DNA from: an uncultured Bacilli bacterium | GTDB taxonomy: Bacteria; Bacillota_I; Bacilli_A; RF39; UBA660 | Direction: 5' to 3' | Assembly: GCA_944329365.1 (NCBI GenBank) | Contig: CALVIC010000008.1 | Span: 1-46,704, forward strand | Length of the DNA stretch: 46,704 nt | Shown: in pieces, positions 1 to 46,704 of the stretch | Position numbering within the stretch: the stretch's first letter is position 1 | Layout of the letters: each line of letters opens with the position of its first letter | The notes under the pieces: model-generated | What the model saw: only the letters and a program-made list of their open reading frames with translations | Told to the model about the DNA's origin: nothing | The model's database searches: none | Made by a program: the position numbers and the translations under genes

Positions 1-73
1 TCGTTACTGACCCTCTATTACTTGTCCAATTATCACTAGTTTTTGGTTTGACCAACACTACTTGACATTGAAC

Positions 74-90
74 CGAACTTTTAAAGTTCG
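74..90. repeat. 8-bp inverted repeat overlapping the DUF192 stop
   Basis: CGAACTTT and AAAGTTCG flank one T. It spans the stop codon of the leftward DUF192 gene. No T-run follows on the minus strand, so it is not a clear terminator. The arms are spaced too widely for a LexA box. Bases 1-73 hold nothing I can identify. Confidence 0.4.
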
Positions 91-383
91 CTAATATTTT
101 TTTTGTTTTCTAAATTTTGAATAAATCCTTCCGGCATTTCATAAGTGTAGGCGACGTGTTTTTTAGGTAAAATTATTCTGTTTGGTTTTAAGGATTTGTA
201 AATATATAATATTTTTCCGTTTTTATCGGTTAGAACGACGTCGATTTTTGTCTTCATAAAGAAGGTATGGATACCGTTAGTTTTAAATTTTAAGATGTAG
301 TCAAAATTTTTTTTGAACATCAGGCCTTTTAATTTTTGAAAAAATGTTTTAGCCTCTTTGATTTTTTTATTATTTGTATACAT
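81..383 (-). CDS. DUF192 family protein
   Basis: A 100-residue protein of the DUF192 (UPF0127) family, whose function is not established. The family pattern is visible: KLKGLMF near residue 19, then GIHTFFMKTKIDVVLTD, then a conserved hydrophobic strand and the MPEGF segment near residue 83. Many relatives carry a signal peptide; this one has none and begins directly at the domain, so it is probably cytoplasmic. An SD-like GGGGAT lies just upstream of the ATG on the minus strand. It diverges from the pilin-like gene at 518. Family assignment is firm; function is unknown. Confidence 0.75.
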   Translation of the reverse strand: MYTNNKKIKEAKTFFQKLKGLMFKKNFDYILKFKTNGIHTFFMKTKIDVVLTDKNGKILYIYKSLKPNRIILPKKHVAYTYEMPEGFIQNLENKKNISEL

Positions 384-456
384 AAGTAATCCCCGTGTTT
401 AATATAACATATTTAAGATAATAATGATAGTCCCAATTTTTTCTTGTTTTAAACTA

Positions 457-485
457 TTGATTTTTTGTCTAAAAAAAATTATAAT
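457..485 (+). promoter_or_regulatory. Sigma-A-type promoter of the small pilin operon
   Basis: TTGATT (457-462) and TATAAT (480-485) are separated by exactly 17 bases, 32 bases before the pilin start codon. An SD sequence GGGAGG lies in between. Confidence 0.7.
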
Positions 486-517
486 GGTTTTAATAGATAG
501 AAGTTGGGAGGACACTT

Positions 518-709
518 ATGAAGCTGAATAAAAAAGGGCAAGCACTAGTGGAATATTTACTTATAATCGCAGTTATAAGCGTGATTGTGGTTAGTGTGGT
601 TAAATTGTTCGGTGGATATTTGCAGGATGCGATGACAAAGTCTTCTTGTAAATTAGTTGATAAAGAATATGTCGAAGGAAAAAATCCTGGAGAGGGTACA
701 TGTCGTTAG
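518..709 (+). CDS. Flp-type small pilin (class III signal)
   Basis: A 63-residue protein with a short basic leader ending in KKG, followed by QALVEYLLIIA and a single hydrophobic helix to about residue 33. The Glu is at +5 relative to the predicted cleavage after Gly7, as in Flp/TadE and type IV pilins that are processed by a prepilin peptidase. The mature part is short, with two cysteines (residues 44 and 62) that could form a disulfide outside the cell. It has a good SD and a promoter at 457. The next gene follows after 10 bases and is probably cotranscribed. No pilus assembly ATPase or prepilin peptidase lies in the window, so partners must be elsewhere. Confidence 0.7.
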   Translation: MKLNKKGQALVEYLLIIAVISVIVVSVVKLFGGYLQDAMTKSSCKLVDKEYVEGKNPGEGTCR

Positions 710-719
710 GGGGTAAATA

Positions 720-1109
720 ATGCGAATTTTAGAGAAGAAGAATTGGCTTCTAGTTTTATTGCTGAATCTTATCACTTTCGGATTATTTACTTTTTATATT
801 GGTTATAAGCTTAAAGTTTACAAAAAGGAATCTTGGTATTTTAACAAATATTATTGGATTCTTGGAGTTATATTTATGATTCCTTTTATAATTATGTTTT
901 TGATTTTCTATATTCAAATAGCAACTAGTGTGTGTCAGAAACTAGGACTTTATGGTTATAAGTTATACAGTTTGCCTTATCCTTGGCTTTTGAGTATAAT
1001 CGTTCCTTTTGCTGGATGGTTATTCTTTATTTTGCTTTATATTTATGTAAGTTTATTTTACTCATTTAGGCTTGCTAAAGGAGCTGGAGAAGATTATTTG
1101 GAGAAATAA
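720..1109 (+). CDS. Small polytopic membrane protein
   Basis: A 129-residue protein with about three hydrophobic segments (near residues 9-28, 46-70 and 90-113) and a short charged C-terminal tail. I recognise no family. It sits 10 bases after the Flp-like pilin with an SD (GGGGG) overlapping the end of that gene, so the two form a small operon. An accessory role in export or anchoring of the pilin is a guess from position only. Confidence 0.55.
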   Translation: MRILEKKNWLLVLLLNLITFGLFTFYIGYKLKVYKKESWYFNKYYWILGVIFMIPFIIMFLIFYIQIATSVCQKLGLYGYKLYSLPYPWLLSIIVPFAGWLFFILLYIYVSLFYSFRLAKGAGEDYLEK

Positions 1110-1130
1110 TCTTTTTTAGTGCGAAAACCG

Positions 1131-1159
1131 TTTACATGAACAAATGTTTGTGATATACT
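1131..1159 (+). promoter_or_regulatory. nusB-xseAB promoter with LexA-box-like spacer
   Basis: TTTACA (1131-1136), a 17-base spacer, and TATACT (1154-1159) form a good sigma-A promoter. The spacer begins with TGAACAAATGTTTG (1137-1150), which fits the Bacillota LexA box (CGAAC-N4-GTTCG) at most positions and closely resembles the boxes in the lexA region of this window. A repressor there would block RNA polymerase. The leader to the GTG start at 1257 is about 90 bases. Confidence 0.6.
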
Positions 1160-1256
1160 TTTTGTACGGATAGTTCAGACGGAAAGTTATTGGAAATTTG
1201 TATTTTGGCTTTTGTTTTTTGGTTAAATGATGATATAATTGGTAGAGGTGGTAGAA

Positions 1257-1661
1257 GTGACAAACAGAAGTGAACTTAGAGAAAAATGTATGACTATTTT
1301 ATATCAAACAGTAGTCTACGATAAGAATAAAATTACTTATAATTTGGATGATTTGATTCATGAAGTTATGGATGTCGACAATGAATTTGTCAAGGAAATA
1401 GTTTATGGGGTTACAACTTATAAAAATGAACTAGATGAGGTTGCCAATAAGTATTTAGATGGTTGGACAATTGATAGACTTGGAAATACTGATATTGCAA
1501 TTTTAAGAATCGGAATTTTTGAACTGCTTTATACTAAAACACCACCGATTGTGGCGATAAATGAGGCTGTTGAACTTTCTAAAAAATACAGTGACGATAG
1601 TGTGCGCAAGATGATAAATGGTGTTTTAGACAAAGTTTATCATGATAAAGGTGAAGACTAA
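1257..1661 (+). CDS. nusB: Transcription antitermination factor NusB
   Basis: A 134-residue all-helical RNA-binding protein that acts with NusE (S10) at boxA in rRNA antitermination. The NusB pattern is visible: an N-terminal [14 protein letters not shown] helix, the central [23 protein letters not shown], the [17 protein letters not shown] segment and a C-terminal NGVLDKV. I place the start at GTG 1257 because GAGGTGG (1245-1251) is a proper SD 5 bases upstream; in-frame TTG 1239 and GTG 1248 have no SD. It overlaps xseA by one base (TAATG). In B. subtilis nusB is also near xseA-xseB, with folD between; folD is absent here. Confidence 0.9.
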
Positions 1662-2932
1662 TGGACGATAAGTATTTAAGCGTATCGGCCCTTACTAGGT
1701 ATTTAAAAGCGCAGTTCGACACTGATCCTAATTTAAGACATGTTTTTTTAAAAGGGGAGATTTCCAATTTTAAGGCACATACGACGGGACATCTTTACTT
1801 TTCGGTAAAAGATGAGGGTAGTAAAATTAACGCAATTATGTTTAGAGGTAATGCGAGCAAGCTTAATTTTACACCGGCTGATGGGTCAAAGGTTTTAATG
1901 GCTGGAAGAATTAGTATTTACGAGCCAACCGGTAATTATCAAATATATGTCGATGAGATGATTGAAGATGGTGTAGGTAATTTATATGTGGCTTTTGAGA
2001 AGTTAAAGAAGAAATTACAAGCAGAAGGTTTATTTGATGAGACGCATAAAAAGTTAATTCCTAAGATTCCAAGGAGAGTTGGAATTATAACGGCAAGTAC
2101 AGGAGCGGCAATTCGCGATATTATAACGACTATTAAAAGAAGATTTCCAATTTGTGAGACGATTTTATTTCCAACTTTAGTTCAAGGTGATAATGCAAAG
2201 GATGATATCGTGCGGAATATCGAAAGAGCTAAAGATTATGATTTGGATGTTTTGATTGTTGGCCGTGGCGGTGGCTCGATTGAGGATTTATGGCCGTTTA
2301 ACGAGGAAATAGTCGCAAGGGCAATTTACAATTGTGATATTCCTGTTATTAGTGCGGTTGGTCACGAAATTGACTTTACGATTGCGGATTTTGTGGCTGA
2401 TTTACGAGCACCGACGCCAACAGCGGCTGCGGAATTAGCAGTTCCTAATATGGTTGATTTAAAGAGCCATATTAGTCAGCTTGGGATTAGACTTAACGAG
2501 GCAATTTATAAAAAAATAAATTATCAGAAATTATATTTAGATTCAATTAAAAATTCGTTTGTAATCAAAAGTCCAATGATCATGTTTGAAAATAAGAAAC
2601 AAAACTTGGATTTATTAAAAGAAAAGCTAAACGAGCTTATTTTAAGAAGTGTTCAAAGTAAAAGAGATAAGATTGAGCAGTTAAAAAGAAGTTATATTTT
2701 AAGTAATCCGCAAAATATTTATAAAGATAAAAAGATCGAACTTAAAAATATAATTGATAAGTTAAATCTGCTTAATCCACTTAATGTTTTATCCCGTGGG
2801 TATAGTATAACTTATATGAATGGTCAGGTTTTAAAAAGTGTTAAAGGAATAAAGGAGAATAGCAATTTAGATATTAAGCTTAGTGATGGAATGATAAGAA
2901 CTGTGGTTCGGAAAGTAGAGGAGGAAAAGTAA
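1661..2932 (+). CDS. xseA: Exodeoxyribonuclease VII large subunit
   Basis: The 423-residue catalytic subunit of ExoVII, which degrades single-stranded DNA in both directions to oligonucleotides. The N-terminal OB fold covers about residues 1-100 (GEISNFKAHTTGHLYFSVKD). The catalytic domain carries GIITASTGAAIRDI, the glycine-rich VGRGGGSIEDLWPFN, and SAVGHEIDFTIADFVADLRAPTPTAAAE. The C-terminal third is helical and charged, as expected for the coiled coil that binds XseB. It is translationally coupled to nusB and followed by xseB after zero bases. The length is slightly below the usual 440-450. Confidence 0.95.
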   Translation: MDDKYLSVSALTRYLKAQFDTDPNLRHVFLKGEISNFKAHTTGHLYFSVKDEGSKINAIMFRGNASKLNFTPADGSKVLMAGRISIYEPTGNYQIYVDEMIEDGVGNLYVAFEKLKKKLQAEGLFDETHKKLIPKIPRRVGIITASTGAAIRDIITTIKRRFPICETILFPTLVQGDNAKDDIVRNIERAKDYDLDVLIVGRGGGSIEDLWPFNEEIVARAIYNCDIPVISAVGHEIDFTIADFVADLRAPTPTAAAELAVPNMVDLKSHISQLGIRLNEAIYKKINYQKLYLDSIKNSFVIKSPMIMFENKKQNLDLLKEKLNELILRSVQSKRDKIEQLKRSYILSNPQNIYKDKKIELKNIIDKLNLLNPLNVLSRGYSITYMNGQVLKSVKGIKENSNLDIKLSDGMIRTVVRKVEEEK

Positions 2933-3151
2933 ATGGAAAAGAAGAAATTTGAAGATAAGGTAAAGGAACTTGAAGAAATTGTTTCAACTTTAGAAAATGG
3001 GGATGTTTCTTTAGATGATTCAATCAATAAATATACAGAGGCGATGAAACTTGTTAAAGAATGTGATGATGAGCTCAAAAATATTGAGGAAAAGGTAAAT
3101 AAGATTGTCAATGAAAATGGCGAACTTGAAGATTTTGAAGTCAAAGAGTAA
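2933..3151 (+). CDS. xseB: Exodeoxyribonuclease VII small subunit
   Basis: A 72-residue helical protein that binds XseA in a several-to-one complex to form ExoVII. The family motif FEDKVKELEEIVSTLENG opens the protein, followed by LDDSINKYTEAMKLVKEC. It starts immediately after the xseA stop, with an SD (GGAGG) inside the end of xseA. A rho-independent terminator overlaps its last codons, closing the nusB-xseA-xseB operon. Confidence 0.93.
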   Translation: MEKKKFEDKVKELEEIVSTLENGDVSLDDSINKYTEAMKLVKECDDELKNIEEKVNKIVNENGELEDFEVKE

Positions 3152-3166
3152 TTTGACTTTTTTTTA
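3138..3166 (+). terminator. Terminator of the nusB-xseAB operon
   Basis: AAGTCAAA and TTTGACTT form an 8-bp stem around a 6-base loop, followed by a T-run to 3165. The stem begins inside the last codons of xseB. Confidence 0.8.
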
Positions 3167-3205
3167 GAGGGAAAAAATGATAAAATGGTAATAGTAGGTG
3201 AGAAT

Positions 3206-3568
3206 ATGAAAAGAGGATTTACACTAGCAGAATTACTTGGAGTAATTGCAATTTTAGGAATTATTGCGATGATTACAGTTCCGGTTATCGATAAGTCACT
3301 AAATCAAGGTAAAAGTAATTTATCAGAAACTCAGGAGCAACAACTTATTAAAGGTCTTAAGGATTATTATGCGGAGAACGTGCGGGAAATGCCGAAAAAT
3401 ATAGGTGATAAAAAATGTCTTAAAATAAGTGATTTACAAAATAATGGTTATTTGCCTTTAGATATTAAAAATCCAAGTACGGGAGATAATTATTCGAGTG
3501 TGGCTGAGGTATGTGCGACTAAAACTCGCGATAATAATTTCGAATACGAGGTGGACTTACATGAGTAA
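3206..3568 (+). CDS. Type IV prepilin-like protein (first of pair)
   Basis: A 120-residue protein with a classic type IV prepilin N terminus: MKRGFTLAELLGVIAILGII, with cleavage expected after Gly4 and Glu at +5. The hydrophobic helix runs to about residue 26; the rest is a small pseudopilin-like head with two cysteines. The start is ATG 3206, with SD AGGTGA upstream; an in-frame ATG at 3185 lies too far up. It overlaps the next prepilin gene by 8 bases. I infer a pilus or pseudopilus subunit at the cell surface. No ComG or PilB/C genes are in the window. Confidence 0.75.
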   Translation: MKRGFTLAELLGVIAILGIIAMITVPVIDKSLNQGKSNLSETQEQQLIKGLKDYYAENVREMPKNIGDKKCLKISDLQNNGYLPLDIKNPSTGDNYSSVAEVCATKTRDNNFEYEVDLHE

Positions 3569-3977
3569 GAAAGGTTTTACTTTGATTGAGCTTTTGGCTG
3601 TTATTGTTTTACTTGGTGTTATTGCTTTGATTACGACGCCTGTTGTTTTAACGGCAATAAATAACTCTAAAAAACAGTCGTTACAGGATACAGGTTATTC
3701 CATAGTTCAGGCGGCAACTAGTTATCAAGCCAAGCTTCAACAAGAAGGGAAAAAAACAACTTTTTCTTTAGATTTTTCAAAGAGCGTGGATAGAAATGTT
3801 TTAGATGTTAAGGGAAAGCTTCCAGATGCAGGATATGTTGAAGTTGAAGCTTCAGGAAAGGTTGCATTAGCTTTATGGAGCGATGAGATAAATACATGTG
3901 TGACTAAGAGTAAAAACAGTAAAACTGTAGTTATTTCGAAGACGATTACAAATAAAGCTGGGTGCGTGATAAAATGA
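3561..3977 (+). CDS. Type IV prepilin-like protein (second of pair)
   Basis: A 138-residue prepilin beginning MSKKGFTLIELLAVIVLLG, a textbook N-methylation/cleavage site after Gly5, with the helix to about residue 28. The head domain contains two cysteines (TCVTKS and AGCVIK at the very C terminus), consistent with the C-terminal disulfide of pilins. Start ATG 3561 has an SD (GAGGTGG). Its stop overlaps the next start (ATGA), so translation is coupled. It is second in a five-gene unit running to 9241. Confidence 0.78.
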   Translation: MSKKGFTLIELLAVIVLLGVIALITTPVVLTAINNSKKQSLQDTGYSIVQAATSYQAKLQQEGKKTTFSLDFSKSVDRNVLDVKGKLPDAGYVEVEASGKVALALWSDEINTCVTKSKNSKTVVISKTITNKAGCVIK

Positions 3978-4783
3978 AAGGGCTGACAAAAGCAGGAAAG
4001 ATTGGGCTATTATTTATTTTTATTTTATTTTTGGTGATTGTTTTAGTGTTTTTCTTTTTGACGAAAGAGGATGAGGACAAAAAGGTTTATATGAATCTTA
4101 CTTATTCGGCGGATAGAATTGATTTAGATGGAGATTTTGTAACTTATGTCGATTTAAATGAAGATTATGAAGAAGCTGGTTATCATGCATATGAGGGCAA
4201 TCAGGATGTAAGTGATTCAGTAGTGGTTACTTATTTTGAAGGCGATAAGCAAGTTTATGATATTGATACGAGTAAAAATGGAACTTATACGATAAAGTAT
4301 GAGACTTTAATAAATGGTAAGATAGTTATGAATTCAAGGGTTGTCATTGTCAGTGACAATAAACGCCCAGATATCAAATTTGAGGGAGCTAAAGAAATTA
4401 ATAGTTTAGATGTTTATAATTATGATATTTATGAAGGCACTTCAGTTTCTGATAATTCAGGAGCAGCCGATTTGATGTGCAGTAGTACTTTATCGGCTTT
4501 GCCAGGGGAATACGTTATTAGGTGTGAAGCGGAAGATGAGGCTGGAAATGTAAGAAAGAGAAATAGGCTTATAAAGGTAGTACCTTCAATCGAGTTTGAT
4601 TATAATGATGACTTAACGATAGTTTATCCTGAAGGTAATTATGAATATAAGTATAGTTTAGATGGAGGTAGTACGTGGCTTGCGGCTGAGAGGGTTACTA
4701 AGTTAAATAATAAAGGTAGTATCGTGGCGGCGGTTTTTGAAAATGGTGAATTTTTATATTCAAGTACTTATTATGTAAAATGA
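3974..4783 (+). CDS. Membrane-anchored Ig-like (DUF5011-type) protein
   Basis: A 269-residue protein with a single transmembrane helix at about residues 9-29 and an extracellular region. Two beta-sandwich units resemble the bacterial Ig-like DUF5011 fold; the second ends with the typical CEAEDEAGNVRKRN segment, also seen in the Ig-repeat proteins at 27.7 and 31.3 kb. A C-terminal piece (YSLDGGSTW) resembles surface-protein repeats. Start ATG 3974 overlaps the previous stop by 4 bases. It probably displays or supports the two pilin-like proteins encoded upstream; that is inferred from position. Confidence 0.65.
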   Translation: MKGLTKAGKIGLLFIFILFLVIVLVFFFLTKEDEDKKVYMNLTYSADRIDLDGDFVTYVDLNEDYEEAGYHAYEGNQDVSDSVVVTYFEGDKQVYDIDTSKNGTYTIKYETLINGKIVMNSRVVIVSDNKRPDIKFEGAKEINSLDVYNYDIYEGTSVSDNSGAADLMCSSTLSALPGEYVIRCEAEDEAGNVRKRNRLIKVVPSIEFDYNDDLTIVYPEGNYEYKYSLDGGSTWLAAERVTKLNNKGSIVAAVFENGEFLYSSTYYVK

Positions 4784-4800
4784 TTTGTGGGTGATATATA

Positions 4801-7800
4801 ATGAATGCGGAGAGATTGAAAGACTATAATTTTTTAAAAAGTAAGACTATAGATGAGATTTATAGTCTTTTTGATGGACTTTCTGACACAGAGAAAAGAA
4901 GTGTTATAAATAATAAGATTTTTTTGGAAAAGCTTTCGGAAAATGAAGTTTATGATTTATTAAATGGCCTTTCAGAAGATGATTATTTTATTATTTTACA
5001 TAATCCTTATTTTTTAAGAAAAGTTTCTCAAATCAGTTTATTTGAAATTATCCCACTTTTTTCAAACAAACAGCTTTTAGATTTGTTTTCGAATAGTTAT
5101 TTTTTAGAAAAGCTTTCAAAAATCGAAGATCCTAAGCAAGTACTAGATTTATTTGATGAGAATGAGAGAATGAATCTTTTGAGAAATAGTAAGTTTGTTC
5201 AAAAGATAAATTTAGATGGTGAAAAGACGGCAGAATATTTGAAATATAATTTTAGCAAAGTGGAAAAATTTGAACTTTTAAATTATAAATTTATTGCGGA
5301 TGGAATTTCTAGTCAGTATTTGTCTTATTTAGCTCGAGATTTAACTTTAGAGGAACGCACCATATTGTTGAGCAATCCAGATTTTACGGCAAATTTGAAT
5401 GTTTTTAGTATAATGGAAATAGGCAAAGATGTTTTGGTCACAGAAAAATTAGATGGGAAGAGTATTGCAACTTTGGCTTATAATTTACCTCATGATAAAA
5501 GGTATGAAATTATTTATGATGAAAAATTTTTTCAAAAATTAGATGGTGATGGAATAACAAGATTGATATATGATTTTTCTTCCGACGAAAAGTTTTCGAT
5601 AATTAACGATAAGAAGTTCTTTGATAAACTTAGTGGTCAAAATATATGTTATATATGTGAAGAGTTACCAGCAAGTAAAAGGATTAAAGTTATAAGTAAC
5701 CGAGATGTTTTAAATAAACTTGGAGGTAGTGAGATTACTAGCTTAATTTCTGATTTTGATGTGTCTTTGAAGAAAAAGTTTGTTTTTAATGATAAGATAG
5801 CTTGGAAGTTGAATAGTTATAATATAGAACTTTTAAGTTTAGATTTTAGTTTTGAGGATAAGATTCGAGTAATCAATTTATTTTTAGATAGATTACAAGG
5901 TTCAACAATATTTGAACTAGCGAAAGATGGACCGCAGGCTTTGAGGCACAAGTTATTAAGTGATTCGAGAATATTTGAAAAGTTAGATGGTTATCAAATT
6001 TCATGTTTGGTCTCTGATTTTGGGGTGGATGAGAGATTTGATTTTTTAAATAAAGATGAGATGATTAAAAAGTATAAAGATATTGATTTAAGATCATTTA
6101 CGATGGGCTTTTCTGATGATGAGCTTGGTAAGGTTATTTTGAATAATGATTTAATTCGAAATATTAAAACTGATGATTTGATTTTTATTTTGAATTTAGT
6201 GAGTGATTCACAGAAGTTAAGAGTTTTAGATGATGATTTTATTTTAGAAAATCTTTCAATGAGAGATGTATGTTTAATTTGTGAGGATATGGATATAAAT
6301 AAGCGCGGAGAGCTTTTAGAAAAAAACAAAATTCAAAGTAAGATTAAAAATCTTGATGGGATGGACGATTTAAATGGCCGGTGGAAGAGATATTTTGATT
6401 TATTTGGTGGTAAGGCTTTAGACTTGATTAGAAAAAAACCAAAAGAAATTAAGCGAGTAATTGACACTGATAAAATAGATCTTTTGAAGGGATGGTTCGA
6501 TAAAACTGGGCAGAAATTTATTCCACCATTTTATGTAGTATCGGCTTTCCCTTTGAAGGAGGCTAGTAAATTTTTGACCTCTCAGAGAATGTGGAATAGG
6601 TGTTTAAAATATTTTCCACTATCAAGTGATTCTGATAAAATTGCATTTATGAAGTTTGCTTATGCCTTCGGGGTGTTTGATGGCGACGCAGATGGATTTA
6701 CTAAACTTACAAATATTTTGAAACGTGTTCCAAGGTATATAAATAAAATGGAGTATGAAAAATTAAGCAGTGATAAACTTTTTGATTCAAAGTTAAAAGA
6801 GATTAGTGCGAGCGAAGGATTAAAGGGGTTTAAAGGTTTTAGCGATGTTTTTAGAGAAAATAATGGACGATTTACTTTGACTTTAGATGTTCAGAAATAT
6901 CCAAAGACAATGATGGTTTTAAGAAAAAAACTTGAAAATTTAAAAAATCGTGATGTTTTGAGTTTTAACGATATTGTTTCGTTAGCAAATAATTTTGATT
7001 TTATTTATGATAAAAGTTTTTACGGGTTTTTCTTGAAAAATTTAGATGATATTTTTAATAATCAGGATTCAATGATTTATATTTCAGAAATTCAAAGAAG
7101 ATTTGCGGAGATTAAGACTGTCAATAGTAATCGAAAGCTCGATTTGAATTTGGCAGTTAATTATGTTCGAGAAAATAAATACGGATGTGTGATGAGAGGA
7201 AATGAGGAGCTGGCGGAACTTTCCAAGATAGCGGGTTATAATGACGAGGATTTTATGGCTTTGCAGAACATTTACAACGAGGGAAGAAAAAGAGTGTTTA
7301 GTACAATTCCTAGAGTTACCGGGAATATGAAAGGTTATCGTTACGAGATTATTAGACTCGATAATCCGCTTTCTTTGACTATTGGTGTGATGAGTGACTG
7401 TTGTCAAAAGCTTCACGATGCGGCAGAAACTTGTATGGAACACAGTGCAGTTTCAAAGGATGGCAGATTATTTGTCCTTTATGATGAAAGTGGTAATTTA
7501 GTGGCTCAAAGTTGGGTATGGCGAAATAGAGATGTTTTATGTTTTGACAATATTGAGATTCCGAAAAGAGCTTTTAAAAGATTTGACTCGACGAGTGAGA
7601 GGACTAAATTTACGAATGATGTTTTTGATGCTTATATGAAATGTGCGAGAGAGATGTTTATCAAGGATGAGAAGGTTTATAAGAGTCTTTTAGAAGAGGG
7701 TAAAATTACAAGAGATGATTTTAATGGCTTGAGGCTTGGAAAGATTACAATAGGTCTTGGTTATAATGATATTGCAAGTGTGATTCAAAATAAATTAAAT

Positions 7801-8313
7801 AGGGATGAAGATATATTAGTAAGACCGGCTTCTTTTGTGCCACCAGTTCCACTTAATAAAGATTTATATGTGATGGATTCAGAAATTCAATATGTGGTGC
7901 TTAAAAGGGATGATCGGATTTACTCTGATAAGGAAGCTTTAGATATTTATTATGATGAGGCAAAAAGTTATAAATTAAAGGACACTTTAGATATTTTGAA
8001 GAGGGTTTTAGACTTAGATTCTGATATTTTGGTTTTAAAAAGATTGGAAGAAGACGGAATGAATTTAAATTTGGTTAAAGTTACTTTGAGTCCGAATTTA
8101 ATAATCGTTTATGAAGAGGATACTGATAAGGTTAGAGTTTGGAAAGTGTTTATAAACGATAATATTTTAGATGATGATTATAAAAAGAGTGTACTATGGC
8201 AATTTAAAAATAATTTAAAAGAAATAGCTTCTTCACGAAGAATAGAGATAATTGAGGGGGCAATTACTCAAGATGGTTTGGATGAGAAATGGGGGCGTGG
8301 ATATGGAAGATAA
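4801..8313 (+). CDS. Giant alpha-solenoid repeat protein with CCQ/AQSW domain
   Basis: A 1170-residue protein with no signal peptide or membrane helix, so it is likely cytoplasmic. Residues 16-515 consist of about 17 repeats, most of exactly 30 residues, each ending in a motif like NDKKFFDKL and having two short helices (for example 16-45, 46-75, 76-105, 218-247, 248-277, 278-307, 308-337). One unit near 200-217 is degenerate. The region 520-790 is helical. Residues about 850-925 form a conserved domain with SDCCQKL (Cys867, Cys868), AQSWVWR (901-908) and FDNIEI, faintly like the PcfJ C-terminal domain; I regard that as tentative. The start follows the previous gene by 17 bases with SD GGGTGAT, and its end overlaps the next gene by 11 bases. 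The function is unknown. Confidence 0.7.
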   Translation: MNAERLKDYNFLKSKTIDEIYSLFDGLSDTEKRSVINNKIFLEKLSENEVYDLLNGLSEDDYFIILHNPYFLRKVSQISLFEIIPLFSNKQLLDLFSNSYFLEKLSKIEDPKQVLDLFDENERMNLLRNSKFVQKINLDGEKTAEYLKYNFSKVEKFELLNYKFIADGISSQYLSYLARDLTLEERTILLSNPDFTANLNVFSIMEIGKDVLVTEKLDGKSIATLAYNLPHDKRYEIIYDEKFFQKLDGDGITRLIYDFSSDEKFSIINDKKFFDKLSGQNICYICEELPASKRIKVISNRDVLNKLGGSEITSLISDFDVSLKKKFVFNDKIAWKLNSYNIELLSLDFSFEDKIRVINLFLDRLQGSTIFELAKDGPQALRHKLLSDSRIFEKLDGYQISCLVSDFGVDERFDFLNKDEMIKKYKDIDLRSFTMGFSDDELGKVILNNDLIRNIKTDDLIFILNLVSDSQKLRVLDDDFILENLSMRDVCLICEDMDINKRGELLEKNKIQSKIKNLDGMDDLNGRWKRYFDLFGGKALDLIRKKPKEIKRVIDTDKIDLLKGWFDKTGQKFIPPFYVVSAFPLKEASKFLTSQRMWNRCLKYFPLSSDSDKIAFMKFAYAFGVFDGDADGFTKLTNILKRVPRYINKMEYEKLSSDKLFDSKLKEISASEGLKGFKGFSDVFRENNGRFTLTLDVQKYPKTMMVLRKKLENLKNRDVLSFNDIVSLANNFDFIYDKSFYGFFLKNLDDIFNNQDSMIYISEIQRRFAEIKTVNSNRKLDLNLAVNYVRENKYGCVMRGNEELAELSKIAGYNDEDFMALQNIYNEGRKRVFSTIPRVTGNMKGYRYEIIRLDNPLSLTIGVMSDCCQKLHDAAETCMEHSAVSKDGRLFVLYDESGNLVAQSWVWRNRDVLCFDNIEIPKRAFKRFDSTSERTKFTNDVFDAYMKCAREMFIKDEKVYKSLLEEGKITRDDFNGLRLGKITIGLGYNDIASVIQNKLNRDEDILVRPASFVPPVPLNKDLYVMDSEIQYVVLKRDDRIYSDKEALDIYYDEAKSYKLKDTLDILKRVLDLDSDILVLKRLEEDGMNLNLVKVTLSPNLIIVYEEDTDKVRVWKVFINDNILDDDYKKSVLWQFKNNLKEIASSRRIEIIEGAITQDGLDEKWGRGYGR

Positions 8314-9241
8314 AATTAACGATGCTCTTTTGGTTAAAAAGGACAATTTTAAGATTGATGAGATTAATATTATTTTTGACGAGATTATTCAAAGTTTAGA
8401 TACGAGTGATTTTATTAGGGCAAATTTAATTGATGTCCAAAGAAAAAACGGTTTTAAGGTGTCTTTAGATGTCTTTAAACGGATAAGAGAGGCAATTCGC
8501 AATGAAAAAATTGTTTACGGAACAGTAACTTTAGATATTAAGGATAAAGAAATTAGTTATGGTAAACAGATTTTTGACAAGGGAGTTGTTTTGGCAATTA
8601 CTGATGGCGATGTTTATACTAATTTTGAACTTATTTTACGAAATCTTTTGGCTTATAATACAGTTATTTTTGAAGATAATGGTTATATGATTGGAACTAA
8701 TGGATTTGTTTTTAGGATAGTTAGAAGCGTTTTAGAAAAATATGGATATGGTGCTAATTTGATTCAGTGGACAAATTTGGATTTGGAGTTTGCTGATTTT
8801 GCAAACGTCGATTTGGTTATTTGTGTTGGGAGTCACTTTATTCAAAGAAAAGTTTTGGAAAGGTCAAAGAGTGAGACACTGGTTAGTGGTTATAATTATT
8901 TTGATATTTATATTGAGAGTGATAAACATATGGATTTTATTAGAAAAATAGTTAGTCTTAATTTGAATCTTAATTTATATGTTAAAGACGGGATAAAAAA
9001 TGATTTTGATAATGTAATTTGGGTTAGTGATTTAGATGAGGCTATAGGTCAAATTAATTATAATGGAAATGGATTTAGTACAGCTATTTTTACTGATGAT
9101 AATGCGGCAGCTTCTAAGTTTATTAAAGAGGTTAAGTCTTCTATTATAGTTGTTAATACTAGTCCTTCAATTGAGAGAATTTTGGATATAAGGCAAAGTG
9201 ATTTGGTAAGGTTTAAGAGTATTATTTATCCGAGTGCATGA
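8303..9241 (+). CDS. ProA-like ALDH-fold pseudoenzyme
   Basis: A 312-residue protein resembling gamma-glutamyl-phosphate reductase (ProA). The resemblance is clearest at the C terminus, where VWVSDLDEAIGQINYNG, AIFTDDNAAASKFIKEV and IIVVNTS follow the ProA pattern. The nucleotide-binding half is recognisable but divergent. At the place where ProA has its catalytic cysteine (CNALET) this protein reads SLNLNLNLYVKD, with no cysteine. It is about 100 residues shorter than ProA and there is no proB nearby. The start is ATG 8303, overlapping the solenoid gene by 11 bases. It is probably a non-catalytic partner of that protein. Fold assignment is moderate; function is unknown. Confidence 0.65.
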   Translation: MEDKINDALLVKKDNFKIDEINIIFDEIIQSLDTSDFIRANLIDVQRKNGFKVSLDVFKRIREAIRNEKIVYGTVTLDIKDKEISYGKQIFDKGVVLAITDGDVYTNFELILRNLLAYNTVIFEDNGYMIGTNGFVFRIVRSVLEKYGYGANLIQWTNLDLEFADFANVDLVICVGSHFIQRKVLERSKSETLVSGYNYFDIYIESDKHMDFIRKIVSLNLNLNLYVKDGIKNDFDNVIWVSDLDEAIGQINYNGNGFSTAIFTDDNAAASKFIKEVKSSIIVVNTSPSIERILDIRQSDLVRFKSIIYPSA

Positions 9242-9326
9242 TATTTGTGCTTAAACGCGGGAAATATTATGATGATTTATTTTTTTAATTACGTTTAGGC
9301 AGAAAAAAGGTACATTCGAACATATG

Positions 9327-9353
9327 AAAAAGCGCAAAATTGATGCGCTTTTT
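9327..9353. terminator. Bidirectional terminator between the five-gene unit and lexA
   Basis: AAAAAGCGCA and TGCGCTTTTT pair around a 7-base loop, with A-runs and T-runs on both sides. It serves the leftward lexA gene (its stop lies in the stem) and can end the rightward unit finishing at 9241. Bases 9242-9326 contain no gene. Confidence 0.8.
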
Positions 9354-9969
9354 ATAGTTTTCGATATAATCCAATAGCTTTACCTAAGATTGTTACATTG
9401 TCCAGAATGATTGGGCTCATGGTGTCGTTTTCTGGTTGTAAGCGAATGTGACCGTTTTCTTTATAAAATGTTTTTAAAGTTACGGTATTTTCACCTGTCA
9501 TAGCTACAACTATTTCACCGTTGCGAGCGGTGTTTTGTCTTTCGATAATTACGATATCACCATCATAGATACCGGCGTTAATCATAGATGTTCCATCGAC
9601 TTCAAGGGTGAATACTTCTTTTCCTTTTGGAAGTAAATAAGTTGGAAGTGGGAAGTATTCATCGGGAACTTCTATAGCTTCAATAGGTGATCCAGCGGCA
9701 GTTTTACCGAGCAAGGGTACTTCAGAGACGAGATCATTTTCCTTGTCGAATTCGTTTTTTACTAATAATTCGATGGCTCTATTTTTAGAACCGTCTTTTT
9801 TAATGAATCCTTTAGCTTCAAGGTTAGCTAAGTGAGCATGAATAGTTGCTGGTGATGAAATGTTTAGAGCTTTCCCGATTTCTCTGACTGTCGGCGGGTA
9901 ACCATGTGATACAATGTAGCTTTTGACATAGTTTAAGACATCGGTTTGTCTTCTTGTTAATTTTTCCAT
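9352..9969 (-). CDS. lexA: SOS repressor LexA
   Basis: A 205-residue SOS repressor. The N-terminal winged helix-turn-helix (residues 1-65, PPTVREIGKALNISSPATIHAHL) binds SOS boxes. The C-terminal S24 peptidase domain holds the self-cleavage site Ala92-Gly93 (TAAGSPI), nucleophile Ser128 (DGTSM) and Lys166 (TVTLK). RecA filaments stimulate the cleavage. The start is ATG at 9969, because AAAGGAGGT lies at the right distance; a longer reading to 10008 has no SD. It diverges from a small SOS gene, and three SOS boxes lie between them. Confidence 0.97.
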   Translation of the reverse strand: MEKLTRRQTDVLNYVKSYIVSHGYPPTVREIGKALNISSPATIHAHLANLEAKGFIKKDGSKNRAIELLVKNEFDKENDLVSEVPLLGKTAAGSPIEAIEVPDEYFPLPTYLLPKGKEVFTLEVDGTSMINAGIYDGDIVIIERQNTARNGEIVVAMTGENTVTLKTFYKENGHIRLQPENDTMSPIILDNVTILGKAIGLYRKL

Positions 9970-9998
9970 ATAGACCTCCTTTAAAGTATTCTGTACAC

Positions 9999-10027
9999 AT
10001 TTTAACACGAATTGTTATAGATGTCAA
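9999..10027 (-). promoter_or_regulatory. lexA promoter
   Basis: On the minus strand TTGACA (10022-10027) and TAAAAT (9999-10004) are 17 bases apart. The LexA box at 10025-10038 overlaps the -35 element, so LexA should repress its own gene. Confidence 0.75.
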
Positions 10028-10038
10028 ACATTTGTTTG
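10025..10038. promoter_or_regulatory. SOS box 1 (LexA operator)
   Basis: CAAACATTTGTTTG is a perfect 14-base palindrome that matches the Bacillota SOS box apart from A for G at the second position on each side. It covers the -35 of lexA. Confidence 0.75.
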
Positions 10039-10050
10039 ATTTTATAAAAG

Positions 10051-10064
10051 CGAACAAATGTTTT
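10051..10064. promoter_or_regulatory. SOS box 2 (LexA operator)
   Basis: CGAACAAATGTTTT has an excellent left half and a weaker right half. It lies midway between the lexA and small-gene promoters, 26 bases from box 1 and 29 from box 3 (start to start). Confidence 0.7.
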
Positions 10065-10073
10065 TAAAATGTA

Positions 10074-10102
10074 TTGACACGAACATATATTCGTAATATA
10101 AT
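10074..10102 (+). promoter_or_regulatory. SOS promoter of the 44-residue gene, with SOS box 3 in the spacer
   Basis: TTGACA (10074-10079) and TATAAT (10097-10102) are both consensus with a 17-base spacer. The spacer starts with CGAACATATATTCG (10080-10093), a near-consensus LexA box. This is a strong promoter that should be silent until LexA is cleaved. Confidence 0.88.
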
Positions 10103-10126
10103 TTAAGTACAAGAGGAGGGATAAAA

Positions 10127-10261
10127 ATGGAAATGTTAAAAAGCAAACCGATTATAGCTTTAATTATTATGATTTTGGGGGTGAGTTATTTATCCGCCCT
10201 CGGAAATAATGGGGTTCAAAGTCAAAGTGATTCTAATGAAGCCATTAATGTGCAAGCATAA
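10127..10261 (+). CDS. SOS-induced small membrane peptide in yneA/sosA position
   Basis: A 44-residue ORF preceded by a strong SD (AGAGGAGGG). It has a basic start (MEMLKSKP), one hydrophobic helix at about residues 9-26, and a short polar tail ending INVQA. LexA-controlled promoter, divergence from lexA, and a downstream tkt-yneF pair match the position of yneA in B. subtilis and sosA in Staphylococcus, whose products are membrane cell-division inhibitors made during SOS. It is shorter than both and has no LysM domain. A terminator follows, so it is a single-gene unit. Role as a division inhibitor is inferred from context; existence of the gene is well supported. Confidence 0.75.
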   Translation: MEMLKSKPIIALIIMILGVSYLSALGNNGVQSQSDSNEAINVQA

Positions 10262-10275
10262 ATTTGTTTAAATCC

Positions 10276-10296
10276 AGTCATTTTAATGACTTTTTT
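10276..10296 (+). terminator. Terminator of the SOS mini-gene
   Basis: AGTCAT and ATGACT pair around a TTTA loop, followed by a run of six T. It separates the mini-gene from tkt. Confidence 0.7.
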
Positions 10297-10367
10297 CTAT
10301 TTATTAAATATGGTATAATTTTTATGGAAGTTATGGATGATATGACTTTTTAGAATTGAGGGATAAA

Positions 10368-12266
10368 ATGGATGAAAGAATTATTAACAACATAAAGTCT
10401 TTAGGAATTGATATGATTGAAAAGGCCGGAAGTGGACATCCGGGGATTGTTTTATCCGCGGCCCCACTTATATATACAATTTATGCAAATTATTTGAATA
10501 TTAATAAGGATGATCAAAAATGGATGAATCGAGATAGATTTGTCTTGTCAGCTGGTCATGGTTCAGCTTTACTTTATGCAACTTTATATATGGCCGGTTA
10601 TTTGAGTTTAGATGATTTGAAAAAATTTAGACAAATAGGTAGTGTTACATCTGGTCACCCTGAATATGGGGTTACACCAGGGGTTGAAATGAGTACGGGT
10701 CCACTTGGACAGGGGTTTGCTTCGGCTGTAGGAATGGCAATGGCAGAAAAGCATTTAGAAGCAAAGTATCCCAAAATATTTAATTATAAGGTTTATGTAA
10801 TATGTGGCGATGGGGATCTTATGGAAGGAATTAGTTATGAAGCTTCTTCTTTAGCGGGAACTTTGAAACTTAATAATTTAATTGTTTTATATGATTCTAA
10901 TAGTATTTGTTTAGATGGTGAGACAAGTAAGACGTTTAACGATGATGTTCCTTTAAGATTTAAGGCTTTGGGATGGAATGTTATAGAAATAGATAGTGAT
11001 TATAAGAAGATAGATAAGGCTTTAAGAGATGCTCAAGATAGCGATAAACCTGTTTTGATTAAAGTTAAGACAGTTATTGGTGAAGGTTCTTATTTAGAAG
11101 GAACTAACAAGGTTCACGGAAGTCCTTTGGCGGAAGATGATTATAAACAGTTGAAAGAGAAATTAGGTTTTATTTCACCTTTTGAAGTAGATATGGAGGC
11201 GAAAAGATATTTTGAGGATAAGATTAGTTCGAGAACTATAGTTAAATATAATGATTTTTTAGATAATTATGAAAAATATGGTGATAAGGATTTAGAATAT
11301 TTTAAACGAGGAAGAATAAGTTATAGTATTGATAAAAGCGACTTTGAGGCTTTGGATGTTCAAAGTACAAGAGACAGTAGCGGTATAGTTTTAAATCATT
11401 TAGCTTCACAAATTCCAAGTTTGTTTGGTGGTAGTGCGGATCTTTCTAGTTCGACTAAAACTTATTTAAAGAATATGGGTGATTTTTCTTGCTTTAATTA
11501 TTCTGGACGCAATATTTGGTTTGGTGTTAGAGAGCATGCGATGGGCGCGATTTTAAATGGTCTTGCTTTAAGTGGCTTTAGAAGTTTTGGGTCAACTTTC
11601 TTTGCTTTTTCTGATTATGTTAAACCGGCCATGAGACTTAGTGCGTTTATGGATTTGCCAGTTACTTATATATTTACTCATGATTCTATTAATATTGGAA
11701 TGGATGGTCCAACTCATCAGCCGGTTGAACAACTTGCGGCTTTAAGGAGTATACCTAATATGACAGTTTATCGGCCAGCTGATTTAAATGAGGTTATTGG
11801 AGCTTATGAGAATGTTTTAGATAGAAAAAAGCCGAGTGCGCTAGTTTTAGCAAGAATGGCAACGCCTAATTTAAAGGAGACTGATGCTAATTTGGTTAGC
11901 AGGGGAGCTTATACTGTATTAAAAGAGAAAGGTGAGCTTAAGGCAATTTTAATTGCGACAGGTACTGAAGTTTCTTTAGCAATAGATGTGGCTTCTAAAC
12001 TAGGTGCGGGAATTAGAGTTGTTAGTATGCCATCGATGGAACTTTTTGAAGAGCAGAGCGATGATTATAAATGTGAAATTTTACCTAAGGTTCAGACTTT
12101 CTTTATTGAAGCGGGAAGTTCTTACGGTTTAAGAAAATATGTGAGTGATGATGAGCATTTGATTACAATCGATAAATTTGGAGCAAGTGGAAATACTTCT
12201 TCGGTTTTAGATTATATGGACTTTAGCTTTGAAAAAGTTTATGAAAGAATAAAAAAAGTGTTGTAA
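10368..12266 (+). CDS. tkt: Transketolase
   Basis: A 632-residue thiamine-diphosphate enzyme of the non-oxidative pentose phosphate pathway. The N-terminal domain shows GSGHPG, SAGHGSALLYA, the STGPLGQG loop, and the cofactor motif GDGDLMEG...N. The pyrimidine domain shows the catalytic glutamate in WFGVREHAMG and THDSINIGMDGPTHQP. The length is slightly short of the usual 660. The start is ATG 10368 with SD GAGGG; an in-frame TTG at 10356 lies upstream of the SD. An extended -10 (TGGTATAAT, 10311-10319) is the likely promoter. Position between the lexA region and yneF matches B. subtilis. Confidence 0.96.
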   Translation: MDERIINNIKSLGIDMIEKAGSGHPGIVLSAAPLIYTIYANYLNINKDDQKWMNRDRFVLSAGHGSALLYATLYMAGYLSLDDLKKFRQIGSVTSGHPEYGVTPGVEMSTGPLGQGFASAVGMAMAEKHLEAKYPKIFNYKVYVICGDGDLMEGISYEASSLAGTLKLNNLIVLYDSNSICLDGETSKTFNDDVPLRFKALGWNVIEIDSDYKKIDKALRDAQDSDKPVLIKVKTVIGEGSYLEGTNKVHGSPLAEDDYKQLKEKLGFISPFEVDMEAKRYFEDKISSRTIVKYNDFLDNYEKYGDKDLEYFKRGRISYSIDKSDFEALDVQSTRDSSGIVLNHLASQIPSLFGGSADLSSSTKTYLKNMGDFSCFNYSGRNIWFGVREHAMGAILNGLALSGFRSFGSTFFAFSDYVKPAMRLSAFMDLPVTYIFTHDSINIGMDGPTHQPVEQLAALRSIPNMTVYRPADLNEVIGAYENVLDRKKPSALVLARMATPNLKETDANLVSRGAYTVLKEKGELKAILIATGTEVSLAIDVASKLGAGIRVVSMPSMELFEEQSDDYKCEILPKVQTFFIEAGSSYGLRKYVSDDEHLITIDKFGASGNTSSVLDYMDFSFEKVYERIKKVL

Positions 12267-12295
12267 TTGCTTTTGTTTTCTAGTAAAATTATACA
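12267..12295 (+). promoter_or_regulatory. Promoter of yneF
   Basis: TTGCTT (12267-12272), 17 bases, then TATACA (12290-12295), just after the tkt stop, followed by SD GAGGAGG. yneF can thus be expressed apart from tkt. Confidence 0.55.
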
Positions 12296-12311
12296 AAGAG
12301 GAGGATTGAAT

Positions 12312-12536
12312 ATGGACTGGGGAGCATTTTTACTTGATTTACTTAAAATTATAGGTGGTTTAATTGTTGGAGTTATTATTGGTTTCTTTGTGGCAAGGAA
12401 GGTAATGAAGAAGCAACTTGCTGAAAATCCACCGATTAACGAAAAAATGATTAAAGCAATGATGAGTGGCATGGGAAGGACTCCAAGCCAAAAACAAGTA
12501 AATCAAATGATGAAGTCAATGAAAAAATATATGTAA
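12312..12536 (+). CDS. yneF: UPF0154 membrane protein YneF
   Basis: A 74-residue protein of the UPF0154/YneF family, function unknown. An N-terminal transmembrane helix spans about residues 6-28. It is followed by the conserved ENPPINEKMIKAMMSGMG segment and PSQKQVNQMMKSM. The start is ATG 12312 with SD GAGGAGG; the in-frame upstream extension to 12267 lies over the promoter. The order tkt-yneF is conserved with B. subtilis. Confidence 0.9.
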   Translation: MDWGAFLLDLLKIIGGLIVGVIIGFFVARKVMKKQLAENPPINEKMIKAMMSGMGRTPSQKQVNQMMKSMKKYM

Positions 12537-12561
12537 TATTTTGCCCAAAGGAAGGTGATGG

Positions 12562-13062
12562 ATGATGACTAACGATGAGTTTTGGGCGAAGTTTCAAATT
12601 CTTTATGAAAGTGTGGAAAATGATAATATCTTATATAAAAAAGGTACAGTTGTAAATTGTTTTGACGACGGAGAAAGTTATAATTCATTTTTTAAGCGAG
12701 CTTTAGGATATATATTAGATCTTGCAAAAGATGGCGATTATCAGGCTCAGCTAGTTTTTAATAGTTTTGTTTTAGATAATATGCATATAATGTATAGAAT
12801 AAGGGAAGTTTATGATAAATTACGAACTGGCCAGATGAGGGATAATTCTCAGTTTAGTGATGGTATGTTTATGAAAGCTTATGTTTTTGAGAATATAAAT
12901 TCAATAGCAAATGCGAGAAGCAGAAGAAAAAAAGTGATAAATGCTGATGCTGATTTTGTGTATGAAACTTTTACAAATAAGTACTCTTTATTTAACTGGG
13001 AAGAAAAAGAAAATATTTATGATAATAAGATAAAGGTTCGTCAAAAGTTGTATAAGGATTAA
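12562..13062 (+). CDS. Hypothetical cytoplasmic protein
   Basis: A 166-residue, largely helical protein with no signal, membrane segment or motif I recognise. A strong SD (GGAAGGTGATGG) lies just before two adjacent ATG codons, so the start may be 12562 or 12565. It follows yneF after 25 bases and ends at a bidirectional terminator, so it is probably the last gene of the yneF unit. Confidence 0.6.
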   Translation: MMTNDEFWAKFQILYESVENDNILYKKGTVVNCFDDGESYNSFFKRALGYILDLAKDGDYQAQLVFNSFVLDNMHIMYRIREVYDKLRTGQMRDNSQFSDGMFMKAYVFENINSIANARSRRKKVINADADFVYETFTNKYSLFNWEEKENIYDNKIKVRQKLYKD

Positions 13063-13086
13063 AAAACTGCTTTAAGCAGTTTTTTT
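13061..13086. terminator. Bidirectional terminator
   Basis: AAAAAACTGC, TTTAA, GCAGTTTTTT: a short GC-containing stem with A and T tracts on both sides between two convergent genes. The stop of the leftward gene lies within it. Confidence 0.75.
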
Positions 13087-13434
13087 AGCGTTTATTCCAA
13101 GTATACTTCCAAAGGTTGAAGTAATAATGACGATAATAAAGAAGATTAAGTTTTTAAATTCAAAATCTTTGATAATAAGACTTAGAATAAAAATAAATAA
13201 AGTTATGATAAGTCCATTTATAAGTCCACTTATCCAGCCATTTTTAATTGTTTTTTTACCAGAGATAAAGCTACCTGTGACAATAGATAAAAGAGGAATT
13301 ACCATTTTACAAATTGTTAAAACAGTATGATTCAATAAATTGAAATAGTTTAAAAGAGTAAGTATAAGAGATAATATTATGAAAATAATAATTGTAGTTA
13401 ATAATCCTTTTGATAAAATTTTCAAATATTGCAA
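13072..13434 (-). CDS. YrzE/TIGR04086-type membrane protein
   Basis: A 120-residue protein with four predicted transmembrane helices and a conserved-looking SGKKTIKNGWISGLINGL stretch between helices 2 and 3, as in the TIGR04086 (YrzE) family of unknown function. I choose TTG at 13434 because AGGTGAT lies 4-5 bases upstream, a spacing used by several genes here (39892, 41581, 18273); a GTG at 13443 is inside that SD. In B. subtilis yrzE is near spoVB; here it is 3 kb away. Confidence 0.6.
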   Translation of the reverse strand: MQYLKILSKGLLTTIIIFIILSLILTLLNYFNLLNHTVLTICKMVIPLLSIVTGSFISGKKTIKNGWISGLINGLIITLFIFILSLIIKDFEFKNLIFFIIVIITSTFGSILGINAKKTA

Positions 13435-13576
13435 TTCAATCACCTATTTAAAAATATGTGATTATTTTTTAAATATACGAAAAATAGAATATGACTTGAC
13501 GTAAAGCGAGAAAAAGCAGTCGTATACGATTTTAAATATGTGTTATACTACTTATAATGAGAAAGTAGGGAAGTAT

Positions 13577-13648
13577 ATGAAAAAGGTAATAATTATAAGT
13601 TTGTTTGTTTTAGGAATGATTATACCTAATGTAAGTGTAAAAGCCTAA
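13577..13648 (+). CDS. 23-residue signal-peptide-like mini-ORF
   Basis: Reads MKKVIIISLFVLGMIIPNVSVKA, here split as a basic start (MKK), hydrophobic core (VIIISLFVLGMII) and a VKA end like a signal-peptidase site, then a stop. It has an SD (AGGGAAG) and a promoter-like TGTTATACT / TATAAT region at 13541-13558. Its stop overlaps the convergent sortase stop by 3-4 bases. It could be a secreted signalling peptide, or the stump of a deleted exported protein gene. No mature protein part can be found in any frame downstream. Confidence 0.4.
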   Translation: MKKVIIISLFVLGMIIPNVSVKA

Positions 13649-14595
13649 CTTTGTTTAATTAGTTTGGCATGGATTACTAACCTTTGAGTTCCTTTGGTAT
13701 CTTTACAAGTGGATAGGGTTAATATTTTATCGTTTGTATTAACAGTTCCACTAAAATCTATTTGACTACGGTTTTTGATGGTTGTTAGGAATTCTTGATA
13801 ACTTTCATCTGTAAAGTCTGTGGTTATATAATAACTTTCTGGGTTAATTGTATAGATTGAGAATATTTGCCATAAGGTGTTTGAGGCTGGAGTTGATAGT
13901 TTGATGACATGGTTATTTTTATTACTATACCAGCTTTTGTTTAAAACTTTTTTAAGGCTGCCAAAAACAGTTTGGTTAGAACGGCTATGACCATAAATAA
14001 TGGTATTTTTACCAAATGATGTCATGTCATCTCGGTAATCGGCGAAAACCCAGCCGGCGGAATTTTGGGTTTTATCAAAAGCATGAGTTAGATAATATTT
14101 ATTGTCATTTGTTTGGACAACGGGGTAATTGACGTTTGTGCCATTTACTTTAATAAAGGCTACAGTGTCACTATTTTTTTGTTTTAGAGTATCAAAATCA
14201 ACATTTAACATATCCATTTTAATGAAGTCCCAGTAATCGTCGGATTTATTTTCTGGGGGATTTACGTTTTCCGCACTTGGATCTTCTTTTTCTTCGACGA
14301 CTTTTTTTATTTCGTCTTCTATTTGAGCAACTTTTTCATTGTCTTTGTGCCAGAAGAAAATCATTATTAGACAAATAATTATAACGATTATAGAGATTAT
14401 AAAGATAATTATCCAAAATGCTTTTTTTATTTTTCTTTTCTTTTTGTTTTGACGATATTTTGTTCTGGTTATTTTTATATTAGAGTTATCGCTTATTATT
14501 TTTAATGATTTTGGATTTTTATCTATATTCTTTAGTTTGGTGGTTTTATTTAGGCTGTTCTTTTTTTCTAAGCTTCTTTTCTTTTTACTTGACAC
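13645..14595 (-). CDS. Class B sortase
   Basis: A 316-residue membrane-anchored transpeptidase. A long basic cytoplasmic leader (residues 1-57) precedes one transmembrane helix (58-82). The catalytic domain has the class B features: PVVQTNDNKYYL, then His203 (IIYGHS), Cys297 (LTLSTC) and Arg305. Sortases cut a C-terminal sorting motif and join the protein to peptidoglycan or pilin lysine. The start is GTG 14595 after AAGGTGGGAT. The divergent gene at 14762 ends in NPKTN, the class B type of motif, and is the obvious substrate. Confidence 0.9.
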   Translation of the reverse strand: MSSKKKRSLEKKNSLNKTTKLKNIDKNPKSLKIISDNSNIKITRTKYRQNKKKRKIKKAFWIIIFIISIIVIIICLIMIFFWHKDNEKVAQIEDEIKKVVEEKEDPSAENVNPPENKSDDYWDFIKMDMLNVDFDTLKQKNSDTVAFIKVNGTNVNYPVVQTNDNKYYLTHAFDKTQNSAGWVFADYRDDMTSFGKNTIIYGHSRSNQTVFGSLKKVLNKSWYSNKNNHVIKLSTPASNTLWQIFSIYTINPESYYITTDFTDESYQEFLTTIKNRSQIDFSGTVNTNDKILTLSTCKDTKGTQRLVIHAKLIKQS

Positions 14596-14687
14596 TTTTC
14601 ATCCCACCTTTTACCTTTGAATATTATAACATGTAATAATAATTATTTAAAGGTTGACATTAAAAATTTTACTTTGTAATTTATTTG

Positions 14688-14716
14688 TTTACTTTGTGAA
14701 ATTTGTATGATATGAT
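14688..14716 (+). promoter_or_regulatory. Promoter of the NPKTN surface protein
   Basis: TTTACT (14688-14693), a 17-base spacer, TATGAT (14711-14716), followed by SD AAAGGAGAG before the ATG at 14762. Confidence 0.65.
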
Positions 14717-14761
14717 GAAAATAGCAAAGGAGATTTGCTAAAGCGAAAGGAGAGAATATAT

Positions 14762-15739
14762 ATGAAAAAGGCTTTCAAAATGTTTTGTGGTTTGTTTATG
14801 TTTATGGCATTAGTTGTTCCTTTTAGTGGGGTTAATGCTATTAATGTTGACAATATTGGTGGAAATGTTACTTCTAAAAAAGAAGATGGCGTTTGGCATT
14901 TAACTTTGAATGGTGGTGATACAAAAGATTTAGAAATTAGAAGAGATGAAACTGTCGTTTTAGATTTAAATGGTTTTACACTTACTAATTATGCTGATGG
15001 ATGTTCAACAATTTGGGTACAACCTGGAGGAACTTTAACAATTGTTGATAGTAAAGGAAATGGAGCAATTAAGAAATTAAATGCTTCAGGTGCTCCAGTA
15101 GTTAACAATGAAGGAACATTGACTGTAGAAGCTGGAACAATTAGTTCTAAAGGTGAAAAGAGTGCGGCTTTACTTAACAGTGGTACATTAACTGTAAGCG
15201 GTGGGACTATTACTGCTGAAGAAGATAATGTATTTGGTTTAGTAAATGAAGGAACTGCTGTTATCAATGGCGGTAATTTCGTTCAAGCTCATAATTTTTC
15301 AGTAGTAAATAATGCTAATAAAATGGAAATAAAAGATGGTAATTTTACTGTTGAAGATGGTAATACAGGAGCTTATTCTTTAATTACAAACCAAGGTTCA
15401 ACTAATAATGCAACTTTAGAGGTAAATGGTGGAACTTTTAAGGCTAATAAAGGAGTATTCTATAACGACGGAGAAGATGAAATTACTGTAAGTGGTGGTA
15501 CTTATTCTCATGATGTTAGTGCTTATTTAGCTGATGGTTTTGAAATAAAAGAAGAAAACGGAGAATTCGTATTAGTTGAAGAGACAACTACTTCAGAGAC
15601 TCCAAAAGATGAAAATGAACCAACACAAACAACTGAAACAGTTGAAAACCCAAAGACAAATGATAGTATTTTGCTAGTACTTGGTACTTTAGCTGTTAGT
15701 GGCGTGGTAGCATTTGTTGCCAAAAGAAAACTTTCATAA
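14762..15739 (+). CDS. Sortase-anchored beta-helix surface protein
   Basis: A 325-residue exported protein. The signal peptide ends at GVNA (residue 26). Residues about 75-255 are short glycine-rich repeats such as GTLTVSGGTI, TAVINGGNF and ITVSGGTY, typical of a right-handed parallel beta-helix. A Thr/Glu-rich spacer follows, then NPKTN (296-300), a hydrophobic span, and a KRK tail: a complete cell-wall sorting signal of class B type. It diverges from the class B sortase gene. The start is ATG 14762 with a strong SD; the in-frame upstream extension has none. A role in surface binding is inferred. Confidence 0.85.
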   Translation: MKKAFKMFCGLFMFMALVVPFSGVNAINVDNIGGNVTSKKEDGVWHLTLNGGDTKDLEIRRDETVVLDLNGFTLTNYADGCSTIWVQPGGTLTIVDSKGNGAIKKLNASGAPVVNNEGTLTVEAGTISSKGEKSAALLNSGTLTVSGGTITAEEDNVFGLVNEGTAVINGGNFVQAHNFSVVNNANKMEIKDGNFTVEDGNTGAYSLITNQGSTNNATLEVNGGTFKANKGVFYNDGEDEITVSGGTYSHDVSAYLADGFEIKEENGEFVLVEETTTSETPKDENEPTQTTETVENPKTNDSILLVLGTLAVSGVVAFVAKRKLS

Positions 15740-15751
15740 TTTAAAATGATT

Positions 15752-15781
15752 ACTGTAACAAGAAATTGTTGCAGTTTTTTT
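15752..15781 (+). terminator. Terminator of the surface protein gene
   Basis: ACTGTAACAA and TTGTTGCAGT form a 10-bp stem (one G-T pair) with a GAAA loop, followed by seven T. Confidence 0.88.
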
Positions 15782-15835
15782 GATGTTAATCTAATTTTTG
15801 TGTTATAATATTTTGGCAAAGTGAGATGATTATTA

Positions 15836-16540
15836 ATGAATGATAAGTTATTTTATGATAGAATTGATTATATTTATAAAAATTATGTAAAAAAGGGAAT
15901 ACCTATTCCTATTACTAAAAATTCGGATGTTTTTGAAGAGGATAATGTTAAAATTGGTTTGTGGTTTTATACGAATAAGAGTAAAATCGAAAGTTTAGCT
16001 TTAAAGGGGAATGATGAAGCTTTAGCTTTACTTAATGGAACAGCTCAGATGATAAAGTTGAAGGATAGAATAGATTATATTTTCGATAACTATACGGTTA
16101 ACGATAGATTTGTGGGTGCGAGTGATAGTTTTCCAGATGGAGTTAAAATAAAACAATGGTTTAAAAGAACAGAAAATGTTTTACGAAAAATGGCTTTTGG
16201 TGGCGATTTAGAAGTGTCAGAAGTGATGGAGACTTTTAATATAAAAAAACCATCTAAAAGGATGAAGAAAGATATAACTTTAAAAGATTCAAATTATGTT
16301 TTTGAACTTATCTTATTTATTTTGTATGAAGAAAGGCTTCCTTCTTCAAATGATTTGTTTGGTGATGGAGCTTCTATGGGAAAATATTTAATGCAAAAGC
16401 GGGAATTTATATTCAATAATAAAAGTAATGATTATATTCAACTTTTGAATGTACTTATAAGGCAAAAGGATCCAGATTATTTTAATGATTTAAAAGTTGA
16501 AATGGAAGTTAAGGAATATAAAAAGAGAAGAAGAAAATAA
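15836..16540 (+). CDS. Hypothetical protein with helicase-associated-like repeats
   Basis: A 234-residue soluble protein ending in a basic KKRRRK tail. Two or three units of about 65-75 residues begin with RIDYIYKNY or RIDYIFDNY and contain a KIGLWF or KIKQWF tryptophan motif, faintly like the helicase-associated (HA) nucleic-acid-binding repeat. The basic tail would fit nucleic-acid binding, but this is a guess. It stands alone with its own TATAAT-like element near 15805. Confidence 0.5.
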   Translation: MNDKLFYDRIDYIYKNYVKKGIPIPITKNSDVFEEDNVKIGLWFYTNKSKIESLALKGNDEALALLNGTAQMIKLKDRIDYIFDNYTVNDRFVGASDSFPDGVKIKQWFKRTENVLRKMAFGGDLEVSEVMETFNIKKPSKRMKKDITLKDSNYVFELILFILYEERLPSSNDLFGDGASMGKYLMQKREFIFNNKSNDYIQLLNVLIRQKDPDYFNDLKVEMEVKEYKKRRRK

Positions 16541-16603
16541 AATTTTATTTAATTAAAAGACTTTATTTGGATGTAAGTTATTTTATGGCTATAATAATAG
16601 ATA

Positions 16604-17896
16604 TTAAATCAGGACTTTTTTAACGCATTTATATTGATGGAAAGTTGTACATAAGATGTTTAGGCTGCTGGCAATGATTAGTCCCCAAAGACCAATGTGA
16701 AGGTATGAAAAACAGAAGAGAGAAATGGTTCTAACGACTGTTCCGATTAAGGTTCCACGCATAGCTTCTTTGGCTTTGCCCATAGCTTGAAGGGAAGCGG
16801 TTAGGGGAGCTTGGATATAGTGCATGAGGGCAATTGGGGCTAGAACTTTTAAGTATTCGGTTCCTTCGTCTAGGTTATAGATTAGTTTCATGGGAACTGA
16901 GGGAAATAGTTCAAATAAGATTGTGACCGGAATACCAATTAAAAGAGAGAGAAATATAGCAAGTTTAATTTTATCTTTAACATATTTATAATGACCATGG
17001 CTATGGGCTTTGCTGATGTTAGGAATTAAAGCTTGGGAGATTGCCAAGGTAAAAAACGAAGGAATTAGAATTAAGGGCATAATATAACCACTAATAATTC
17101 CATATTCGGTGACGATGTAATTACTCTTATAACCGATACCTATTAGAACATAGGTTAAGATTATTGGTTCTAGGAAGGCACCGATTGAACCGATTATTCT
17201 GCTCGCAGTAGTTGGAATGCCAATAGAGAAGACAGTTTTAATACTGTTTTTATTTGGTTTTAAATCGTCTTTAGTTAGTTTAAAATTTTTAGGAACAAAG
17301 AAGAAAAGAATTAATATTGATGTAAATTCACTTATTATATTGACTAAAACAACAAAGGCGACAGCGTATTCTAGACCTTTTGAAAGGAAAATTGGAATTC
17401 CAATAATGAGGGCAATTAGTCTTATTACATCTTCAGTAATGTTGGATAAAACGTGAGGAAGCATTTTTTGCTTGCCAAAAAAATATCCTCTTAAAATGCT
17501 TGAGATACTGATAAATGGTAGAACTAAACCAATACATATAAGAGCATAATAAGATCTTGGCTCGTTTAATAAATTTGTACTTATGTAACTAGACGAGAAG
17601 AACAATATAATAATTATGATAATATTTAAGAGAAGAGAGATTGGAATTACTGAAAAGACGAGATTTTTGTTGTTACCTTTTTCTTCGGCAACTAGTTTAC
17701 TGATGGCAACAGGAAAACCTAACTGAGCAAGAGCAATTAAAAGAGTGAAGGTCGGTGAGACTAACATGTAGATTCCCATTCCTTCAGGTCCGATAAGTCT
17801 TGCTAAAACTATTTTGATAAGCATGCTTATGATTTTGGTTATAAGGCCACCAATCATAAGTAAAATGACTGATTTTAAGAAGATGTTTTTTTTCAT
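16604..17896 (-). CDS. spoVB: SpoVB-like MOP-superfamily flippase
   Basis: A 430-residue polytopic protein (about 12 helices) of the oligosaccharidyl-lipid/polysaccharide exporter group (MATE/MVF-like fold). The N terminus has LARLIGPEGMGIYML and the region ALAQLGFPVAISKLVAE typical of SpoVB. It likely moves a lipid-linked wall precursor across the forespore or cell membrane. It is shorter than B. subtilis SpoVB (about 518). Orientation differs, but the neighbours comN-secDF match B. subtilis. A related transporter such as MurJ cannot be excluded. No clear SD is seen. Confidence 0.75.
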   Translation of the reverse strand: MKKNIFLKSVILLMIGGLITKIISMLIKIVLARLIGPEGMGIYMLVSPTFTLLIALAQLGFPVAISKLVAEEKGNNKNLVFSVIPISLLLNIIIIIILFFSSSYISTNLLNEPRSYYALICIGLVLPFISISSILRGYFFGKQKMLPHVLSNITEDVIRLIALIIGIPIFLSKGLEYAVAFVVLVNIISEFTSILILFFFVPKNFKLTKDDLKPNKNSIKTVFSIGIPTTASRIIGSIGAFLEPIILTYVLIGIGYKSNYIVTEYGIISGYIMPLILIPSFFTLAISQALIPNISKAHSHGHYKYVKDKIKLAIFLSLLIGIPVTILFELFPSVPMKLIYNLDEGTEYLKVLAPIALMHYIQAPLTASLQAMGKAKEAMRGTLIGTVVRTISLFCFSYLHIGLWGLIIASSLNILCTTFHQYKCVKKVLI

Positions 17897-17993
17897 ATTA
17901 AATTGTATGAAAAAATTTCTTTTTTATTATTAGACTTTAAAATTGGGTAATTTTAATATATAATAATTATGGATGAAATCGGAGGATATGAAG

Positions 17994-18263
17994 ATGAATT
18001 TAGAATTTCAAAGTGAACAGGATCTTTATAAGAGGTTAAAACCAGCTTTAGATAGTAAATTGAATGAACTTAAGCTTAATAGTTATGGTTATTTAAAACA
18101 AGAAGATATTTGGAATTATTTAAAAGAGACAAAATGGCGAAGCAGTAGTAATTTAGCTTTGAATGAAATGGTTAGTGATATTTTAAATTGTGATAATGAA
18201 CTTGTAGATGATTATTTTAAACAAAGAATAAAAAGAGCTGCGAGAAAGATAGATTTTGACTAG
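17994..18263 (+). CDS. comN: Post-transcriptional regulator, ComN family
   Basis: An 89-residue helical protein resembling ComN/YrzD, which in B. subtilis affects comE mRNA. Conserved features are LKPALDSKLNELKL, QEDIWNYLKETKWR, and LNEMVSDIL. The start is ATG 17994, eight bases after GGAGG; ATGs at 17973 and 17988 lie before or too near the SD. It sits between spoVB and secDF as in B. subtilis. The secDF start follows after 9 bases. Confidence 0.75.
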   Translation: MNLEFQSEQDLYKRLKPALDSKLNELKLNSYGYLKQEDIWNYLKETKWRSSSNLALNEMVSDILNCDNELVDDYFKQRIKRAARKIDFD

Positions 18264-18272
18264 GTGATTTTT

Positions 18273-20531
18273 ATGGAAAAGAAGATGCTTCAAGGAAAAT
18301 TATTTTTAGTAATTTTTTTGCTTATAATATCAATAGGTGTTTTGATACCTGTTTTAATGAATTTGAAGTTGGGTTTAGATCTACAAGGAGGATTTGAACT
18401 TTTATATGATGTTACGCCAATCGAAGAGGATACGAAGGTTGATGAAGATTTACTTCGCTCGACTAGGCAAACACTTCTTAGGAGAATAGATGTTTTAGGA
18501 GTTACGGAACCTTCAATTAGTATTGAGGGCAACAGAATTAGAGTTCAGCTTGCTGGGGTAACAAACGAGGATGAGGCAAGAAGTGTTTTATCACAGACGG
18601 CTAGTTTAACATTTAGAGATACTAGCGATAATTTGCTTATGACGTCTTCTGTTTTGAAAAGCGGCGGGGCGAGAGTAAGTATGGATCAAAGTGGCCGACC
18701 AGCGGTAGCTTTGAGTATCAAGGATAATGATTCTTTTTATAAAGCGACAAAGAAGGTCAGTGAGATGAATGATAATCGAATTGTAATTTGGCTCGATTAT
18801 GAAGAAGGAAGAGATTCGTTTGAAAGAGAAGAAGAGACGTGCGGAAGTGATGGCGGTGCCTGTTTATCAGCTGCAACTGTTTCGCAAGCTTTTAGTGGGG
18901 ATGTGATTATTCAAGGTAATTTTACCGAAGATAGTGCGAACGATTTAGTTGATTTAATTAACTCTGGTAGTATGCCAGCTAAACTTACTGAGGTTTCTAG
19001 TAATAGTGTGGGTGCTTCATTTGGAACTAACGCTTTAGTGAAAACGGTTACAGCTGGAATTATCGGAATCGGAATTATTATAGTTTTGCTTATAGCTTTA
19101 TATAGATTTTCAGGTTTAATTGCCAGTGTGGGAATTATTATTTATACGTCACTAACTTTCTTTATTTTCTGGCTTTTAGGTGGAACGATGACTTTGTCTG
19201 GAATTGCGGCGATGATTATTGGAATTGGAATGGCTGTAGATTCAAATGTCATTAACTTTTCGAGAATTAAAGATGAACTTTATGAGGGAGCTTCTTTAAA
19301 GGAGGCTTATGAAAAAGGAAATAAAGCTTCTTTCGGAACAATTATGGATGCGAATATTACAACTTTAATTGCAGCTGCTATTTTATTTGTTTTAGGTCAG
19401 AGTAGTGTTAAAGGTTTTGCTACTGTACTGATTATAAGTATCATTTCAACTTTACTTATCATGGTCTTCTTAGTTAGATGGCTTCTTAGAAAGTTTGTAC
19501 AAACGGGATATTTCGATGATAAAGTTAAAATGTTTATCGGAGTTAAGAAAGAGGATATTCCAAATCTTTCAAAAGGTGAAAAGAGGACTAAGTATTTTTG
19601 GAAGAAAATTGATTTTGTTAAAAGCCGAAAGATATTTATAATATGTGCATTTGTCATCATTATTTTAGGTTGTGTATTTATTTTTAATAAAGGTCTTTCT
19701 TTAGGTGTCGATTTTAGAGGAGGCACGGCAATTACGATAGATACGAAAGAAAATTTAGGGGAAAAGAAAATTGCCAAAGATATGGACAAACTTGGATATG
19801 ATATGTATTCTTTCGAGAAGCAAAGTGATGGATCTTATTCTGTAAAGATAAGTGAGACTGTAGATACTGATAAAACTAGCGAAGTTAAGGATTATTTAAA
19901 TGATAAATACGATGCGAAAACAGATATCGAAGTTATTTCAGATATGGTCAGAAACGATCTTATTAAGAATGCTGTTTTATCTTTGATTATATCGATGGTG
20001 GCAATAATTATATATATTTCTTTAAGGTTTAAGTTTGATTATGGAATTAGTAGTATTATTGCTTTAATATTTAATGTTTTAATCACAATCGCATTTTTCG
20101 GAATATTTAGGTTTGAAGTTTCAAATATATTTATCGCGGCTATTTTATCGATTATCGGTTATTCAGTTAACGATGTAATTATTACCTTTGATAGAATAAG
20201 AGAAATTTATAATAAGAAAAAGGCTTACAGTGAAAGGGGTTTAATAAATATAGTTAACGAGAGTTTAAGAGGAGTTTTAAATAGAAGTATCGTTACTACA
20301 CTTACGGCAGTAATTCCACTTGGATGTTTGATAATATTCGGCTCGCATGAGATTTTAAGTTTTTATGTGGCAATGCTTGTTGGAATGGTAACGGGAGTTT
20401 TAACTTCATTATTTATCGCAAGTCAGTTATGGCTTGAGATTGAAAAGAGAAACTTAAAGAAGCCAAAGAAACCGAAAAAGGAAGAGAAGGAAGAAGTTTC
20501 AGAGATTGAAATTAAAGGCATTAATGCTTAA
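18273..20531 (+). CDS. secDF: Fused protein-export protein SecDF
   Basis: A 752-residue fusion of SecD and SecF, which use ion flow to help the Sec translocase pull out exported proteins. Twelve transmembrane helices are expected. SecD marks: LGLDLQGGFELLYDV near residue 30, and the GIGMAVDSNVINF segment. SecF marks: LGVDFRGGTAI near residue 490 and GYSVNDVIITFDRIRE. The C-terminal tail is charged. The start is ATG 18273, five bases after AGGTGAT. recJ and apt, which lie between secDF and rel in B. subtilis, are absent here. Confidence 0.95.
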   Translation: MEKKMLQGKLFLVIFLLIISIGVLIPVLMNLKLGLDLQGGFELLYDVTPIEEDTKVDEDLLRSTRQTLLRRIDVLGVTEPSISIEGNRIRVQLAGVTNEDEARSVLSQTASLTFRDTSDNLLMTSSVLKSGGARVSMDQSGRPAVALSIKDNDSFYKATKKVSEMNDNRIVIWLDYEEGRDSFEREEETCGSDGGACLSAATVSQAFSGDVIIQGNFTEDSANDLVDLINSGSMPAKLTEVSSNSVGASFGTNALVKTVTAGIIGIGIIIVLLIALYRFSGLIASVGIIIYTSLTFFIFWLLGGTMTLSGIAAMIIGIGMAVDSNVINFSRIKDELYEGASLKEAYEKGNKASFGTIMDANITTLIAAAILFVLGQSSVKGFATVLIISIISTLLIMVFLVRWLLRKFVQTGYFDDKVKMFIGVKKEDIPNLSKGEKRTKYFWKKIDFVKSRKIFIICAFVIIILGCVFIFNKGLSLGVDFRGGTAITIDTKENLGEKKIAKDMDKLGYDMYSFEKQSDGSYSVKISETVDTDKTSEVKDYLNDKYDAKTDIEVISDMVRNDLIKNAVLSLIISMVAIIIYISLRFKFDYGISSIIALIFNVLITIAFFGIFRFEVSNIFIAAILSIIGYSVNDVIITFDRIREIYNKKKAYSERGLINIVNESLRGVLNRSIVTTLTAVIPLGCLIIFGSHEILSFYVAMLVGMVTGVLTSLFIASQLWLEIEKRNLKKPKKPKKEEKEEVSEIEIKGINA

Positions 20532-20546
20532 AACGAGGTGAAAGGT

Positions 20547-22700
20547 ATGAAGTATCAAAAGAATATAACTTTTGAGTCTTTAAAGAAGAAAATATCATCT
20601 TATATTACAGATGAAAAAGAACTTAATTTGATAAGCAAGGCTTATAATTTTGCTTCAGAGAAGCATTTTGGTCAAAAGAGATTAACGGGTGATGATTATA
20701 TTATTCATCCGCTTAATGTGGCTTATATTTTAACGAGTATAAAAGCTGATGCGGATACTTTATCAGCCGCGCTTATTCACGATGTGATGGAAATGTGCGG
20801 AGTTAAAGAAAGTGAGATTGAAAGAAAGTTTGGAAAAAATATTGCCTCATTAGTTAAGGGAGTTACGACAATCAACAAGCTTAATTTTTCTGGTAATAGT
20901 GAGGCAGTTATCAATAATCAAAGAAAGATTTTGGTTGGGCTTTCCGAAGATGTTAGAGTTATTATTATAAAACTTGCCGATAGGCTCAATAATTTACAGA
21001 CAATGTATGTTCTGAGTCCTGAAAAGCAAAAGGAAACGGCTAAAGAGACTTTGGATATTTTAGTTCCAATTGCCAGTAGACTTGGTATTAACAGTATTAA
21101 GCAGGATTTGGAAGAGTTTTGCTTGAGATATTTAAAACCAGATGAATATTACGATATAGTCGAGAAGCTCAATGCGACAAAAGCTGAGAGAGATGAGGCT
21201 GTGCGCAGGATGATCGATGCAGTAGATGAACTTTTAAATAAATACGGAATTAAACACGAGACTAAGGGCCGAAGTAAAAGTATTTACAGTATTTATAAAA
21301 AACTCGATAAAGGTAAAAGATTTAGCGATATTTACGATTTACTTGCTCTTAGAATTTATGTCGATACGGAACAAGAATGCTATCAAGCTTTAGGAATTAT
21401 TCATTCAAAGTTTAAACCCAAACCTAAGAGGTTTAAGGATTATATCGCAATGCCAAAAACAAATATGTATCAGTCACTACATACGACAGTATTTGGAATA
21501 GACGGACAACTTTACGAGATTCAAATAAGAACTTATGACATGGATAAGGTGGCGGAGTATGGAATCGCTTCACATTGGTCTTATAAGGAAAAAGGCAGTA
21601 ATGTTAAAGCGGCAATGCAAAACGATATGGAAAAGAAGTTACAATTCTTTAGAACGATTATGGATTTAAAAAATACTGAAGAGGATCCAGAAGAGTTTGT
21701 AAGGACGGTTAAAGAAGAAGTTTTCCAAAATACAATATATGTATTTACACCGATGGGTGATGTTATTGAACTGCCAAAAGGAGCGACACCTGTAGATTTT
21801 GCTTACAAGGTTCATTCTAATGTTGGCGATAGAACATCTGGGGCGATTGTTAACTCGAATATGGTACCTTTAGATTATGAACTTCATAGTGAAGATATTG
21901 TTAAGATTATTACGAACAACAAGGGGCCTAGTAGAGAATGGTTAAAATTTGTTAAAACAACGCAGGCGAAAAATAAGATTAAAGCTTATTTTAACCGAGT
22001 AAATAAAGAAGAGAATTTAAAGAAGGGTGAAGAGGCGTTAATTAGAGAGTTAAAGAAGAGAAAGATTTCATCAGCTGAATTTTTCGATGAAGATAATTCT
22101 AAGAAGGTTTTGTCAGAGCTTAAGTTCAATTCTTTTGAAGAACTTTATATTGCTTTAGGTAGTGGAAAGATATTACCTGAGACGGTCGTAACAGCTAATA
22201 AAAAAGAGCCTAGTAAGGAAGAGCGCGTTTTAGAAAAAATCGGGGGACATGAAAGTAAAAAGATTTCTAATGGCTTAGTTAGTGTTCCAGGAATCGATGA
22301 GATTAAGGTCAATTTGGCAATGTGTTGCTGTCCGGTTCCAGGTGATAAGATAATCGGTTATATTACTAAAGGTTATGGAATTACAATTCATAGAATAGAG
22401 TGTCCAAATGTTTCTTCGTTAGATGAGAGGTTAATTAAAGCTGAGTGGAATCAGACAAATGAAAAAGTTCCAACGAATATTTTAATCAAGTCTAACTTAG
22501 AGAGTAATGTTATAATCGATGTTGTTTCAAGAGCTAACAATAATGAGATAACGGTAAACAGTTTTAGTAATCATAAGATGCGAGATAGTAATACTTTAGA
22601 GATGACAGTTTTAGTAAAAGATAAGGATCAACTTAATAAATTTATAACATCTTTAGAGATGGTTAATAATATTATTGATGTAGAGAGGGAAATAAAATGA
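20547..22700 (+). CDS. rel: Bifunctional-type (p)ppGpp synthetase/hydrolase Rel
   Basis: A 717-residue long RelA/SpoT homolog. N-terminal HD hydrolase (about 20-190): YIIHP, KLADRLNN. Synthetase (about 230-350): GRSKSIYSIYKK, RFKDYIAMPKTNMYQSLHT with the RXKD signature of bifunctional enzymes, and EIQIRT. TGS (about 390-455): IYVFTPMGDVIELPKG. Zinc-finger/RIS part with MCCCPVPGDKI, then ACT. The HD motif reads HDVMEM instead of HDxxED; see findings. Start ATG 20547 follows GAGGTG. The stop overlaps dtd (ATGA). Confidence 0.95.
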   Translation: MKYQKNITFESLKKKISSYITDEKELNLISKAYNFASEKHFGQKRLTGDDYIIHPLNVAYILTSIKADADTLSAALIHDVMEMCGVKESEIERKFGKNIASLVKGVTTINKLNFSGNSEAVINNQRKILVGLSEDVRVIIIKLADRLNNLQTMYVLSPEKQKETAKETLDILVPIASRLGINSIKQDLEEFCLRYLKPDEYYDIVEKLNATKAERDEAVRRMIDAVDELLNKYGIKHETKGRSKSIYSIYKKLDKGKRFSDIYDLLALRIYVDTEQECYQALGIIHSKFKPKPKRFKDYIAMPKTNMYQSLHTTVFGIDGQLYEIQIRTYDMDKVAEYGIASHWSYKEKGSNVKAAMQNDMEKKLQFFRTIMDLKNTEEDPEEFVRTVKEEVFQNTIYVFTPMGDVIELPKGATPVDFAYKVHSNVGDRTSGAIVNSNMVPLDYELHSEDIVKIITNNKGPSREWLKFVKTTQAKNKIKAYFNRVNKEENLKKGEEALIRELKKRKISSAEFFDEDNSKKVLSELKFNSFEELYIALGSGKILPETVVTANKKEPSKEERVLEKIGGHESKKISNGLVSVPGIDEIKVNLAMCCCPVPGDKIIGYITKGYGITIHRIECPNVSSLDERLIKAEWNQTNEKVPTNILIKSNLESNVIIDVVSRANNNEITVNSFSNHKMRDSNTLEMTVLVKDKDQLNKFITSLEMVNNIIDVEREIK

Positions 22701-23134
22701 GAGTACTAGTACAAAGAAGTTTAAATTCAAAAGTTACAGTCTCAGGAAAGGTAACTGGGCAGATCGATAAGGGGCTTGTTCTTTTAGTTGGTTTTACCGA
22801 AGGTGATTCGGAAAAGGAGATTGATTATTTGGTTAACAAGACTCTTAATTTACGAATTTTTGACGATGAGAATGGGGTTATGAATAAGTCACTTTTGGAT
22901 ACTGGTGGTAGTATACTAAGTATTTCACAGTTTACTTTATATGCAGAGACTAATAAAGGGAAAAGACCTAGTTATGTCAAGGCTTTAAGAAGTGAAGAGG
23001 CTTCAAAATTATACGACTTGTTCAATGAAAAGTTAAGAGAACATGTAAGGGTTGAAACAGGAATATTTGGAGCGGATATGCTGGTTTCTATTCAGAATGA
23101 TGGACCAATAACGATATTATTAGAAAGTAGATGA
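22697..23134 (+). CDS. dtd: D-aminoacyl-tRNA deacylase
   Basis: A 145-residue enzyme that hydrolyses D-aminoacyl-tRNAs. It has the two family motifs: SQFTLYAETNKGKRPSY and NDGPITILLES, which form the active site at the dimer interface, plus the N-terminal MRVLVQRSLNSKVTV strand. It overlaps rel by 4 bases (ATGA), as is common in Bacillota, and is followed 4 bases later by a permease gene. Confidence 0.95.
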   Translation: MRVLVQRSLNSKVTVSGKVTGQIDKGLVLLVGFTEGDSEKEIDYLVNKTLNLRIFDDENGVMNKSLLDTGGSILSISQFTLYAETNKGKRPSYVKALRSEEASKLYDLFNEKLREHVRVETGIFGADMLVSIQNDGPITILLESR

Positions 23135-23138
23135 TATA

Positions 23139-24218
23139 ATGATTAAAAACAAATTAGATTTTAAATTAGTCAATATATCTCTGCTTTTTTTAATATTTTT
23201 CTTTGTTTATCAGACGAGAGATTTTTGGCTTGGTCTTTTGTCGCTTGTTTGGCAAATTGTTTTACCTTTTTTAATCGCTTTTGCGATAGCTTATGCTTTT
23301 TATCCTTTGGTAAAAGCTCTTTGTGATAAAAAGATTCCAAAGTCATTTGCGATGTTAATCGTAGTTGGCGGAATTTTGGGAATTTTAGGTCTTATTATAT
23401 ATTTAGTGACGCCTCTTTTCTTTTCTCAAATTTCCAGTTTATTTAGTGGGATTATTTCTTTTTTAAGAGAGATGTCGACGGAATATAATTTAGATGTAGG
23501 GACACTTCAAAATACTTTGGCTTCGACTTTTAACGAGGCACTGTCAAAGATAGGTACTTATATTTCAGATGGAGCGTTTAGTTTTATAGGTATTTCAATC
23601 GATTATATTTCGAAGGCGATAATTATTTTGGCTGCTTCTGTTTATTTTTTGGCAGATATGGAGAAGATAAGAAGTTCAATTAAGAAGTTTTTAACGGTAA
23701 CCTCTAAGAGAGCTTATAATTATTTGGCTCTACTAGATGAAGAGATGCGAAAATATTTGACAGGATTTTTAAAAATCGTTTTGATTTCGTTAATCGAGTA
23801 TACTTTGGCTTATACTTTAATCGGTCATCCTAATGCGATTTTACTCGGATTTTTAGCGGCTTTAGGTAATTTAATTCCTTATTTTGGAGGAATTATCACG
23901 AATATAATCGCAATGGTTACAGCTTTTGTTATAAGTCCTGTTTTATTTATTAAAACGTGCGCAATTTTTCTAGTGTTTTCGGCAGTCGATGGATATGTGA
24001 TAAATCCTTTGGTTTATGGCAAGAGCAATCAAATTCATCCACTTGTGGTAATTGTGGCTGTTTTTGCCGGAGGTATTTTAGCCGGAACTTTAGGAATTAT
24101 AATTGCTTTACCGGTTTCAATTATCGTAATTGCGACGTTTAAGTTTTTTAAAAGGGATATTATCGAGATGAAAAATAAAAGGAAAGTGAAGTATCATGTA
24201 TATAAAAAGATTAGGTAA
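23139..24218 (+). CDS. AI-2E family transporter
   Basis: A 359-residue membrane protein with about eight helices and the family signature LLGFLAALGNLIPYFGGIITNI followed by PLVYGKSNQIHPLVVI and a GTLGIIIALP motif (read here in pieces). The family includes exporters and Na+/H+ antiporters; the substrate cannot be told. It is in the rel-dtd unit and its end overlaps the next gene by 23 bases. A second member lies at 43644. Confidence 0.85.
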   Translation: MIKNKLDFKLVNISLLFLIFFFVYQTRDFWLGLLSLVWQIVLPFLIAFAIAYAFYPLVKALCDKKIPKSFAMLIVVGGILGILGLIIYLVTPLFFSQISSLFSGIISFLREMSTEYNLDVGTLQNTLASTFNEALSKIGTYISDGAFSFIGISIDYISKAIIILAASVYFLADMEKIRSSIKKFLTVTSKRAYNYLALLDEEMRKYLTGFLKIVLISLIEYTLAYTLIGHPNAILLGFLAALGNLIPYFGGIITNIIAMVTAFVISPVLFIKTCAIFLVFSAVDGYVINPLVYGKSNQIHPLVVIVAVFAGGILAGTLGIIIALPVSIIVIATFKFFKRDIIEMKNKRKVKYHVYKKIR

Positions 24219-25614
24219 TTTGGTTTTTAGAAGTGGCGATAAGTTATGGTTTGCGGGTGATGATAATTTTACTTTGGCTCTAGAAGGATCTGAGTTTAAA
24301 ACATTGAATGATCCGACGTTAAAAGATTATTTAGAACTGAGCGCGTTTGAGTACTTACAAGAAGTTACTTTATATAATGATATTTTAAATAGCGTTTTAG
24401 CTGGCGAACGAGACGATGAGTTTACGAAGCTCGGTGGGTTTGACTTTTACGGAGAAGTTTTAAATATCATGGAAAAGATGCGCGTTAAAATTAATTTAGA
24501 TAGTAAGATTCAAGATTTAAGCAATGTAAATAGACTGCAGCTTTTAATTTTAGGAGAGATACTTAGAGGTGACAATTTGTTTATTTTAGATAATATCGAT
24601 GTTAATTTAAACGATGACGCTTTAAAGTGGCTAGAGGAGTATCTTTCGAATGATAAAAATATTTGGATTATAAAATCATCGGATATCGATTTTGTCAAAA
24701 GGACAGCAAATAAGGTTTTGGATAGTTCGAGGATTTATGATTTTTCTTACGATGTATATAATGCGTATTTAGAAAATTTAGTTATTCAGAGAAAGAGAGA
24801 GAAAAAGGAAATTTTGATAAAAAGACAGATGATCAATGAGCAGATTAAAAAACTTTTGGTCTGGAAGGCAAAGGGTGAACAGTTTACTTTAAGAGATCAT
24901 GATAAGAGTTTGGCTGGTAAAAATAGTGATAGGTCAGTTAAACTTACGAAGAGAATTTCTAAACTTAACAAAAAGCTGTGCTCTTTAGGTGAGGAATACG
25001 ATGATTTGAATTACGAAGGTCTTAAAGAAAATGGTCTTCCGATTATTTTAAGTGATTTAGTAGTTACTTATCCAAAAATAAATGGGCAGATAAATTATGG
25101 CGAGACTTTGTGTTTAGATGGCTTTGACAGTGATAGAGAGTTTTTCTTAAAGACACTTAGTGGAGATATTGAGCCGCTTAGTGGCGATATCTATAATTTT
25201 ACTGGCAAGGATTTTAAGACGATAAATTTGGATGATACTAGTGACAGTGATTTAAATGTTTACGAGAAGCTTGGAGTTTTAGAGAGAAGTTTTGACGAGG
25301 TTACCGATCTTTTTAAACGGTATGATATTCCTATTAATTTTATTTATAAGGATTACGGAGATTTAAGAAGATACGAAAAAATTTTAGTAAACGTTTTGAA
25401 AATTAGATTTTTGGAAAGTGAAAATTTGATAATTGAGGGTGCGGATAAGATTGATGGTGAGATAGAAGTTTTACTTCAAGAGATGATAGATGAATATTTT
25501 GGAACAGTTATTTTGGCTAGTGAGGAGATTATTGGTGACAAGAGACTTAATGTGTCTGATGGATTATTTTCATATCAAAAAGGGCAAAAACGATTGACAA
25601 AAGAAAAAGCTTAA
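24196..25614 (+). CDS. ABC-F-shaped protein lacking all ATPase motifs
   Basis: A 472-residue protein with the layout of an ABC-F ribosome factor: nucleotide-binding domain, charged linker, second domain. The N-domain remnant reads LFILDNIDVNLND (128-140) where ABC-F has LLLLDEPTNHLD; Glu is Asn133. The linker (about 185-275) has the ABC-F coiled-coil pattern with LENLVIQRKREKKE and KKLLVWKAKGEQ. In the second domain the P-loop place reads GFDSDREF (309-316), with Glu315 for the Walker Lys, followed by LSGDIEPLSGDI as in ABC-F. Both signature LSGGQ motifs are lost. It overlaps the permease gene. It is unlikely to hydrolyse ATP; a binding or regulatory role is inferred. Confidence 0.75.
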   Translation: MYIKRLGNLVFRSGDKLWFAGDDNFTLALEGSEFKTLNDPTLKDYLELSAFEYLQEVTLYNDILNSVLAGERDDEFTKLGGFDFYGEVLNIMEKMRVKINLDSKIQDLSNVNRLQLLILGEILRGDNLFILDNIDVNLNDDALKWLEEYLSNDKNIWIIKSSDIDFVKRTANKVLDSSRIYDFSYDVYNAYLENLVIQRKREKKEILIKRQMINEQIKKLLVWKAKGEQFTLRDHDKSLAGKNSDRSVKLTKRISKLNKKLCSLGEEYDDLNYEGLKENGLPIILSDLVVTYPKINGQINYGETLCLDGFDSDREFFLKTLSGDIEPLSGDIYNFTGKDFKTINLDDTSDSDLNVYEKLGVLERSFDEVTDLFKRYDIPINFIYKDYGDLRRYEKILVNVLKIRFLESENLIIEGADKIDGEIEVLLQEMIDEYFGTVILASEEIIGDKRLNVSDGLFSYQKGQKRLTKEKA

Positions 25615-25622
25615 AGTATTAT
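25594..25622 (+). promoter_or_regulatory. Promoter of the thrS T-box
   Basis: TTGACA (25594-25599), 17 bases, TATTAT (25617-25622). The -35 and most of the spacer lie in the last codons of the ABC-F-like gene. Confidence 0.75.
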
Positions 25623-25627
25623 ATAGT

Positions 25628-25832
25628 TAAAGGCGATGACCAAGGACAACACTTTTAAGGATTTGTCTTCGAGAGAGTTAGTGGCTGGTGAAAACTAACA
25701 GACTTAATTAAAAGTTACTACCTTGATGAGCTGAAAGAGAAAAGTCTTTCCGGGTTAAACCGTTATTTTAATTAAGTTCCAAGGTAGGATGGTACCGCGA
25801 ATAATCGCTCCTTAAATTTTAAGGAGTTTTTT
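25628..25832 (+). promoter_or_regulatory. T-box riboswitch, threonine specifier ACT
   Basis: A tRNA-sensing leader upstream of thrS. The T-box core GGATGGTACCGCGA is at 25787-25800, followed by an intrinsic terminator: CTCCTTAA / TTAAGGAG stem (25808-25826) and six T. Stem I is closed by CAAGG (25641-25645) pairing with CCTTG (25721-25725); the specifier ACT (25717-25719), a Thr codon, sits one base before that strand. The apical CTGGTGAAA motif is near 25685. Uncharged tRNA-Thr should favour antitermination and thrS expression. Confidence 0.93.
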
Positions 25833-25880
25833 GTTTAAAAAATTAATTTCATTATTTTTTGGGAAGAGGAGAGATGGTTT

Positions 25881-27623
25881 ATGATAAATATTAAAGAAGA
25901 TAAAAGATTAAATCCTTTGAATCACAGCTGCGCGCATGTTTTAGCGCAAGCGGTTTTAAGGTTATATCCGGAGTCAAAGTTGTGGGTTGGTCCAGTTATT
26001 CCTGAAGGCTTTTACTACGATATTGATATGGGTAATGTGACTTTAACGGAAGATGATTTACCAAAGATTGAAAAGGAAATGAAAAAGATTTGCAAGGATG
26101 GAAAAAGAATTGTTAGACATGAATTAAACCGTGATGAGGCTTTAGAAATGTTTAAAGATAATCCTTACAAGGTGGATATTATAAATAATTTGCCTGAATC
26201 TGAGGTGATTACAGCTTATAGTCAAGGTGAATTTACTGATTTGTGCCGCGGAGGTCATGTAGATACAGTTAAGGAGTGCAAAAACTTTAAACTTTTAAAG
26301 GTCAGTGGTTCTTATTATAAGGGTGATGCGAAGAATAGGGTTTTACAAAGAATTTATGGAGTTTGTTTTGATAGTAAGGAAGATCTCGACAAACATTTAG
26401 AGGAGCTTGAAGAAGCTAAAGAGAGAGATCATCGTAAGCTTGGGCGAGAACTTGGTATTTTTATGACTTCGGATTTGGTCGGCAAAGGTTTTCCCCTTTG
26501 GTTACCTAATGGGTTTACAGTAAGACATATTTTGAGTGAATATATTATGAATAAGGAGCTTAGAAGTGGCTATGAACATGTTTTTACACCACCGGTTGGA
26601 AGTGTGGATTTATATAAGAAGAGTGGACACTGGGATCATTATAAGGACGATATGTTCCCAATGATGAAAATAGATAAAGAAGAATATGTTTTAAGGCCGA
26701 TGAACTGTCCACATCATATGATGATTTATAAAAATAGTTTACATTCTTACCGTGATCTACCAGTTAGAATTGCTGAGATTGCTCAAGACTTTAGATATGA
26801 GGCGAGCGGGGCTTTATGTGGTATTGAAAGGGCGCGAGCTTTTACCCAAAATGATGCGCATATATTTTGCACGCCTTCACAAATCAAAGATGAATTTAAA
26901 AAAGTTATCGATATGATTTTAGATACTTATAACGATTTTGGTTTTAAGGATTATAGTTTTAGACTTTCACTTAGAGATAAAAACGATACAGAAAAATATT
27001 TTGGTAATGATGAACTTTGGGAAAAGAGTGAAAATGAGCTTCGTGAAGTTTTAAAAGAATATGGTGTTGATTTTTATGAAGCTGAGGGGGAAGCGGCTTT
27101 TTATGGGCCAAAACTAGATGTTCAAGTTAAAAGTGCGATTGGTCACGATGTAACTTTGTCAACGATTCAACTAGATTATCAACTTCCGGAAAAGTTCGAT
27201 ATCGATTATGTGGCTGAGGATGGTTCTAAGCAAAGAGCAGTTGTTATTCACCGAGCAATATTTGGTTCGTTGGATAGATTTATTGCGTTTTTACTAGAAG
27301 AGACGAAGGGAGCTTTACCTTTATGGCTTGCTCCAATACAGGTTAGTGTGATACCGGTAAGTAATGAGTATCATTTAGATTACGCGAGAGAAGTTGCCGA
27401 GGAGCTTAGAGCATGCGGTATTAGAGTTCATCTAGATAGTAGAGATGAAAAACTTGGTTATAAACTTCGTGAGAGTGTTACACATAAAATTCCTTATGCT
27501 TTAGTTTTAGGGGATAAGGAAAGAGATAGTAAAAATGTAAGTTTTAGAAAGTATGGAACCGATGAACAAGGTGTGATGAGTGTAAATGAATTTGCTGAGC
27601 TTATAAAAAAGATGAAAAAGTAA
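25881..27623 (+). CDS. thrS: Threonyl-tRNA synthetase lacking the TGS domain
   Basis: A 580-residue class II synthetase. It begins directly at the editing domain (NHSCAHVLAQAV, GFYYDI, CRGGH), so the usual N-terminal TGS domain of about 60 residues is missing. The catalytic core has zinc-site MNCPHH, the DFRYEASGA and RARAFTQNDAHIFC motif 2 region, and FGSLDRFIAFLLEE motif 3. The anticodon domain follows (APIQVSVIPVS). ATG 25881 is 9 bases from GAGGAG; a nearer ATG (25874) opens only a six-codon frame. Controlled by the T-box upstream. Confidence 0.95.
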   Translation: MINIKEDKRLNPLNHSCAHVLAQAVLRLYPESKLWVGPVIPEGFYYDIDMGNVTLTEDDLPKIEKEMKKICKDGKRIVRHELNRDEALEMFKDNPYKVDIINNLPESEVITAYSQGEFTDLCRGGHVDTVKECKNFKLLKVSGSYYKGDAKNRVLQRIYGVCFDSKEDLDKHLEELEEAKERDHRKLGRELGIFMTSDLVGKGFPLWLPNGFTVRHILSEYIMNKELRSGYEHVFTPPVGSVDLYKKSGHWDHYKDDMFPMMKIDKEEYVLRPMNCPHHMMIYKNSLHSYRDLPVRIAEIAQDFRYEASGALCGIERARAFTQNDAHIFCTPSQIKDEFKKVIDMILDTYNDFGFKDYSFRLSLRDKNDTEKYFGNDELWEKSENELREVLKEYGVDFYEAEGEAAFYGPKLDVQVKSAIGHDVTLSTIQLDYQLPEKFDIDYVAEDGSKQRAVVIHRAIFGSLDRFIAFLLEETKGALPLWLAPIQVSVIPVSNEYHLDYAREVAEELRACGIRVHLDSRDEKLGYKLRESVTHKIPYALVLGDKERDSKNVSFRKYGTDEQGVMSVNEFAELIKKMKK

Positions 27624-27641
27624 TCATCTTTTTTATTTTTT
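27605..27641 (+). terminator. Terminator of thrS
   Basis: AAAAAAGATGA and TCATCTTTTTT form an 11-bp stem overlapping the thrS stop codon, followed by a T-rich tail. The 41 bases 27601-27641 recur identically at 30756-30796. Confidence 0.85.
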
Positions 27642-27689
27642 TGTATGGAAATATGATAAAATATAAGAAGAATGGTAGGAGGAATTGAT

Positions 27690-29954
27690 ATGGACCGCAA
27701 AGGATTTACATTAGCTGAGATACTTGGGGTAATTGTTATTTTATCGCTTTTAATGGTGATAATTGTTCCGACTGTTATTAACAGAATAACAGGAACAAGA
27801 GACGATGCGGCAAGTGCGGGCGAAGAGATTGTTTTTAAGGCAACAGATGAGTATATAAGTGATCATCCAGGTGATTTTCCAAATGGGAAAGCGGCAAGAT
27901 ATTGTATAACAATAAATGAACTTATGGCTGATGGGAAGCTTGTACCTACGGGAAATAAGAATGGAAAAGATGTATACATAGATAGTATAAGTGGGGAAGA
28001 TTATACAAATTTATCAGTAATGGTCACGATATATAGTAGTGGAATAAGAGATTATGAAATAAAAGAAGGAGATACTTGTGCGGAATTGGCGGCTTTACCG
28101 ATAATCGACTTTTTAGTCAAGCCAAATACATCGGCATGGGTGAAACAAAGAGTTGTGACGATACTTTATCCAAAATTAGAAGGATATAGTTATCAGTATA
28201 AGATAGATAATGGAAAATGGACAGATGCAGGAAGTTTAAATGATTATAATGATGATTATTATAGTTTAGAATTGCCAGCGTTTACAAAGATATCAACTCT
28301 TTATGCAAGAGCTAAAGGTAATAATGTAATAAATGGCCGGATACAGATAAGCAATGTCGATAGTGAAAAACCGGTTGTTAGAAAAGTAAGTGTGCCAAGT
28401 GGCTGGAGTAATAAAAATAAAACAGCGACGGCAACGGTATATGATGGGATAAGCGGAGTGAAGTCATATTATTTAAGTACATCAAGTAATAAACCATCAG
28501 AAAATAGTAGTGGATGGAAAGATGTAAATTATAGTAAAGGCGAGAAGACAATAAAATTAAACGATTTAGATAATGGAACTTATTATTTGTGGGTAAAAGA
28601 TAAAGCTGGAAATATAAGTGATACAACGGACAAGAGTAAATTTGTAGTAGATAAAGTAGATAAAGTAAAACCGACATGTAGTATAAGTGCGACACCAGCG
28701 ACAGGGGCGTCACTTAGTGTAACATTAAAGATAAGTGGACAAGATGGTGAAAGTGGACTTGCTTCTAAACCATATTCATGGAATAACCAAAATAGTTTTG
28801 GGACAAAAGATACGTATGTTGTGAAAAAGAATGGAACGTATAATGGATATGTTAAAGATATTGCTGGCAATATTGGAAATTGTAATAGAAGTGTAAGTAA
28901 TGTTGTAAGAAAACCTAATAAGCCAACGATAGTAAATCCAACAAAGGGAAACTGGGTAAATTATGATTTTTCACTTACAGTATCAACGACTACACCAGCA
29001 AGCATACTTGGATATTGGTATTATAGTTATGATGCGAAAAACTGGACAAGATATGATAAATCAAGTTATAATTCATATGGAAAGCAATCTTTTGTAACTT
29101 CGCCGTATTCAGCAGAGAGAAATCAAGCAACATATATAAGAGTATGTAATAAGGAAGCATCAGGAGCTAATGATGAGGAAAATTGTTCAGATTATGCTTC
29201 AACGATGATAAGGATAGATAAAACAAAACCAGTATTTAATTATACTTTGAGGAAGATGTATTATGATCAAGATGTTGGACAGGCATTTAGTGGTCAGTGG
29301 TCAAGGAATGAGATAAGAAGAGATTTCAAACCTACGGATAATGCGTCTGGGATTGAACGTACCGAGTATAATAGCGGTGGTGGATGGCAGCTTGAGACTA
29401 ATTTGACAAATTGGAGAATGGGAGAAGGAATAAACGAAGCTGATTTTAGAACGATAGATAAGGCGGGTAATATCAGTAATACAGTTCATATTAAATTAAT
29501 GGTCGATTGGACACCACCAGATTTTTATCAAAAAGATCACCGAAGGGATTGTAACTTGGGTTCATATGATTGGTATGGAAGTTCATCTTATTTTGGCTAC
29601 AGAGTTCGCGACAATGTTTCTGGTATTAACAGTAAGTTTGGATACGTAGAATATTGTTATACTGGACATACTTCTTCAGGTTGCGGGGCGACATGTAGCT
29701 CAGGTAATCAATTTTCACATAGGCCAAGTAAAATTTTTGGCTCTAGTGATAATAGATTTTATCAGGAGGCAAGATTCCCTGATATGGGAGTAGATGGATT
29801 TATTGGTAATGCGGTAAGTACAAACTGTATTATAGGTTATAGCATAATTGCAAATTATAAAGCTGTCGATAATGCGGGAAATGAAGCTAAGATTCAGGCG
29901 GTTTATGATTTTCCAAAGGGTGCGAATGGAACGTGCTACCCTATTGGAATGTGA
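27690..29954 (+). CDS. Prepilin with large Ig-repeat head (intact copy)
   Basis: A 754-residue protein with a type IV prepilin leader (MDRKGFTLAEILGVIVILS; cleavage after Gly5) and one hydrophobic helix. After a small pilin-like part comes a long extracellular head of Ig-like units, each ending in a segment such as WVKDKAGNISD, GYVKDIAGNIGN or DKAGNISN. Paired cysteines suggest disulfides. The C terminus is aromatic and Cys-rich and differs from the paralog. ATG 27690 follows AGGAGG. It likely forms a pilus tip or adhesin. The next gene begins 12 bases later. Confidence 0.75.
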   Translation: MDRKGFTLAEILGVIVILSLLMVIIVPTVINRITGTRDDAASAGEEIVFKATDEYISDHPGDFPNGKAARYCITINELMADGKLVPTGNKNGKDVYIDSISGEDYTNLSVMVTIYSSGIRDYEIKEGDTCAELAALPIIDFLVKPNTSAWVKQRVVTILYPKLEGYSYQYKIDNGKWTDAGSLNDYNDDYYSLELPAFTKISTLYARAKGNNVINGRIQISNVDSEKPVVRKVSVPSGWSNKNKTATATVYDGISGVKSYYLSTSSNKPSENSSGWKDVNYSKGEKTIKLNDLDNGTYYLWVKDKAGNISDTTDKSKFVVDKVDKVKPTCSISATPATGASLSVTLKISGQDGESGLASKPYSWNNQNSFGTKDTYVVKKNGTYNGYVKDIAGNIGNCNRSVSNVVRKPNKPTIVNPTKGNWVNYDFSLTVSTTTPASILGYWYYSYDAKNWTRYDKSSYNSYGKQSFVTSPYSAERNQATYIRVCNKEASGANDEENCSDYASTMIRIDKTKPVFNYTLRKMYYDQDVGQAFSGQWSRNEIRRDFKPTDNASGIERTEYNSGGGWQLETNLTNWRMGEGINEADFRTIDKAGNISNTVHIKLMVDWTPPDFYQKDHRRDCNLGSYDWYGSSSYFGYRVRDNVSGINSKFGYVEYCYTGHTSSGCGATCSSGNQFSHRPSKIFGSSDNRFYQEARFPDMGVDGFIGNAVSTNCIIGYSIIANYKAVDNAGNEAKIQAVYDFPKGANGTCYPIGM

Positions 29955-29966
29955 GAGGAGAATTAG

Positions 29967-30761
29967 ATGACAAATAAGAAAATAAAGATTATATTAATTA
30001 TAGTTCTTGTGGTTTTGGTTATCTCTTTAGGAATAGTCCTTTATTTAAACTATAGAAGTGGTAATGATGGTATTGGAACCGATTATAGCAAATTAACCGA
30101 TGAAGTTACTAAACTTTATGTAAATGGTGGGACAAAGGAAGAACTCGAGAAGAAAACGGGCTTTGATAATATAGAATCCTTGAATATTATCACAGGTCCG
30201 GATTCTTATACGAGAGTTACACCAAGTAAGAGTGTTACCGATAAAAATGATTTAGATGATTATGTTAGTAAAGCAGCGGAACTTTCTAAAAATTTAGAGA
30301 AAGAAATTCAAGATAATTTAGATTATTCTATTTCAGTGTCTAATGCTACTGGTAATGTAAAAACATATATGGTTACGCTTAAGTCTTATTTTTACTATAT
30401 ATACATGTTTGATTTAAATAATTTACAAGAGATTATTTTGACAAATTCTGGGCTTGAGGATAATGAGGTAAACGAATACAAGGCTAAGGTTAAGGCAATG
30501 GAGATTTTGGGTAAGCATCTTGATAATTATCAAAATGAAAGTGATGAGACAACAGCTATTGTTACTTATACTTTAAATGATTCAGAAGCGACTAGTCAGT
30601 CTTTATACGATTATTTACTTGTTTTAGAGGGTGAGAATTATCTTTATAATTGTGATACAGTAACTAATTTAATGGAAAATCAAAATCAAAGGGTTCAAGA
30701 TTATTATAATTTTGGATTAAGTGAAGGTATTTTAGATAGTAATAATTTGCTTGGTTTATAA
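29967..30761 (+). CDS. Membrane-anchored hypothetical protein
   Basis: A 264-residue protein with a short basic start, one transmembrane helix (about residues 7-27), and an acidic extracellular part with no motif I recognise. The SD (GAGGAG) and 12-base spacing place it in an operon with the prepilin/Ig gene. It may be a minor subunit or assembly partner. It ends in a copy of the thrS terminator. Confidence 0.6.
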   Translation: MTNKKIKIILIIVLVVLVISLGIVLYLNYRSGNDGIGTDYSKLTDEVTKLYVNGGTKEELEKKTGFDNIESLNIITGPDSYTRVTPSKSVTDKNDLDDYVSKAAELSKNLEKEIQDNLDYSISVSNATGNVKTYMVTLKSYFYYIYMFDLNNLQEIILTNSGLEDNEVNEYKAKVKAMEILGKHLDNYQNESDETTAIVTYTLNDSEATSQSLYDYLLVLEGENYLYNCDTVTNLMENQNQRVQDYYNFGLSEGILDSNNLLGL

Positions 30762-30796
30762 AAAAGATGAAAAAGTAATCATCTTTTTTATTTTTT
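30756..30796 (+). repeat. Second copy of the thrS terminator
   Basis: Identical over 41 bases to 27601-27641 at the end of thrS, and also able to act as a terminator here. The following bases (ATGGAA) continue the similarity for a short way before the IS end. It probably marks the left edge of a duplicated segment. Confidence 0.85.
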
Positions 30797-30808
30797 ATAT
30801 GGAATGAT

Positions 30809-30932
30809 GGCTCTCCACTTTCTAGTGGGGTCAAAATAAAATAGGTCTCCACTTTTCAGTGGGGTCCATTTTTGTAAAAGCATGATTTTCTAGTGGGGTT
30901 GTTTTTTTAAAAAGCTCCATTTTTTACTTGGG
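30809..30932. repeat. Four degenerate repeats at an IS end
   Basis: Related units lie at 30809-30832, 30844-30867, 30885-30900 and 30914-30932, sharing the pattern CTCCA-N5-6-AGTGGGGT. The first two can also form hairpins (CCAC/GTGG). They stand directly before an ISL3-type transposase fragment and are likely its left terminal region and transposase-binding sites. No right end was found. Confidence 0.6.
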
Positions 30933-30998
30933 TAGAAAAATCAAACGAATTTTGTCATAATCAAGATGTAACTATAGTTACTAGAAGGTAGGAATGGA

Positions 30999-31337
30999 AT
31001 GACAAAAGAAGATTTTAGAAAGATATTAAATTTAGAGGAATTTATTGATATTATTAAAGTAGAAACAGGGGATGAAAAAACAAAATGTATACATATCAAA
31101 TCAAGTAGGAAAAAAGCTCGATGTCCAAAGTGTAATAATTTTAGTAAAAAAATACATGACTATTTAAAACCAAGTAAAATAACTTATTTAAAAAATTCAG
31201 AAGAAGAAACATATTTAATAGTATATAAAAGAAGGTTTGAATGTAAATATTGTAAAAAAACATTTACTGAAGATTTAGGAATAAGTAGTCCAAAAAATAA
31301 AATGTCACATAAAACGAAACAGTTAATTTTAAAATAA
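30999..31337 (+). mobile_element. ISL3-family transposase, N-terminal fragment
   Basis: A 112-residue fragment with the N-terminal zinc-ribbon of ISL3 transposases: CPKCNNFSKKIHDY and FECKYCKKTFTED. The DDE catalytic domain is missing. The fragment ends with TAA exactly where the homology to the prepilin/Ig gene begins, in the same reading frame. It is preceded by SD TAGGAAT-like sequence and the IS-end repeats. Not an active element. Confidence 0.8.
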
Positions 31338-33329
31338 GGATATAGTTATCAGTATAGGATAGATGATGGAAAATGGACAGATGTAGGAAGTTTAAATGAT
31401 TATAATAATGATTATTATAGTCTAGAACTGCCAGCGTTTACAAAGATATCAACTCTTTATGCGAGAGCTAAAGGTAATAATGTCATAAATGGAAGAGTTC
31501 AGTTGGGTAATATAGATAGTGAAAAACCGGCTATAAGAAATGTAAGTGTGCCAAGTGGCTGGAGTAATAAAAATAAAACAGCGACAGCGACAGTTTATGA
31601 TGGAATAAGCGGAGTAAAGTCATATTATTTAAGTACATCAAGTAGTAAACCGTCAGAAAGTAGTAGTGGCTGGGTTGATGTAAATTATAATAAAGGCGAG
31701 AAGACAATAAAGTTAAACGATTTAGATAACGGAACTTATTATTTATGGGTAAAAGATAAAGCTGGAAATATAAGTGATACAACGGACAAGAGTAAATTTG
31801 TAGTAGATAAAGTAGATAAAGTAAAACCGACATGTAGTATAAGTGCTTCCGGAACTAAAGGGGATAATGGTTGGTTTAAGAGTAACATTAAACTAAAACT
31901 CGAGTATAACGATACCGGTGGAAGCAATGTTGACAAATATGGAATTGTTAATTCATCTACGGTAAACTATAATAGTAAGAAGACGGTTACGCATAGTGTT
32001 AATACAAAAGGTATTACATATTATGGATATGTCAAAGATAAGGCAGGGAATACTAATAAATGTAGTTTGACTATTAAGAAAGATTCAACAAAACCAACGT
32101 GTAGTATTACAGCTAAAGGAACTAAAGGAGATAACAATTGGTTTAAAAGTACAGTGAATATGACGCTTAAATATAGCGATGAAGGTGGAAGTGAAGTAGC
32201 ATCATATGATATTTCGAGCGTACCTACGGAAAGTTTTAATAATAGGTCTTCGATTAGTCATGCTGGGGATACAAAAGGGGTTAATTATTATGGATATGTT
32301 AAGGATAATGCTGGAAATATTACTAAATGTAGTTTAACTGTTAAGAAAGATTCCACAAAACCAACGTGTAGTCTTACACAGTCATCTTTTGTAAATTATG
32401 TTAAAAGCATTACATTAAGTATAAACGGTTATGATTTAACGAGTGGACTTGCTTCTAAACCATATTCGTGGATAAATAAAAATAGTTTTGGAACAAGTAG
32501 TACATATACAGTAAGAAGTAATGGTACTTATAATGCATATGTTAAAGATAAAGCTGGTAATATTGGAAATTGTAATAAGTCGATATCAAATATTATATCT
32601 AAACCAAATAAGCCAACAATTAAAAACCCGACGAATGGAAATTGGGTAAATTATGATTTTTCTTTAACTGTTTCTACTACAAGTAGAGCAGATACACTTG
32701 GATATTGGTATTATAGTTATGATGCGAAAAACTGGACAAGGTATGATAAGTCAGGCTATAATTCGTATGGCAAGCAGACTTTTGTAACGTCACCATATTC
32801 GGCAGAGAGAAATCAGGCTACATATATAAGAGTGTGCAATAAAGTGGCTAGCGGTCCAAATGATACCGCAAATTGTTCTGATTATGCGTCAACGATGATA
32901 AGAATCGATAAAACACCGCCTTCTTTAAGTAGTGCGAACATGAATGGCCTTGATTTTTATCAAATTGATAATAGTGGTAATCGAATCGGGGGATTTATGA
33001 AAGACCAAAATTGTAATATTGGTCAAGGAAGATGTACAGCGACGATTTGTCTTGTCAATGTTCTTGGTGGTCATACACGACCTAAAGCTAATTATTGGGT
33101 TATAGATAAGGGTAGTGGATACCGAACTTCACTTAGTACTTTGGTTACTTATAACAGAAACAATGGAGTTATTGGTGACAATTATTGCCTTTGGACACGT
33201 GGTGATAATCCTTGCCGAATGGTAATTACTTCTAGAGCTTATGATTATGCGGGGAATGTTAATAACAGCATTATTGTAACAGAATATCGGGTTGGTTATA
33301 TAGGTTCAGGAGATGGTACAGGATGTTAA
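31338..33329 (+). pseudogene. 5'-truncated paralog of the prepilin/Ig protein
   Basis: From base 31338 the sequence matches the intact gene from base 28182 (its codon 165) almost base for base over about 500 bases, then diverges. The prepilin leader and 164 codons are missing, replaced by the transposase fragment. The frame is open to 33329 and in frame with the transposase stop. It holds two extra Ig units (CSISASGTKGDNGWF and CSITAKGTKGDNNWF) and a different Cys-rich end. The first possible start, TTG 31503, lacks an export signal. The product, if made, could not be surface-exposed. Confidence 0.8.
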
Positions 33330-33682
33330 GAAAAATTTTGATTGTGTGTTTATTGGCGGTTATTTTGCCTGGCTGTGGTAATCAAACCGAGGAAAAAGAG
33401 ATTAAGGTGGTTAGGCTTGATGATTCTGCTGTTTCAGAAGATGAATTTAAAGCTTCTTATTCAGATTGTTCCATTTCGGTTTCGGATAATATAAAGGATA
33501 AAAACAATAATTATTTATTTATGTGTAATGTTTATATGAATAATGGTGATGTATATTCTTCTAGTATGAGAATAGGCACTTTTACGAAGATGAATTTGGA
33601 CATGGACTGTAATAAAATAAGTAAGATTGAATATTCTGTTCTTTTGGATACAGAAGAAGATAAACTTTATTCTACTGGATAA
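33323..33682 (+). CDS. Small lipoprotein
   Basis: A 119-residue protein with a lipoprotein signal (MLRKILIVCLLAVILPGC; lipobox LPGC, Cys18 the predicted lipid site). The mature part is acidic with two further cysteine pairs and no known domain. Its ATG overlaps the stop of the truncated Ig gene, so translation depended on it; with that gene damaged, expression is uncertain. No promoter is obvious. Confidence 0.65.
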   Translation: MLRKILIVCLLAVILPGCGNQTEEKEIKVVRLDDSAVSEDEFKASYSDCSISVSDNIKDKNNNYLFMCNVYMNNGDVYSSSMRIGTFTKMNLDMDCNKISKIEYSVLLDTEEDKLYSTG

Positions 33683-33686
33683 TTTT

Positions 33687-33715
33687 TTGACAAAATGAAT
33701 AGAATATGATAGACT
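33687..33715 (+). promoter_or_regulatory. Promoter of the proS T-box
   Basis: TTGACA (33687-33692), a 17-base spacer, TAGACT (33710-33715). The -10 is weak but the position fits the T-box start. Confidence 0.55.
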
Positions 33716-33721
33716 TTATTT

Positions 33722-33919
33722 AAAGTGTTGACGAAGGAATAATAGATAACCGCTTATAGAAAGTGAGCTTGGATAGTGAGAACAAGTTATAATGTTATTT
33801 ATTTCCTGCCTTCTGAGTGAAATGAAAACATTTCCGGTTTTAGCCGTTATCTTAAATTAAGTTATAAAAAAGGATGGTACCGCGGGTTTGTTTCGCTCCT
33901 ATAGGACTATTCTTTTTTT
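33722..33919 (+). promoter_or_regulatory. T-box riboswitch, proline specifier CCT
   Basis: The T-box core AGGATGGTACCGCGGG is at 33871-33886. Stem I closes by GAAGG (33733-33737) with CCTTC (33809-33813); the specifier CCT (33805-33807), a Pro codon, lies one base before, just as in the thrS leader. A T-run ends the leader (33913-33919). The terminator stem is less clear than in thrS; only a short TCCTATAGGA palindrome precedes the T-run. Confidence 0.88.
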
Positions 33920-33941
33920 GTTTTAAATAAGGAGGATTATT

Positions 33942-35630
33942 ATGAGATTAAAGAACAATTTTTTCTATACTATAAGGGACGATATTAAAGATGAGGATTC
34001 AAAAAGTGGTAATTTACTTGTTAGAAGTGGTTTTATTAAAAAAGAGGTAAGTGGGGTTTACATGTTTATGCCATTTGGTCTTAGAGTTAAGAAAAAAATA
34101 GAAGATATTATTAGAAATGAGATGGATAAATCAGGGGCCTTAGAGGTTTTAATGCCAGCTTTAATTCCAAATGATATTTTTGAAAAGAGTGGAAGGTATG
34201 ATTCTTTTGGTAAGGATATGTTTAAGTTAAAAGATAGAAATGACAGAGGTTTTTGTTTAGGCCCTACACATGAAGAGTTATTTGTAATTGCCGCTAAGGA
34301 AAAAATAAAATCATATAGGGATATGCCTTTTAATATTTATCAATTTCAAGATAAATTTAGAGATGAAGCAAGACCTAGATATGGTTTGATTAGAACTCGT
34401 GAGTTTACAATGAAGGATGCTTATAGTTTTGATTTAGATAAAGAATCTGCAAATGGGTCATATAATAAAATGGTTAAAGCTTATAAGAATTCATTTGATA
34501 GAATGGGAATCGACTACAGAATAGTCCGAGCTGATACAGGTTTAATGGGTGGAGATTTATCAGAAGAGTTTCAAGCTATTACCGAAATTGGTGAGGATAC
34601 AGTAGTTTTATGTGATAAATGTGATTTTTCTTCTAATATCGAAGTCGCACCAGTTAGAGCTGATACTTACGTGATAGAAAGTAAAAAAGCAAAGGAATTA
34701 GTAGAAACACCTAATGTGAAGACAATCGAAGATGTTGTTAAGTTTTTAGATATCGATATTTTTAAAACGGTTAAAACTTTGGTTTATAAAATAGACGGTG
34801 AAATTTATTTTATTTTAGTAAATGGAACAAGAGAGCTTAACGAGGTAAAATTAGGTAAATTACTTAAGGCAAGTTCTTTAGAAATGGCAACAGATGAAGA
34901 TTTAAAGAAGGTAACAGATGGGACGTTTGGGTCACTTGGTCCAGTTGGGGTAGATGTAAAGATTATTGCCGATAATGAAGTTCTTAATATGAGTAATTTT
35001 GTATGCGGAGCTAATAAGGCAGGATATCATTATATAAATGTGAATTTAAGCGATTTTGATGTTTATACTTCAGGTGATATTGTAAATATCAAAGAAGGAG
35101 ATAATTGCTTTAAATGCGGAGGTAAAATTTACTTTGAAAAAGGTATTGAGATTGGAAATACTTTTAAGCTTGGAACCAAATATGCGGAAGCTTTAGATTT
35201 AAAATATTTAGATGAGAGTAATAATTTAAAACCTGTTTATATGGGAAGCTATGGCATTGGAGTTGCAAGATGTATGGCGGCCATTGCCGAACAGTATTCT
35301 GATGAGTTTGGTTTAGTTTGGCCAATTGCTGTCGCACCTTTTATAGTAAGTATTGTAATTATTAATACTAAAGATGATACTCAAAATGATTTAGCAAATT
35401 ATCTTTATGATGAATTTAAGAAGAATAATATCGATGTTTTATTAGATGATAGAGATGAGAGAGCGGGAGTTAAATTTAAAGATATGGATCTAATTGGAAT
35501 TCCTTATAGGATTACAGTAGGTAAGAAAGCGTCTGATAATATCGTGGAGTTTAAATCACGTGACGGTAAAATAGATGAAGAGGTTTCAGCAACTGAAATT
35601 ATTTCTAAAGTAAAAGAGCTTATAAAATAA
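33942..35630 (+). CDS. proS: Prolyl-tRNA synthetase, bacterial type
   Basis: A 562-residue class II synthetase of the bacterial type with an internal editing (INS) domain. Motif regions visible: GVYMFMPFGLRVKKKIE, CLGPTHEELF, FRDEARPRYGLIRTREFTM, and GSYGIGVARCMAAIAEQ (motif 3). The INS domain lies about residues 225-400. The anticodon domain contains DDRDERAGVKFKD and GIPYRITVGKKA. SD AAGGAGG precedes ATG 33942. It is controlled by the T-box upstream. Confidence 0.96.
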   Translation: MRLKNNFFYTIRDDIKDEDSKSGNLLVRSGFIKKEVSGVYMFMPFGLRVKKKIEDIIRNEMDKSGALEVLMPALIPNDIFEKSGRYDSFGKDMFKLKDRNDRGFCLGPTHEELFVIAAKEKIKSYRDMPFNIYQFQDKFRDEARPRYGLIRTREFTMKDAYSFDLDKESANGSYNKMVKAYKNSFDRMGIDYRIVRADTGLMGGDLSEEFQAITEIGEDTVVLCDKCDFSSNIEVAPVRADTYVIESKKAKELVETPNVKTIEDVVKFLDIDIFKTVKTLVYKIDGEIYFILVNGTRELNEVKLGKLLKASSLEMATDEDLKKVTDGTFGSLGPVGVDVKIIADNEVLNMSNFVCGANKAGYHYINVNLSDFDVYTSGDIVNIKEGDNCFKCGGKIYFEKGIEIGNTFKLGTKYAEALDLKYLDESNNLKPVYMGSYGIGVARCMAAIAEQYSDEFGLVWPIAVAPFIVSIVIINTKDDTQNDLANYLYDEFKKNNIDVLLDDRDERAGVKFKDMDLIGIPYRITVGKKASDNIVEFKSRDGKIDEEVSATEIISKVKELIK

Positions 35631-35656
35631 AAACATTCAATGCGAATGTTTTTTTC
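35629..35656 (+). terminator. Terminator of proS
   Basis: AAAACATTC and GAATGTTTT pair around AATGC, followed by a T-run. It overlaps the proS stop. Bases 35657-35746 hold nothing recognisable. Confidence 0.8.
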
Positions 35657-35746
35657 AATATGTATTAACTATAGAATAAAATATATTTTATTTTACATAA
35701 TATTTGTAAATGAGTATAAATAAACGTTGCTTAAGCGTTCAAATGG

Positions 35747-35775
35747 TTGCTTGTCGTTTGTTTTAAGTTTATAAT
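35747..35775 (+). promoter_or_regulatory. Promoter of the surface protein at 35802
   Basis: TTGCTT (35747-35752), 17 bases, TATAAT (35770-35775), followed by SD AGGAGAGAGG. Confidence 0.65.
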
Positions 35776-35801
35776 ATAAGTATGATAGGAGAGAGGTATT
35801 T

Positions 35802-37208
35802 ATGAGACAAAGATTTAATACAAGACAAAGAAATTATATAATCTTAGGTCTTTGTTCAATACTTTTAGTAATGGCCGCTGGCTATGCGGCATTTAGAACG
35901 CAACTTACAATAAATGGAACAAGTAATATAATAAGTGATTGGAAAGTATTAATAACCGATATTCAAAGTAGTGTTTTATCAGGAGATGCGACAGATGCCG
36001 AGACACCAAGTCATACAGAGACAACTGCAACATTTAAGACAAATTTAGTAAGTCCTGGAGATAGTATGCAATATGATATAACTGTAGAAAACAGGGGAGA
36101 TATTGATGCGGTATTAGAAAGTATAGATGTAAAGACATCAGAAAACGAAGCAATATTATTTGAAACAAGCGGAATAAAAAGAGGAGATAAACTATTACCA
36201 GAAGAAAGTGATGTACTAACAGTAGTAGTAACATATAATCCGGAAGTAACAAATCAGCCAGATAATTTAAATTCGGAAGTTACAGTAACACTTAATTATG
36301 TCCAAGATGATGGAAGTATTTTACCAGAACCAGAAGGACCAAATATTGGAGGAATAAGCGTACCAACAGTAGAGTCTGGAGATGGACTATATGAAGATAG
36401 TACAAGAGCTGGAAGATATGTGTATAAAGGAGCCAATCCAAATAACTATATCGAATTTAATAATGAGCTATGGCGAATCGTAGCTAAAGAAGCGGATGGA
36501 GCATATAAGATAGTAAGGAACGAAGTCCTACCAGAGGAAATGCCATTTGATGAAGATAACTATAGGGATAAAGAAAGTGATGGAGCAGGAGGAACATATT
36601 GTGCGAATTCATCATATGGCTGTAATGCCTGGGCAGCAAATGCGAATTTAGTAGGAAGCCCATCCGAATTTACGAATACTACTTATACAGGAACAGTATT
36701 ATTAGATTCAAGTTTAAATACATATTTAAATGGCGAATATTTAGAAAGTATAACAGATAATAGTGATAAAATAATAAATTATAATTGGGGAGTAGGAGCA
36801 ACAAATACAGATGCATCCTGGGAAGACGATGGAGATGAAGATCCAAGTGAGTTTGTAGCAGAAGAGGCCGCATATAAATGGAACGGGAAAGTGGCATTAC
36901 TTTCATCAAGTGATGTTCATTTATCAGTAAGTAATGAAGAGTTATGTGGAACTGATAATAAGTATCATGATGGTTTAGAAACATGTGCGTCAAATAATTA
37001 TTTAGTAATACCTGGTACTTCCTGGTGGCTTGTGTCCCCTCGCTATGGCTTCTCGCTCAGTGTCAACGGAGTCTACAGTGGCGGCAGCTTCGGCTATGGT
37101 AACTACGCGTACGATTCCTACGCAGTTCGCCCCGCACTTTATCTAACCTCTAGTCTCTCCTTAAGTGGAAGTGGAACACAAAGTGATCCGTTTACAATAG
37201 TGTCATAA
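35802..37208 (+). CDS. Exported protein with GC-rich variable-looking C-terminal domain
   Basis: A 468-residue protein with a signal-like helix (residues 12-30, ending GYAAFRTQL), an N-terminal beta-domain (35-175, resembling exported camelysin/TasA-like proteins only loosely), a linker, and a C-terminal domain from about 195. That domain has YIEFNNELWRIV, SWWLVSPR, SYAVRPALYL and SGSGTQSDPFTIV, like DUF6273 / formylglycine-enzyme-type folds. Codons 407-446 have about 58% GC against about 28% just before. A decayed paralog lies at 42557. Function unknown; surface binding is inferred. Confidence 0.7.
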   Translation: MRQRFNTRQRNYIILGLCSILLVMAAGYAAFRTQLTINGTSNIISDWKVLITDIQSSVLSGDATDAETPSHTETTATFKTNLVSPGDSMQYDITVENRGDIDAVLESIDVKTSENEAILFETSGIKRGDKLLPEESDVLTVVVTYNPEVTNQPDNLNSEVTVTLNYVQDDGSILPEPEGPNIGGISVPTVESGDGLYEDSTRAGRYVYKGANPNNYIEFNNELWRIVAKEADGAYKIVRNEVLPEEMPFDEDNYRDKESDGAGGTYCANSSYGCNAWAANANLVGSPSEFTNTTYTGTVLLDSSLNTYLNGEYLESITDNSDKIINYNWGVGATNTDASWEDDGDEDPSEFVAEEAAYKWNGKVALLSSSDVHLSVSNEELCGTDNKYHDGLETCASNNYLVIPGTSWWLVSPRYGFSLSVNGVYSGGSFGYGNYAYDSYAVRPALYLTSSLSLSGSGTQSDPFTIVS

Positions 37209-37251
37209 ATACGTAAATACAACATACTTTAAACAATATAGTTTTAAATAT

Positions 37252-37283
37252 AAAAACGACATTATTTTGATGCCGTTTTTTTT
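37252..37283 (+). terminator. Terminator after the 35802 gene
   Basis: AACGACAT and ATGCCGTT form a stem with one mismatch around a 7-base loop, followed by eight T. Confidence 0.75.
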
Positions 37284-37304
37284 ATAATTAATTTAGGTGA
37301 TGCG

Positions 37305-38072
37305 ATGACTATATATGTTGATGGGTTACTTTTTTTAAATTTTTTCTTTGATTTTTTATTACTTTTATCAGTTTCGATTATTTTAAAAAGAAATGTTTCT
37401 ATTTTTAGAGTAATGATAGGGGCTTTTATTGGAAGTTTAACAATACTTATTTTATTTTTTAAAATAACAAGTTTTGAGCTTTTTTTAATTAAAGTTTATT
37501 TAAGTATAATTATGTGTTTAGTGAGTTTTGGATATAAAGATTTAAAATACACTTTAAAAAATATTTTGTTTTTATATTTAGTAAGTATTATTTTGGGTGG
37601 TTTTTTATATATGATTAATATAGAATTTGGTTATAAAAATAAAGGATTAGTTTTTATAAATAATGGGTTTAGTTTAAATGTTATATTTTTAATCATATTT
37701 TCACCTATTGTTTTATATATTTATGTTAAAGAGATGAAAAGTTATAAAGCTAAAATAGGTAATTATTATAAAGTAAATATTTATATTGGGAAGAAAGTTT
37801 TAAATTTAAATGGTTATTTAGATACGGGTAATACTTTAAAATTTAAAGGTAAATTAGTAATACTTACAAGTATAAAAAATAAATTTAAAAATAAGATTTA
37901 TATGGTTCCTTATATGGGGGCATCGGGGTGCGGTATTTTAGAATGTATTAAGGTAAGAGAAGTTGAAGTTATTGGTCTTGGAAATTTTAAAGATGTTTAT
38001 TTGGGTTTTAGTAATAATTTAAAATTAAATAAAGCTTTAGTTTTACTTAATGGTTTAATGAGGGGAGAATAG
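37305..38072 (+). CDS. spoIIGA: Pro-sigma-E processing protease SpoIIGA
   Basis: A 255-residue membrane aspartic protease that matures pro-sigma-E in the mother cell after a signal from the forespore. Five transmembrane helices occupy about residues 5-140. The protease part has the catalytic aspartate Asp173 in GYLDTGNTL. The C-terminal region contains VPYMGASGCG. ATG 37305 follows AGGTGAT. sigE begins 2 bases after its stop, the usual spoIIG order. I see no clear Spo0A box just upstream. Confidence 0.92.
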   Translation: MTIYVDGLLFLNFFFDFLLLLSVSIILKRNVSIFRVMIGAFIGSLTILILFFKITSFELFLIKVYLSIIMCLVSFGYKDLKYTLKNILFLYLVSIILGGFLYMINIEFGYKNKGLVFINNGFSLNVIFLIIFSPIVLYIYVKEMKSYKAKIGNYYKVNIYIGKKVLNLNGYLDTGNTLKFKGKLVILTSIKNKFKNKIYMVPYMGASGCGILECIKVREVEVIGLGNFKDVYLGFSNNLKLNKALVLLNGLMRGE

Positions 38073-38074
38073 AA

Positions 38075-38758
38075 ATGATTAGAAAATTAATTGAATTTAT
38101 TAAAAGTATTTTAGGTAATGACAAGGTTTATTTTATTGGAAGTGCGGATAAGCTTCCGGAACCACTTTCAAGAGAGGAGGAACAAGAATATGTCAAAAGG
38201 TCGATGAATGGCGATGAAATGGCTAGAAGTAAGCTTATCGAACATAATTTAAGATTAGTTGTTTTTTTAGCTAAAAAGTATGAAAATACCGGGGTTGATT
38301 TAGAAGATTTGGTTAGTATTGGTAGTGTTGGGCTTATAAAAGGGGTCAATACTTATAAGCTCGATAAAAATATTAAGCTTGCGACTTATGCATCTAGATG
38401 TATTGATAACGAGATTTTAATGTTTTTGAGAAAGAATAAAAGAAGAAAAGGAGAAATAAGTTTTGAAGATAATTTGAGTTTTGATAGTGATGGTAATGAG
38501 TTACATTTAGAAGATGTTTTAGGAACTGATAGTGATATTGTGACAAGAGGTTTAGAGAAAGAAATTGAAAAGAAAATTTTATATGAGGAGATTGAAAAGT
38601 TAAGTAGTAGGGATAAGAAAATTATGATTTTAAGGTATGGTTTGTTTGGTCATGAGGAGATGACTCAAAAAGATGTGGCTGAGTTACTTGGAATAAGTCA
38701 GTCATATATTTCAAGAATTGAAAAGAAAGTTATAAGGAAACTTAAAAGTAAAAGTTAG
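38075..38758 (+). CDS. sigE: Mother-cell sporulation sigma factor, sigma-E
   Basis: A 227-residue sigma-70 family factor. The N terminus carries a short pro-sequence ahead of VYFIGSADKLPEPLS, close to the sigma-E processing site. Region 2: NLRLVVFLAKKYENTG, DLVSIGSVGLIKGVNTY, ATYASRCIDNEILMFLR. Region 4: SSRDKKIMILRYGL and the helix-turn-helix TQKDVAELLGISQSYISRIE. Start ATG 38075 follows GAGGGGAG. It pairs with SpoIIGA; sigG is 6 kb away, whereas it adjoins sigE in B. subtilis. Confidence 0.94.
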   Translation: MIRKLIEFIKSILGNDKVYFIGSADKLPEPLSREEEQEYVKRSMNGDEMARSKLIEHNLRLVVFLAKKYENTGVDLEDLVSIGSVGLIKGVNTYKLDKNIKLATYASRCIDNEILMFLRKNKRRKGEISFEDNLSFDSDGNELHLEDVLGTDSDIVTRGLEKEIEKKILYEEIEKLSSRDKKIMILRYGLFGHEEMTQKDVAELLGISQSYISRIEKKVIRKLKSKS

Positions 38759-38769
38759 GGGGAATTTTT

Positions 38770-39840
38770 ATAAAAGTTTGTGTTTATGCAATTAGTAAAA
38801 ACGAGGAGAAGTTTGTCAAAAGATGGTATAATTCGATGAAGGAGGCAGATAAGATATATGTTTTGGATACAGGGTCTAGTGATAAAACGGTAGATATTTT
38901 AAAAGAACTTGGGGTTACCGTGAAGCAAGAGGTTTTAAAACCGTTTAGATTTGATACGGCGAGAAATAAATCGCTTGAAATGATCGATGACGATATGGAT
39001 ATTTGTGTGTGCACGGACATCGATGAAGTGTTTGAAGAGGGGTGGAGAAAAAAGTTAGAAGAGGCATTTAAACCTGGAGTTACAAGGGTAGCTTATACTT
39101 ATAATTGGAGTTTGGATGAAAAAAAAAGGCCGGTTGTGAGTTTCTATTTAGATAATGCGCATCTAAATAAGATGTACAAATGGACACATCCAGTTCACGA
39201 GGTTTTAACTTGTCTTGGTGAGGAAAACAGAGTTATTAGAGAAGATATTGTTTTAAATCATTATCCTGATAGTACGAAGTCTCGAAGTAGTTATTTGCCA
39301 CTACTTGAGATGAGTGTAAAAGAAGATCCAGAGGATGACCGGAATACGCATTATCTTGGTAGGGAATATATGTATTATAAGATGTGGAATAAAGCAATCG
39401 AAACTTTAAAACGCCATCTTAGTTTAAAGCGGGCTACTTGGAAGGATGAGAGATGTGCGTCGATGAGGTTTATTGGGCGGTGCTACAAAAAATTAGGTAA
39501 AAGAAAAGAGGCATTGAAGTGGTATTTGAAAGCCTTGGACGAGGCTCCACATTTAAAAGAACCTTATGGGGAGATAGGTCTATATTATTATGAGGATGAA
39601 GATTATGAGACGGCTTTAGATTATTTTTTGAAAGCTTTGAAGATAGATAAAGGTTATAAGTCATATATTACGGAATATTTTTGTACGGATTTTTATTTAG
39701 ATGATTTGATTTCGGTTTGTCTTTATAATTTAGGTAGATATAAAGATGCATTAGTATATGTAGATTTGGCTTTAGAAATAGAAGAAGATGAGAGAATTTT
39801 AAATAATAAAAGACTAATTTTAAAGAAACTTAAAAGTTAG
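38770..39840 (+). CDS. Family 2 glycosyltransferase with TPR tail; apparent ATA start
   Basis: A 356-residue protein if started at ATA 38770. The GT-A domain (about 1-225) has an opening strand VCVYAISKNEEKFV, LDTGSSDKTVDIL and CTDIDEVFEEGW (DxD type). Residues about 200-340 form TPR-like repeats (YKKLGKRKEALKWYLKAL, YYEDEDYETALDYFLKAL). The first ATG (38836) would drop the first beta-strand. An SD AGGGGGA (38757-38763) is at ideal distance from ATA. It likely modifies cell-surface glycans. Follows sigE closely. Confidence 0.75.
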   Translation: MKVCVYAISKNEEKFVKRWYNSMKEADKIYVLDTGSSDKTVDILKELGVTVKQEVLKPFRFDTARNKSLEMIDDDMDICVCTDIDEVFEEGWRKKLEEAFKPGVTRVAYTYNWSLDEKKRPVVSFYLDNAHLNKMYKWTHPVHEVLTCLGEENRVIREDIVLNHYPDSTKSRSSYLPLLEMSVKEDPEDDRNTHYLGREYMYYKMWNKAIETLKRHLSLKRATWKDERCASMRFIGRCYKKLGKRKEALKWYLKALDEAPHLKEPYGEIGLYYYEDEDYETALDYFLKALKIDKGYKSYITEYFCTDFYLDDLISVCLYNLGRYKDALVYVDLALEIEEDERILNNKRLILKKLKS

Positions 39841-39848
39841 TCTTTTTT
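39811..39848 (+). terminator. Terminator of the TPR glycosyltransferase gene
   Basis: AGACTAATTTT and AAAAGTTAGTCT form an 11-bp stem with one weak pair inside the last codons, followed by six T. Confidence 0.8.
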
Positions 39849-39891
39849 GGTTTGAAAATACATGATATACTTAAATAGGTAGGTGATAGTT

Positions 39892-40758
39892 TTGAAGAGT
39901 AAAATGATTTCATTTAGATTTATAATTTCAATTATTATAATTACATTTGGCGCGCTTGTTGCGGCGGGCACACTTGAGTTAGTACTGATTCCTAATCAGA
40001 TGATTGATGGGGGAATTAACGGTATCTCAATTATTTTAAATACATTATTTGGCGGGTCACTTGGTTTATTTGTTTTAGTTTTAAATATCCCATTTTTGAT
40101 AGTTGGGTACCGGATTTTAGGTAAAAAATTTGTTTTTAAAACTGGTTACGGAATGGTTTTGTTTAGTGTTTTGCTAGAAGTATTTGGTAACTTTGATCCG
40201 CTAATCGATGATACTCTTTTGGCTACAGTTTATGGTGGAGTGGCAATGGGTGTTGGAGTTGGTCTTATAATTAAAGAAGGTGGATGTTTAGATGGTACTG
40301 AGACAATAGGTATTTTACTTAGTAGAAATAATAGTCTTTCAGTTGGACAGGTCGTATTTATTTTAAATATCTTTATTTATGGTTCGGCTATTTTTGTGTT
40401 TGGAGCTGATAGGGCACTTTATTCATTACTTACTTATTTTATAACTTATAAGGTTATCGATATTGTTTCAGATGGCTTTGATAGTGCGAAAGCGGTATTT
40501 ATTATAACTGATGATGCTTCTTATATTGCTGATAATGTTTTAAAAAGACTTGGAAGAACGGTTACAGCTTTTGATGGTAGAGGTTATATTTCAAAACAAG
40601 AGAAAACGATTTTATATACAGTTATTACGAGGTTTGAAATATCTGTTTTAAGAGATATTTTAGACGAGGCTCCTGTTTCTTCATTTGTAACAGTAATGGA
40701 TGTTTCAGAGATTATTGGTAATCATATTAAGAAGTTTCCTGCAAAAAATCAAAAATGA
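39892..40758 (+). CDS. YitT family membrane protein
   Basis: A 288-residue protein of the YitT family (five or six N-terminal helices, then a cytoplasmic DUF2179 domain). Family marks: GTLELVLIPNQMIDGGINGIS, EGGCLDGTETIGILLSR (read in parts), and the C-terminal ITDDASYIADNVLKRLGRTVT with GYISKQEKTILYTVITR. Function is not settled. I choose TTG 39892, five bases after AGGTGAT; ATG 39904 is also possible. Confidence 0.88.
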   Translation: MKSKMISFRFIISIIIITFGALVAAGTLELVLIPNQMIDGGINGISIILNTLFGGSLGLFVLVLNIPFLIVGYRILGKKFVFKTGYGMVLFSVLLEVFGNFDPLIDDTLLATVYGGVAMGVGVGLIIKEGGCLDGTETIGILLSRNNSLSVGQVVFILNIFIYGSAIFVFGADRALYSLLTYFITYKVIDIVSDGFDSAKAVFIITDDASYIADNVLKRLGRTVTAFDGRGYISKQEKTILYTVITRFEISVLRDILDEAPVSSFVTVMDVSEIIGNHIKKFPAKNQK

Positions 40759-40825
40759 AAATTTGGTGATATGAATTGACAAGTAATTTTTTCTTGATTA
40801 AGATTATACTTAGGAGATGATAGAT

Positions 40826-41527
40826 ATGCATAAATGTCCAAAATGCGGACGTATTTTAGAAGAGGGTCAAGTATGCCCTTGTACGGTAAAAGAATCTGAA
40901 CTGAAAAATAACGTAATGAATATTTTTGAAATGATAAAGGGTTTATTTTTAGAACCAGTGAAAACAATAAAAAAATATACTAAAGGCGATAATTTTAAGC
41001 TTTCAGTTATCTTGACAGTAATTACCGGTATTTTAGGTGGCTTGCTTTCCATTTTACTTGTTAAAAGAACACTTGAACCGACAATTGAAGAGATGCTTTA
41101 TGGAACTGGCGTTTTAAATGCTTATACGACGGTATCTAGTTATGATGTACCTTACTTTAGAATATTTTTTATGGTGATGGTTTTAACTATTTGCTTGCTA
41201 TTTTTGTATGGAGCTTTTGTTAAGTTTGTAGCAGGAGATATATTTGGTGCAAAAATCAAATATAAAGAAGCTTTTAACTTTGTGAACATTTTAGGATTAA
41301 TTTTACTTGGTGCGGTTATTTTAAGTTTAGTTGCCGCAATGTTTTCACCAATGTTAGTGATGGCAATTTTCACTCTAGCGCTATTTTTGATTTTTACTTA
41401 TTTAGTTTTAAGTTTAAGAGAAGTATTTAAACTTTCTGATTATAAAGTTGTTTATGCAATGGTAATTATTATGACATTAAATTTACTTTCAATTTTATTG
41501 GCTCTTTACATTTTACCTAAATTTTAA
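40826..41527 (+). CDS. Zinc-ribbon plus Yip1-like membrane protein
   Basis: A 233-residue protein with an N-terminal zinc ribbon (CPKCGRILEEGQVCPC) and five hydrophobic segments resembling the Yip1 domain. The SD TAGGAG lies 9 bases before ATG 40826; ATG 40817 is inside the SD. A TTGACA at 40776 with TAAGAT after 17 bases is a possible promoter. Function unknown. Confidence 0.7.
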   Translation: MHKCPKCGRILEEGQVCPCTVKESELKNNVMNIFEMIKGLFLEPVKTIKKYTKGDNFKLSVILTVITGILGGLLSILLVKRTLEPTIEEMLYGTGVLNAYTTVSSYDVPYFRIFFMVMVLTICLLFLYGAFVKFVAGDIFGAKIKYKEAFNFVNILGLILLGAVILSLVAAMFSPMLVMAIFTLALFLIFTYLVLSLREVFKLSDYKVVYAMVIIMTLNLLSILLALYILPKF

Positions 41528-41549
41528 GACTTCATTTTAGAAGTCTTTT
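41526..41549 (+). terminator. Terminator of the Yip1-like gene
   Basis: AAGACTTC and GAAGTCTT pair around ATTTTA; the T-run is short (four). Confidence 0.65.
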
Positions 41550-41580
41550 GTGTTATTATATATAATAGGTGATAAAAGAT

Positions 41581-42468
41581 ATGGGGACTGAAAGTTTAAA
41601 AGATTTAGCTATTAAGAATCAAAAACTAAAAGAAAAATATAAAATATCAGTGGTTATTCCTAATTATAATTATGGAAAATATTTAAAAGAGAGAGTTTAT
41701 AGTATTTTAAGTCAAAAAGTAAAACTTTTTGAGATTGTTTTTTTAGATGATAATAGTACGGATGATTCTCGAGAAGTGATAGATGAGATAGTATATGAGA
41801 TAAAACCTTATATTAGAGTAAAAACTGTTTTTAACAAAGAAAATAGTGGTTCGGTTTTTAAACAGTGGCAAAAAGGTTTTGAGTTATCTGAAGGTGATTA
41901 TATTTGGATGGCGGAAGCTGATGATAGTTGTGATGAAAATTTACTTAAAACGCTTATAAAGCCACTTCGTGATGCCAATGTCGTTTTAAGTTATTGTGAC
42001 AGTATGATTATCGATGGCGATGGAAAAATGATTAAGCCTAGTGTCAAAGATGAAATAGATATTCGAAAAACTGGGCACTGGGATAAACCTTTTATAAATG
42101 ATGGAGGTTTAGAGTTACATAATTATATGTTTTTGAATTTAACTATTTTTAATGTTTCTTCGGCTTTAATTAAAAAAGGTAATTATGATAAAATATTTAG
42201 TATATGTACGGATTTTAAGCAAGCTGGAGACTGGTTATTTTATATTAATTTAATAAGCTATGGGAAAATTGCCTATAGCCCAGAGATTCATAATTTTTAT
42301 AGATGGCATGGCCAGAACACAACAGCACTTACTCCAAGAGTGAGAAGACTTAACGAAGTTAAAATTATTTATTTTTATATTGCAAAAATTATCAAACTTA
42401 CTGATGAACAAATTAATTTAATCGAAAATAGATATAAATATTTACTTGAACATTATTTTAATTATTAA
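41581..42468 (+). CDS. Family 2 glycosyltransferase
   Basis: A 295-residue GT-A glycosyltransferase. It has the family opening KISVVIPNYNYGKYL, DDNSTDDSREVID, NSGSVFKQWQKGFELSEGDY (nucleotide-sugar region), and the metal-binding EADDS near residue 102. The C-terminal part has WHGQNTTA, as in rhamnosyl- and other wall or capsule transferases. ATG 41581 follows AGGTGAT. The sugar donor cannot be told. Confidence 0.85.
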   Translation: MGTESLKDLAIKNQKLKEKYKISVVIPNYNYGKYLKERVYSILSQKVKLFEIVFLDDNSTDDSREVIDEIVYEIKPYIRVKTVFNKENSGSVFKQWQKGFELSEGDYIWMAEADDSCDENLLKTLIKPLRDANVVLSYCDSMIIDGDGKMIKPSVKDEIDIRKTGHWDKPFINDGGLELHNYMFLNLTIFNVSSALIKKGNYDKIFSICTDFKQAGDWLFYINLISYGKIAYSPEIHNFYRWHGQNTTALTPRVRRLNEVKIIYFYIAKIIKLTDEQINLIENRYKYLLEHYFNY

Positions 42469-42556
42469 GATAATGTTTTTATTTTGAATAAAATTATTTG
42501 TTTAACAGAAAATAATAATAAAAAGTGTAAACTAATAAGGTTATTATTGATTGATA

Positions 42557-43602
42557 ATGTCGCTTAGTGTTATACTTAATTTAAGTAGTCAAGATTATTC
42601 TGATATAAATTTTCCGCTAAAAAGTGGTGATAAACATTATTAGTTGTATTGGTTAGATATGATGATGTAGAAGAACAGCCAACAGATTTAGATACAAATA
42701 TAAAACTTGATTTGACTTATAAACAATATGTTGATCCAAATAGACCTATTCCATCAGGAGAAACAACATTAGTGGGCGGACAAGAAGTAGATATTATTAA
42801 TTCTGGAAATGGATTATATGAAGATGAATATGAAAGCGGAAGATATGTGTATAGAGGAGCAAACCCAAATAACTATATCGAATTTAATAATGAACTCTGG
42901 AGAATAATATCAAAAGAAGCAGACGGAACATATAAAATAATAAGGAATGAGACTTTAGGAAATAAAGCTTTTGATGGTGGTAGAGAAACTGAATGTTGTT
43001 CAAATTCAAACCATGGTTGTAATGCGTGGAGTAGTACAGCCAATATGGTAGGAAGTCCATCTGAATTTTCAAGTGGGAAATATACAGGGACTGTAGAGGC
43101 AGATAGTGAGATGCTTACATATTTAAACGGAGAATTTTTAGGTAGTGTCACAGTAAATCACGATAAAATAATAAACCATGATTATAATATAGGAGCTGTA
43201 GTGGTTGATAACGATGATTTAACAGTTCAAATTGAAGGTGAGAAAGCATATAAGTGGAATGGTAATGTTGGCCTTATAAGTGTGAGTGATTATATAAAAG
43301 CCAATAGTAATTAGGAATTATGTGGTACTAATAAAATAAATTATGAGAATTATGAAACATGTAGAAATTATGATTGGATGTATATAAATGGAACTTCTTG
43401 GTGGACTTTGTCGCCTCGTGCTGATACTATGAATGATGTTTGGTATGTTTACGATGATGGTAGTCTTAGCTATGCCAAAGGTGGGTTCTCTGGTTATGGT
43501 GCGAACGATTCCTATGGCGTTCGGCCTGCAGTATATCTAACCTCTAGTCTCTCTTTAAGTGGAAGTAGAACGGAAAGTGATCTATTTACAATAGTGTCAT
43601 AA
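42557..43602 (+). pseudogene. Decayed paralog of the 35802 surface protein
   Basis: The sequence matches the 35802 gene from about its codon 105 to the end. The 5' part (signal and start) is missing. A frameshift lies near 42636: LKSGDKHY-stop in one frame, then LLVVLVRYDD continues in another, matching IKRGDKLL and VLTVVVTYN of the intact copy. A TAG at 43312-43314 interrupts the frame, which then continues in phase (ELCGTN...) to TSWWTLSPR and FTIVS. The last 70 bases are almost identical to the intact copy, the variable segment before that is not. Confidence 0.85.
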
Positions 43603-43630
43603 ATACATGAAATAAATTTAATATGCAAAA

Positions 43631-43666
43631 AATAAGTCTAAGCTTAATGTTTAGACCTATTTTTTT
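43631..43666. terminator. Terminator between convergent genes
   Basis: GTCTAA and TTAGAC pair around a 9-base loop with an A-rich left and T-rich right flank, ending the pseudogene and lying across the end of the leftward permease gene. Confidence 0.65.
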
Positions 43667-44768
43667 CTTTGACACTTGTTTTTATAAGTGAATATATTAC
43701 CGAACATAATGGGACACTTATAAGCATTCCGAAGATTCCACCTATGCTGGCTCCAATAGTTACGGCAACTAGAACCCAAATTCCTGGAAGGCCTACTGAT
43801 TTACCGACAACTTTTGGATAGATTAAGTTTCCTTCAATTTGCTGAAGAATTATAATAAATAAGATAAATATTATGGCTTTGATAGGGGATACCATTAAGA
43901 TTAGAAAGGCTCCAATTATTGTTCCTATAAAGGCTCCAAATACAGGGATTAAGGCCGTAAAACCAACTAAGGCAGAGATGGCACCAGAATATGGAATGTT
44001 TAATATAAGCATACCTATAAAGCACAAAATTCCAATTATAAACGCTTCGGTTACTTGACCTGTAATAAAATTAGAAAAGGTTACAAATGATAGATGTGAT
44101 ATTTCTTCTAATTTTTTTCTTTTTTTATTCGGTAAGTAAGCTTTAGTTATTTCTTTTATTTGTCTTTGAAGATCTTCTTTTTTAACTAATATATAAAGGG
44201 CAAAGACTATACCAATAGTAATATTAGTAATGGTTCCTAAAATGGTACTTGCTACTCCAATGGTTCCTGAGATAATACTTTCTTTATTTTGAGAAAGATA
44301 TGATATTATATCGTCTTTGATTAATAATAAGTTTTCAAAGAAGTCTTTTATTTGACTATCGCTAATTCCAAAATTGTTTAAGAAATTTAAGCTTTCGTTT
44401 TTATAGTTATCTAAATTATTAGTAAAGATATTTATGGTGTTTGCAAGCTCAGGAATAATTAAAATAAAGATGATGGCAATTACACCGATAATGATAAGAA
44501 GGCTTAAAGTTAAAGATACCGGTCTTTTAATTTTGGTCCATATTTTAGAATTTTTTTCATTTAGTTTTTTAAATAATTTATTTTCGATATTATTTAATAA
44601 AACATTTAGAATAAAGGCAATAAAACATCCAATAATAAATGGTGATAGTATTTTTAATAAATAGTTTAAAAGCGCTAAGATTTTATCGATGTTTAAAAGG
44701 GCAAATAACAAGATTAGAGTATAGAAGATTAAAAATATTATAGTTTTTTTATTCTTTTCCAAGTTCAT
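43644..44768 (-). CDS. AI-2E family transporter (second member)
   Basis: A 374-residue membrane protein of the AI-2E family. It has a long loop domain (residues 120-200), then ALVGFTALIPVFGAFIGTIIGAF (pieces), LQQIEGNLIYPKVVGKSVGLP and GIFGMLISVPLCSVIYSL. The QxxEGNxxxPxxxGxxVGL pattern is the family signature. The start is the Met before NLEKNK (44768), after TTAGGAGGT; a longer reading to 44819 has no SD. Substrate unknown. Confidence 0.87.
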   Translation of the reverse strand: MNLEKNKKTIIFLIFYTLILLFALLNIDKILALLNYLLKILSPFIIGCFIAFILNVLLNNIENKLFKKLNEKNSKIWTKIKRPVSLTLSLLIIIGVIAIIFILIIPELANTINIFTNNLDNYKNESLNFLNNFGISDSQIKDFFENLLLIKDDIISYLSQNKESIISGTIGVASTILGTITNITIGIVFALYILVKKEDLQRQIKEITKAYLPNKKRKKLEEISHLSFVTFSNFITGQVTEAFIIGILCFIGMLILNIPYSGAISALVGFTALIPVFGAFIGTIIGAFLILMVSPIKAIIFILFIIILQQIEGNLIYPKVVGKSVGLPGIWVLVAVTIGASIGGIFGMLISVPLCSVIYSLIKTSVKEKNRSKH

Positions 44769-44836
44769 AAGAGTACCTCCTAATTGTGTTTCTTTAACAC
44801 TTAGGGTGTAGTATAGCACAAATACTTTAAAAATGC

Positions 44837-44886
44837 AAAAACGGTTTAATTTATCATTTTTTTGATATTTAATAAACCGTTTTTTT
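44837..44886. terminator. Terminator of sigG
   Basis: AAAAACGGTTTA (44837-44848) and TAAACCGTTTTTT (44873-44886) form a long-looped hairpin with T-runs on both strands. It covers the last codons and stop of sigG. Confidence 0.75.
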
Positions 44887-45619
44887 CAAGTCTAGAAATT
44901 TGAGCTTGACTGATGCCTATTTCTTCAGCTAGTTCCATTTGGGTTTTACCAATTAGGTATCTTTCGATTAGAATATATTTTTCTTTGGGTTTTAATTTAT
45001 TTAAAGCTTTTCTAAGGGCAATTTTAGTTTCGAGGTCATAAGTATCTTCTTTATTACTCAATTGATCGGAGAGGTAAATAACATCTCCACCATCGTTATA
45101 AATCGGTTCAAACATACTGATAGTTTCTTTAAGAGAGTTTAAGGCTTCTGTAACTTCGTATTCTGAAATATTCATTTGCTTGGCAATTTCCGCGTTTGTC
45201 GGTTCGGAGTTTTTTTCGTTTAGAAGCATTTCTTTAATCGTCAGAGCTTTATAAGCGGTGTCTTTGATACTTCTGGAAATTCTAACACTGTTATTGTCTC
45301 TTAAATATCTTTTTACTTCACCTAAAATCATGGGAACGGCATAGGTCGAAAATTTAACTTCATGAGAGAGGTCAAAATTATCGATAGCTTTGATTAGACC
45401 GATACATCCAACTTGGAATAAATCATCCATGTTATCGGTTCGATTTTGAAATTTTTTTAATATCGATAAAACTAGTTTAAGATTACCGTTTATTAGCTTT
45501 TCTTTAGCTTGTTTGTCTCCTTCTTTTAATTTTTGAAAAAGAACTTTTTGTTCTTCACTACTTAAAACTTTGATATTCGCAGTATCCACGCCACATATTT
45601 CAACTTTGTGACGGGCCAT
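44846..45619 (-). CDS. sigG: Forespore sporulation sigma factor, sigma-G
   Basis: A 257-residue sigma factor that drives late forespore genes. It opens with KVEICGVDT, the sigma-G hallmark, followed by region 2 (NGNLKLVLSILKKF, DDLFQVGCIGLIKAIDNFDLSHEVKFSTYAVPMILGEVKR in parts) and region 4 (TQMELAEEIGISQAQISRLEK). FEPIYNDGGDVIY is also typical of sigma-G. SD AGGAG precedes ATG 45619. No sigma-F/G promoter was clear upstream. Confidence 0.95.
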   Translation of the reverse strand: MARHKVEICGVDTANIKVLSSEEQKVLFQKLKEGDKQAKEKLINGNLKLVLSILKKFQNRTDNMDDLFQVGCIGLIKAIDNFDLSHEVKFSTYAVPMILGEVKRYLRDNNSVRISRSIKDTAYKALTIKEMLLNEKNSEPTNAEIAKQMNISEYEVTEALNSLKETISMFEPIYNDGGDVIYLSDQLSNKEDTYDLETKIALRKALNKLKPKEKYILIERYLIGKTQMELAEEIGISQAQISRLEKNGLLNIKKMIN

Positions 45620-45719
45620 ATTTTTTCTCCTTTCAATTTTATGTTGGTTTTATTTTTTTAGTTTTAAGCAGTTTTAACGAATTTTAATGTTTTAAATATA
45701 CTATTTTAGAGGTGAATGT

Positions 45720-46367
45720 ATGAAGCCGATTATAGGTATTTTAGGAAATAGACAAATAGATAAAGATAATCCGTTTAACTGTTATAGTAAATTTTTATTT
45801 AATTATGCGAAGAGAATTAGACAAGCAGGAGGAATTCCTATGGGACTTGTTTCGGAAGATGTATCTTTAGATGAACTATCGGTTTGTGATGGATTTGTTT
45901 TAGAAGGTGGGAATAAGATTTTAGATAATTATTTAAAGGTAATAGATTATGGTTTAAAAAAGCGAAAACCAGTTTTAGGCGTGTGCTTAGGCGCGCAAGC
46001 GATGGGATTTTACGATAGTGGAAGATGTCTTAAAAAAGTACATGGGCATAATCCTGTGCAATTTGATATGAAGTTTATAAACGATAGTAAGCATGATGTT
46101 TTTTTAGATAAGAACAGTAAAGTGTATGAAGCTTTAAAAAGGAAGAAAATAAATGTTTATTCACTTCACAGTTATGCGATTGATGGTGAGTTATTTAAGA
46201 AAAATTTTTTTAAGGTTTCTGGCAAGGCAAGTGATGGAACAATTGAGGTTTTAGAAAATAAAGGTCCTGGATGGGTAGTTGGAGTTCAGTTTCATCCAGA
46301 ACTTAACAAGGAGTATTTAGGTTTATTTGATGAACTTATAAAAGAGGCAAAACTAGAGATGATTTGA
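45720..46367 (+). CDS. Class I glutamine amidotransferase-like hydrolase (C26)
   Basis: A 215-residue protein of the peptidase C26 / gamma-glutamyl-GABA hydrolase (PuuD-like) group. It has the catalytic triad Cys89 (LGVCLGAQ), His192 and Glu194 (VQFHPEL). An N-terminal IIGILGNRQI strand and LEGGNKI follow the family. ATG 45720 follows GAGGTGAAT. The substrate is not clear; glutamyl-peptide hydrolysis is likely. Confidence 0.85.
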   Translation: MKPIIGILGNRQIDKDNPFNCYSKFLFNYAKRIRQAGGIPMGLVSEDVSLDELSVCDGFVLEGGNKILDNYLKVIDYGLKKRKPVLGVCLGAQAMGFYDSGRCLKKVHGHNPVQFDMKFINDSKHDVFLDKNSKVYEALKRKKINVYSLHSYAIDGELFKKNFFKVSGKASDGTIEVLENKGPGWVVGVQFHPELNKEYLGLFDELIKEAKLEMI

Positions 46368-46444
46368 TTTAAAAAAGGATGGGTTATATTAATTAGATAT
46401 TCAGAATATAACTTTGATTTTTAAAGAAAGGCGGGAAATTTATA

Positions 46445-46606
46445 ATGAGAAATTTAACTGATGAAGAATTAGATAAGATTTACGAAGTTTTTAAGAATTT
46501 GACTTATGGTGAAAAGAAGGAAATCGAAAAGAATACGGGTGTATCTTTTAAAAAGAATAAAACTCTTATTTTAGAAAAAAATGGTCTTTTTCCAGGTTTG
46601 AAGTAA
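46445..46606 (+). CDS. 53-residue conserved-looking small protein
   Basis: A short basic-acidic helical protein starting MRNLTDEELDKIYEVF and ending KNGLFPGLK. SD AAAGGCGGG precedes the ATG. Not recognised. It may be cotranscribed with the C26 gene (77-base gap). Confidence 0.5.
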   Translation: MRNLTDEELDKIYEVFKNLTYGEKKEIEKNTGVSFKKNKTLILEKNGLFPGLK

Positions 46607-46671
46607 TATAATTATATGGCTGGACCAATTTTTTAATTAAAATGTCAAGTGCAACTTTTGAAAATCTGTAG

Positions 46672-46704
46672 ATATGGTTGCCCGAGCGGTTAATGCTAAT
46701 GTTT
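46672..46704 (+). tRNA. Possible 5' part of a tRNA (Ser-like), cut by window end
   Basis: The last bases contain TTGCCCGAGCGGTTAATGC, which looks like the T8-to-D-loop region of a class II tRNA such as tRNA-Ser. The D-stem pairing is poor in my reading and the anticodon is outside the window, so identity is unproven. Confidence 0.3.

Follow-up and report, generated by a model that had tools for sequence, protein, structure and literature searches.

In Caulobacter, the very small SOS membrane peptide SidA stops cell division. In Bacillus, the helix of YneA binds to TM7 of FtsW and septal wall synthesis is blocked through the LysM domain, and YneA deprived of LysM localises without blocking division in B. 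subtilis (PMC13396833). SosA of Staphylococcus has no LysM domain and stops division via its membrane-proximal outside part, and SosA shortened by 30-40 residues is inactive (PMC6851548). CtpA digests YneA, and one of the C-terminal residues of YneA influences its stability (PMC6051672); the clearance of SosA is also carried out by CtpA (PMC6851548). ChiZ and DivS of Actinobacteria are likewise SOS membrane division inhibitors (PMC6851548).

In our study, a window of 46,704 nucleotides (the whole stretch of DNA that was analysed) from a member of a family of uncultured gut Bacilli was found to carry a 44-codon ORF with an ATG start at 10127-10261 (+) in the divergent spacer between lexA and tkt. 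The SOS repressor gene lexA (9352-9969, minus strand) encodes 205 amino acids (Pfam LexA_DNA_bind, 1e-23; Peptidase_S24, 3.4e-33) and has a promoter TTGACA-17-TAAAAT with 11 of 12 consensus matches at 9999-10027 on the minus strand, the -35 being at 10027-10022. The promoter scan placed the promoter of the peptide gene at 10074-10102 (+), where the -35 TTGACA (10074-10079) and the -10 TATAAT (10097-10102) are separated by 17 nt and all 12 positions match the consensus. The LexA box CGAACATATATTCG (10080-10093) begins directly 3' of this -35 and fills the spacer, as the initial annotation had described. Pattern matching identified two extra LexA-like boxes closer to lexA, of which CGAACAAATGTTTT (10051-10064) is present between both promoters and CAAACATTTGTTTG (10025-10038) overlaps the -35 of lexA. 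A Shine-Dalgarno sequence AGGAGG (10114-10119, +) is located seven bases 5' of the ATG, and the 44-residue product MEMLKSKPIIALIIMILGVSYLSALGNNGVQSQSDSNEAINVQA is predicted to be a single-pass membrane peptide with one helix at residues 7-31; the strong Shine-Dalgarno mini-ORF and the single helix noted at the outset were thus both recovered.

The terminator that had been assigned to this gene stands only in part. A hairpin with a 6-bp stem, 2 G-C pairs and a T-run is indeed present 3' of the stop codon (10276-10297, +), but it is weak (-4.6 kcal/mol, z -1.65), the terminator scan did not call it, and terminator-like stems were observed behind the peptide gene in just 9 of 142 relatives, so that the element is not conserved. 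Downstream lies the transketolase gene tkt (10368-12266, +), as it does at the yneA loci of Bacillus and Listeria, and it is followed by yneF/UPF0154 (12312-12536, +; PF03672, 1e-29). On the other side, a 313-residue protein (8300-9241) is convergent with lexA and shows a weak aldehyde dehydrogenase match just below the Pfam cut-off; it is perhaps a divergent ProA-like protein. A 1170-residue ORF at 4801-8313 with degenerate repeats of the type LDGxxIxxLxxDFSxDEKxxIINDKKFFDKL has no Pfam match.

The conservation of the ORF was analysed at the upstream side of lexA in 170 loci, of which 164 had enough sequence. Publicly available relatives that bear a name are metagenome bins filed under uncultured Bacilli, Candidatus Pelethosoma and Candidatus Onthousia. 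An ORF of 30-70 codons with a Shine-Dalgarno sequence and a membrane helix was found opposite lexA in 141 of these 164 loci, which are partly dependent (many are near-duplicates, and a few belong to another family or have doubtful starts). Absence from relatives had been named beforehand as a possible refutation, and the result does not bear it out. Dinucleotide shuffles gave such an ORF in 3.4% of cases and the reverse strand in 8 of 164 loci, and chance is therefore excluded as its origin. The gene is absent from about one locus in seven, whereas all 42 lexA loci of the same genus with enough upstream sequence possess it. After curation 138 peptides remained, 40-58 residues long with a median of 46, and clustering at 75% identity reduced them to 104; the peptide is hence the norm of the family and not an oddity of one genome. 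Among 395 genomes of the class, a profile built from 89 members matched 28 at E<=1e-5, every one of them in the own family of the source genome, where they span many genera. Of 28 strong matches in genomes with a known lexA place, 27 sit at lexA. At a lenient E of 1 the profile reached 238 of the family's 243 genomes and 147 of its 148 genera, a figure that includes chance matches to other helices.

The peptide frame is under purifying selection, with a pooled dN/dS of 0.24 within the genus (136 pairs), which is lower in the helix (0.14) than in the tail (0.34). Lys7 and Ile10 are invariant in the 42 sequences and Gly18, Val19 and Tyr21 are kept in 41 of them; a test for a conserved helical face found none (p 0.78). 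The promoter is conserved along with the peptide. The layout consisting of TTGACA, a LexA box at offset 5-7 and a -10 is present at 133 of the 141 loci with the peptide versus 2 of the 23 without it (p 6e-18), and of these two promoter-bearing loci the one that was read (L093) keeps a shortened version of 28 residues. The gene downstream of the peptide varies among genera (tkt or yneF, with polA, glycosyltransferases and others recognised by eye) while the peptide persists. The 44-residue ORF thus belongs to a real and conserved family of micropeptides with LexA-boxed promoters.

Some loci depart from the common arrangement. The shortened ORF at L093 starts about 118 nt upstream of lexA with the LexA-boxed promoter and the Shine-Dalgarno sequence intact, and L152 carries the same promoter. 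At L144, L145 and L146 the peptide is located about 320 nt from lexA rather than about 130 nt; in L144, which was read, the LexA-boxed promoter stays near lexA and so leaves a leader of about 200 nt before the peptide. One genome of the same genus has a second lexA (contig G065:C20, L109), accompanied by a separate peptide of the kind typical of a different genus, and this contig is probably a contamination.

Comparison with YneA, based on fetched database records, has shown that the position described in the initial annotation for yneA and sosA holds for this gene, which is divergent beside lexA with tkt downstream as in the compared yneA loci. In Bacillus velezensis and Listeria, yneA occupies the same spot in the order lexA, yneA, (yneB), ynzC, tkt; in B. 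velezensis, where the order was recorded as lexA / yneA / tkt, the yneA start is 155 nt from lexA and the promoter has a box in its spacer. YneA of Bacillus and Listeria therefore resembles the peptide in being divergent from lexA at about 155 nt, with a LexA box in the promoter spacer and tkt downstream, and the peptide likewise lies upstream of the ynzC-tkt-yneF region under a promoter that by sequence is of the LexA-controlled YneA type. Both have an N-terminal helix, which in the peptide is single and predicted to leave the C-terminus outside, and some members share a hydrophobic stretch with Asn at the C-terminal end. In contrast, YneA has about 100 residues and a LysM domain which it needs, whereas the peptide has 44 residues and no LysM. 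The LysM domain is absent from the family matches of every member, and in the source genome it occurs just in frames of 191-492 amino acids.

The dissimilarity in sequence to YneA that had been claimed was borne out as well. None of the 89 members scored above the curated threshold of the YneA model (NCBIfam NF010723); two of them matched with a best E of 0.01, and the window peptide gave no match; the hhalign comparison of the peptide profile with YneA was not significant (probability 4.8%). Across 395 genomes of the class, the YneA model found no full-length YneA, and the control B. subtilis was found. Identity with YneA by sequence is rejected on the model cut-off, the hhalign result and the missing LysM. 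In its position, its promoter layout and its topology the peptide is a counterpart of YneA. We make no claim of common descent because the profile comparison is not significant, and descent from a YneA-like ancestor through loss of LysM is a possible origin.

The peptide is also shorter than SosA (77 residues), in agreement with the initial annotation. SosA, set beside it by description alone, likewise lacks LysM; it is an SOS protein encoded beside lexA that spans the membrane once and has its C-terminus outside (PMC6851548), but it has its own conserved membrane-proximal residues. SidA is similar in its tiny size and perhaps in logic, and belongs to another phylum with another gene position. 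ChiZ and DivS, also compared by description alone, come from other lineages, and ChiZ carries LysM. The search against solved structures gave weak, chance-like matches to potassium channels and nothing more. A literature search found no description of the peptide, which is no proof of novelty. The best inference is that the family represents a new LysM-less variant among the SOS membrane division inhibitors.

In the source genome, recA (L289), ruvA (L284) and two Y-family polymerase genes (L279, L287) are each preceded by a LexA box of this type, and a further LexA-like box precedes a stretch of two genes, one of which is uvrA (L282). In L282 (775-1251 and 1314-1327), a DUF7666 protein lies between the LexA-like box and uvrA, and may be another member of the SOS regulon. 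A lenient LexA pattern gave no excess over the reversed control across the own genome, and for this reason only the named boxes before SOS genes were used; the case for LexA control rests on the positions of the boxes and their conservation, not on their count. Control of the peptide gene by LexA is plausible in the source genome, and the SOS control sites proposed for it are supported at the sequence level by the promoter, the boxes and the conserved layout.

On balance, we favour with some confidence the reading of the product as a LexA-repressed bitopic membrane peptide, a LysM-less SOS division inhibitor of the YneA/SosA class directed at FtsW and cleared by a CtpA-type protease. After DNA damage, RecA-activated LexA would cleave itself and free the consensus promoter, whose control elements are read from the sequence. 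Following the positive-inside rule, the peptide would insert with its lysine-rich end inside and the acidic tail outside; the family members carry a charge of about +2 at the N-terminus and about -1.4 in the tail. The helix, with conserved residues such as Gly18, Ser20 and Tyr21, may then bind the septal wall synthesis complex, foremost FtsW, and by analogy with YneA the bound peptide would delay septation till the damage is repaired. The source genome encodes three FtsW/RodA/SpoVE proteins, and members of the order RF39 are predicted to retain a thin peptidoglycan wall (PMC10868615), so that a septal wall target would be available provided that the genome belongs to this order.

For clearance, a hydrophobic C-terminal motif ending in Asn is present in 49 of the 104 members against 6.6 in shuffles, and two of five fetched YneA sequences, too few for a test, end alike (AIVN and FVMNQE). 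CtpA-like proteases read C-termini, and one C-terminal residue of YneA affects its stability (PMC6051672); the conserved end [I/V]-x-[hydrophobic]-N can therefore be read, as for YneA and SosA, as a putative tag for clearance by the sole S41/CtpA-type protease, the genome encoding one S41 protease. The strongest objection to this division-inhibitor reading is that YneA stripped of LysM is inactive in B. subtilis (PMC13396833), which is also what makes the case worth testing. The inactivity of shortened SosA (PMC6851548), the non-significant profile comparison with YneA, the missing helical-face signal and the loci that lack the gene weigh against it too. With LysM absent, its part in YneA would have to be taken over either by contacts of the helix or by the short tail. 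A stricter version, in which the helix and a 19-residue tail of a naturally LysM-free FtsW inhibitor block septal synthesis while the C-terminus times the end of arrest, is tentative and rather doubtful.

Other functions can be considered for a small SOS membrane peptide. TisB is a small LexA-controlled peptide with a single hydrophobic helix, and a peptide resembling it in these respects could lower the membrane potential and lead to dormancy rather than block the divisome. We regard this as unlikely, since the kept helix residues (K7 and I10 invariant; G18, V19 and Y21 in 41 of 42) exceed the needs of a pore former, the position and promoter match yneA, and the acidic tail with its conserved end is unlike TisB. 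The Rfam scan of the window also gave no match to an antisense RNA family, although an undescribed antisense RNA would escape Rfam. A different role in the SOS response, for example as adaptor to a membrane protease, transporter or other envelope protein, is about as improbable; adaptor functions are common among small membrane proteins and division arrest is itself deduced, but the studied Bacillota genes at this locus encode the division inhibitors YneA and SosA (PMC13396833, PMC6851548).

Slightly less probable still is a secreted peptide, in which the hydrophobic part would be a cleaved signal peptide and a C-terminal part of about 20 residues would be released as a signal or effector. The conserved C-terminal end and weak NCBIfam matches to pheromone families are in its favour, and residues 22 and 24 fit the -3/-1 pattern of signal peptidase in 19 of 22 representatives of the genus of the window, but outside this genus just 18 of 82 representatives show the pattern. 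Many relatives pass from the helix directly into R-[VIF]-x-x-[LI]-[END] without such a site, the predicted helix extends to residue 31, and the neighbours are lexA and tkt with no adjacent receptor gene; the combination of signal peptide and adjacent receptor typical of RRNPP-type pheromones was thus not found, the pattern being missing in most other genera. A spurious ORF or leader within the lexA-tkt spacer, which shortness and lack of annotation might suggest, is extremely improbable. It is ruled out by the conservation at 141 of 164 loci, the dN/dS of 0.24 and the co-occurrence of promoter and peptide, which are also lost together (p 6e-18); moreover, the peptide stays although the downstream gene changes.

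If the peptide is a division inhibitor, a division checkpoint after DNA damage would exist for a whole family of small-genome uncultured gut bacteria, and its genes of 40-58 codons fall mostly under the usual length cut-off of annotation. It would also raise a question for YneA, since the Bacillus protein needs LysM whereas this family keeps the helix and a short tail alone; should the short form prove active, it would mark out the minimal portion needed to halt synthesis of the septal wall.

At L120, L123 and L307, which represent a genus from a different family within the class, inferred to be Enterococcus-like from its ynzC neighbour, an unrelated 57-residue ORF with a single helix and no LysM lies between lexA and ynzC, divergent and about 150 nt upstream of lexA, with three LexA boxes. 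The sister genomes L122 and L308 do not have it. This ORF is possibly another SOS membrane peptide.
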